A DNA stretch of 35,061 nucleotides from an uncultured Treponema sp. (GCA_946628495.1 CAMOWQ010000009.1:1-35061); one strand, 5' to 3'. Numbered from the stretch's first letter, positions 1 through 35,061 are shown. Translations and numbers: made by a program. Notes: a model not told the origin generated them from the sequence alone.

Positions 1-55
1 CATAAACCTGATACTTTGCAGATGAAGATCCGCAGTTCAATGTTAAAATTACCAT
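1..55 (-). CDS. ackA: Acetate kinase, N-terminal fragment (runs off left edge)
   Basis: Reading the minus strand from the ATG at 55 gives MVILTLNCGSSSAKYQVY, after which the frame leaves the window. This matches the start of acetate kinases, where the pattern (hydrophobic)-N-x-G-S-S-S-x-K-(Y/F) forms the first phosphate-binding strand and turn of the ASKHA fold. The family converts acetyl phosphate and ADP to acetate and ATP, the final ATP-yielding step of sugar fermentation. An AGAGG ribosome binding site lies at 62-66 with six bases before the ATG. It is the last gene of a same-strand run after the WecG-like gene, but the 163 bases between them leave room for a separate promoter; I saw no strong one. 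Only 18 codons are visible, so integrity cannot be judged. Confidence 0.85.
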   Translation of the reverse strand, partial: MVILTLNCGSSSAKYQVY

Positions 56-218
56 AAAAACCTCTAAATATTAGTTTGCGAATAAAAAAAATGGGTGTCT
101 TCTTGTCGGTGGGTAAAATTGCTCAAATAAAGCTCGACATTATCTCGCTGGCAGGCAGGCACTCAAAAAAGAATAATGATAAATTATAAAAAAAATAAAG
201 ATGATTTTCAATCTCTTT

Positions 219-956
219 TTATTTTCTGAACAGTCTGTACCAGGTAAGCACAGTTCTATACCAAAGGAACGGAAAAATAAGGAAAATTTTAAACGGATTA
301 TGTGCAACTTCCACAAAAATTTCGTGCCCTTTGTTAAACGTCTTTTCGCTGACACGCTTTACACGTTCAGAAAAAATGCCGAATGCATCTTCATAATAAA
401 GGAACATGGAAGAAGAAAACTGTTCGCGTCTTCGGTACGCCCAGCAGTTCTTTTCTTTTATGCCGTCACTCACAAGAACAAGCGAAGGCTGTGCCTTATA
501 TATTGCAGAAACAATATCACTTTCTACAGATTTTGGATAATAACCGACATATCTTCCTATAATACGAAGGCTTGGAAAAGTATCGCGCAGATTATGTTCA
601 GTTTTTGCAAGCGTTTTCTTGTTTGAGCCCAAAAGATAAAGTGTCTTATAATGAGAATCAAGTATTGAAAGAATCTGTATTGTAGCTTCAAACGGATTGT
701 AGCGAACAGGAATATCTTTTTTTAAGAATTTCGCTCCTTTTACAATACTTTTTGAAACAGGAAGAATAAGATCTGCCGATTTTATACAGTCTGCAAAATC
801 ACCGCGATGCCTGGCACGAAGAAGATTCCATATAGAAAGAAAAACAATCCGTTTTGTTCCCGGTTTATCAAGCAAAGCAAGAATTTCACGTTCAAGATTT
901 TGCGGTTCACAAATATCTACCGGAACTCCAATTACCGAAATACGTTCTATAGCCAT
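219..956 (-). CDS. WecG/TagA/CpsF-family glycosyltransferase-like protein, divergent
   Basis: The 245-residue protein has the overall pattern of the WecG/TagA/CpsF (GT26) family, which transfers ManNAc, ManNAcA or similar sugars onto lipid-linked intermediates at the inner face of the membrane. Visible family traits are the N-terminal strand with a conserved Asn (FLSIWN), the KSADLILPVSK stretch, the nucleotide-binding strand LYLLGSNKKT, and FPSLRIIGRYVGYYP before an alternating helix-strand region. The Asp-Gly that normally follows the ADLILP strand is replaced by Val-Ser, and the usual GxPKQE...GVGGxFD stretch is not recognisable (SDGIKEKNCW appears instead). The C-terminus carries a hydrophobic, aromatic stretch (FKIFLIFPFLWYRTVLTWY) that may hold it at the membrane. 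The ATG at 956 has GGAG about nine bases upstream. It lies 27 bases after rsmE on the same strand. The family call is fairly secure; catalytic activity is doubtful. Confidence 0.7.
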   Translation of the reverse strand: MAIERISVIGVPVDICEPQNLEREILALLDKPGTKRIVFLSIWNLLRARHRGDFADCIKSADLILPVSKSIVKGAKFLKKDIPVRYNPFEATIQILSILDSHYKTLYLLGSNKKTLAKTEHNLRDTFPSLRIIGRYVGYYPKSVESDIVSAIYKAQPSLVLVSDGIKEKNCWAYRRREQFSSSMFLYYEDAFGIFSERVKRVSEKTFNKGHEIFVEVAHNPFKIFLIFPFLWYRTVLTWYRLFRK

Positions 957-983
957 AACACAAACTCCAAATCACTTTATCTA

Positions 984-1856
984 CTAATTATCGGAAGCGT
1001 TTCCACTTATTTTATAATTAACTTCAGATTGAACAACTGCAATTCCATAAACAGCAGCGGTTTCACATCTTAAAATATTTCCTTCAAAATGAATGGCAGA
1101 AAATTTCTTGTCTAAAAGGAAACGTATTTCTTCTGGACTGATTCCACCTTCACAGCCAACTGCAACACAAACACAAAGACCTTTATTCTTTAGTTCCGCT
1201 GCCTCACATTCTGAAAATTTAGCACCAATTACATTCTGAACACAATCTGTATTTTCATTGCGCTCTGAAAGAACTATGCCAATATCTTTCTTTTCAGATT
1301 CATAAAGATGTTTATTCCAAAGTTCAATTGCATCTTCAAGTTTCATGGCAGGCATAACTTCTGTTGCAACAGGAGAACCGCTCTGCTGTCTTGCCTCTTT
1401 TACAATACGTGCCAGCCGCTCAAATTTTGCATCAGACAACGACATTGCACTGCTTTTTTCCGAAAACTCACCTATTACTGGAACAATTACCCGAATTCCG
1501 CATTCAGTTGCCTGTTTTACAATCTGCTCAAATTTCTGAAATTTTGGAAGAAACTGAAAAAGCCAGTATTCAATGCGACCGTCGGAAACTTCATTCTGAA
1601 TTGCATCTGCACTTACTCCACGAGTTATAGAATCATTCTGCATGGAAGTTGGTGCACATATCTGAATTATCACTTTTTTTGCAGAATCATCAACAGATGC
1701 AACCGTAAAATTCCTAAGAGAGCCGTCTTCAACACGTGCATTCAGCATATCACCTGGCTTTACTCTAAGAACCTGCCGCAGATATCTGTAATCTTTTCCT
1801 ATCAGTTCGACAATACCATTTTTATCGGGATTTTTGCCAATTATAAACTGCCTCAT
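984..1856 (-). CDS. rsmE: 16S rRNA (uracil-1498-N3)-methyltransferase RsmE
   Basis: RsmE methylates N3 of U1498 in 16S rRNA, using S-adenosylmethionine bound in a C-terminal trefoil-knot (SPOUT) domain. The 290-residue product has the N-terminal PUA-like part (about 1-80, with the YRYLRQVLRVKPGD pattern) and then the SPOUT signatures: QIVKQATECGIRVIVPV, ARIVKEARQQSG, VGCEGGISPEEI (usually GPEGG) and ILRCETAA (usually LRTETA). It is some 40 residues longer than typical homologues, mainly from an acidic insertion around residues 175-215 between the ARQQSG motif and the knot, and a short C-terminal tail. It sits five bases after the stop of the S41 protease gene, so it is almost certainly cotranscribed with it. 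The Cys substitutions in two motifs are unusual but conservative. Confidence 0.93.
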   Translation of the reverse strand: MRQFIIGKNPDKNGIVELIGKDYRYLRQVLRVKPGDMLNARVEDGSLRNFTVASVDDSAKKVIIQICAPTSMQNDSITRGVSADAIQNEVSDGRIEYWLFQFLPKFQKFEQIVKQATECGIRVIVPVIGEFSEKSSAMSLSDAKFERLARIVKEARQQSGSPVATEVMPAMKLEDAIELWNKHLYESEKKDIGIVLSERNENTDCVQNVIGAKFSECEAAELKNKGLCVCVAVGCEGGISPEEIRFLLDKKFSAIHFEGNILRCETAAVYGIAVVQSEVNYKISGNASDN

Positions 1857-1861
1857 AAAGT

Positions 1862-3367
1862 TTATTCCGCAATTTTTTCAGATGAATCAGCTGCATCAAC
1901 TTCTTCCTGAAGTTCCCTCAAAGTTTTTGTATTCTTTACAAGCTCGTAGAAATTTCCTTCTTTTATTATATTGATTGCCGTTACAAGCTGAAGGTCATAA
2001 TCCAAATCATAAAGAGGTGTCGGAGCCGTTCTTAAAACCTGATTTCTAAGAATTCTTCTTATAAGCCTTTCATCAAGAGGATAATCCTTTGCAATTACCG
2101 AAGCTTTTTTTGCAATTTCCTCTTCATTCATACCAGGATTATTTTCTGCTGTTTTTTCAATGATTTTAGAATTAATCATATCAACATAAATCTTTTCTTC
2201 ATCAGCTGTAAAAGAATCCATATTACGAACTTCTAAATCTGGCGGAATACCAATTTTATCGATATTTGTATCGCTCGGAGTATAATAACGTGCCATTGTA
2301 ATTTTTATTCCGTCAATATTGCTCAACGGAATAACCTGCTGAACAGATCCCTTTCCGTAAGTTCTTACACCAACTAAATATGCAAGATGATTATCTTTTA
2401 AAGCGCCCGAAAGAATTTCAGATGCACTTGCCGAACCTCTGTTTATAAGCACAACAATAGGAATATTTTTTACCGTTGTATTTTCAGCAGAAGCAGTAAA
2501 TTCCTGATTTTCGAACAGAAGACGGCTCTTTGTAGAAACAATCGGACCTTCGTCAATAAAACGGTCTGCAATATCAACTGCGCTGGATAAAAGTCCGCCC
2601 GGATTATCGCGTAAATCAATAATCATTCCCGTATAATTATTTTTTTCAAACTCGCCTATTGCATCCATAAGACGTTTTGGAGTTTCAGGCGTAAACTGAA
2701 TAAGCCTTACATATCCGATTGAAGAATCAGAAATCATGCCGTATTTTACGGTTGGAACTTCAATAAGGGAACGCACAAGTCGTACGTCAAAACGCATGTT
2801 TGCGCCGCGAAGAATAGAAACTGTTACAGGAGTACCAACTTCTCCGCGCAGTACCGACAGAACTTCATTCATAGTCATATCTGCTGTCGGCTTTCCGTCA
2901 ACTGCAACAATATAATCACCAGACTGAATTCCAGCTTTTGCACCCGGTGAATCTTCAATCGGAGAAGCAACTTCAACGTATGCAGGCTTTTCCGGAGTAT
3001 TTTCAACAGGCTTCGATATAGAAAGACCTACACCTCCAAAACTTCCGGCTGTTGTATCATTAAGCTCCCTCATTTCATTTTCATCAAGATAAAGCGTATA
3101 CGGATCTCCAATTGCATCCAGCATACCTTTAAGAGCGCCTTCGTACAAAATCTTCGGATCAAGTTCATCGACATAATTCTGTTCTACAAAATCAAAAACA
3201 GAATTCAATCGCTTCATATATTGAAACGCAGAGGTTTTGTTATCTGTATTTGTGGAAAGTCTGTCAGATTTTTTCTGTGCAAAACAGGAAGAACTTATAA
3301 AAAGATTGGTTACAATAAATTGACTTACAAAAAATTTCTTTAGAAAATTGTTCCTTATTAATAACAT
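1862..3367 (-). CDS. ctp: C-terminal processing peptidase, S41 family (PDZ protease)
   Basis: This is a tail-specific serine protease of the CtpA/Prc type, acting outside the cytoplasmic membrane on exported proteins. The 501-residue protein starts with a charged, hydrophobic signal sequence (about 1-30, ending SSSCFAQ), then a helical region, a PDZ domain (about 110-200, with GGVGLSI and the PGAKAGIQSGDYIVAVDG loop) and the S41 core. Catalytic residues are visible: Ser314 in GSASASEI and Lys339 in TYGKGSVQ, with the 25-residue spacing of the Ser/Lys dyad known from Prc. DLRDNPGG is also present. It heads a minus-strand run with rsmE and the WecG-like gene. The start is 45 bases from the divergent MinD-like gene and lacks a clear ribosome binding site; a TAAAAT box ends six bases before the ATG. 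In Borrelia, as I recall, a ctp gene lies close to the same ATPase and lgt. Confidence 0.92.
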   Translation of the reverse strand: MLLIRNNFLKKFFVSQFIVTNLFISSSCFAQKKSDRLSTNTDNKTSAFQYMKRLNSVFDFVEQNYVDELDPKILYEGALKGMLDAIGDPYTLYLDENEMRELNDTTAGSFGGVGLSISKPVENTPEKPAYVEVASPIEDSPGAKAGIQSGDYIVAVDGKPTADMTMNEVLSVLRGEVGTPVTVSILRGANMRFDVRLVRSLIEVPTVKYGMISDSSIGYVRLIQFTPETPKRLMDAIGEFEKNNYTGMIIDLRDNPGGLLSSAVDIADRFIDEGPIVSTKSRLLFENQEFTASAENTTVKNIPIVVLINRGSASASEILSGALKDNHLAYLVGVRTYGKGSVQQVIPLSNIDGIKITMARYYTPSDTNIDKIGIPPDLEVRNMDSFTADEEKIYVDMINSKIIEKTAENNPGMNEEEIAKKASVIAKDYPLDERLIRRILRNQVLRTAPTPLYDLDYDLQLVTAINIIKEGNFYELVKNTKTLRELQEEVDAADSSEKIAE

Positions 3368-3418
3368 ATAACCATTTTACAGTACTAATAATAAAAATTC
3401 TATGATATAATCATGCGT

Positions 3419-4564
3419 ATGGCACAAATTATTCCAGTAGCTAGCGGAAAAGGCGGTGTTGGTAAAAGCCTTCTTTCTGCAAACTTAGCAATTGCACTCG
3501 GTCAGCAGGGAAAGAAAGTTGTTCTTGCAGACCTTGATTTGGGTGCATCAAATTTACATTTAGTTATAGGACAGCATCCAGGCAACGAAAGTCTTGGTGC
3601 ATGGTTCACAGAAAAAACTGATTTTAAAGATATTATTAAACCAACGGATTATCAGAATGTCAGTTTTATTGCAGGCGACAGCCAGATTCCTGATTTAACA
3701 TCTCTTAAACATGCACAGAAAATTAAACTTATCAGAAATCTTAAAAACATTGATACGGATTACCTTATTCTTGATTTGGGCGCAGGAACCCATCAGTTCA
3801 TTCTTGATATGTTCCTGCTTTCTCCACAGGGAATTGTCGTTTCCGCACCGGCAGTAACTGCAACCCTTAACGGCTATCTCTTCCTTAAGAATACCGTTTT
3901 CCGTCTTTTGTATACGACGTTTAAAAAAGACACACCAGGTCGTGCATACCTCGACAGCCTTAAGAAAAACACACAATCCATGCAGAAACTTTATATTCCG
4001 CAACTCGTACAGAATCTGTATAAAATTGACATGGAAACAACCCAGCTTTTCGTTACACGCATGCAGCAGTTCAGACCGCGTCTTGTAATGAATATGATTG
4101 ATAATCCAAAGGATGTTGACAAGGCTCAGAGAATTAAAACTTCATGCAATCAATATCTTGGGCTCGAAATTGAATACCTTGGCGTAATGTACAGAGACAT
4201 GCTTCAGGACAAGGCACTTTCTTCCCAGCTTCCACTCGTTGTGTATAAACCACAGTCGGTTCTTGGCCAGGCAATCTACCGAATTTCCGACAAAATCATG
4301 GAAACGCCCGCACGTTCTTTTGACGCAGATTTTTCACCGGACAATTTTTCCGACAATTTCCAGTCAGCAGAAACAGAAGCAAATGAAGATTACAATTTTA
4401 AGCTTTCCGGCGTAGACGATTTGATTTCAGGCGGTTCACTTACAATTTCCGAGCTTGCAGAAATGATTAAAACTCAGGCTTACGAACTGACTCAGTTGAA
4501 AAAGGAAAACAACCTTTTGAAATCAAAACTCATAAAAGCCGCACAGCAAGGATTTAAAGTTTAA
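3419..4564 (+). CDS. MinD/ParA-family P-loop ATPase
   Basis: A deviant-Walker-A ATPase of the MinD/ParA/FlhG superfamily. The N-terminus, MAQIIPVASGKGGVGKS, contains the KGGVGKS loop with both the signature lysine and the P-loop lysine, followed by VVLADLDLGASNLH (Walker A') and DYLILDLGAGTH (Walker B). Such ATPases dimerise on ATP and usually position other proteins at membranes or poles, or handle division or flagellar placement. Here the C-terminal third (after about residue 300) is family-unusual: an acidic linker, then an amphipathic coiled-coil-like tail (ELTQLKKENNLLKSKLIKA). The target is not evident. I prefer the ATG at 3419 over the in-frame one at 3413: neither has a Shine-Dalgarno, but an extended -10 box (TGATATAAT) ends at 3411, placing transcription start at about 3418. 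The gene runs directly into lgt with one base between them. Confidence 0.85.
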   Translation: MAQIIPVASGKGGVGKSLLSANLAIALGQQGKKVVLADLDLGASNLHLVIGQHPGNESLGAWFTEKTDFKDIIKPTDYQNVSFIAGDSQIPDLTSLKHAQKIKLIRNLKNIDTDYLILDLGAGTHQFILDMFLLSPQGIVVSAPAVTATLNGYLFLKNTVFRLLYTTFKKDTPGRAYLDSLKKNTQSMQKLYIPQLVQNLYKIDMETTQLFVTRMQQFRPRLVMNMIDNPKDVDKAQRIKTSCNQYLGLEIEYLGVMYRDMLQDKALSSQLPLVVYKPQSVLGQAIYRISDKIMETPARSFDADFSPDNFSDNFQSAETEANEDYNFKLSGVDDLISGGSLTISELAEMIKTQAYELTQLKKENNLLKSKLIKAAQQGFKV

Positions 4565-4565
4565 T

Positions 4566-5534
4566 ATGTTTTTATATATCAATTATCCGTCGTGGATTAA
4601 TCCTCAGATTTTTCCTAACATTCCTTTTTTGAGCATGTTCCGCTGGTATGGTTTAATGTATTTTGTAGCGTTCGGAATTGCATATCTTCTGTTAAAACAG
4701 ACATTAAAAGAAGGCATGCTGGATTCAAACAACTATAAAGCAACAGAAGATGATATCTACGGATTTATCGGAACCGGTATTGTTTTTCTGATTATTGGCG
4801 CAAGGATTTTTTCGACACTTGTTTACAATGCCGCTGCAGAATATTGGAAAAGACCTTGGCTTATTTTCTGGCCGTTTCAGAACGGAAAATTTACAGGTCT
4901 TGCAGGAATGTCTTATCACGGTGGATTCATAGGCGGTTTTATAGGCATGCTTATATGGTGCAAAAAACACAAACAGCCTTTATGGAAATGGGTTGATGCA
5001 ATGGCATGTGCAATTCCACTCGGTTTTACATTCGGACGAATTGGCAACTTCATGAACGGTGAATTATTCGGAAGAATTACGACAATGCCATGGGGAATTG
5101 TATATCCTCAGGCAGAACGTTTTTCTACAACAATTCCGTGGGTTCAGGAATTTGCCTCAGAAATCGGAATGGATATTTCTACATTGAACATCGTAAACCT
5201 TCCAAGACACCCAAGCCAATTATACGAAGCATTTTTTGAAGGTGTTTTTCTTTGGCTAATTATCTGGAATTTACGAAAACACAAAAAATTTGACGGTATG
5301 CTTGCGGCTGTATACACAGGCGGTTACGGATTAGTTCGTTTTATAATTGAATATTTCCGCGAACCAGATGCCGATATCGGTTACAGATTTGCAAAAGACC
5401 CGACAGCTCCTATTTACAAAAACACATCCCTGCTGAACTTTTCAACAGGCCAGCTTTTCTGCTTTATAATGATAGTAACGGCAATTGTCGCTTCCATCAT
5501 TCTTTACCACAAAAACAAAAAACAGCAAAACTAA
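4566..5534 (+). CDS. lgt: Phosphatidylglycerol--prolipoprotein diacylglyceryl transferase
   Basis: Lgt transfers diacylglycerol from phosphatidylglycerol to the lipobox cysteine of prolipoproteins, the first lipoprotein-maturation step, in the cytoplasmic membrane. The 322-residue protein has the expected set of about seven hydrophobic segments and three Lgt signatures: MSYHGGFIGG (about 115-124), GRIGNFMNGELFGR (157-170) and RHPSQLYEAFFEG (214-226). An insertion of about 35 residues after the second signature (VYPQAERFSTTIP...) is somewhat longer than in enterobacterial Lgt. It begins one base after the MinD-like ATPase stop, so translation is probably coupled. Several predicted lipoproteins in this window (LptC-like, transglutaminase-like and the large surface protein) would be its substrates. 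Confidence 0.95.
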   Translation: MFLYINYPSWINPQIFPNIPFLSMFRWYGLMYFVAFGIAYLLLKQTLKEGMLDSNNYKATEDDIYGFIGTGIVFLIIGARIFSTLVYNAAAEYWKRPWLIFWPFQNGKFTGLAGMSYHGGFIGGFIGMLIWCKKHKQPLWKWVDAMACAIPLGFTFGRIGNFMNGELFGRITTMPWGIVYPQAERFSTTIPWVQEFASEIGMDISTLNIVNLPRHPSQLYEAFFEGVFLWLIIWNLRKHKKFDGMLAAVYTGGYGLVRFIIEYFREPDADIGYRFAKDPTAPIYKNTSLLNFSTGQLFCFIMIVTAIVASIILYHKNKKQQN

Positions 5535-5550
5535 ACAGGCATAAAAAAAA

Positions 5551-5576
5551 GGACATCTCTATTAAAAGAGATGTCC
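5551..5576 (-). terminator. Rho-independent terminator for rny
   Basis: A perfect 10-bp stem (5551-5560 with 5567-5576, loop 5561-5566) is followed on the minus strand by eight T residues (5550 down to 5543). The U-tract is on the minus side only, so it serves rny. The converging lgt transcript would read it as a hairpin without a U-tract. Confidence 0.8.
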
Positions 5577-5648
5577 GGCCTCCTAATTTTCATACAGAAA
5601 CCGGCCAGTAAACACCAGTGATTCCTGAAAAAAATTTCTAACTTTAAT

Positions 5649-5676
5649 GAACATTCCGTCAAAAAACGGAACATTC
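5649..5676 (-). other. Stem-loop in the rny 3' untranslated region
   Basis: Arms 5649-5659 and 5666-5676 with a 6-base loop. Read as minus-strand RNA the arms form 11 continuous pairs, two of them G-U; read as plus-strand RNA the same two positions are A-C mismatches. That asymmetry points to a structure in the rny transcript. There is no U-tract, so it is more likely an RNA-stabilising or processing element than a terminator. Confidence 0.5.
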
Positions 5677-5722
5677 TTTCTGCATAAACAGGCGTACTGC
5701 ATAAAACAGCACGTCTTAAACA

Positions 5723-7258
5723 CTAACGTGCGTATTCAATAATTCGCGTTTCGCGTATCATTGTAAGACGGATTCGTCCTGGATAACGCAAGTCATTTTC
5801 AATCTGTTTTGCAATATTTCTTGCCAATTCCTTAACATCGCTGTCTGGAATTTTTTCATTATTTACAAGAATTCTAAGCTCTCGTCCAGCCTGAATTGCA
5901 TAAGCCTTTTCTACACCTGGGAATGCTTCTGCAATCGCTTCAAGATTTTCCAGACGTTTTACATAATTGTCGATTGTTTCCCTTCTGGCACCAGGTCGTG
6001 CAGCAGATATTGCATCGGCAATCTGTACGATAATAGCTTCAACTGTTTCTGCAGGAATATCATTATGATGAGCACCAATTGCATTAACGACCCGAGGTTC
6101 TTCTCCCATCTTTCTTGCAATTTCTGCACCAACTTCTGCGTGGTTCTGATCAGAATCAGTTTCTGCTCCTTTACCAATATCATGAAGAACAGCAGCACGT
6201 TTTGCAAGTTCTCGGTTTGCGCCAACCTCTGCGGCAATCATGCTTGCTGCCATTGCAACTTCTTTTGAATGTGTAAGAACGTTTTGACCATAACTTGTTC
6301 TGAAATACAGACGGCCAAGAGCCCTTATACCTTCCGTATTCATATTATGAATGCCAAGATCAAATAACGCTTTTTCACCTTCTTCATAAATCTTGTTCTG
6401 AACTTCATGTGTAACTTTCTGAACAACCTCTTCAATGCGGGCAGGATGAATACGTCCGTCCGAAATAAGGCGTTCCAAAGATTCTTTTGCAATTTCCTTG
6501 CGAACCGGGTCAAAACAAGAAATTACAACTGCTTCCGGAGTATCATCAATAATGATGTCAACGCCAGTTAAAGTTTCAAGCGTTCTAATATTACGTCCTT
6601 CCCTACCAATGATACGGCCTTTCATTTCGTCGCTTGGAAGTGATACAGTTGTAACAGTAATGTCACTGGTTGTTTCAGGAGCAATTCTCTGAAGAGTAGT
6701 AATTAAAATATCTTTTGCTTTTTTTTCAGCGGTAAGCTGTGCATCCTGCTCTATCTTGTTGATTAAGGCCTGAGCATCGTGGCGTGCATCGTTTTCAAGA
6801 TTTTTAATTATTAAATCTTTTGCTTCCTGTGCAGACAAACCTGAAATTCTTTCAAGTTCCTGTCTGTAAAGTTCCTCTTGCTTAGAAAGTGCAATTTCCT
6901 TTTTTTCCATTGCAGCTTTTCTTTCAGCATACTCTTTTTCGTTTTTTTCAAATTCAGCGGCTTTCTGGTCAAGCAACTCTTCTTTTTTGTTTACTCTCGC
7001 TTCGTAACGCTGAACTTCGGCACGTCGCTCACGATTTTCCTTTTCCTGCTGGTTTCGTTCACGAATGAGTTCATCTTTTGCATTTAACAAAATTTCTTTT
7101 TTCTGAGCTTCAGCTTCTCTAATAGCATCCTGTTTAACACGTTCTGCTTTCTGTTCTGATGCAGTTAATTGAAATCTGGCATAAATCCAGCGAATAATCC
7201 ATCCAAAAACGATTCCTACAACAGGGAGAGCGATGTACAGAATTAAATTCAAATTCAT
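5723..7258 (-). CDS. rny: Ribonuclease Y
   Basis: RNase Y is a membrane-anchored endoribonuclease that starts mRNA decay in bacteria lacking or supplementing RNase E. The 511-residue protein shows the canonical order: one N-terminal membrane helix (about 5-25), a long charged coiled coil (30-185), a KH RNA-binding domain with the GREG loop in KGRIIGREGRNIRTLE (213-229), and an HD metal-dependent phosphodiesterase domain with the HD pair at 359-360 (AAVLHDIGKGAETD). Length is close to the usual 520. The ATG at 7258 has AGGAG seven bases upstream. It is transcribed alone from a strong promoter (7300-7329) and ends in a rho-independent terminator, with an additional stem-loop in its 3' UTR. Confidence 0.97.
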   Translation of the reverse strand: MNLNLILYIALPVVGIVFGWIIRWIYARFQLTASEQKAERVKQDAIREAEAQKKEILLNAKDELIRERNQQEKENRERRAEVQRYEARVNKKEELLDQKAAEFEKNEKEYAERKAAMEKKEIALSKQEELYRQELERISGLSAQEAKDLIIKNLENDARHDAQALINKIEQDAQLTAEKKAKDILITTLQRIAPETTSDITVTTVSLPSDEMKGRIIGREGRNIRTLETLTGVDIIIDDTPEAVVISCFDPVRKEIAKESLERLISDGRIHPARIEEVVQKVTHEVQNKIYEEGEKALFDLGIHNMNTEGIRALGRLYFRTSYGQNVLTHSKEVAMAASMIAAEVGANRELAKRAAVLHDIGKGAETDSDQNHAEVGAEIARKMGEEPRVVNAIGAHHNDIPAETVEAIIVQIADAISAARPGARRETIDNYVKRLENLEAIAEAFPGVEKAYAIQAGRELRILVNNEKIPDSDVKELARNIAKQIENDLRYPGRIRLTMIRETRIIEYAR

Positions 7259-7299
7259 ACAATTCTCCTAGTTTTTATATATAGAAATGTTCAGTATAT

Positions 7300-7329
7300 A
7301 TAATAACGCAAGATTTAAAGATTTGTCAA
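7300..7329 (-). promoter_or_regulatory. Sigma-70-type promoter of rny
   Basis: On the minus strand a perfect TTGACA (7329-7324) is followed after 18 bases by TATTAT (7305-7300). The expected start leaves a leader of roughly 35 bases before the rny ribosome binding site. It lies between the PcfJ-like gene end and rny. Confidence 0.7.
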
Positions 7330-7360
7330 ACTAATTTACCAAGACTTACAAAACAAAAAC

Positions 7361-9241
7361 CTACCAGCGGTTACCAAAGAAAATAAGATTATGTTTTGTA
7401 CGCCAACGAGAAAGCACATACGCATCTTCGCCATAAGGCGTTTGATTTCTGTCTGTACGCTGCTGATGAACGACATTCATATTCCTTACTTCTATGCATA
7501 AACGATATGAATCCCCCTTTAATGCATAAACAATAAGAGACTCCCTTGAAACAATTCTTTCTGAATAAGAGGCCACACAATTATGCAGGTTCGAGGCAAC
7601 ATTTACCAACTCATTATAATCTTTTGGGAGAATAAATTTAAAACCGTCAATTTCATCTTCCAAAGCAGATTCCGCCGCCGTATATGAATACTGAACATTT
7701 GGATGAGCAATGCGTCTTGTAACATCCGAAAGCACATCATGATTATATTCAGTAAAGCCGTCGCGAAGAATTTGCACGCGTACATTATAATCAATATTTT
7801 CAAAATGACGGCAAAACATTCTTAAAGCATCTTCACCCATACTGCTACAACGATAATGCATATAATTCCTACCATCATAGGTCTCAAAAAAATCTTCTTC
7901 TAGAACAGTACGTTTTATAAGATTCCAGGAAGCTTTTTCGCCTTTTAAAGGAATTATCCAGGTAAAGAAATCCTTAAAATAATGAAAATTACGATGAAAC
8001 ACAGAGCATATATCTTCATGCTTTAGAATTTGCTGAATTATATTAACATCCTTAAATCCAAAATCGCACAAATATTTATAGGCACGAAGTACATTTGAAT
8101 AATTTTCCAGATAAATTTTACGCAGAGATTTAAATGTTTTAATTCCCAGAACTTCGCAATATTTATAATAACAGTTTGGATCAAATCTATACGGTTCAAG
8201 AAATTCCGTTACATTCTTTTCTTCATCATAAGCAAAATATTCCTTATCAAACATTATTTCAAAAAATAAACGCGGCTCATAAGGAATATAAAGAATAGCT
8301 TTTAAAATCATTCCATACACAGAAGTCTTATTACAACGATGATTGGTCATCCACCAGTAAGAAAATGCCATCTTATCAGGAAGTTCCGACATATTCATAA
8401 AATTGATTTTTCGATTAAGCAGCTTGCATGTAAGTTCCTGTAAACGAAGCATACAACATTCATAAACTTCATCTGGATAATACATGCCGGAAGCAACATT
8501 TTCAGAACTTGCCAATGAATAGATTTTAAATGCCTGATTTTTTATCTGTCTGTAAACACCGTTTTTTACATCATATTCTTCGCTTGTAACAAGAAACGGT
8601 ATTTCTTTCATAACAGATTCTGAATAAACAAATTCCTTTTCTAAAGCCATGCGGTTCAGCGAATACTGCTCAAGTATAAGCGTAAGATTTTTTGAATCGA
8701 CTATGAGTCTGTAAAACAAAACATCCTTATGTACTTTAAAGGGGAAATTTTTAGCAACTTTGCTTTTCTGTTTTCTTTCTTCTAAATCTTTCTGAAAATT
8801 AAGATATTTTTTATATTCTTTTATATATTTCCGTAAATCTTCGGATGAAAGTTCGTGCAATAATAAATCATGCCGTTCTATTTTTCTGAATAAATCCGAA
8901 CCATAATATTTTGTCGAATAATACTTAGAACCACCAGATGCAAGCTCATCTTTTGATAAATAAACATATTTTATTCCTTTTAGATTGCAGCGGCTTGTAA
9001 CAACAGTTTCATCAGTTTGCTCAAGAATTCGTTCCCAGCAAAAATGTTCAGGACAAAAACAATACAGTCCGTCATCACAAAGCCTTTTGATAAGAAGCGT
9101 ATTCTGTTCCAAAGGATTGTATTCAACAAGAGAAAAACTTTCTTCAGCAAAATTCCTGCAAAACCAAAATTCATCAACAGTATTTTTTGCATGAAACAAA
9201 GAGATGTTCGACAGAAAATGTTTATTTGCAAAAAAGTTCAT
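7361..9241 (-). CDS. PcfJ-like protein (C-terminal PcfJ domain), function unknown
   Basis: The last 100 or so of 626 residues resemble the PcfJ-like family, named after a protein on the enterococcal conjugative plasmid pCF10. The recognisable features are ILPKDYNELVNVASNLHNCV with a Leu-x-x-Cys-Val core, then a Tyr/Ser region, VYALKGDSYRLCIEVRN, and HQQRTDRNQTP followed by an RW. Function in this family is not established. The first 500 residues are rich in aromatic and charged residues and show no motif I know: no P-loop, no zinc-binding cluster with clear spacing, no signal peptide or membrane helix. It follows the FliG-like gene by 17 bases on the same strand, so the two form an operon. 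The ATG at 9241 has only a weak GGGG upstream. No conjugation, phage or relaxase gene is nearby, so here it looks chromosomal rather than part of a mobile element. Confidence 0.6.
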   Translation of the reverse strand: MNFFANKHFLSNISLFHAKNTVDEFWFCRNFAEESFSLVEYNPLEQNTLLIKRLCDDGLYCFCPEHFCWERILEQTDETVVTSRCNLKGIKYVYLSKDELASGGSKYYSTKYYGSDLFRKIERHDLLLHELSSEDLRKYIKEYKKYLNFQKDLEERKQKSKVAKNFPFKVHKDVLFYRLIVDSKNLTLILEQYSLNRMALEKEFVYSESVMKEIPFLVTSEEYDVKNGVYRQIKNQAFKIYSLASSENVASGMYYPDEVYECCMLRLQELTCKLLNRKINFMNMSELPDKMAFSYWWMTNHRCNKTSVYGMILKAILYIPYEPRLFFEIMFDKEYFAYDEEKNVTEFLEPYRFDPNCYYKYCEVLGIKTFKSLRKIYLENYSNVLRAYKYLCDFGFKDVNIIQQILKHEDICSVFHRNFHYFKDFFTWIIPLKGEKASWNLIKRTVLEEDFFETYDGRNYMHYRCSSMGEDALRMFCRHFENIDYNVRVQILRDGFTEYNHDVLSDVTRRIAHPNVQYSYTAAESALEDEIDGFKFILPKDYNELVNVASNLHNCVASYSERIVSRESLIVYALKGDSYRLCIEVRNMNVVHQQRTDRNQTPYGEDAYVLSRWRTKHNLIFFGNRW

Positions 9242-9258
9242 TTTTACCCCAAAATTAT

Positions 9259-10005
9259 CTAATGCCTGCCAAAATAAGTTTCCAGACGATTATACCGGCT
9301 ATCAGTTTCATCACAAGAATCCATATAATCATCTATTATTTTTAAGGTTTCATTATAGGTTTCTTGAGAAGGTACAGGCATCCGTGAAAAATCTTCAGTT
9401 AATTGGCTGTATGCATCCTGAGACATTGATCCAAACAATGCATTTTTTAGCTGCTCATCACCCAAAACATACACACTATGCAATTGTGCAAGAGATAATT
9501 TCTTTTTGACAGCATTTATTTGTCCCATCGACATTGAAAAAGCAAAGTCAGATTTATTAAAGAAGGTTTTTATCTGTTTTACAAGCCACTTATCCGAAGG
9601 CTCCTGTGACATTAACTTTTCATTATAAATCTGATTCAATTCTTCATAAGAAAGATTTTCCATGCCAATCTGCAGCTGCACAAAGTCTTCGGGTTTAATA
9701 ATATCAGCTCTGGAAAGAATACAGCCAATTTCCTTTTCTTTTAGGGTAACTTCCATTTTTCTTAACTTATCAGAAGATTGATCTTGAACAACCTCGTAAG
9801 AATTTTCATCATTTTTCATTTTTAGTATTACTTTACGAGTTTCTTCAGGAAGTGTATTTAGAACTTCTTTTTTCTTTGATTCATCAAGCTGGTCAATACA
9901 AAATGAAAGTGTCGAAAGATAATATTTTGTAGCATACAGAAAAAAAGAATCCTGATATTTCTGTTTTAGATTGTCCAATGCCTGCTTAGTTTCTTCAAGT
10001 CCCAT
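9259..10005 (-). CDS. FliG-like domain protein, function unknown
   Basis: A 248-residue, helix-rich cytoplasmic protein without signal or membrane segments. Its last 90 residues align by eye with the FliG C-terminal pattern: LSLAQLHSVYVLGDEQLKNA followed by LFGSMSQDAYSQLTEDFSRM, compared with FliG's LA.ALKGA.EEL...FF.NMS.RAAEMLKEDME, then a helix (TYNETLKIIDDYMDS) where FliG has its final helix. The start (LDESKKKEVLNTLPEE) also resembles the armadillo-like FliG repeat. FliG is the rotor protein of the flagellar switch, but this protein is too short and divergent to be the main one, and no flagellar genes are nearby. It leads an operon with the PcfJ-like gene. There is no Shine-Dalgarno; an extended -10 box ends seven bases before the ATG. 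Fold resemblance is moderate evidence; the role is unknown. Confidence 0.55.
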   Translation of the reverse strand: MGLEETKQALDNLKQKYQDSFFLYATKYYLSTLSFCIDQLDESKKKEVLNTLPEETRKVILKMKNDENSYEVVQDQSSDKLRKMEVTLKEKEIGCILSRADIIKPEDFVQLQIGMENLSYEELNQIYNEKLMSQEPSDKWLVKQIKTFFNKSDFAFSMSMGQINAVKKKLSLAQLHSVYVLGDEQLKNALFGSMSQDAYSQLTEDFSRMPVPSQETYNETLKIIDDYMDSCDETDSRYNRLETYFGRH

Positions 10006-10012
10006 ATATTTT

Positions 10013-10040
10013 AATATAGCACAAAAAAGTTTTGGTGCAA
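10013..10040 (-). promoter_or_regulatory. Extended -10 promoter of the FliG-like gene
   Basis: On the minus strand TTGCAC (10040-10035), a 16-base spacer and TGC-TATATT (10021-10013) end seven bases before the ATG at 10005. Transcription would begin at or next to the start codon, and no Shine-Dalgarno precedes the ATG. Confidence 0.5.
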
Positions 10041-10055
10041 GAAATGTAAAAAAAA

Positions 10056-10826
10056 TTAAAGCGAAAAATCTTTTCCAAGATAAATTTCGCGGGCAAGATC
10101 AGACTGCAATATTTCTTCGCGGCTGCCTTGAATCATGATAGTACCCGTATTTACAATGATGGCACGGTCTGTAATTTCAAGCGTATCGCGAACATTATGA
10201 TCTGTTATAAGAATACCGATACCGCGTTTTGCAAGAAGTTTTATCATTGCCTTGATATCGGCAACAGCAATAGGATCGATTCCGGCAAAAGGTTCATCAA
10301 GCAAAAGAAATTTAGGCTCTACTGCAAGCGAACGTGCAATTTCGGTACGTCTTCGCTCTCCACCAGAAAGTGTAAATGCCTTTTGATAACGTATACGTCC
10401 GATTGAAAATTCTTCGATTAAATCTTCAAGACGCTGTTTTTTTTCTTTATAAGATAAATCTTTTCGTGTTTCAAGAATTGACCATATATTATCTTCAACC
10501 GTGAATTTTCTAAAAACAGAAGGTTCCTGTGGAAGATACGAAATGCCAAGTCTTGCACGTTTATACATTGGAAGTTTAGTAAGGCATTTATCATCAAGAA
10601 AGATGTCGCCGGAAGTAGGTTTATAAAAACCTACGACCATATAGAATGTAGTTGTTTTTCCAGCCCCGTTCGGTCCAAGAAGACCAAGAACTTCACCCAT
10701 CTGCATTGAAAAATCTATACCTTTTACAACCTGCTTATGACCAAAACTTTTATACAGCGAATTTACACGTAATATATGCTGATTTTCAGGGGCAATTACT
10801 GTTTTTGATTCTTCATTTTCATCCAT
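10056..10826 (-). CDS. lptB: LPS/glycolipid export ABC transporter ATPase LptB
   Basis: The 256-residue ATPase drives extraction of LPS or a comparable glycolipid from the inner membrane in the LptB2FGC complex. It shows Walker A GPNGAGKTTT, a Q-loop in SYLPQEPSVFRK that is typical of LptB, signature LSGGERRR, Walker B FLLLDEPFAGIDP and the switch His in LITDHNVRDTLE. The longest frame begins 23 codons earlier, inside lptA; I chose the ATG at 10826 because it is preceded by AAGGGG at good spacing and leaves a one-base gap after the lptA stop. It is the third gene of lptC-lptA-lptB. lptF/lptG permease genes are not in the window. The N-terminal 15 residues are acidic and longer than in enteric LptB. 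Confidence 0.95.
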   Translation of the reverse strand: MDENEESKTVIAPENQHILRVNSLYKSFGHKQVVKGIDFSMQMGEVLGLLGPNGAGKTTTFYMVVGFYKPTSGDIFLDDKCLTKLPMYKRARLGISYLPQEPSVFRKFTVEDNIWSILETRKDLSYKEKKQRLEDLIEEFSIGRIRYQKAFTLSGGERRRTEIARSLAVEPKFLLLDEPFAGIDPIAVADIKAMIKLLAKRGIGILITDHNVRDTLEITDRAIIVNTGTIMIQGSREEILQSDLAREIYLGKDFSL

Positions 10827-10827
10827 T

Positions 10828-11520
10828 TTAATTCCCCTTTCTTTCCTGATTATTTTCGCTTTTTTCTTCAGAATTCGTTCCGTCGGTTTCGGCAATCTGC
10901 TTTGTATCTTTTACAGAACCTTTTACGTTTCCGTCCAAAGTAATTTCCTGAGTATCCATATCAAGCGTTATATGCTGTGCACGGAACGTATCATCATTCT
11001 GTTTTATCTGTGCATTTCCTGAAAGTTCAAGCATCTGCTGGTCTTTCTGATAAACCGCATAAGCAGCAGTACATACATTGTCTTTTTGAGTAAGATTTAT
11101 ACCAATCTGCAAAACGGCGATGTTCGTTTCCTGATTATATTCTATCATTTGAGCAGAAGCTTTTACATCGTTATCTTTATCTTCAAGTTTTACACTGCCT
11201 TTTAATGACGCAACCTTGCTTTCGCGGTCATATTCAAGATTTGCACATGTAAATTCCATATTTGTTTTAAGATTTTTTCCAACAACATTACCGTCAGCTT
11301 TTATATAACGGTAATCTTCGCCAGAAAGTTCTATGCTATCAGAAGAAATTTCCATCGTTTCCGTAAGAATATATGCATTTCCAGAAAGTTTAGTAGTTGT
11401 ATTTTTACTTCCAGCCTGACCTGACATAGTTCCGGCAGAAAAGGTTATTTTTTCTGCATAAACAAGACTGCAAAAAAGAAAAACTGACAATGTTAATGAA
11501 AAAAACTTTTTGAATTTCAT
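10828..11520 (-). CDS. lptA: LptA/OstA-like periplasmic glycolipid carrier
   Basis: A 230-residue exported protein with a Sec signal peptide (about 1-22, KKFFSLTLSVFLFCSLVYA) followed by repeating strands of the OstA/LptA beta-jellyroll type. The repeats read as short units such as ISSDSIELSGEDYRYIKADGNVVGKN, MEFTCANLEYDRESKVASLKGSV and AQHITLDMDTQEITLDGNVKGSV (key residues only: alternating hydrophobics ending in G-N/S-V). LptA polymerises into the periplasmic bridge that carries LPS-like lipids from LptC to the outer membrane. The final 25 residues are a charged Glu/Asn/Lys tail of low complexity. Its ATG overlaps the lptC stop (ATGA), indicating translational coupling. Identification rests on the strand pattern plus the lptC/lptB neighbours. 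Confidence 0.85.
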   Translation of the reverse strand: MKFKKFFSLTLSVFLFCSLVYAEKITFSAGTMSGQAGSKNTTTKLSGNAYILTETMEISSDSIELSGEDYRYIKADGNVVGKNLKTNMEFTCANLEYDRESKVASLKGSVKLEDKDNDVKASAQMIEYNQETNIAVLQIGINLTQKDNVCTAAYAVYQKDQQMLELSGNAQIKQNDDTFRAQHITLDMDTQEITLDGNVKGSVKDTKQIAETDGTNSEEKSENNQERKGN

Positions 11521-12059
11521 TCCTGTTCTCCGCTGGTTTCTATTGTACCGCTGACAGTTCCCGTAAACGCAAAATCACCGCTTACTCCACTTGCAGAAAA
11601 ACCGCTTCCGAATATTTCGATATCATCTTTTTTTATCCGGACATTGGTACTGCGCCCACTTACAAGCTGTTCATTTTTGGAATTCCAGCGAAGGCTTTCT
11701 GCAAAAACAGTTGCATTTTTTGACTTGCTGAACAGACGGATACTATCATACAACTCATAGAATTCTCTATCGGTATCAAGCATAAGAAGCCCGCAATGAC
11801 CTTCTGTAGCAACTTCTTTTTTATCGTCATAGGAGATGAAATCAACATTTTTTATGTACGATTCCGAAGAGCCTTTATACTGTTCAAGTTTTTCAGCCTT
11901 AAGCTCAACTTTTTTTCCAAAATCTTCGTATCTTGTTAAAGATGCCCCGGAAAAAACAAATTCAGGAACTTTATCTTCGGCAGGAACCATTTCATCATAT
12001 TTTAATGAACATGAAAAAAACATAAATGAAATTATCAAAAAAAACGCACATTTTTTCAT
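11517..12059 (-). CDS. lptC: LptC-like lipoprotein
   Basis: A 180-residue protein that starts with a lipoprotein-type signal (MKKCAFFLIISFMFFSC, probable lipidated Cys17; the -3 Phe is a relaxed, spirochaete-style lipobox). The rest is beta-rich with the LptC/YrbK pattern: FSGASLTRYEDFGKKVELKA, a strand pair around EVATEGHCGLLMLDTD, and SLRWNSKNEQLVSG, which matches the L.y....~l.s closing of the family. LptC is the bitopic protein that receives the lipid from LptB2FG and hands it to LptA. In enteric LptC the anchor is a helix; a lipid anchor here would be a variation. It overlaps lptA by four bases and starts 29 bases after the acyl-CoA synthetase stop. The assignment depends partly on operon context. 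Confidence 0.75.
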   Translation of the reverse strand: MKKCAFFLIISFMFFSCSLKYDEMVPAEDKVPEFVFSGASLTRYEDFGKKVELKAEKLEQYKGSSESYIKNVDFISYDDKKEVATEGHCGLLMLDTDREFYELYDSIRLFSKSKNATVFAESLRWNSKNEQLVSGRSTNVRIKKDDIEIFGSGFSASGVSGDFAFTGTVSGTIETSGEQE

Positions 12060-12088
12060 TATCTGACAATAATCCCCGCCGATTTTTT

Positions 12089-13795
12089 TTAGAACTCCTG
12101 CTTTATTTTATCGGCATCCTTACCTTTATCTTTTTCCCTGATTTCAACACGCCTTATTTTACCGCTGATTGTTTTTGGCAAATCCTTTACGAATTCATAA
12201 ATTCTAGGGCATTTGTACATGGCAGTATTTTCTTTTGCAAATGTCGAAATTTCAACTTCCATTTCTTTAGGGTCTTTATCAGCATATTCAGCAGACAAAA
12301 CAATTGTTGCCTTAACTGCCATTCCGCGTTTTGAATCTTCAACGCCTGTTACTGCGCATTCAAGTACAGCCGGGTGTTTTTGCAGAATAGATTCAACTTC
12401 AAACGGACTGATTCGATATCCCGATGATTTAATAATATCATCTTTTCTTCCAACGAACCATACATATCCGTCATCATCCATATAAACATTGTCGCCTGTA
12501 TGATAAACACCACCGTCAAAAGCTTCGGCAGTAAGCGAAACATCTTTATGATAACCCATCAAAAGTCCAAATGGACGACCGTCTTCTACATGAATGCACA
12601 ATTCTCCGGTTTCGCCTGCTGGTACAGGTTTTCCATTCGGATTAAGAACTTCTACTTTATACAACGGATTAGGTCTTCCCATAGAACCTGGTCTTACTTC
12701 GCAAAATTCCATGAAGTTTCCACAAATAATAGTAGATTCTGACTGTCCGTAACCTTCGTAGATTTTTTTGCCTGTTTTTTCAAGCCACTTATTATAAACT
12801 TCGCCATTAAGAGCTTCTCCTGCAGTACTGAATCTGCGGCATTTACTCAAATCATATTTTGACAAATCCTGACGAACAAGGAAGCGGTAAACTGTCGGTG
12901 GCGCACAGAAAGTTGTAAGCCCGTATTTAGAAATCATCTGAAGCATCTTATCCGGCTTAAGCATGTTCATATCGTAAACAAACTGAGCTGTTCCACAAAT
13001 CCACTGGCCATATAGTTTGCCCCAGGTTGCTTTTGCCCAGCCAGTTTCGGCAATTGTAAGATGAAGTCCGTCATCAACAACACAATGCCAGTATTTTGCA
13101 GTCATAATATGTCCGATAGGATATACAAAATCCTGCAATACCATTTTAGGATAACCAGAAGTTCCCGATGTAAAATACATAAGCATAGGATCATTATTAT
13201 GAGTTGCAGCTTCTCCAACCGGACGTGGAAACTCTGGATCTACTTTTTCGTATTCATCATGAAAACTAATCCAGCCTTCTCTTGCAGGTCCAACCGTAAC
13301 CTTATATTTTACAGTTTCTGATTTTGGCATTGCCTTTTCTATTTCTTCAAGTATGTGCGGATTATCATAAGAAATAATCATCTTTACATCAGCAGCATTC
13401 GCGCGATATTCGATGTCTGCCTGTAAAAGCTGGTCTGTTGCAGGAATTACAATTGCACCAATTCTATGAAGAGCAGGCATAAGAATCCACCATTCATAGC
13501 GGCGGCGCAAAATAAGCATAACGGTATCGCCCTTCTTAATACCTTTAAGTGTAAGCCAATATGCAGCTCTTTTTGATTCACGGGAAATATCAGCAAAGGT
13601 AAAAACTTTTTCTTTATCGCAATTATCATCTATCCATACAAGTGCCCTTTTATCCGGCTGTTCTCTTGCATAGCGGTCAACAATATCATAAGCAAAATTA
13701 AAATTTTCAGGTGCTTTAAGCCTGCAGTTTTTCACAAAATCATCATAGCTGGTAAACTCTCTATCTTCTACCAAAAACTCATGAGCAAGATTCAT
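12089..13795 (-). CDS. AMP-forming acyl-CoA synthetase (medium-chain/acetyl-CoA synthetase-like)
   Basis: A 568-residue member of the acyl-adenylate-forming superfamily, which activates a carboxylic acid with ATP and then CoA. Motifs in order: the phosphate loop YFTSGTSGYPKMV, the A5 motif GYGQSESTIICGNF, the A7/A8 block TGDNVYMDDDGYVWFVGRKDDIIKSSGYRISP (key residues TGD, GR..D, GYRI) and the catalytic Lys in PKTISGKIRRVEIR. Overall it resembles the medium-chain (MACS) branch more than FadD. The natural substrate cannot be read off. The longest frame starts at a TTG at 13810; I chose the ATG at 13795 because GAGG lies nine bases upstream. It precedes lptC with 29 bases between and may be cotranscribed with the lpt genes, linking fatty-acid activation with envelope lipid export, or the link may be positional only. 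Confidence 0.88.
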   Translation of the reverse strand: MNLAHEFLVEDREFTSYDDFVKNCRLKAPENFNFAYDIVDRYAREQPDKRALVWIDDNCDKEKVFTFADISRESKRAAYWLTLKGIKKGDTVMLILRRRYEWWILMPALHRIGAIVIPATDQLLQADIEYRANAADVKMIISYDNPHILEEIEKAMPKSETVKYKVTVGPAREGWISFHDEYEKVDPEFPRPVGEAATHNNDPMLMYFTSGTSGYPKMVLQDFVYPIGHIMTAKYWHCVVDDGLHLTIAETGWAKATWGKLYGQWICGTAQFVYDMNMLKPDKMLQMISKYGLTTFCAPPTVYRFLVRQDLSKYDLSKCRRFSTAGEALNGEVYNKWLEKTGKKIYEGYGQSESTIICGNFMEFCEVRPGSMGRPNPLYKVEVLNPNGKPVPAGETGELCIHVEDGRPFGLLMGYHKDVSLTAEAFDGGVYHTGDNVYMDDDGYVWFVGRKDDIIKSSGYRISPFEVESILQKHPAVLECAVTGVEDSKRGMAVKATIVLSAEYADKDPKEMEVEISTFAKENTAMYKCPRIYEFVKDLPKTISGKIRRVEIREKDKGKDADKIKQEF

Positions 13796-13929
13796 AAAAC
13801 AATACCTCAATATTCAAAATTATACAAAACTGTCTTAACTATAATATACAAAACTTTTTAAATTCATAGAGATTATGACATTTTTTAATTATTTGTCAAT
13901 GCAGTTAAAATAATGCATTCCTCCCAAAC

Positions 13930-13969
13930 AATACAATCTTTCTAATTTGCAATTTAAAACGATTGTATT
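13930..13969. promoter_or_regulatory. Inverted repeat in the acyl-CoA synthetase / AAA divergent region
   Basis: AATACAATC at 13930-13938 is repeated perfectly inverted as GATTGTATT at 13961-13969, separated by 22 bases. The repeat brackets the proposed -35 box of the AAA gene and overlaps its -10. It could be a two-site operator or chance in AT-rich DNA; no cognate regulator is adjacent. Confidence 0.35.
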
Positions 13970-13974
13970 ATATT
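13947..13974 (+). promoter_or_regulatory. Candidate promoter of the tandem AAA ATPase gene
   Basis: TTGCAA (13947-13952), a 16-base spacer and TATATT (13969-13974) lie about 38 bases before the ATG, which has AGGAG twelve bases upstream of it. Confidence 0.45.
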
Positions 13975-14011
13975 AAATCAAGCAAACTTTTTTTAGGAGA
14001 ATTAAACAAAA

Positions 14012-16339
14012 ATGAGTCGACTTTCACGATATTTAAGTTCTTCAGGTAGAAACATCGCATCTATTTCAACAACAGAATGTTACGCAATGACCTGCTATTT
14101 TCAAGCCGCTCAGTATTACAACGATGACGGAGATTTTTCCAGCAGTGTAAACATTTATATAGAACTTTTTAAGCGCATGAACATTACAAAAAAGGTCGAA
14201 AAACTCATTTCGGAATATTTAGAGCAGCTTATCGCAACAGAAAACCTTATTCCAATACCCGAAGATTACGAACCTGAAGTTACAAGTATTCGAAGCAGCA
14301 GACGACTTATTGTTGAATTAGGTACAACTTTTCCTCATACAAAAATTCCTGTTCTATATAAAGAAGATTCAACCGTATTTTCACGATATACAGAACTCTG
14401 CACAAACCAGCTTAACATTGACATTTGCAGATGCTTAATTGCAACCGAAGACATGAATTTCTTCAACAAATTGATACAGGCAACATTTTTTGAAAACAAA
14501 CCGATTAACTCAATTCAAAAAAGGCTTCTTTTTCAAGACTTACCGGTAAAATACAAAAAAGCCCTTGATAATACGGATGAAATAAATTTTATTGCAGATG
14601 CAGCAAATCTTTCTGATATAGAAAAAAAATATCTTCTATTATTATACAGATTTAAAACCATAGAAAAATTCAGTGATACAAACGATGATTCTTTTAACCT
14701 TATAACCTGCAGCGTTCTAAATATAAATCAGCGGGAATTTACACAAATGACAAATTCCGCAAGCAAACTTTCCTCATTCGGTTTTATTACACATCCGACA
14801 AGTATTAACAACGATTTGATTGAATGCATACAGAATCAGGACATAAACCTGTTTTTTTCCGACACAATAAAAGAAGTTTCCTGCAAAGAAGCCTACAAAC
14901 TCGAAAGCTACAATATTCCCGAAAATATTACGCAGGTTATGGAACGTTTTGTTCAGAGCACTTTTCCAACATCCATGCTTTTTTACGGTAAGCCAGGAAC
15001 AGGAAAATCTGAATATGCAAAATCACTTATTGCAGCCTCTGGCAAAAAAGCCTACATTTTGCGAAGCGATTTAAATTTTTCTTCTGACAACAATATTCTT
15101 GGAAAACTTAATTTCTATCTTTCGCTTAAAAAAGATGATTCTGTGCTTATTATTGACGAAGCAGACAAACTTCTTGAAACCCGCGATTTTAACTTTTTCG
15201 GAATGGCAACTCCTTCTCCAAAAAAAGGATTGATTAACAGCATGCTGGAAAATGCGCTTGGCACTTCAATATGGATTGTTAATTTTTCAAGTCAGATTGA
15301 TGATTCTACAAAACGAAGGTTCAATTTATCGTACAGATTTGATGAAATGTCATCCGAACAGCTGCGTTCAATTGCTTCCTCAAAACTAAAACCTCTTGAA
15401 ATAAGCGACGAAGTTCATTCTAAAATTCTTGATTTTCTTGGCAAATACAATGTTACAGGCTCTTCCGTAGACAATATTGCAAAAACAATCCGCGCAATGA
15501 ATTGTTCAAACGATGACGAACTTATAAACAACATTCAGTTCGTTCTAAAAGAAAATGCAAATCTTTTAAGCGGAAATCCTAAAATGCGCGAAAACGTTAC
15601 CGGAAACTATGAACTTTCAGTATTAAACACATCAATAAAACCTGAACGCATAATCCGCATGATTCAGAATGCAATTAAATTTTCTTCTAAGCATAAAAAT
15701 TCAGAAAATGGAATCCGAATGCTTTTTTATGGATTGAGCGGAACTGGTAAAACTGAACTTGCACGCTATATTTCCGAAACAATGAATAAAAAAATTCTTA
15801 TAAAGCGCGCATCTGATATATTGAACAAATACGTTGGCGAAAATGAGCAGAATATTAAAAATGCCTTTGAAGAAGCAGAACGAAACGACCAGATTCTTTT
15901 GTTTGATGAAGCCGATTCATTTTTTTCCGACAGAAATTCTGCAAATACTTCCTGGGAACGCACGCTTGTAAATGAATTCCTTACACAAATGGAAGAATTT
16001 TCGGGCATCCTGATATGCACGACAAATCTCCGCAATATTATGGATGCCGCTTTGCAGAGAAGATTCCATCTTTGCGTTGAATTCAAGCCGCTTACAATTG
16101 AAGGCATAACAAGTCTTCTTGAACGATATTTTTCTGAATACACTTTTACCGAAAAACAAATTTCGCAGTTGAATGCCTATGACACAATAACTCCGGGCGA
16201 TTTTGGCTCTCTTTTTGGAAGAATACGTTTTATGGATGAAGAAGACATCAATTCCGATTTCCTTATTGAAGAACTTATTGCAATGCAGGAAGAGAAAAAC
16301 ATGAACGGAAGCGGCAGGAAAGTAGGATTTTCTTTATAA
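14012..16339 (+). CDS. Tandem AAA ATPase, unknown substrate
   Basis: A 775-residue cytoplasmic protein with two AAA ATPase modules. The N-terminal 300 residues are helical and unrecognised, beginning with a possible TPR-like segment (CYFQAAQYYNDDGDFSSSVNIYIELF). Module 1 has Walker A GKPGTGKS (326-333), Walker B VLIIDEAD (378-385) and RRF (435-437). Module 2 has Walker A GLSGTGKT (574-581), a KYVGENE pore-loop-like motif (606-612), Walker B ILLFDEAD (628-635) and the arginine-finger DAALQRRF (678-685). Module 2 is the more canonical (Cdc48/FtsH-like); module 1 has a shortened sensor region and lacks the KYVGE motif, so it may act structurally or as a regulatory ring. No protease or metal site is seen, so it is likely an unfoldase or remodelling enzyme. 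It stands alone, 147 bases before glnN, which has its own promoter. Confidence 0.8.
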   Translation: MSRLSRYLSSSGRNIASISTTECYAMTCYFQAAQYYNDDGDFSSSVNIYIELFKRMNITKKVEKLISEYLEQLIATENLIPIPEDYEPEVTSIRSSRRLIVELGTTFPHTKIPVLYKEDSTVFSRYTELCTNQLNIDICRCLIATEDMNFFNKLIQATFFENKPINSIQKRLLFQDLPVKYKKALDNTDEINFIADAANLSDIEKKYLLLLYRFKTIEKFSDTNDDSFNLITCSVLNINQREFTQMTNSASKLSSFGFITHPTSINNDLIECIQNQDINLFFSDTIKEVSCKEAYKLESYNIPENITQVMERFVQSTFPTSMLFYGKPGTGKSEYAKSLIAASGKKAYILRSDLNFSSDNNILGKLNFYLSLKKDDSVLIIDEADKLLETRDFNFFGMATPSPKKGLINSMLENALGTSIWIVNFSSQIDDSTKRRFNLSYRFDEMSSEQLRSIASSKLKPLEISDEVHSKILDFLGKYNVTGSSVDNIAKTIRAMNCSNDDELINNIQFVLKENANLLSGNPKMRENVTGNYELSVLNTSIKPERIIRMIQNAIKFSSKHKNSENGIRMLFYGLSGTGKTELARYISETMNKKILIKRASDILNKYVGENEQNIKNAFEEAERNDQILLFDEADSFFSDRNSANTSWERTLVNEFLTQMEEFSGILICTTNLRNIMDAALQRRFHLCVEFKPLTIEGITSLLERYFSEYTFTEKQISQLNAYDTITPGDFGSLFGRIRFMDEEDINSDFLIEELIAMQEEKNMNGSGRKVGFSL

Positions 16340-16410
16340 ATATAGGTGAAAAATCAGCAAAACAGAATAAATCATCTAAAAACGGAATCGACACAGAAAA
16401 GTCTCGAACA

Positions 16411-16439
16411 TTGCAACAGACTCCAAAAAACACTAAAAT
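16411..16439 (+). promoter_or_regulatory. Sigma-70-type promoter of glnN
   Basis: TTGCAA (16411-16416), an ideal 17-base spacer and TAAAAT (16434-16439). The leader of about 40 bases contains a small GCGC-N6-GCGC stem (near 16457-16470) placed just before the GGAG ribosome binding site. No known riboswitch was recognised. Confidence 0.6.
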
Positions 16440-16486
16440 CATAGCAAAATAAAAAAGCGCAATGATGCGCGGCACGGAGTTTCCAC

Positions 16487-18577
16487 ATGGCAAATACAAA
16501 TGTTCCTGAACTTTTTGGCAGTTTGGTTTTTAATCAGTCGGTAATGAAGGAAATGCTGCCTTCTCAAACCTACAAGGCTCTTAAGCATACAATGGACGAA
16601 GGTACACCGCTTGACCTTGAAGCAGCAAATCAGATTGCAGAGGCCATGAAAACCTGGGCTATTTCTAAAGGTGCAACACATTATTCACACTGGTTCCAGC
16701 CACTCACCGGTATTACAGCTGAAAAGCATGACTCCTTCCTTACACCTTCAGATGAAGGCAAAATTCTGATGAGTTTTTCCGGAAAGGAACTGATTAAAGG
16801 TGAACCTGATGCTTCAAGCTTCCCTAACGGTGGTAAGCGTTCAACCTTTGAAGCCCGCGGTTACACTGTATGGGACCCGACTTCTTATCCTTTTGTAAAA
16901 GACCACACACTTTGTATTCCTACAGCCTTCTGTTCATATAACGGAGAAGCTCTTGATAAAAAGACTCCTCTCCTCCGCTCTATGGAAGCAATTAACGAAC
17001 AAAGCCTTCGTGTTCTCAAGCTTTTTGGAAATCAGGCAAAGCACGTTACTACAACAATGGGACCTGAGCAGGAATATTTCTTAGTTGATGAAAAGCTCTA
17101 CCAGAAGCGCAAAGACCTTAAAATGTGCGGCCGTACCCTTTTTGGTGCCCGCCCTGTAAAAGGTCAGGAAATGGACGACCAGTACTTTGCAGCCATCAAG
17201 CCTCGCGTTATCAAATATATGGAAGATTTGAACGAAGAGCTCTGGAAGCTTGGAATCTACGCAAAGACAGAACACAACGAAGCCGCTCCTGCCCAGCACG
17301 AAATGGCTCCAATCTTTACAACAAGTAACCTTGCCGCAGACCAGAATCAGCTGACAATGGAAATCATGAAAAAGGTAGCCCGCCGCCACGGCCTTATCTG
17401 CCTCCTTCACGAAAAACCATTTGCAGGTGTAAACGGAAGCGGTAAACATAACAACTGGTCTATTGCAACAGACCTGGGTGAAAATCTTTTTGCACCTGGA
17501 AAAACTCCACGCGATAATGCACAGTTCCTTTTGTTCCTCACTGCAGTTATTAAAGCTGTAGATGATAATCAGGACCTGCTCCGCTACTCTGTTGCCTCTG
17601 CCGGAAACGACCACCGCCTTGGAGCAAACGAAGCGCCTCCAGCAATTGTTTCAATTTACGTAGGAGATGAACTCGACGCCATTCTTAAGGCAATTAAAGA
17701 TGGCACAGACTATAACGGAAAAGCCGGCGTAAAAATGACAATTGGTGCAGATGTACTTCCACCAATTCCAAAGGATTCTACAGACCGCAACCGAACTTCT
17801 CCATTTGCCTTTACAGGAAACCGCTTTGAGTTCCGTTCAGTAGGAAGTGCCCTTTCTATCAGCGGACCAAATACAATCCTCAACGCAATTCTTGCAGATA
17901 CACTCCGTGCCTTTGCAGATGAACTTGAGCAGTCAAAGAACTTTGACGAAGACCTGCAGAAGCTCATTAAGCGCGAAATTACAGCTCACTGGCGCATTCT
18001 CTTCAACGGAAACGGTTACGGCCAGGAATGGATTGAAGAAGCAGAACGCCGCGGCCTCAAGAATTACCGCACAACTCCAAAAGCAATTGAGCACTACATC
18101 GACCAGAAGAATATCGACCTCTTCACAAGACTTGGAATCTACACTCCGGAAGAAATGAAGAGCCACTACGATATCAAACTGGAAAAATACTGCCAGGTTA
18201 TAAATATTGAATCTAACACAATGCTGGAGATGGTTCACAAAGATATCATTCCGGCAGCCTTCAAATACCTGAATGTTCTTGCAGATACAGAGTTTAAGAT
18301 GCAGCGCGTTATGACAATGTGCGACGCCGGCCTTAAGCTTATGGAAAAGCTGAATACTCTGGTAAATGATCTTTCAAACAAGGCAGACGAACTTGCAAAA
18401 AAGCACGAAGAAACCCGTGCCATTACAGACCTCATGCAGCGTGCCCATGCATATGCAAAGGTAGTAATTCCTGCTATGGAAGAAGTTCGCGCTATAGCTG
18501 ACCAGATTGAACCTTTACTTGGCGAAGAATACAAACCATTCCCAAGTTACGAAGATTTGCTTTATAGCGTACAGTAG
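16487..18577 (+). CDS. glnN: Glutamine synthetase, type III
   Basis: Glutamine synthetase condenses ammonia with glutamate using ATP, the entry point of nitrogen assimilation. At 696 residues this is the large GSIII class (about 700-730), not the 450-470 residue GSI. Signs are the GSIII-specific N-terminus ([10 protein letters not shown] and the [12 protein letters not shown] block), the catalytic-core motifs [37 protein letters not shown] and [13 protein letters not shown], plus the FEFRSVGSA stretch and a long C-terminal helical region (about 560-690). Its codon choice is richer in C-ending and CGC codons than its neighbours, as expected for a strongly expressed gene. It has its own promoter and a GGAG site; no nitrogen regulator (GlnB, GlnR) is adjacent. 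The following 290 bases are GC-rich and structured. Confidence 0.97.
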
Positions 18578-18864
18578 ATGTGTAAGCCCTCTGGCGGGCG
18601 GTGTTTTATAGCAGGACGTTAAGAAAATTGCGAAAGTAATTTTCAGGTCTACAACTTTTTATCGGGCACATCCGCCGGCTTCGCCGGCGGCCGGGCTTTT
18701 CGGGACTCCGGCTTCCGCCTCCGAACACGCTACCGCGTGTTTTCGCTTAGCTCCTCCCTACAATCCCTTGTGCAAATTCTCATTAAAACAAGTTTTTTTC
18801 AAAAAGTACCAACTAAATCATCCAAATACAGTCATCATCTCTCATATCTTGCATACATAAAGTC
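18578..18864. repeat. GC-rich, hairpin-dense non-coding element, probable intergenic repeat
   Basis: No gene is seen here. From about 18585 to 18765 the base composition is clearly richer in G+C than the AT-rich flanks. It packs several exact hairpins: 18623-18629 with 18638-18644; an 8-bp GC stem, 18672-18679 with 18683-18690; 18690-18694 with 18708-18712; and 18724-18730 with 18735-18741. The structure resembles dispersed intergenic repeats (REP/MITE-like), but only one copy lies in this window, so repeat status is inference. It could also stop glnN transcription, for which no classical U-tract terminator is present. The part after 18765 is AT-rich with no recognisable signal. Confidence 0.45.
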
Positions 18865-19989
18865 TTAACGTTTCTTAAAAATCTGAGACTTTGAATTATA
18901 CGTTCCCAACGCACTAACATCTCTAGAATCAAAAAATTCATTAAGCTCGGACGGGGAAAAAAGAGTTGTAATTGGTATTATTGTTTTTGTTTTTTCTATC
19001 CTTTCTCTAACATAATAAGACGGTTCCTGCCGGCGACTATACGCTTCGGCATTATTTTTTGTACCGCTATACCAGATATTTAATGCATTTGAAAGAGCTT
19101 CCGTCTGTGTATTATAATAATCGATAAGTACACTAGATAACGCAGATAGGGCCATTTCTCCTTTCTGGAGATTTTGAATATAGTAATAGATAATAGCATC
19201 TTCCTTTTTAAGATTCTTTTCTTTCGAAATCTTTTCTATTGCACCTGTAACTTGTATATACTTCTGATAATCTTCATTTGTAGTTATACCCAAGACACGA
19301 GCAGAATTAAAATCCGTATAATCTGAAAATCCATTCTCTATAGCCAAATAATATTCATTTCCTTTTTCAAATCCATTTTCTTTTGCAAACTTCCAATCAG
19401 ACTTATTCTTAAAACCTTTATCTGTATATTCAAGATACTCTCTATAATCTGCATAATTAGAATAGCCCAAGTTTTTTGCACTATAATAAGCTGATGAATC
19501 AGACTTGCTTCCCGAATTATTCGGACTTCGCGTATTTACAAATCCTTTTTTATAAGCATCCTTGCAATCATCAACAGAAGAAAAAGAATTACGCGTATAA
19601 TAATAGTAAGTCTCAGAATTATTAAAGCCAAGAGCAATTGCTTTGTTATAATCTGATCCATTTTGAAATTTCATAGCGAATCCTTTCTTATAATCTCCTA
19701 AAGTTACATACCCTTCCATTGAAAAAGAAAAATATACTGAACCTACTATTATGTACAACATCAAGCCATCACATACTTTCTTATTATACTCATGTGACGA
19801 ATCTATTGATTTTTGAATATATCCTATTCTAATACCATATTCATTAATAATAGATTCAAGATCTTCAATATTTTTTATTTCAATTACAGGAACATTTTTT
19901 ATACTATCAATCTCTATGTATCTGATTTCGCAAAACAATGATGTAATAAATACTGAAAATACAATAATAGCACTAAAAAACTTCTTCAC
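18865..19989 (-). CDS. Exported protein with 14-residue repeats, function unknown
   Basis: A 374-residue exported protein. I chose the GTG at 19989, giving the signal sequence MKKFFSAIIVFSVFITSLFC, because GGAG lies seven bases before it and overlaps the codons of the longer TTG-started frame. After a mixed region and a hydrophobic patch (about 76-90), residues 94-249 hold at least six to eight tandem units of 14 residues with consensus G-(F/Y)-x4-(D/E)-aromatic-x2-A-x3. Good examples are GFKNKSDWKFAKEN, GFEKGNEYYLAIEN and GFSDYTDFNSARVL, each directly adjoining the next. Sel1 and TPR units are longer (about 34-36), so this is a different repeat. The C-terminal third is helical and unrecognised. 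It lies downstream of the transglutaminase-like lipoprotein gene (22 bases between them) and is probably cotranscribed. Function unknown; a binding or scaffold role is a guess. Confidence 0.7.
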   Translation of the reverse strand: MKKFFSAIIVFSVFITSLFCEIRYIEIDSIKNVPVIEIKNIEDLESIINEYGIRIGYIQKSIDSSHEYNKKVCDGLMLYIIVGSVYFSFSMEGYVTLGDYKKGFAMKFQNGSDYNKAIALGFNNSETYYYYTRNSFSSVDDCKDAYKKGFVNTRSPNNSGSKSDSSAYYSAKNLGYSNYADYREYLEYTDKGFKNKSDWKFAKENGFEKGNEYYLAIENGFSDYTDFNSARVLGITTNEDYQKYIQVTGAIEKISKEKNLKKEDAIIYYYIQNLQKGEMALSALSSVLIDYYNTQTEALSNALNIWYSGTKNNAEAYSRRQEPSYYVRERIEKTKTIIPITTLFSPSELNEFFDSRDVSALGTYNSKSQIFKKR

Positions 19990-20011
19990 TTTCAAACTCC
20001 TTATCAAAAGT

Positions 20012-21445
20012 TTATTTCACCATAAAAGTTGCAAGTGTTTCATAGTTTCCTTTACCGTTAGCAGAAAGACCTATAGAAATCTGTTTTACATTTTTGGGAA
20101 TCTCCACTTCTCCCGTAAAATTACCGTTACCGTCATTTTCAAGTTGAATAAACTTATTACCAGCAATTACTGCCACAAAAGCCTTATCTTCGCTATAAAC
20201 ATTAAAAAAAATCTTTTCTCCTGCAATAAGAGTCATTTGCTTTGGCGTTATCAATACAGTATTTTTTGACTTTACAGTATATACATTCGGATATTTTATG
20301 CTGCTTGCCTCTGAGGCTTCAACAAGAAATTGTCCGCAACTTTGGCCGCTTCTGCCGCCTTGTTTCATATAATATACAGTAACCTTATAGCTACCAGATG
20401 AAGGAAATTGCATTTCTGTTTTTATAATTCCATCTTTTTTTTCTGTCCAAACAGCGTTATTCACAACTGTTCCACCGATAGCATTCACCTGATATGTAAG
20501 AATCCAGTCATCTTTCACTTTGTATTCTTTTACAAAACAACTATCAACATTGTTAATTTTTTTTACAGATGAAAAATCTTCCCCTGTAAGTTCAAACAAT
20601 TTTGGTCTGAAATCTGGAAGCGAAGAAAATTCTGTAACAGACAATGGTGGCTGAATCAATTGATTTTTTCCGTCATCAGGAAAATGAGTATAAACAAAAT
20701 GTTCTGGTTTCAAAAAAAGCCATTCAGTATTATATTTTTGTTCTGATTTTTTTCCGTTCATATACCCAGAATCCCATGTACAATCAACCAAATACCAGCA
20801 GTCGTCTATTTTTACAATATTCCACGCATGATTAGAATCCATAGGATTTTCCGAAGAAATATCAGTACCAACACCTCGTGCATAACCGCTCACTTTTTGT
20901 GCAGAAACTTCCAATTCATTCATATACCGCAAAAACAGATTTGCATATCCTTCACAAACAGCTGTTTTCGTTTTTAAAACATTCTGCCAGCTTTGATCAG
21001 GAATTGTATTAGCCCAGAAATTTTTTGCATCATAGCTAACTAAAAGACAAACTGCATCATGAGCCATTTTTACACGTTCAAAATCATTTACAGCAACTTC
21101 ATTTATTTTTGCAGCAATATTTTTAACATATTCATTTTGATCCGTTGTTCTTAAGGAATCAATTTTATTTGATTTAATAAAAGTCTGAATTGTTTTATCT
21201 GCTTTATCAGTTCGATAAGAATATGCTAATTCATACGATTCTGGAGTTTTATAAAAAGCAGTTTTTGACTTACCTCCAGAACCACTTTTATCTGAATCAG
21301 ACTTCTGTCCTTTAGTTACACCGTCAAGAACAGTAGAAATTTTATCCACCATCAGGTTTAGTGTTTCACAACTTGTAAAAATCATAGAGAGTATAAAAAC
21401 TTCACAAAGCATAAAAACAATTTTTTTACCCACAAACTTCCTCAT
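20012..21445 (-). CDS. Transglutaminase-like lipoprotein
   Basis: A 477-residue predicted lipoprotein with a transglutaminase-like (papain-fold) domain. Signal region 1-25 ends MIFTSC (Cys26, relaxed lipobox), then a Ser/Gly/Lys-rich linker (about 45-65). The catalytic core shows the Cys-His-Asp triad: Cys164 in TKTAVCEGYANLF, His206 in DSNHAWNIVKI and Asp221 in CWYLVDCTWDSG. Such bacterial domains usually act as proteases or peptidoglycan- or protein-modifying enzymes rather than true cross-linkers. The C-terminal half (about 300-477) looks like two beta-sandwich modules (YKVKDDWILTYQVNAIGG..., and TLIAGEKIFFNVYSED...). The ATG at 21445 was chosen over an upstream one because GGAGG precedes it by seven bases. 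It is divergent from the XRE gene, with operator-like repeats between, and is followed by the 14-residue-repeat protein. Confidence 0.82.
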   Translation of the reverse strand: MRKFVGKKIVFMLCEVFILSMIFTSCETLNLMVDKISTVLDGVTKGQKSDSDKSGSGGKSKTAFYKTPESYELAYSYRTDKADKTIQTFIKSNKIDSLRTTDQNEYVKNIAAKINEVAVNDFERVKMAHDAVCLLVSYDAKNFWANTIPDQSWQNVLKTKTAVCEGYANLFLRYMNELEVSAQKVSGYARGVGTDISSENPMDSNHAWNIVKIDDCWYLVDCTWDSGYMNGKKSEQKYNTEWLFLKPEHFVYTHFPDDGKNQLIQPPLSVTEFSSLPDFRPKLFELTGEDFSSVKKINNVDSCFVKEYKVKDDWILTYQVNAIGGTVVNNAVWTEKKDGIIKTEMQFPSSGSYKVTVYYMKQGGRSGQSCGQFLVEASEASSIKYPNVYTVKSKNTVLITPKQMTLIAGEKIFFNVYSEDKAFVAVIAGNKFIQLENDGNGNFTGEVEIPKNVKQISIGLSANGKGNYETLATFMVK

Positions 21446-21504
21446 ATAAAATCCTCCAATAGAAAAGAATATTTCACCATATAGGTAATATTGTATCATA
21501 CAAA

Positions 21505-21524
21505 TTTTGCTGTTCATAGCAAAA
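21505..21524. promoter_or_regulatory. Perfect inverted repeat, candidate operator over the lipoprotein promoter
   Basis: TTTTGCT (21505-21511) and AGCAAAA (21518-21524) form a perfect 7-bp inverted repeat with a 6-base spacer. On the minus strand a TACAAT -10 box for the lipoprotein gene lies at 21495-21490, putting the repeat over the -35 position. Repression by a DNA-binding protein is plausible. Confidence 0.4.
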
Positions 21525-21547
21525 CCTTTTCTAAATACCTATTATTT

Positions 21548-21563
21548 GGTAATATTTATTACC
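21548..21563. promoter_or_regulatory. GGTAAT-N4-ATTACC inverted repeat, candidate XRE operator
   Basis: GGTAAT (21548-21553) and ATTACC (21558-21563) are a perfect inverted repeat with a 4-base spacer. Additional half-sites occur in the same gap: GGTAATATT at 21484-21492 and ATACC at 21535-21539. Clustering of the same half-site between a divergent gene pair, one of them an XRE regulator, suggests an autoregulatory operator. Confidence 0.45.
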
Positions 21564-21573
21564 TTTGCAAAAG

Positions 21574-21602
21574 TTCCAAGAATTCTAACTCAATGCAATA
21601 AT
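21574..21602 (+). promoter_or_regulatory. Candidate extended -10 promoter of the XRE gene
   Basis: TTCCAA (21574-21579), a 17-base spacer and TGC-AATAAT (21594-21602). The seventh base after the box is the A of the ATG at 21609, and no Shine-Dalgarno is present, so a leaderless message is possible. Confidence 0.4.
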
Positions 21603-21608
21603 AATTTT

Positions 21609-21974
21609 ATGGAAGAAACGGAACTTGATATTCCAAGCTTATTCGGAAAAAACGTACAGAAATACAGAAAAATGGCAGGCCTTACTCAGGCAGAACTTTC
21701 AAAGCAGCTTGAGATTACGCAGAAACATCTCTCTATCATCGAAACAGGAACGCAATTTGCATCTGCCACTCTCATTGCCCGAATTGCAAAAGAACTCAAT
21801 GTTCCACCGGCGGCTCTTTTTGGCGACGATTTAACTCAAGAATATTTTGATAAGCTTTATACCAACATTACGGCTCATTTTGACAATAAAATTAACTGGT
21901 TGCGAACAGCACTTTATAATGACATTGTTGGCGATATAACACTTCGATTAAGCTCTATGCCGGAACAAAAATAA
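21609..21974 (+). CDS. XRE-family transcriptional regulator
   Basis: A 121-residue cytoplasmic DNA-binding protein. Residues 12-70 are a Cro/CI-type helix-turn-helix: LFGKNVQKYRKMAGLTQAEL, then SKQLEITQKHLSIIETG and IARIAKELNVPPAALFG. The remaining 45 residues are helical and may form a dimerisation tail. The frame is open further upstream, but I chose the ATG at 21609 because the HTH fold begins just after it and the upstream residues do not resemble protein. It is divergent from the transglutaminase-like lipoprotein gene, and the intervening 163 bases hold several GGTAAT half-sites and another inverted repeat, so it probably regulates itself and that operon. Ligand or signal unknown. Confidence 0.85.
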   Translation: MEETELDIPSLFGKNVQKYRKMAGLTQAELSKQLEITQKHLSIIETGTQFASATLIARIAKELNVPPAALFGDDLTQEYFDKLYTNITAHFDNKINWLRTALYNDIVGDITLRLSSMPEQK

Positions 21975-22116
21975 ACGGATACAGCACTTTTCTATTCGCT
22001 ATAGAAACTCTCTACTGCATTTTTATAGAATCATTCTGTTTTTTATGTCTCAAATCTGATATTATAATATACGCAGTCGCATCATTCTGACTGCCATATT
22101 TTTTTTGGGAGCTTAT

Positions 22117-23178
22117 ATGAAAAAATTCAACGGATTTATGCATGGTGTAAACCTTGGCGGATGGTATTCGCAGTGCAATCATACAGAAGAACGTTACGAC
22201 AATTTTATAAAACAGGAAGATTTTTCTACAATTAAGAGCTGGGGTTTAGACCATGTGCGTCTGCCAGTTGATTACAATCTTATACAGGAAGCCGACGGAA
22301 CTTTTAAAGAAAGCGGATTCAAACGCATTCAGAATGCAATTGACTGGTGCAAACAGAACAAACTCAACATGATTCTTGATTTGCATAAAACAGCAGGATA
22401 TTCCTTTGATTCAGGCGAAAAAGAAAACGGATTTTTTGATAATGAGAAACTTCAGGAACGTTTTTATGAAATCTGGGAATCTTTTGCGAAACGTTTTGCA
22501 ACTTCCTTTGATGATGCTGATTACGGAAACGGCATTCACGGCGAAATCTGTTTTGAACTTTTGAATGAAGTAACAGACAAATCATACTGTAAAAAATGGA
22601 ACGCAATTGCCCGCACCTGTATAGAAAGGATTCGCAAAATTGCGCCAACAACAAAAATTCTTGTAGGAAGTTACTGGAACAATTCCCTTGCCTCTGTAAA
22701 AGATTTGGATGAACCTTACGACGAAAACATTGTGTACAATTTCCATTGCTATGACCCGCTTTTGTTCACTCATCAGGGAGCACTGTGGATTGGTCCGAAT
22801 ATGAATCCAGATTTCAGGTTTCCGCTTAAATCAACTTTTGCTGAATACGACAAAATGACTCAGGAAAAAGTTGGTCAGATTGGAATTACATTTAAGGATT
22901 TTAAGCAGGATGCAACTGTTGACGAAGCATATTTTGAACAGATTTTCAGCGAAGCCGTTCAGATTGCAGAATCTCGAAACGTACTTCTTTACTGCGGTGA
23001 ATACGGTGTAATCGACAATACCGACACAAAAGATATCCTTGAATGGTATAAATTAATCAGCAATACCTTCAACCGTCACGGCATTGGTCGTGCAGCCTGG
23101 TCTTTCCGCCAGATGAACTTCGGACTTTCAGATGCATACCTCGATAACGTCCGCAGCGAATTGATTAAATATTTGTAA
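22117..23178 (+). CDS. Glycoside hydrolase family 5 beta-glucanase-like enzyme, cytoplasmic
   Basis: A 353-residue (beta/alpha)8-barrel glycosidase of the GH5 type. Visible landmarks: GVNLGGWY at the start of the barrel, DHVRLPVDYN, NMILDLHKTAG, the acid/base Glu151 in CFELLNEVTDK, FHCYDPLLFTHQG (substrate-binding His/Tyr), the nucleophile Glu295 in LLYCGEYGVID, and a closing AAWSFR. These assign retaining chemistry on beta-glucosidic links; exo-1,3-glucanase-like and endoglucanase-like members look alike at this level, so specificity is open. No signal peptide or lipobox is present, so it is probably intracellular and acts on imported oligosaccharides. The ATG at 22117 has GGGAG six bases upstream. 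It is a single gene, converging on purD with a shared terminator; a TATAAT box lies at 22063-22068. Confidence 0.88.
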   Translation: MKKFNGFMHGVNLGGWYSQCNHTEERYDNFIKQEDFSTIKSWGLDHVRLPVDYNLIQEADGTFKESGFKRIQNAIDWCKQNKLNMILDLHKTAGYSFDSGEKENGFFDNEKLQERFYEIWESFAKRFATSFDDADYGNGIHGEICFELLNEVTDKSYCKKWNAIARTCIERIRKIAPTTKILVGSYWNNSLASVKDLDEPYDENIVYNFHCYDPLLFTHQGALWIGPNMNPDFRFPLKSTFAEYDKMTQEKVGQIGITFKDFKQDATVDEAYFEQIFSEAVQIAESRNVLLYCGEYGVIDNTDTKDILEWYKLISNTFNRHGIGRAAWSFRQMNFGLSDAYLDNVRSELIKYL

Positions 23179-23229
23179 AAGGCTTTTTTTTGCTGACATT
23201 GTTTTTTTACCGACACTGAAAACATAAAA

Positions 23230-23284
23230 AAAAGGCAACGTTTGAAGTACACAACAATTATTGGGTCCTTCTACGTTGCCTTTT
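23230..23284. terminator. Bidirectional rho-independent terminator (GH5 gene / purD)
   Basis: A perfect 12-bp stem, 23230-23241 with 23273-23284, has A residues on its left and T residues on its right, so it yields a U-tract on both strands. The loop of 31 bases contains a further GAAG/CTTC pairing. It lies between two converging genes. Confidence 0.85.
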
Positions 23285-23307
23285 ATTTTTTTTAGTTTTC
23301 CTGTTTA

Positions 23308-24645
23308 TTAAAGTTTTCCGCTTTCAGCAGCTCCAGGAAGACCTATATCTTTTCTGTAGAATGCATTTTCAAAATGAACGCCGGACAAACCTTCATACGC
23401 TTTATCCCATGCTTCTTTGAAAGTTGAACCGTATGCACTGCATGCAAGAACGCGTCCACCGCTTGTAAGAAGCTGTGTCTTGTCTTTTCCGCTTACAGCT
23501 CCCGCTACAAATATCTTTGAACCGCTTGCTTTTATTACAGATTCATCAAATGTGATTTCGCATCCTTTTTTATAACTTGCAGGATATCCGCCGCTTACTA
23601 CAACTGGAGCAACCTGATAACCTCTTTTCCATTTTAAATTAAATTCTTTAAGGGAACCGTTCAAAATTGACGTACACAAAGCTGCAAAATCAAAATCCAT
23701 AAGAGGAAGAACAGCCTGAGTTTCAGGATCTCCAAGACGAACATTGTATTCAAGAAGTTTCGGTCCATTTTTTGTAAGCATAACACCAAAGAAAATAAAT
23801 CCACGATAGTCAAACTTTTCTTTGATAAGCCCGTTTAAAGTTGGTGTAAGGATATCATCACCAAACTGCATCATGTCTTTTGCAGTAACATCATCCAATG
23901 GAGAAACAGCACCCATTCCACCAGTATTAGGACCTTTTGCACCGTCCATAAGACGTTTATGATCGCGCGCCGGCTGGAACACTTTTATTGTTGCGTTTCC
24001 ACTCATTGCATATTCAGGAGTAACAGAAACAGCTGCAAGTACTGAAATTTCAACACCTTCAAGATAATCTTCTATTACCAGTTTTTTTCCTGCATTGCCT
24101 ACACGACCGTTATCCATAAGGTCTTCTACAGCAGCAATTGCTTCTTCAACAGTTGCGGCAACAACAACGCCTTTTCCGGCAGCAAGTCCGTCGGCTTTTA
24201 CTACAACAGGAGCTCCATGCTGTTTAATATACTCGCAGGCAGCCTCTTTATTTACAAAAGTTTCGCTGGCGGCACAGGCAACTCCGTATTTTTTCATAAA
24301 TGCCTTTGATAAATCTTTGCTGGCTTCAAGCTGAGCGGCAGCTTTTTTAGGACCAACACAAGGAATATCTGCATCCCAGAAAATATCGGCAAGACCTTCT
24401 GCAAGAGGATCTTCAGGACCGATTACAGCCATACGGCATCCTTCGTGCTTTGCAATTGCAACATAAGGATTTTCGCCTTCTTTGATATAGTCACAAGAAT
24501 CCGGATTGATATTCTGGCATTTTAACTCATTTGCAGTTCCTCCATTACCAGGAACAACAATAATTTTATCAACAACTGAACTTTGGGCTAATTTCCAGCA
24601 GATGGTGTGTTCACGTCCGCCACTGCCTACGACTATTATATTCAT
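23308..24645 (-). CDS. purD: Phosphoribosylamine--glycine ligase
   Basis: PurD (GAR synthetase) joins phosphoribosylamine and glycine with ATP in the second step of purine synthesis. The 445-residue product starts MNIIVVGSGGREHTICWKL, the standard N-terminus, has the PGNGGTANE motif, and carries the ATP-grasp domain (about 105-330): VVKADGLAAGKGVVVA, the PARDHKRLMDGAKGPNTGG signature, and LEYNVRLGDPETQ with the metal-binding residues. Length is slightly above the usual 420-430, due to an insertion near residues 40-65 (SCDYIKEGENPYVAI). It is alone here: no other pur gene is nearby. There is no ribosome binding site before the ATG, and a TATAAA box lies eight bases upstream of it, so the message may have a very short leader or none. 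Confidence 0.97.
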   Translation of the reverse strand: MNIIVVGSGGREHTICWKLAQSSVVDKIIVVPGNGGTANELKCQNINPDSCDYIKEGENPYVAIAKHEGCRMAVIGPEDPLAEGLADIFWDADIPCVGPKKAAAQLEASKDLSKAFMKKYGVACAASETFVNKEAACEYIKQHGAPVVVKADGLAAGKGVVVAATVEEAIAAVEDLMDNGRVGNAGKKLVIEDYLEGVEISVLAAVSVTPEYAMSGNATIKVFQPARDHKRLMDGAKGPNTGGMGAVSPLDDVTAKDMMQFGDDILTPTLNGLIKEKFDYRGFIFFGVMLTKNGPKLLEYNVRLGDPETQAVLPLMDFDFAALCTSILNGSLKEFNLKWKRGYQVAPVVVSGGYPASYKKGCEITFDESVIKASGSKIFVAGAVSGKDKTQLLTSGGRVLACSAYGSTFKEAWDKAYEGLSGVHFENAFYRKDIGLPGAAESGKL

Positions 24646-24813
24646 GATTATATTTTATAGAAAATGCAGGCTTATCGCAAGCAAACACAAGTTTTGCACA
24701 TGGAAATCAATTTTGTAAATCTATACTCACAAAACAGTTTCCGATCGTGTCTCACTATTTTAATGCATTTTATAAAAATGATTTCCGTGAGTTTTATTCC
24801 TTCAAAAAAAAAA

Positions 24814-24843
24814 TTCACATAATTATTAATTTAATGTTATAAT
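24814..24843 (+). promoter_or_regulatory. Sigma-70-type promoter of the large surface lipoprotein gene
   Basis: TTCACA (24814-24819), an 18-base spacer and a perfect TATAAT (24838-24843), followed by a short leader with a GAGAGGAA ribosome binding site before the ATG at 24873. Confidence 0.6.
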
Positions 24844-24872
24844 TACCAGTCTAATGAAGAGAGGAATATATT

Positions 24873-27800
24873 ATGATTTTTGATACATCAGAATCACTTG
24901 CAAAACTCTATCAAAAATTTTTTTCAATAATTTTTATAATCTGTCTGCTCGCATCCTGTTCAAATCCATTAAACAAATCTGACAATTCTGATAACTTCAT
25001 CGAAAATAAAAAAATTGAAACAAAATATACAACCATAAACGGCACTCTGGATATAACCTCAGTTTATCCAAACTCTTATCGCACGGCATTTCCTTCTCTT
25101 CCAGCATCAATAACATACTCTATAAAAGCAGTTGGAACAGACACTGTAAACCCTGCAGCCGATGTAGAAGCAACTATAATAAACGCAAACACTGAACCAA
25201 TTACATTTTTATTGAACATTCCAACTCCAGAAACTACAAAGAAATATAAAATCAAAGCAAGCGTAATTTCCGACGGCAAAGAAATACTAACCGGCGAAAG
25301 CGACGAATTTTCCTTAAATCCAGAAAATTCAGTAATATCAAAAGATATTGAAATTTCTGTGACTCAGGCATCAGGCAAAACGGGAAACATTGCTCTTGAA
25401 ATAGGAATTGAAGACGGCTCGGGAATTACTAAATGCAGGATTGACATAGATGATACACAAAACGCTGCAACACCTTATGTAAATTCTAATAAGATTACCT
25501 TTACAAAAAATGGCCTTGCCAGTGGTGTACACACTGTAGTTTTTAAATTTACAGATAATGCCAGCAAGGTATTATATTCATTTACCGAAACCATAAATGT
25601 TTTTGATAACCTTACTACAAACACCTGGGTGCAGAACGGAAACGAGCCCTGGTTTACTACCACCGGCACCGGTTCTTCAAAAGTAACAACCTGCCGCATT
25701 ACAAAAGAGATGGTAGAAAGGTATGCCCTTACACAATTTTGGGTAGACCCAACTGCAGCAAACGATAACGGTTCCGGCTCTTTTTTCCAGCCAAAGAAAA
25801 CCCTTACGGGTGCCCTCTCTCTGCTGCATGATGCAGGCAAGGATTACACAATTTATATAAAAGGCACGCTAGATGGGCAGACACATGGTGTGCTGTCAAT
25901 AACAGATGAGCTTTCTTCAACTGCAGGCGATACAAAAGCTTATCATGCACACTCTCTCACAATCTGTGGTGCTACGGGCTTGAATGGCAGTGGTATACCA
26001 CAGGATGTAATTAACGCAAAAGGTGTTGATATAGCTTTATCAATAACAACACAAGTACCTGTTACCATAAAAAACTTAAAAATTATGCGTGGCTATTCTG
26101 AAGATTCTGGAGGAGGTATCTATTCAACAGGAGACCTTACTCTTGATAGCGGAACTCTTATCACACAGAATACCGCAAAATATTATGGCGGCGGAGTTGC
26201 AAACGATGGCGGAAAACTCACTATAAAAAGTGGTGTTGTTATTTCTTCGAATGAAGTGTTATATGCAAAAAAAGGAACTGATGATTGTGGTGGCGGTGGA
26301 GTTTATAATAGAAACGGAACTCTTATAATGAGTGGAGGAACTATAAAATCAAATACTGCAGAAGGCTGTGGCGGCGGTATTTTTAATATAATTGACGATG
26401 GAGAAAAACTTTGTGTAGCCTACATCTATGGCGATGCTGTAATTGGCGGTGATACCGCGGCTGATGGAAATAAATCACTAACGACAGTCAATGGTATAGG
26501 CGGCGGTGGGATTTATAATAAAGCCGGACTTATTTACTTTGGATGTGCAGGTTATTTAGCAACTGGTAATCAAATGGAAGATGTAACATATTATGATCCA
26601 GATCCTGCAAAAATCATTCCATGGACTGGTAAACTTTCACATAATACTACTGGAGGTTGGGGTGGAGGAATAATCAATTATCCTAGCAGTCTAGCTCCAA
26701 ACACTTATGGTCACAAAGTAACTGGTATTATTCATGTTCAGTCTGGAAAAATCAGTTCAAATTTTGCAACAATGGGTGGTGGAATTGCACATCATAACGG
26801 TACTTTATTCTATATTCACGGCGGTACTATCGGTGGTGATTCTGCAAGCGAAGGAAATTCTGCCACAAATAAAGGTGGTGGTATTTATACCATGGGTAAG
26901 TTCTATTTAAAAGGTGGAACGGTTTCATATAATACTGCAGATCTAGGGGGCGGTGTTTGTGGTGATAATGGTCTTCTTATGTACGGAGGTACAATAAAAA
27001 ACAATACTGCAACAACTCATGGTGGTGGTGTTTTTGTTGATTATCGTTCTTTACAGATTAGAGAAAGCGCATATATTCCAGCTGGCAGCGATGGTAAGAA
27101 TGATGTGTATTTAAATAAACGTGATACAGAAGCTGATCCTGCTGTAGTTTACTTAGTTGACCCCCTTACTCCTCCAGAAGAATGTACAGACGGAATTATT
27201 GCCTCAATTACTCCGAGTGCCTATACAGAAGACACTCCCATTTTTACAATTTCCGCACCTGCTACTGCCGCAGAAATCTCTCACTTCAAAGTAACTCCGA
27301 ATGGAACGCAGGATTGGGGGATAACCACAGCAGGAAAATTACGTGAAGGGGTGGCTTTGCCTTCTTCTTACAGTAGCATGGAAAGCGGTAAAACCTATTT
27401 TGTTTCAGATTCTTCTGGTATTGGCAAAATTGCAGAGTTTTCAAGCTCTGGTTATAACTTTAGTGGAGTAAAATTAAAAATTGAATCAAACGTTACAATT
27501 GACACCGCTTGGACTCCAATTGGAAATTCAACTGCATTCAGCGGAACTTTTGATGGAAATGGAAAGACTGTTACATTCGCTGTAGGATCAAATGCTGAGG
27601 CGGTTTTTGGAACTGTAAATGGAACTGTAAAGAACCTTAAAGTTGCCGGAAGTACAAGCGTAGCCGGCATTGCAAAAATCGCCAATACTTCTGCAGTTAT
27701 AGAAAACTGTGAAAATTCGGCAACGGTAACAAGCACTGAACAATATTGTGCAGGCATTGTTGCAGAGGTAAACAATGCAACAATAAAAGGTTGTGTGAAC

Positions 27801-28574
27801 AAGGGAACAGTTATTAGTAATTATGAGGCGACTTCAAATGTAGGTATTAGTCTAAAAGGTGCCGGTGGCATTACAGGTCCTGTTAAAAATGGTGGAGTTG
27901 TAGACTCTTGCGTAAATGAAGGAAATGTTACAGGTCTTGGTGCAGGTGGAATTACATCTTTTATAGATTCTAGATGTACAATCAGAAATTCACAAAATTC
28001 AGGAGATATAACTTCAACAGAACGCCATGCGGGAGGAATTGCTGGTGTAGCAGCAGGAGATGGTGCTGATATTGAGCAAGCCTCCCACATAGATAACTGC
28101 TTCAACAGTGGTTCTGTAACTGCCTCAGGTATGGGAGTAAGTGTTTATGCCGGAGGAATTGTCGGACAACTTGGCGGAGGAAATGCTGCATGGGCCAAAA
28201 ACTGTCTAAATATAGGAAATGTTTCTTTAAGTCCAAGCGCAGCATCAGGAAGTCATGCGGGTGCACTTTTTGGTCGTAAAGACAACTATGCCAGAATAGA
28301 TTTCTGTTATTATAAAGAGGGGTGCGCAGGTACTGCAAAAGGAGTTGGCGGTTCGTCGCTTGATACGAGAAATCAATGTATAAAAGCAACACAAACTGGA
28401 CTGAATGATGCTGTTAATTATGTTGAATTAACGCTTAACGAAACTACTTATTCCGCTGACTCAAGTACTGTACTTTCACTTCTAAATGCATGGGTAAGCG
28501 CAAACAGCACAAACGGATTATACTTAGTATGGGAATCAGGCACAAACCACTGGCCTAAACTAAAAACAGAGTAA
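24873..28574 (+). CDS. Large surface lipoprotein with beta-helix and GLUG-like repeats
   Basis: A 1233-residue predicted lipoprotein; the signal ends LLASC with lipidated Cys29. After a low-complexity spacer come Ig-like or chitobiase-type strands (about 50-270), then a region starting FWVDPTAANDNGSGSFFQPKKTL that resembles the entry strand of a right-handed beta-helix. Residues about 405-745 contain many GG-rich turns (SGGGIYS, YGGGVAND, GGGGVYNRN, GGGIFN, MGGGIAHHNG, KGGGIYTMG), each separated by about 25-40 residues, as in polymorphic outer-membrane and adhesin-like proteins. Residues about 890-1145 are Cys-containing GLUG-like units (IENCENSATVTS, IKGCVNKGTV, VDSCVNEGNVTG, IDNCFNSGSV, AKNCLNIGNVS). 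Such proteins usually sit on the cell surface and bind hosts, other cells or polysaccharide; the partner is unknown. It has its own promoter. No catalytic motif was recognised. Confidence 0.8.
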   Translation: MIFDTSESLAKLYQKFFSIIFIICLLASCSNPLNKSDNSDNFIENKKIETKYTTINGTLDITSVYPNSYRTAFPSLPASITYSIKAVGTDTVNPAADVEATIINANTEPITFLLNIPTPETTKKYKIKASVISDGKEILTGESDEFSLNPENSVISKDIEISVTQASGKTGNIALEIGIEDGSGITKCRIDIDDTQNAATPYVNSNKITFTKNGLASGVHTVVFKFTDNASKVLYSFTETINVFDNLTTNTWVQNGNEPWFTTTGTGSSKVTTCRITKEMVERYALTQFWVDPTAANDNGSGSFFQPKKTLTGALSLLHDAGKDYTIYIKGTLDGQTHGVLSITDELSSTAGDTKAYHAHSLTICGATGLNGSGIPQDVINAKGVDIALSITTQVPVTIKNLKIMRGYSEDSGGGIYSTGDLTLDSGTLITQNTAKYYGGGVANDGGKLTIKSGVVISSNEVLYAKKGTDDCGGGGVYNRNGTLIMSGGTIKSNTAEGCGGGIFNIIDDGEKLCVAYIYGDAVIGGDTAADGNKSLTTVNGIGGGGIYNKAGLIYFGCAGYLATGNQMEDVTYYDPDPAKIIPWTGKLSHNTTGGWGGGIINYPSSLAPNTYGHKVTGIIHVQSGKISSNFATMGGGIAHHNGTLFYIHGGTIGGDSASEGNSATNKGGGIYTMGKFYLKGGTVSYNTADLGGGVCGDNGLLMYGGTIKNNTATTHGGGVFVDYRSLQIRESAYIPAGSDGKNDVYLNKRDTEADPAVVYLVDPLTPPEECTDGIIASITPSAYTEDTPIFTISAPATAAEISHFKVTPNGTQDWGITTAGKLREGVALPSSYSSMESGKTYFVSDSSGIGKIAEFSSSGYNFSGVKLKIESNVTIDTAWTPIGNSTAFSGTFDGNGKTVTFAVGSNAEAVFGTVNGTVKNLKVAGSTSVAGIAKIANTSAVIENCENSATVTSTEQYCAGIVAEVNNATIKGCVNKGTVISNYEATSNVGISLKGAGGITGPVKNGGVVDSCVNEGNVTGLGAGGITSFIDSRCTIRNSQNSGDITSTERHAGGIAGVAAGDGADIEQASHIDNCFNSGSVTASGMGVSVYAGGIVGQLGGGNAAWAKNCLNIGNVSLSPSAASGSHAGALFGRKDNYARIDFCYYKEGCAGTAKGVGGSSLDTRNQCIKATQTGLNDAVNYVELTLNETTYSADSSTVLSLLNAWVSANSTNGLYLVWESGTNHWPKLKTE

Positions 28575-28648
28575 AGGATATCTGTATTCAAAATTTTAAT
28601 GCAGATTCTCTATGCCCTGTTTACTCACACAAAAAAATTTATTATACT

Positions 28649-28677
28649 TTGATTATATTTAATAACTTAAATATAAT
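28649..28677 (+). promoter_or_regulatory. Sigma-70-type promoter of the LivK-like gene
   Basis: TTGATT (28649-28654), an exact 17-base spacer and a perfect TATAAT (28672-28677), then TTGGAGGAA before the ATG at 28699. It suggests strong expression of the binding protein. Confidence 0.7.
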
Positions 28678-28698
28678 TAAACTTTTTGGAGGAATTTT

Positions 28699-29871
28699 AT
28701 GAAAAAGTCATTCAAAATCCTTGGTGCTTTGGTTCTTGCAAGCCTTATGGTTTTACCTTTATCTGCAAAACCAAAGAAAAATACAGACACTATCAAAATT
28801 GGTTCTATCGGACCTCTTTCTGGTGCTGTTGCTGTTTATGGTACAGAAGCTAAAAACGGTGCTTTGCTTGCTGTTGAAGAAATCAACGCTGCAGGCGGTA
28901 TTAACGGAAAACAAATTGAATTCATTACAGAAGATGATGAAGGCGACCCTGCAAAAACAGTATCTGCATTCAAAAAACTTACAGTTCAGCAGAAATGCAA
29001 GATTATTCTTGGTTCCCTTACTTCAGGATGTACAAAGGCTATCACAGATCAGTCTCAGGCAACTAAAGTAATTCAGATGGCTCCTGCTGCAACTGCAGAA
29101 AACATCACAATCGATGCAAACGGAAACACAATTCCTTATGTTTTCCGCGCATGTTTTATCGACCCATTCCAGGGAACTGTAGGTGCAAAATTCTCAGCAC
29201 AGACACTCGGTGCTAAAAATGCAGCAATTCTTTATGATGTTGGAAACGACTATTCTGTTGGATTGACAGACAATTTCGTAGAAACATTCACAGCAGCTGG
29301 CGGAAAAGTAACAAAAGAATCTTATGCAACTGGTGAAAAAGACTTCAACGCACAGATTACAAAAATCAAGAATTCAAATCCTGATGTAGTATATCTTCCA
29401 GATTATTATGCAACAGTTGCTTTGATTGCAAAACAGCTTAGAGCACAGGGAATTACTTGCCCAATCGTTGGTGCAGACGGATGGGACGGTCTTACAGACA
29501 ATGCCGGTGATGAAGTTTTGAACGGTTTCTATTCAAATCACTATGCAGCTGACTCAACATCTCCTGCAGTTGCAAAATTTGTAACAAACTTCGAAAAGAA
29601 ATACGGACGTGCTCCTACATCATTTGCTGCTCTCGCATACGATTCAATCTACATGCTTAAAGATGCAATCGTAAAATCAGGCGCAACAAATGTTACAAAA
29701 GAAATTGCAAAAGTTCGCGATGCACTTGAAGCAAACGAAGGTGATTACGTAACAGGACACCTTACATTCGATGCAAAACACAATCCTATTAAATCTGCTG
29801 TAATGCTCGAACTCGTAAAAGGCGCTGACGGAAAACTTACAACAACATACAAGACAACTGTAAATCCGTAA
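28699..29871 (+). CDS. livK: Branched-chain amino-acid-type ABC substrate-binding protein
   Basis: A 390-residue periplasmic binding protein of the LivK/LivJ (type I) family, which captures branched-chain or related amino acids for an ABC importer. The signal peptide (about 1-23, cut after LSA) is not a lipobox, so the protein is likely soluble in the periplasm. Family features are IKIGSIGPLSGAVAVYGTEAK, GALLAVEEINAAGGINGKQI, the EDDEGDP loop, ILGSLTSGCTKA (ligand carboxylate-binding Ser/Thr strand), FRACFIDPFQG and AALAYDSIYMLKDAI. The gene has a strong promoter, a GGAGG site and a rho-independent terminator, and forms a single-gene unit. No livHMGF permease or ATPase gene is in the window, so its transporter must be elsewhere. 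The exact ligand cannot be inferred. Confidence 0.92.
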   Translation: MKKSFKILGALVLASLMVLPLSAKPKKNTDTIKIGSIGPLSGAVAVYGTEAKNGALLAVEEINAAGGINGKQIEFITEDDEGDPAKTVSAFKKLTVQQKCKIILGSLTSGCTKAITDQSQATKVIQMAPAATAENITIDANGNTIPYVFRACFIDPFQGTVGAKFSAQTLGAKNAAILYDVGNDYSVGLTDNFVETFTAAGGKVTKESYATGEKDFNAQITKIKNSNPDVVYLPDYYATVALIAKQLRAQGITCPIVGADGWDGLTDNAGDEVLNGFYSNHYAADSTSPAVAKFVTNFEKKYGRAPTSFAALAYDSIYMLKDAIVKSGATNVTKEIAKVRDALEANEGDYVTGHLTFDAKHNPIKSAVMLELVKGADGKLTTTYKTTVNP

Positions 29872-29900
29872 TTTACAATAACAAATCTTGTTAAATAACA

Positions 29901-29940
29901 AAGGCTGTTTTAAGATGCAAACGCATTTTAAGACAGCCTT
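29901..29940 (+). terminator. Rho-independent terminator of the LivK-like gene
   Basis: Arms 29901-29913 and 29928-29940 form 13 pairs (one G-U), followed by TTATTTTT. It ends the transcript 30 bases after the stop codon. Confidence 0.85.
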
Positions 29941-29998
29941 TTATTTTTGAATAATTCATTAATTCACTATGTCAGAAAAAAAATCTACATAATTATTT

Positions 29999-30451
29999 TT
30001 ACCGATAGATTACCTTAAAAGTCTGAAGAACCATTTTTATATCAGGCGTAAATTCAAATCCAAGAACAGCACCTTCATCTTCAAGATTTTCCTGCTGACG
30101 CGATTTCCATTCACCAAGATTTTCGTCTTCACCTTCTTTTACAGCCATTTCCCATGTAACTTCATTAAAAGGAATTACATTTACAGATTCAACTTCTATA
30201 ACACAACGAGGCGTTTCCGAACGGTCAAAAACAATATAAAGTTCACCAGAAACAGGAAGCGGTTCCTGATCTATTGAATAAGTTGCCCAGCTTGTAAAAA
30301 AAGCAGTTTTCTTATCTGCTAGAATAAGCGAAACCTGTTCATCTGAACGGAATTTTTCTGTCTGAAAATGGAGGTCGCCGGCACATTTATCTTCTTCTGA
30401 TCGACCTGTTTCTTTTATAAATTTAAACCAATATTCATCTGCTACAGTCAT
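29999..30451 (-). CDS. ASCH-domain protein
   Basis: A 150-residue cytoplasmic protein of the ASCH family (PUA-related beta-barrel, often linked with RNA binding or modified-base metabolism). Supporting features are DLHFQTEKFRSDEQVSLILADKKTAF with the polar pocket start, GELYIVFDRSETPRCVIEVESVNVIPF, and the acidic-aromatic helix EVTWEMAVKEGEDENLGEWKSRQQE, similar to the (E)GE.....W+..H block of the family, then a closing strand VLQTFKVIYR. The longest frame begins at a TTG at 30466; I chose the ATG at 30451 because GAGG lies nine bases upstream. It follows the small membrane protein by 11 bases and ends the run. The biochemical role is not established for most members. Confidence 0.75.
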   Translation of the reverse strand: MTVADEYWFKFIKETGRSEEDKCAGDLHFQTEKFRSDEQVSLILADKKTAFFTSWATYSIDQEPLPVSGELYIVFDRSETPRCVIEVESVNVIPFNEVTWEMAVKEGEDENLGEWKSRQQENLEDEGAVLGFEFTPDIKMVLQTFKVIYR

Positions 30452-30462
30452 TTTCAAAAACC

Positions 30463-30756
30463 TCAAATATTCTTTTTAGTAAATTTTACGATAAAGCCTG
30501 CCACAAAACATATTGCAGGAAGAAGCATTTCCAATATTGTAAACAATGAAATTCCTGCAATTCGCGGAAAGATATCAGCCAGTATATTAAAATAAAAGCA
30601 CATATTTAGCACAAGTGCGATGTACGAAATAAGAAAGCCCGAAACTATGAGCATCCATTCCAAAGCCCTTGTTTTTGACATAATCATAATGGCAGAAAAA
30701 GAAATAACGCCACCAATTATAAGCTTTATAATATACAAAAGAATCATCGAATCCAT
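30463..30756 (-). CDS. Small membrane protein with three helices, function unknown
   Basis: A 97-residue protein with three hydrophobic segments (about 5-25, 34-56 and 65-91), ending FIVKFTKKNI, so a cytoplasmic C-terminus is likely. I recognise no family. The ATG at 30756 has a strong GGAGG six bases upstream. A small stem (30773-30778 with 30781-30786) lies just before it, between the gene for the 267-residue protein and this one. The ASCH gene follows at 11 bases. Confidence 0.6.
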   Translation of the reverse strand: MDSMILLYIIKLIIGGVISFSAIMIMSKTRALEWMLIVSGFLISYIALVLNMCFYFNILADIFPRIAGISLFTILEMLLPAICFVAGFIVKFTKKNI

Positions 30757-30799
30757 AAAACCTCCTATTTAAGGTCGCAGGCGACCACCATCAGTGCAA

Positions 30800-31603
30800 T
30801 CAGAATTCAAACGGACTATTCTTTAATTTTGTAAATACGCCTTTATCTGCACCAAACGGAACTATCGAAGGAGAATGATAGTCAGGATTTATTACAACAC
30901 CGCAGTCCATACAATGAAGAACAAAACTATCATACTTTTCTTCAGGAATTTTTGGATAGAGATAAGGGCCTTTTCGTTCCCAGTATTTTGTAAGAATCGT
31001 ATCGTAAATAAACCAGTCTTTTTCTTCACGCTGCTGCAATGCCGCAATCATATTGTAAAATGCACGGGTAACTGCCGCCTGAAGCGGAAACGGTATTATT
31101 ATTGAAGAAGCAAATATTTTTGCAGCAGCAGTTGAATCAACTGAATGCAGCACATCTGCCTTAACCGCAAGAATATAAAGAGAATCAGTCCACGGAAGCG
31201 GAGGTGCAATAATTACACACGGAATATCCGCCCATTTTATTTCGGCAGGGCCCCATGGTTTCCATACAGAAGTTCCTTCTGGAGAAAAAAACAATCCCGC
31301 TTTTAACGCATCTGCCTTTTTAGAAAAATAAAAAACTTTTCTTTCCGAAGCAAGAAGTTCACTTACCGCTTTGTCGGTACGAGATACATCTTCAGTTATA
31401 AAAGAACCCGTAACACCACGATTAAGTGCATTCTTAAAAAATGTAAAGGCATTTCCCGCATCCCAACCAAGAACCGCACGTCCGTTTTCCTGATTCATAT
31501 CTGTTAAACGTACACCTTTTTTAGTATACAAAAAACAACCACGGCAACGCTTTATAGTGCCAAATCTGTTATATATTTCCTGTGCGAATTGAATATGATT
31601 CAT
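30800..31603 (-). CDS. Conserved-looking protein of unknown function (267 aa)
   Basis: A 267-residue cytoplasmic protein. The start, FGTIKRCRGCFLYTKKGVRLTD followed by GRAVLGWDAGNAFTFFKNAL (key residues RG..LY...G.R..D and LGW), is reminiscent of the N-terminal arm of class-III PLP aminotransferases (LYD.dG.ryiD...G...lGH). The rest does not contain the PLP-binding lysine context of that fold, and the protein is about 150 residues too short. It may be a relic domain or an unrelated resemblance. Cys-rich spots (RCRGC, HCMDC) exist but do not form a convincing metal site. The ATG at 31603 has GGGAG at good distance. It heads a minus-strand group with the membrane protein and the ASCH gene. Confidence 0.6.
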   Translation of the reverse strand: MNHIQFAQEIYNRFGTIKRCRGCFLYTKKGVRLTDMNQENGRAVLGWDAGNAFTFFKNALNRGVTGSFITEDVSRTDKAVSELLASERKVFYFSKKADALKAGLFFSPEGTSVWKPWGPAEIKWADIPCVIIAPPLPWTDSLYILAVKADVLHSVDSTAAAKIFASSIIIPFPLQAAVTRAFYNMIAALQQREEKDWFIYDTILTKYWERKGPYLYPKIPEEKYDSFVLHCMDCGVVINPDYHSPSIVPFGADKGVFTKLKNSPFEF

Positions 31604-31651
31604 AATCTCCCTTATTATATCAAACTAGTTTTATTAACGCTATGATATACT

Positions 31652-31692
31652 AAAAAAAAAAGAACCGTCTGTTGGAGAAATACAGACAGTTC
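31652..31692 (-). terminator. Rho-independent terminator of the mms operon
   Basis: Arms 31662-31672 and 31682-31692 pair over 11 positions in minus-strand RNA with one U-G wobble (a C-A mismatch on plus), followed by ten T residues (31661-31652). Confidence 0.8.
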
Positions 31693-31728
31693 CTCACGTT
31701 TTTTTAAATGGTATTAGGTAGGAGGTCA

Positions 31729-31759
31729 CCGGAATCTGACATAACATGACAGATTCCGG
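31729..31759 (-). other. Stem-loop just after mmsB
   Basis: A perfect 10-bp stem (31729-31738 with 31750-31759, loop of 11) begins 14 bases beyond the mmsB stop. It has no U-tract. A CCTCCT stretch (minus strand, 31725-31720) lies between it and the terminator. Confidence 0.5.
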
Positions 31760-31773
31760 CTAGATGAAGAAAA

Positions 31774-32961
31774 TTATTTCTTTGATTTTTTATTTTTAGA
31801 GACTACATCAAAGATTACCGCCAGCAAAAGAACCATACCTTTTACAGCCCTCTGCCAGTTCATATCAACGCCAAGTATGGACATACCGTTATTCAATACA
31901 CCCATAAAAATAGCACCAATTACAGCACCAGCAACAGTTCCTGTTCCACCATAAGCAGAAGCACCACCAATAAAGCAGGAAGCAATTGCATCCATTTCGT
32001 AGCTGTTACCCGCAGTAGGCTGAGCAGAATTAAAACGGGCAACACAGACAAGAGCCGCAACTGCAGAAAGGAATCCCATATTTGTATATGCAAAGAACAT
32101 AACATTGTCTGTATTTACACCAGAAAGTTTTGCAGCTTTTTCGTTTCCACCGATTGCATACAGATAACGTCCAGGCACTGTATTCTGAGTAAAATATGCG
32201 TACACTGCAATAATAACTGCAAGCAGAATAAGCACAACAGGAATACCGCGGTCGCGCGCAAGGAACTGTCCTAAAAGAAGAATTACGGCACTCAAAAGCA
32301 CAAGCTTAATTATAAAACTTGCTTTTGAATCTACTGTGTACCCCTTACGGATTTTTGCAGCACGCTTTCTGATTTCTGCAACTACAAAAATTATACAGCA
32401 GATAACTGCAATTGCCATTGTAAGGATAAACAAAGGCATTTCGCTCATATTTTCTTTAGCAACAAAACTTTCGAACAGTTTTAAGTATTTTGCAGGGAAT
32501 GGAGCAATTGGTTTTCCATCAAGAATAATTGTTGCAACACCGCGCCACAAAAGCATACCCGCGAGAGTTGTAATGAACGGCGGAATATGAATGTATGCAA
32601 TAAAGAAACCGTGGAACGCACCAATAAGTATTCCCATCAACAGACAAAGAATGATGGCCAGTACAAGAGGCATGTGAAGATTTACAACAAGCACGCCTGC
32701 AAGAGCACCGACAAGGGCAACTACAGAACCGACGCTCAAATCGATATTACCGCCGGTAAGGATACACAAAAGCATACCCGTTGCAAGAATTGCGACATAC
32801 GCATTCTGTCGGATAATATTCGTAATATTTGCCGGAGCAAATAACGAACCATGTCCTGTTGCAAGAATCAGAACCTGAAACAAAAGCATTACAGCAACAA
32901 GAACAATCACCATTGTATTATTCTTAAGTGTTTTCTTAACATCAAGTTTATTTTCAGACAT
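31774..32961 (-). CDS. mmsB: Multiple-sugar ABC transporter permease (MmsB/GguB-like)
   Basis: A 395-residue inner-membrane permease with about ten hydrophobic segments, of the RbsC/XylH/GguB group. It shows the family's LTGGNIDLSVGSVVALVGAL segment (N-D-L-S), the FITTLAGMLLWRGVA segment, and the C-terminal loop GRYLYAIGGNEKAAKLSGVN that contacts the ATPase, then CFIGGASAYGGTGTVAGAVI and VLNNGMSILGVDMNWQ. The extended cytoplasmic insert around residues 190-215 and the C-terminal pattern match GguB/MmsB (with ChvE, transporters of several monosaccharides) better than RbsC. It starts five bases after mmsA with an AGGAG site and closes the operon, followed by two stem-loops and a terminator. Confidence 0.9.
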   Translation of the reverse strand: MSENKLDVKKTLKNNTMVIVLVAVMLLFQVLILATGHGSLFAPANITNIIRQNAYVAILATGMLLCILTGGNIDLSVGSVVALVGALAGVLVVNLHMPLVLAIILCLLMGILIGAFHGFFIAYIHIPPFITTLAGMLLWRGVATIILDGKPIAPFPAKYLKLFESFVAKENMSEMPLFILTMAIAVICCIIFVVAEIRKRAAKIRKGYTVDSKASFIIKLVLLSAVILLLGQFLARDRGIPVVLILLAVIIAVYAYFTQNTVPGRYLYAIGGNEKAAKLSGVNTDNVMFFAYTNMGFLSAVAALVCVARFNSAQPTAGNSYEMDAIASCFIGGASAYGGTGTVAGAVIGAIFMGVLNNGMSILGVDMNWQRAVKGMVLLLAVIFDVVSKNKKSKK

Positions 32962-32966
32962 TTGTT

Positions 32967-34502
32967 TTATTCTCCTTTTCCTGAATTAATGATGCATGTC
33001 ATGATTTTTTCCTGAGTAGCATCTTTACCCTGCATTTCTGCAACCATTCTTCCTTCGTTCATGACATAGATTCTGTCGCACATGCCAAGAATTTCAGGCA
33101 TTTCCGAAGAAATCATAATTACAGACTTTCCTTCAGCAACCATCTTATTGATGATGCAGTAAATTTCATATTTTGCACCAACATCTATACCGCGGGTCGG
33201 CTCATCAAGAATAAGAATATCCGGTTCTGCAAAAAGCCATTTTCCCAAAAGAACCTTCTGCATATTTCCACCAGAAAGATTTCCTACATCCTCGTCCACA
33301 GAAGCACACTTGGTATGCATTTCTGCTGCCATTTCCTGCGAATATTTCTTCTCTTCGTCAAAATTAATTACATAATGCTTAGAAACTTTAGAAAGATTTG
33401 CCGACGTCGTATTCTTACTAATAGATTCAGTAAGAATAAGCCCGTTTCCCTTTCTGTCTTCGGTTACATACGCAACTTTATTTTTAATTGCAGCCTTTAC
33501 ATTCGGGAAGGAAACCTCTTTTCCATTCATGTAAATATGTCCGCTAATATTCGTTCCGTAAGAATGTCCGAAAATGCTCATTGCAAGTTCCGTTCGCCCA
33601 GCACCCATAAGGCCGCTGATACCAAGAACTTCGCCTTTTCTTAAATTGAAATTTATATGATCACAAACCTTAATACCGTCAAAAACAGGATGATCTACAT
33701 TCCAGTCTTTTACTTCAAAACAGACTTCACCAATATGAGGCTCCCTCTTTGGGAAACGGTCTGTAAGGCTTCTACCTACCATGGCAGAAATTATTGTGTC
33801 TTCGGTAAAATTATCTTTTTTCTTATCCAAAGTTGTGATTGAAGAACCGTCGCGAATTACAGTAATTTTATCCGCAACATAAGAAACTTCATTCAGTTTG
33901 TGGGAAATGATAATAGAAGTCATTCCCTGTTTTTTAAATTCAAGCAGCAGGTCAAGGAGATGTTTTGCTTCAGTATCATTCAAAGATGCAGTTGGTTCAT
34001 CAAGAATAAGAAGCCTTACACTTTTTCCAAGAGCCTTTGCAATTTCTACAAGCTGCTGTTTTCCAACTCCTATGTCTTTTATAAGAGTTTTAGATGAATC
34101 TTTAAGACCGACCATTCTCAAAAGCGAATCAGCTTTATCATAAGTTTCCGGCCAGTTGATTTTTGCCTTGGAACCCCGTTCGTTACCAAGGAACATGTTC
34201 TCTCCGATGGACAAAAGCGGAACCAATGCCAGTTCCTGATGAATAATTACAATTCCTTTTGCTTCGCTGTCCTTAATCTTTTGAAATTTACATACTTCAC
34301 CATCATAAACAATATCGCCTGTATATGTTCCGTAAGGATAAATACCGCTAAGAACATTCATAAGCGTTGATTTTCCCGCACCGTTTTCGCCGCAGATTGC
34401 ATGAATTTCACCTTCTTCAACAACAAGGTTTACATTATCAAGTGCTTTTACACCGGGAAAAACTTTGGTGATATTCTTCATTTCCAGCAATGTTTTTGCC
34501 AT
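32967..34502 (-). CDS. mmsA: Multiple-sugar ABC transporter ATPase (MmsA/GguA-like), two domains
   Basis: A 511-residue ATPase with two ABC domains that powers sugar uptake with MmsB. Domain 1: Walker A GENGAGKST, signature-like VGKQQLVEIAKAL, Walker B LLILDEPTASLND, switch IIISHKLNEV. Domain 2: degenerate Walker A GLMGAGRTELA (Arg for Lys), signature LSGGNMQKVLLGKWL, Walker B ILILDEPTRGIDVG, as in all sugar ATPases of the RbsA/MglA group, where only one site hydrolyses fully. The linker FEVKDWNVDHPVFDGIKVCD and GHSYGTNISG are specific to the GguA/MmsA branch. The ATG at 34502 has AGAGGGA upstream. Between it and the binding-protein stop lies a stem-loop that probably lowers mmsA-mmsB expression relative to chvE. 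Confidence 0.93.
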   Translation of the reverse strand: MAKTLLEMKNITKVFPGVKALDNVNLVVEEGEIHAICGENGAGKSTLMNVLSGIYPYGTYTGDIVYDGEVCKFQKIKDSEAKGIVIIHQELALVPLLSIGENMFLGNERGSKAKINWPETYDKADSLLRMVGLKDSSKTLIKDIGVGKQQLVEIAKALGKSVRLLILDEPTASLNDTEAKHLLDLLLEFKKQGMTSIIISHKLNEVSYVADKITVIRDGSSITTLDKKKDNFTEDTIISAMVGRSLTDRFPKREPHIGEVCFEVKDWNVDHPVFDGIKVCDHINFNLRKGEVLGISGLMGAGRTELAMSIFGHSYGTNISGHIYMNGKEVSFPNVKAAIKNKVAYVTEDRKGNGLILTESISKNTTSANLSKVSKHYVINFDEEKKYSQEMAAEMHTKCASVDEDVGNLSGGNMQKVLLGKWLFAEPDILILDEPTRGIDVGAKYEIYCIINKMVAEGKSVIMISSEMPEILGMCDRIYVMNEGRMVAEMQGKDATQEKIMTCIINSGKGE

Positions 34503-34548
34503 TGGAATCCCTCTTTTTAACTGAATAACAGGCTCACAAGCCCATAAG

Positions 34549-34580
34549 ATTAGCCCGACTCCAAAAAGAATCAGGCTAAT
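34549..34580 (-). promoter_or_regulatory. Intercistronic stem-loop between chvE and mmsA
   Basis: In minus-strand RNA, 34580-34568 pairs with 34561-34549 over 13 bases (two G-U) with a 6-base loop; the two wobbles are mismatches on the plus strand. No U-tract follows. Position and structure match the known pattern in which binding-protein mRNA is stabilised, or only part of transcription passes, in sugar ABC operons. Confidence 0.6.
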
Positions 34581-34594
34581 TAATGCAGAATTAA

Positions 34595-35061
34595 CTATTT
34601 AAGTTCAGATTCTTTGTAATATCCAGAATCTACCAAAAGTGATTTGTAGTTGTCTTTTGTACCGAATACTGGTTCACAAAGGTATGAAGGAATAACTCCT
34701 GTTCCGTTGTCATAAGTTGTTGTATCGTTGATTGAAGGTGCTGATCCCTGAACGATTGCATCAACCATTTCTACAACTTTAGAAGCGAGAGTTCTTGTAT
34801 CCTTGAAGATTGACATTGCCTGAGTTCCCTTAAGCATATTCTTTACAGATGTAATATCACAGTCCTGACCTGTAAGTACAGGGAAGTTGCTTGCATCATA
34901 GCCTGCACCTTCAAGAGCTGTTGTAATACCCTGTGCACAAGAGTCGTTTGAAGAATATACTGCATCAAGTCTGTTGCCTTTTGGACCATATCCGTTTGAT
35001 GTAATAAGGTTTTCCATTCTCTTCTGAGCTTCTTCTGTAGACCAGTTCAATGTAGCACACT
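34595..35061 (-). CDS. chvE: ChvE-like multiple-sugar-binding protein, C-terminal part (cut by window end)
   Basis: The last 155 or so residues of a periplasmic sugar-binding protein; the frame is open through 35061, so the true start lies outside. Recognisable traits: YSSNDSCAQGITTALEGAGY (hinge-adjacent sugar-binding lobe), LTGQDCDITSVKNMLKGTQAMSIFKDTR (key residues GQD and the FKDTR strand), the NDTTTYDNGTGVIPSYLCEPV block, and the closing LVDSGYYKESELK, which resembles ChvE's C-terminus closely. ChvE-type proteins bind glucose, galactose, arabinose and xylose for MmsA/MmsB, and in some bacteria also signal to a sensor kinase. The stop codon is 92 bases before mmsA, with a stem-loop in between. 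TTG at 35050 is an internal Leu, not a start. Confidence 0.9.
   Translation of the reverse strand, partial: CATLNWSTEEAQKRMENLITSNGYGPKGNRLDAVYSSNDSCAQGITTALEGAGYDASNFPVLTGQDCDITSVKNMLKGTQAMSIFKDTRTLASKVVEMVDAIVQGSAPSINDTTTYDNGTGVIPSYLCEPVFGTKDNYKSLLVDSGYYKESELK

Follow-up and report, generated by a model that had tools for sequence, protein, structure and literature searches.

A candidate regulatory locus of gut Treponema with an XRE-family regulator, two conserved operators and exchangeable exported cargo

Systems in which a single XRE repressor controls a divergent operon combine the divergent layout of genes with palindromic operators located near both promoters. The transglutaminase (TGase) fold, which is relevant to the cargo of the locus described here, also includes peptidases and inactive members. 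In Listeria, CI/Cro-like XREs control the metzincin Mtz and the TIMP-like lipoprotein Tim (PMC8235301). In the literature that we searched on TGase lipoproteins of Treponema, XRE and TglA, there was no account of the system considered below, in which an XRE-family regulator of gut Treponema is located opposite to varying sets of exported proteins.

The locus and its regulator

The window analysed in this work, i.e., the whole stretch of 35,061 nucleotides, belongs to a Treponema-like assembly (2.57 Mb, 203 contigs, 82% complete). A first-pass annotation recognized in it a divergent XRE regulator, a TGase-fold lipoprotein and an exported repeat protein, and all three are present where it placed them, together with the following features:

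16487-18577, plus strand: glutamine synthetase (GS), left anchor, named by eye
18865-19989, minus strand: cargo 2, exported 14-residue-repeat protein (18-member alignment, AF2)
20012-21445, minus strand: cargo 1, transglutaminase-like (TG-like) lipoprotein of 477 aa, ATG at 21445 (PF01841, AF2, triad)
21484-21496: candidate operator O1, GGTAATATTGTAT, GT-to-GT offset to O2 of 64 bp
21505-21524: inverted repeat TTTTGCT-6-AGCAAAA, chance match
21548-21563: candidate operator O2, perfect 16-bp palindrome GGTAATATTTATTACC, 61 bp 5' of the XRE start
21609-21974, plus strand: XRE-family regulator of 121 aa, ATG at 21609 (Pfam, family alignment)
22120-23178, plus strand: GH5 family glycosidase, right anchor 1 (PF00150, 3.4e-35; synteny)
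23308-24645, minus strand: purD, right anchor 2, named by eye (synteny)

The regulator carries an XRE helix-turn-helix (HTH) at residues 12-71, has a helical, variable C-terminus and passes the curated Pfam cut-offs of HTH_19 (38.2 bits; cut-off 30.2) and HTH_3 (37.8 bits; cut-off 23), while the alignment of its family contains the invariant QKHLS..E.G.QFASA. The scan of this alignment against one genome per species, kept until similarity fell to the generic XRE level, yielded 41 loci. Their sources are Treponema or unclassified Spirochaetaceae/Spirochaetales, with one bearing just the label 'uncultured bacterium', and T. bryantii NK4A124, T. zioleckii, T. saccharophilum and T. berlinense are among them. 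With the window this makes 42 loci, essentially all from gut Treponema; many of the genomes are metagenome-assembled, whereas L133, L162, L167 and L172 (L numbers designate individual loci) derive from cultured strains, and, because the loci are related, the locus counts given below are not independent. Inspection of the neighbourhoods around the matches demonstrated that the XRE family is located opposite to different exported-protein genes in different genomes, and in some loci the cargo lies 3' of the XRE gene on the same strand. Of 146 genomes from the genus, 61 have a match to the TG-like protein and 21 to the repeat protein, and a few dozen match the XRE strongly.

The place of the locus in the chromosome can be followed by its anchors. 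In seven genomes with the same locus GS is 89-98% identical to that of the window, purD is 78-87% identical across the same-locus genomes, and the XREs found within the GS...purD locus are 69-77% identical to ours. No tRNA was found in the window; in L115 and L116 a short conserved ORF, tRNA-like in look, is present at the locus. Downstream of GS there are two dispersed repeats, one of ~60 bp (18579-18656) with many copies in the host genome and one of ~90 bp, GC-rich (18678-18768), with two other copies there; the copies of both (18579-18769) are 77-84% identical. Located on the cargo side of the locus, they could serve recombination. Elsewhere in the window, we noted a 775-aa protein with two AAA ATPase regions (14012-16339, plus strand) that partially matches the anti-phage ATPase IteA (106 bits against a cut-off of 510), an apparently beta-helix-type-repeat-rich, lipoprotein-like protein of 1233 aa with weak family matches (24873-28574, plus strand) and a PcfJ-like protein (7361-9241, minus strand; PF14284, 5.8e-6).

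Two further observations concern XRE genes at other loci. A second XRE subfamily (MDIKKLFGANLRKYRKERSLSQ...) occurs in L122, L124 and L106 (XRE genes at 6434, plus strand, 7692, plus strand, and 5443, minus strand), where it is also opposite TG-like or repeat-protein cargo, at another recurrent chromosomal place, and has conserved sites of its own, ACCTATTATAC ... AACACAACCTTTTATTAGG. In the locus L183/L100, a 454-aa ORF with a TnpB-type-transposon look lies between an XRE fragment and OMP-like plus repeat cargo.

Conserved sites in the intergenic region

It was claimed in the first-pass annotation that the gap between the divergent genes carries three or more GGTAAT half-sites, and three exact ones were indeed counted in its 163 bp (21484, 21548 and, in reverse, 21558), as compared to 0.13 expected from Markov-1 randomised sequences, none of 2000 of which reached three. 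Across the 42 loci, the consensus of O2 is RGTAATAWWTATTACY, usually ~60-100 bp 5' of the XRE gene. Its best match has at least 14 of 16 positions, a threshold set on the same data, in 29 loci and all 16 in 16 loci; 14 positions are reached in 0.15% of Markov-1 randomised sequences. In the host genome, the only match to the perfect O2 without mismatch is the one at 21548-21563, and thus the regulator appears to be dedicated to this locus.

The motif of O1 is GTAATATTWTAA, and its opposite strand reads TTATAATATTAC, i.e., a -10-like TATAAT and then ATTAC. In the window, O1 overlaps the predicted -10 element of the cargo promoter (TACAAT, minus strand, 21495-21490), with TATAAT at this place in relatives; for this reason, part of the conservation and spacing of O1 may stem from the promoter rather than from XRE binding. 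Of the 33 loci with both O2 (at least 13 of 16) and a divergent gene, 25 match at least 10 of 12 positions of O1, again a threshold set on the same data. The GT-to-GT offset between O1 and O2, searched from 40 to 89, is 52-54 in 14 of these 25 loci, 63-64 in nine and elsewhere in two; the two offset classes, which were noticed post hoc, are about one helical turn apart. In L138 and L144, where the upstream sequence is complete and there is no divergent gene, O2 is perfect and O1 is absent, and the operators are degenerate or absent in L151, L153, L163 and L168. Generic scans for promoters and terminators gave signal at the level of shuffled sequence, and the assignment of the promoter therefore rests on conservation across loci. 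The co-conservation of both sites with the XRE suggests that the regulator directly binds O1 and O2.

The gap also contains the perfect inverted repeat that had been singled out as a separate feature. The repeat exists, but its significance does not hold: since 28% of randomised sequences hold one and the arms are not conserved (neither TTTTGCT nor AGCAAAA was found in seven related intergenic regions), it is no more than a chance occurrence.

Exported cargo and its exchange

The lipoprotein has the lipobox FTSC and matches PF01841 (1.6e-10; 41.6 bits against a gathering cut-off of 23). Its AF2 model (pLDDT 87, pTM 0.78) consists of a TGase domain (~72-290) and two Ig-like domains (297-377 and 397-476), and the Cys-His-Asp triad, which was described as complete, is there as C164, H206 and D221. 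Of 16 aligned TG-like members, 14 keep the whole triad, whereas one protein of L156 and one of L158 have lost it, with Ser in place of Cys and Trp or Cys in place of His. The TG-like gene of L135 (4580-5845) appears to be truncated because of an in-frame TAG. The best solved relatives are the ciliary FAP246 of Chlamydomonas (7n6g; VIA Z 21.8 over 389 residues, rmsd 5.4; profile E 1.8e-10) and TglA of Streptococcus pyogenes (9crn; VIA Z 17.2 over 154 residues, rmsd 2.5; profile E 1.1e-16), with which the lipoprotein has the TGase fold in common, followed by the TGase 4xz7 (Z 10.6) and factor XIII/TG2 (~8). Some Treponema TG-like members, in contrast, are without catalytic residues. A related TGase region is also found in the NCBIfam MAG6410 family transglutaminase-related lipoprotein (NF045980; 1.7e-19); membership in this family was rejected, with 69.7 bits against a cut-off of 450 and just 146 residues matched.

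The second cargo protein had been described as exported and built of 14-residue repeats, and both properties stand, while the TTG at 20007 initially taken as its start gives way to the GTG at 19989, which is the probable start because of its better ribosome-binding site (AAGGAG). The protein has a Sec-type signal peptide, an N-terminal a/b domain, single-helix repeats at 96-146 and 195-245 and a C-terminal domain extending to residue 372. In the AF2 model (pLDDT 85), the repeat helices begin at 96, 110, 124 and 138 and at 195, 209, 223 and 237, i.e., every 14 residues. Pfam gave no family above cut-off and no consistent match; Foldseek against PDB and viral models returned none at E<=0.001 and nothing better than E 0.37; and the best VIA Z against solved structures is 5.8. 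A winged-helix identity of the C-terminus was considered and dropped as too weak (DUF4364 0.014, wHTH_TTC3 0.11), and ribosomal-protein-like and Egalitarian matches (Z 5-6) are within the range of common arrangements. These repeat proteins occur in Treponema, in two other genera of the same taxonomic family and, as a single contig-edge fragment, elsewhere in the phylum; they are lineage-restricted.

These two proteins are part of a larger repertoire. In the 33 loci with a divergent gene, the first such gene encodes a TG-like protein (13 loci), a repeat protein (seven), an OMP-like small exported protein (six), the F6 small lipoprotein (five), a PH/TM protein (F3; one) or an unrelated one (one), the names OMP-like and PH/TM being given by appearance. 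According to a crude signal-peptide regex that over-calls, the first cargo is export-like in 30 of 33 loci vs 34% of other ORFs. CAP-domain lipoproteins (PF00188, 9.4e-13) are also found in these operons, as is a non-specific endonuclease (PF01223, 7.4e-48). The suggestion that a regulated surface system is encoded here gains support from the conserved linkage, the two conserved operators and the exported cargo in about 40 Treponema loci.

In the first-pass annotation, this system was a set of three genes in which the enzyme could act on the repeat protein, and one alternative is therefore a fixed, XRE-controlled system whose TG-like lipoprotein cross-links or processes either the repeat protein or the cell wall. 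The intact triad and TGase fold speak for it, as does the fact that the TG-like and repeat genes adjoin in the window (22-bp gap) and in L135, L136 and L137. The three genes are linked in other genomes as well, but in a modular way: by a hand count, about ten loci have both genes, seven TG only, six repeat only and ten neither, which is close to independence. Moreover, L156 and L158 keep the repeat gene but have TG-like proteins without Cys and His, even if a second, intact copy is present in L156. The unit is not the trio, since several cargo families are interchangeable and the TG-like and repeat genes represent just two of them. That these two genes co-occur about as often as independent cargo would makes a dedicated enzyme-substrate pair, and the fixed system with it, unlikely.

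How the cargo is exchanged can be seen where the surroundings are constant. The GS...purD locus alone has at least four cargo sets: TG plus repeat in the window, L136 and L137 (with a nuclease in the latter), OMP-like plus F3 in L133, F6 plus F3 in L134 and OMP-like with F3 on the other side in L140; in L138 TG is 3' of the XRE, and L144 is without TG or divergent cargo. Loci whose XRE and operators are almost the same can still differ in cargo, and two pairs show gene-precise swaps. L142 and L147 share 92% identity over the 319 bp of the XRE and both operators; identity stops at O1, beyond which one locus continues with a repeat-protein gene and the other with a TG-like gene, and the far flanks are again 84-97% identical. 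The second pair, L133 and L134, matches in the F3 gene (91%) and in the intergenic block (87%), which enclose an OMP-like gene vs an F6 lipoprotein gene, with identity breaking near the gene ends. Among close pairs (XRE-block DNA identity of at least 82%, cargo known on both sides), eleven differ in cargo and three, from one clade, are alike. On the XRE tree, many branches of which are weak, the cargo type requires at least 11 changes as compared to a mean of 17.5 for shuffled labels; cargo labels are thus more clustered than shuffled ones and yet change often, which means that the cargo is partly inherited and repeatedly replaced.

Alternative origins, proposed mechanism and known systems

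The variation of cargo from strain to strain would also be expected if the locus were left over from a prophage or another mobile element, with the XRE as a CI-like repressor and moron-like cargo. The XRE resembles phage repressors in PHROGs (5e-11), and the Listeria CI/Cro-like XREs that control a secreted protease and a lipoprotein (PMC8235301) offer a precedent. No integrase, Cro partner or ImmA-like gene was seen beside the XRE, however; in the window locus, the gene opposed to the XRE is the lipoprotein gene rather than a second XRE (Cro) gene. The repeat protein is unmatched in 50,697 phage records, the XRE has one weak match (38%) on viral contigs, and the chromosomal anchors are constant, all of which makes such an origin improbable. 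The plasmid library did not provide a home for the system either. It is very unlikely that the locus is toxin-antitoxin-like or serves anti-phage defence: XRE proteins are common as antitoxins and defence regulators and PADLOC HTH models match the XRE HTH (1e-13), but these matches are generic, the cargo is exported, and none of the seven cargo or neighbour proteins compared with PADLOC, the TG-like and repeat proteins among them, had a match. Equally hard to sustain is an ordinary envelope or stress operon beside an unrelated regulator, with promoter elements as the shared sites, as might be thought from the overlap of O1 with the -10 element and the AT-rich genome, because the O2 palindrome, which is no promoter element, has a single occurrence in the genome and remains with the XRE when the cargo changes.

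As judged from sequence comparison, the locus is probably a self-contained regulatory locus with exchangeable exported cargo, the XRE being a local repressor that gates a surface cassette. The XRE dimers would bind O1 and O2 together on the same face of DNA, possibly through a short loop or bridge, and the bound XRE would repress the cargo promoter and adjust its own, so that output would be low or switch-like. The cargo genes would be replaced through homologous recombination, for which the conserved operator/XRE block and the downstream flank would provide the sites. The cargo would function in the periplasm or on the cell surface: the TG-like lipoprotein would be an acyl-transferring enzyme or a peptidase of the Cys-His-Asp type, equipped with Ig-like binding domains, and the repeat protein would provide a scaffold for binding. 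Selection at the surface, exerted by host, phage, predators, competitors or substrates, may account for the diversity of the cargo. In this model, we infer the repression, the signal and the function of the cargo.

A bolder proposal, which we put forward tentatively, is that in gut Treponema a constant XRE and two phased operators gate, perhaps bistably, a surface-protein slot whose genes are swapped gene-precisely by recombination. This arrangement would be diversity-generating and antigenic-variation-like in effect, with an undescribed repeat family among the cargo. If this is true, commensal spirochetes offer a testable regulator-operator pair and a defined locus where surface proteins swap under one promoter, from which one would learn how surface diversity arises in gut Treponema, and the O2/XRE pair becomes a handle for finding unknown surface proteins by regulation, not homology. 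The locus also adds a lineage-restricted repeat family and TG-like members without catalytic residues.

The nearest working analogue of the Treponema system is the Mtz/Tim locus of Listeria, where, as here, an XRE-controlled local operon encodes a secreted enzyme and a lipoprotein. The Listeria locus, however, has two opposed XREs and a phage origin, whereas in Treponema there is one XRE, no Cro and no phage relatives were found, and the cargo is exchangeable and unrelated. In layout and operators the Treponema locus is like the systems with a single XRE repressor, from which it differs by its two helical-phase spacings and by the swapping of cargo across strains.
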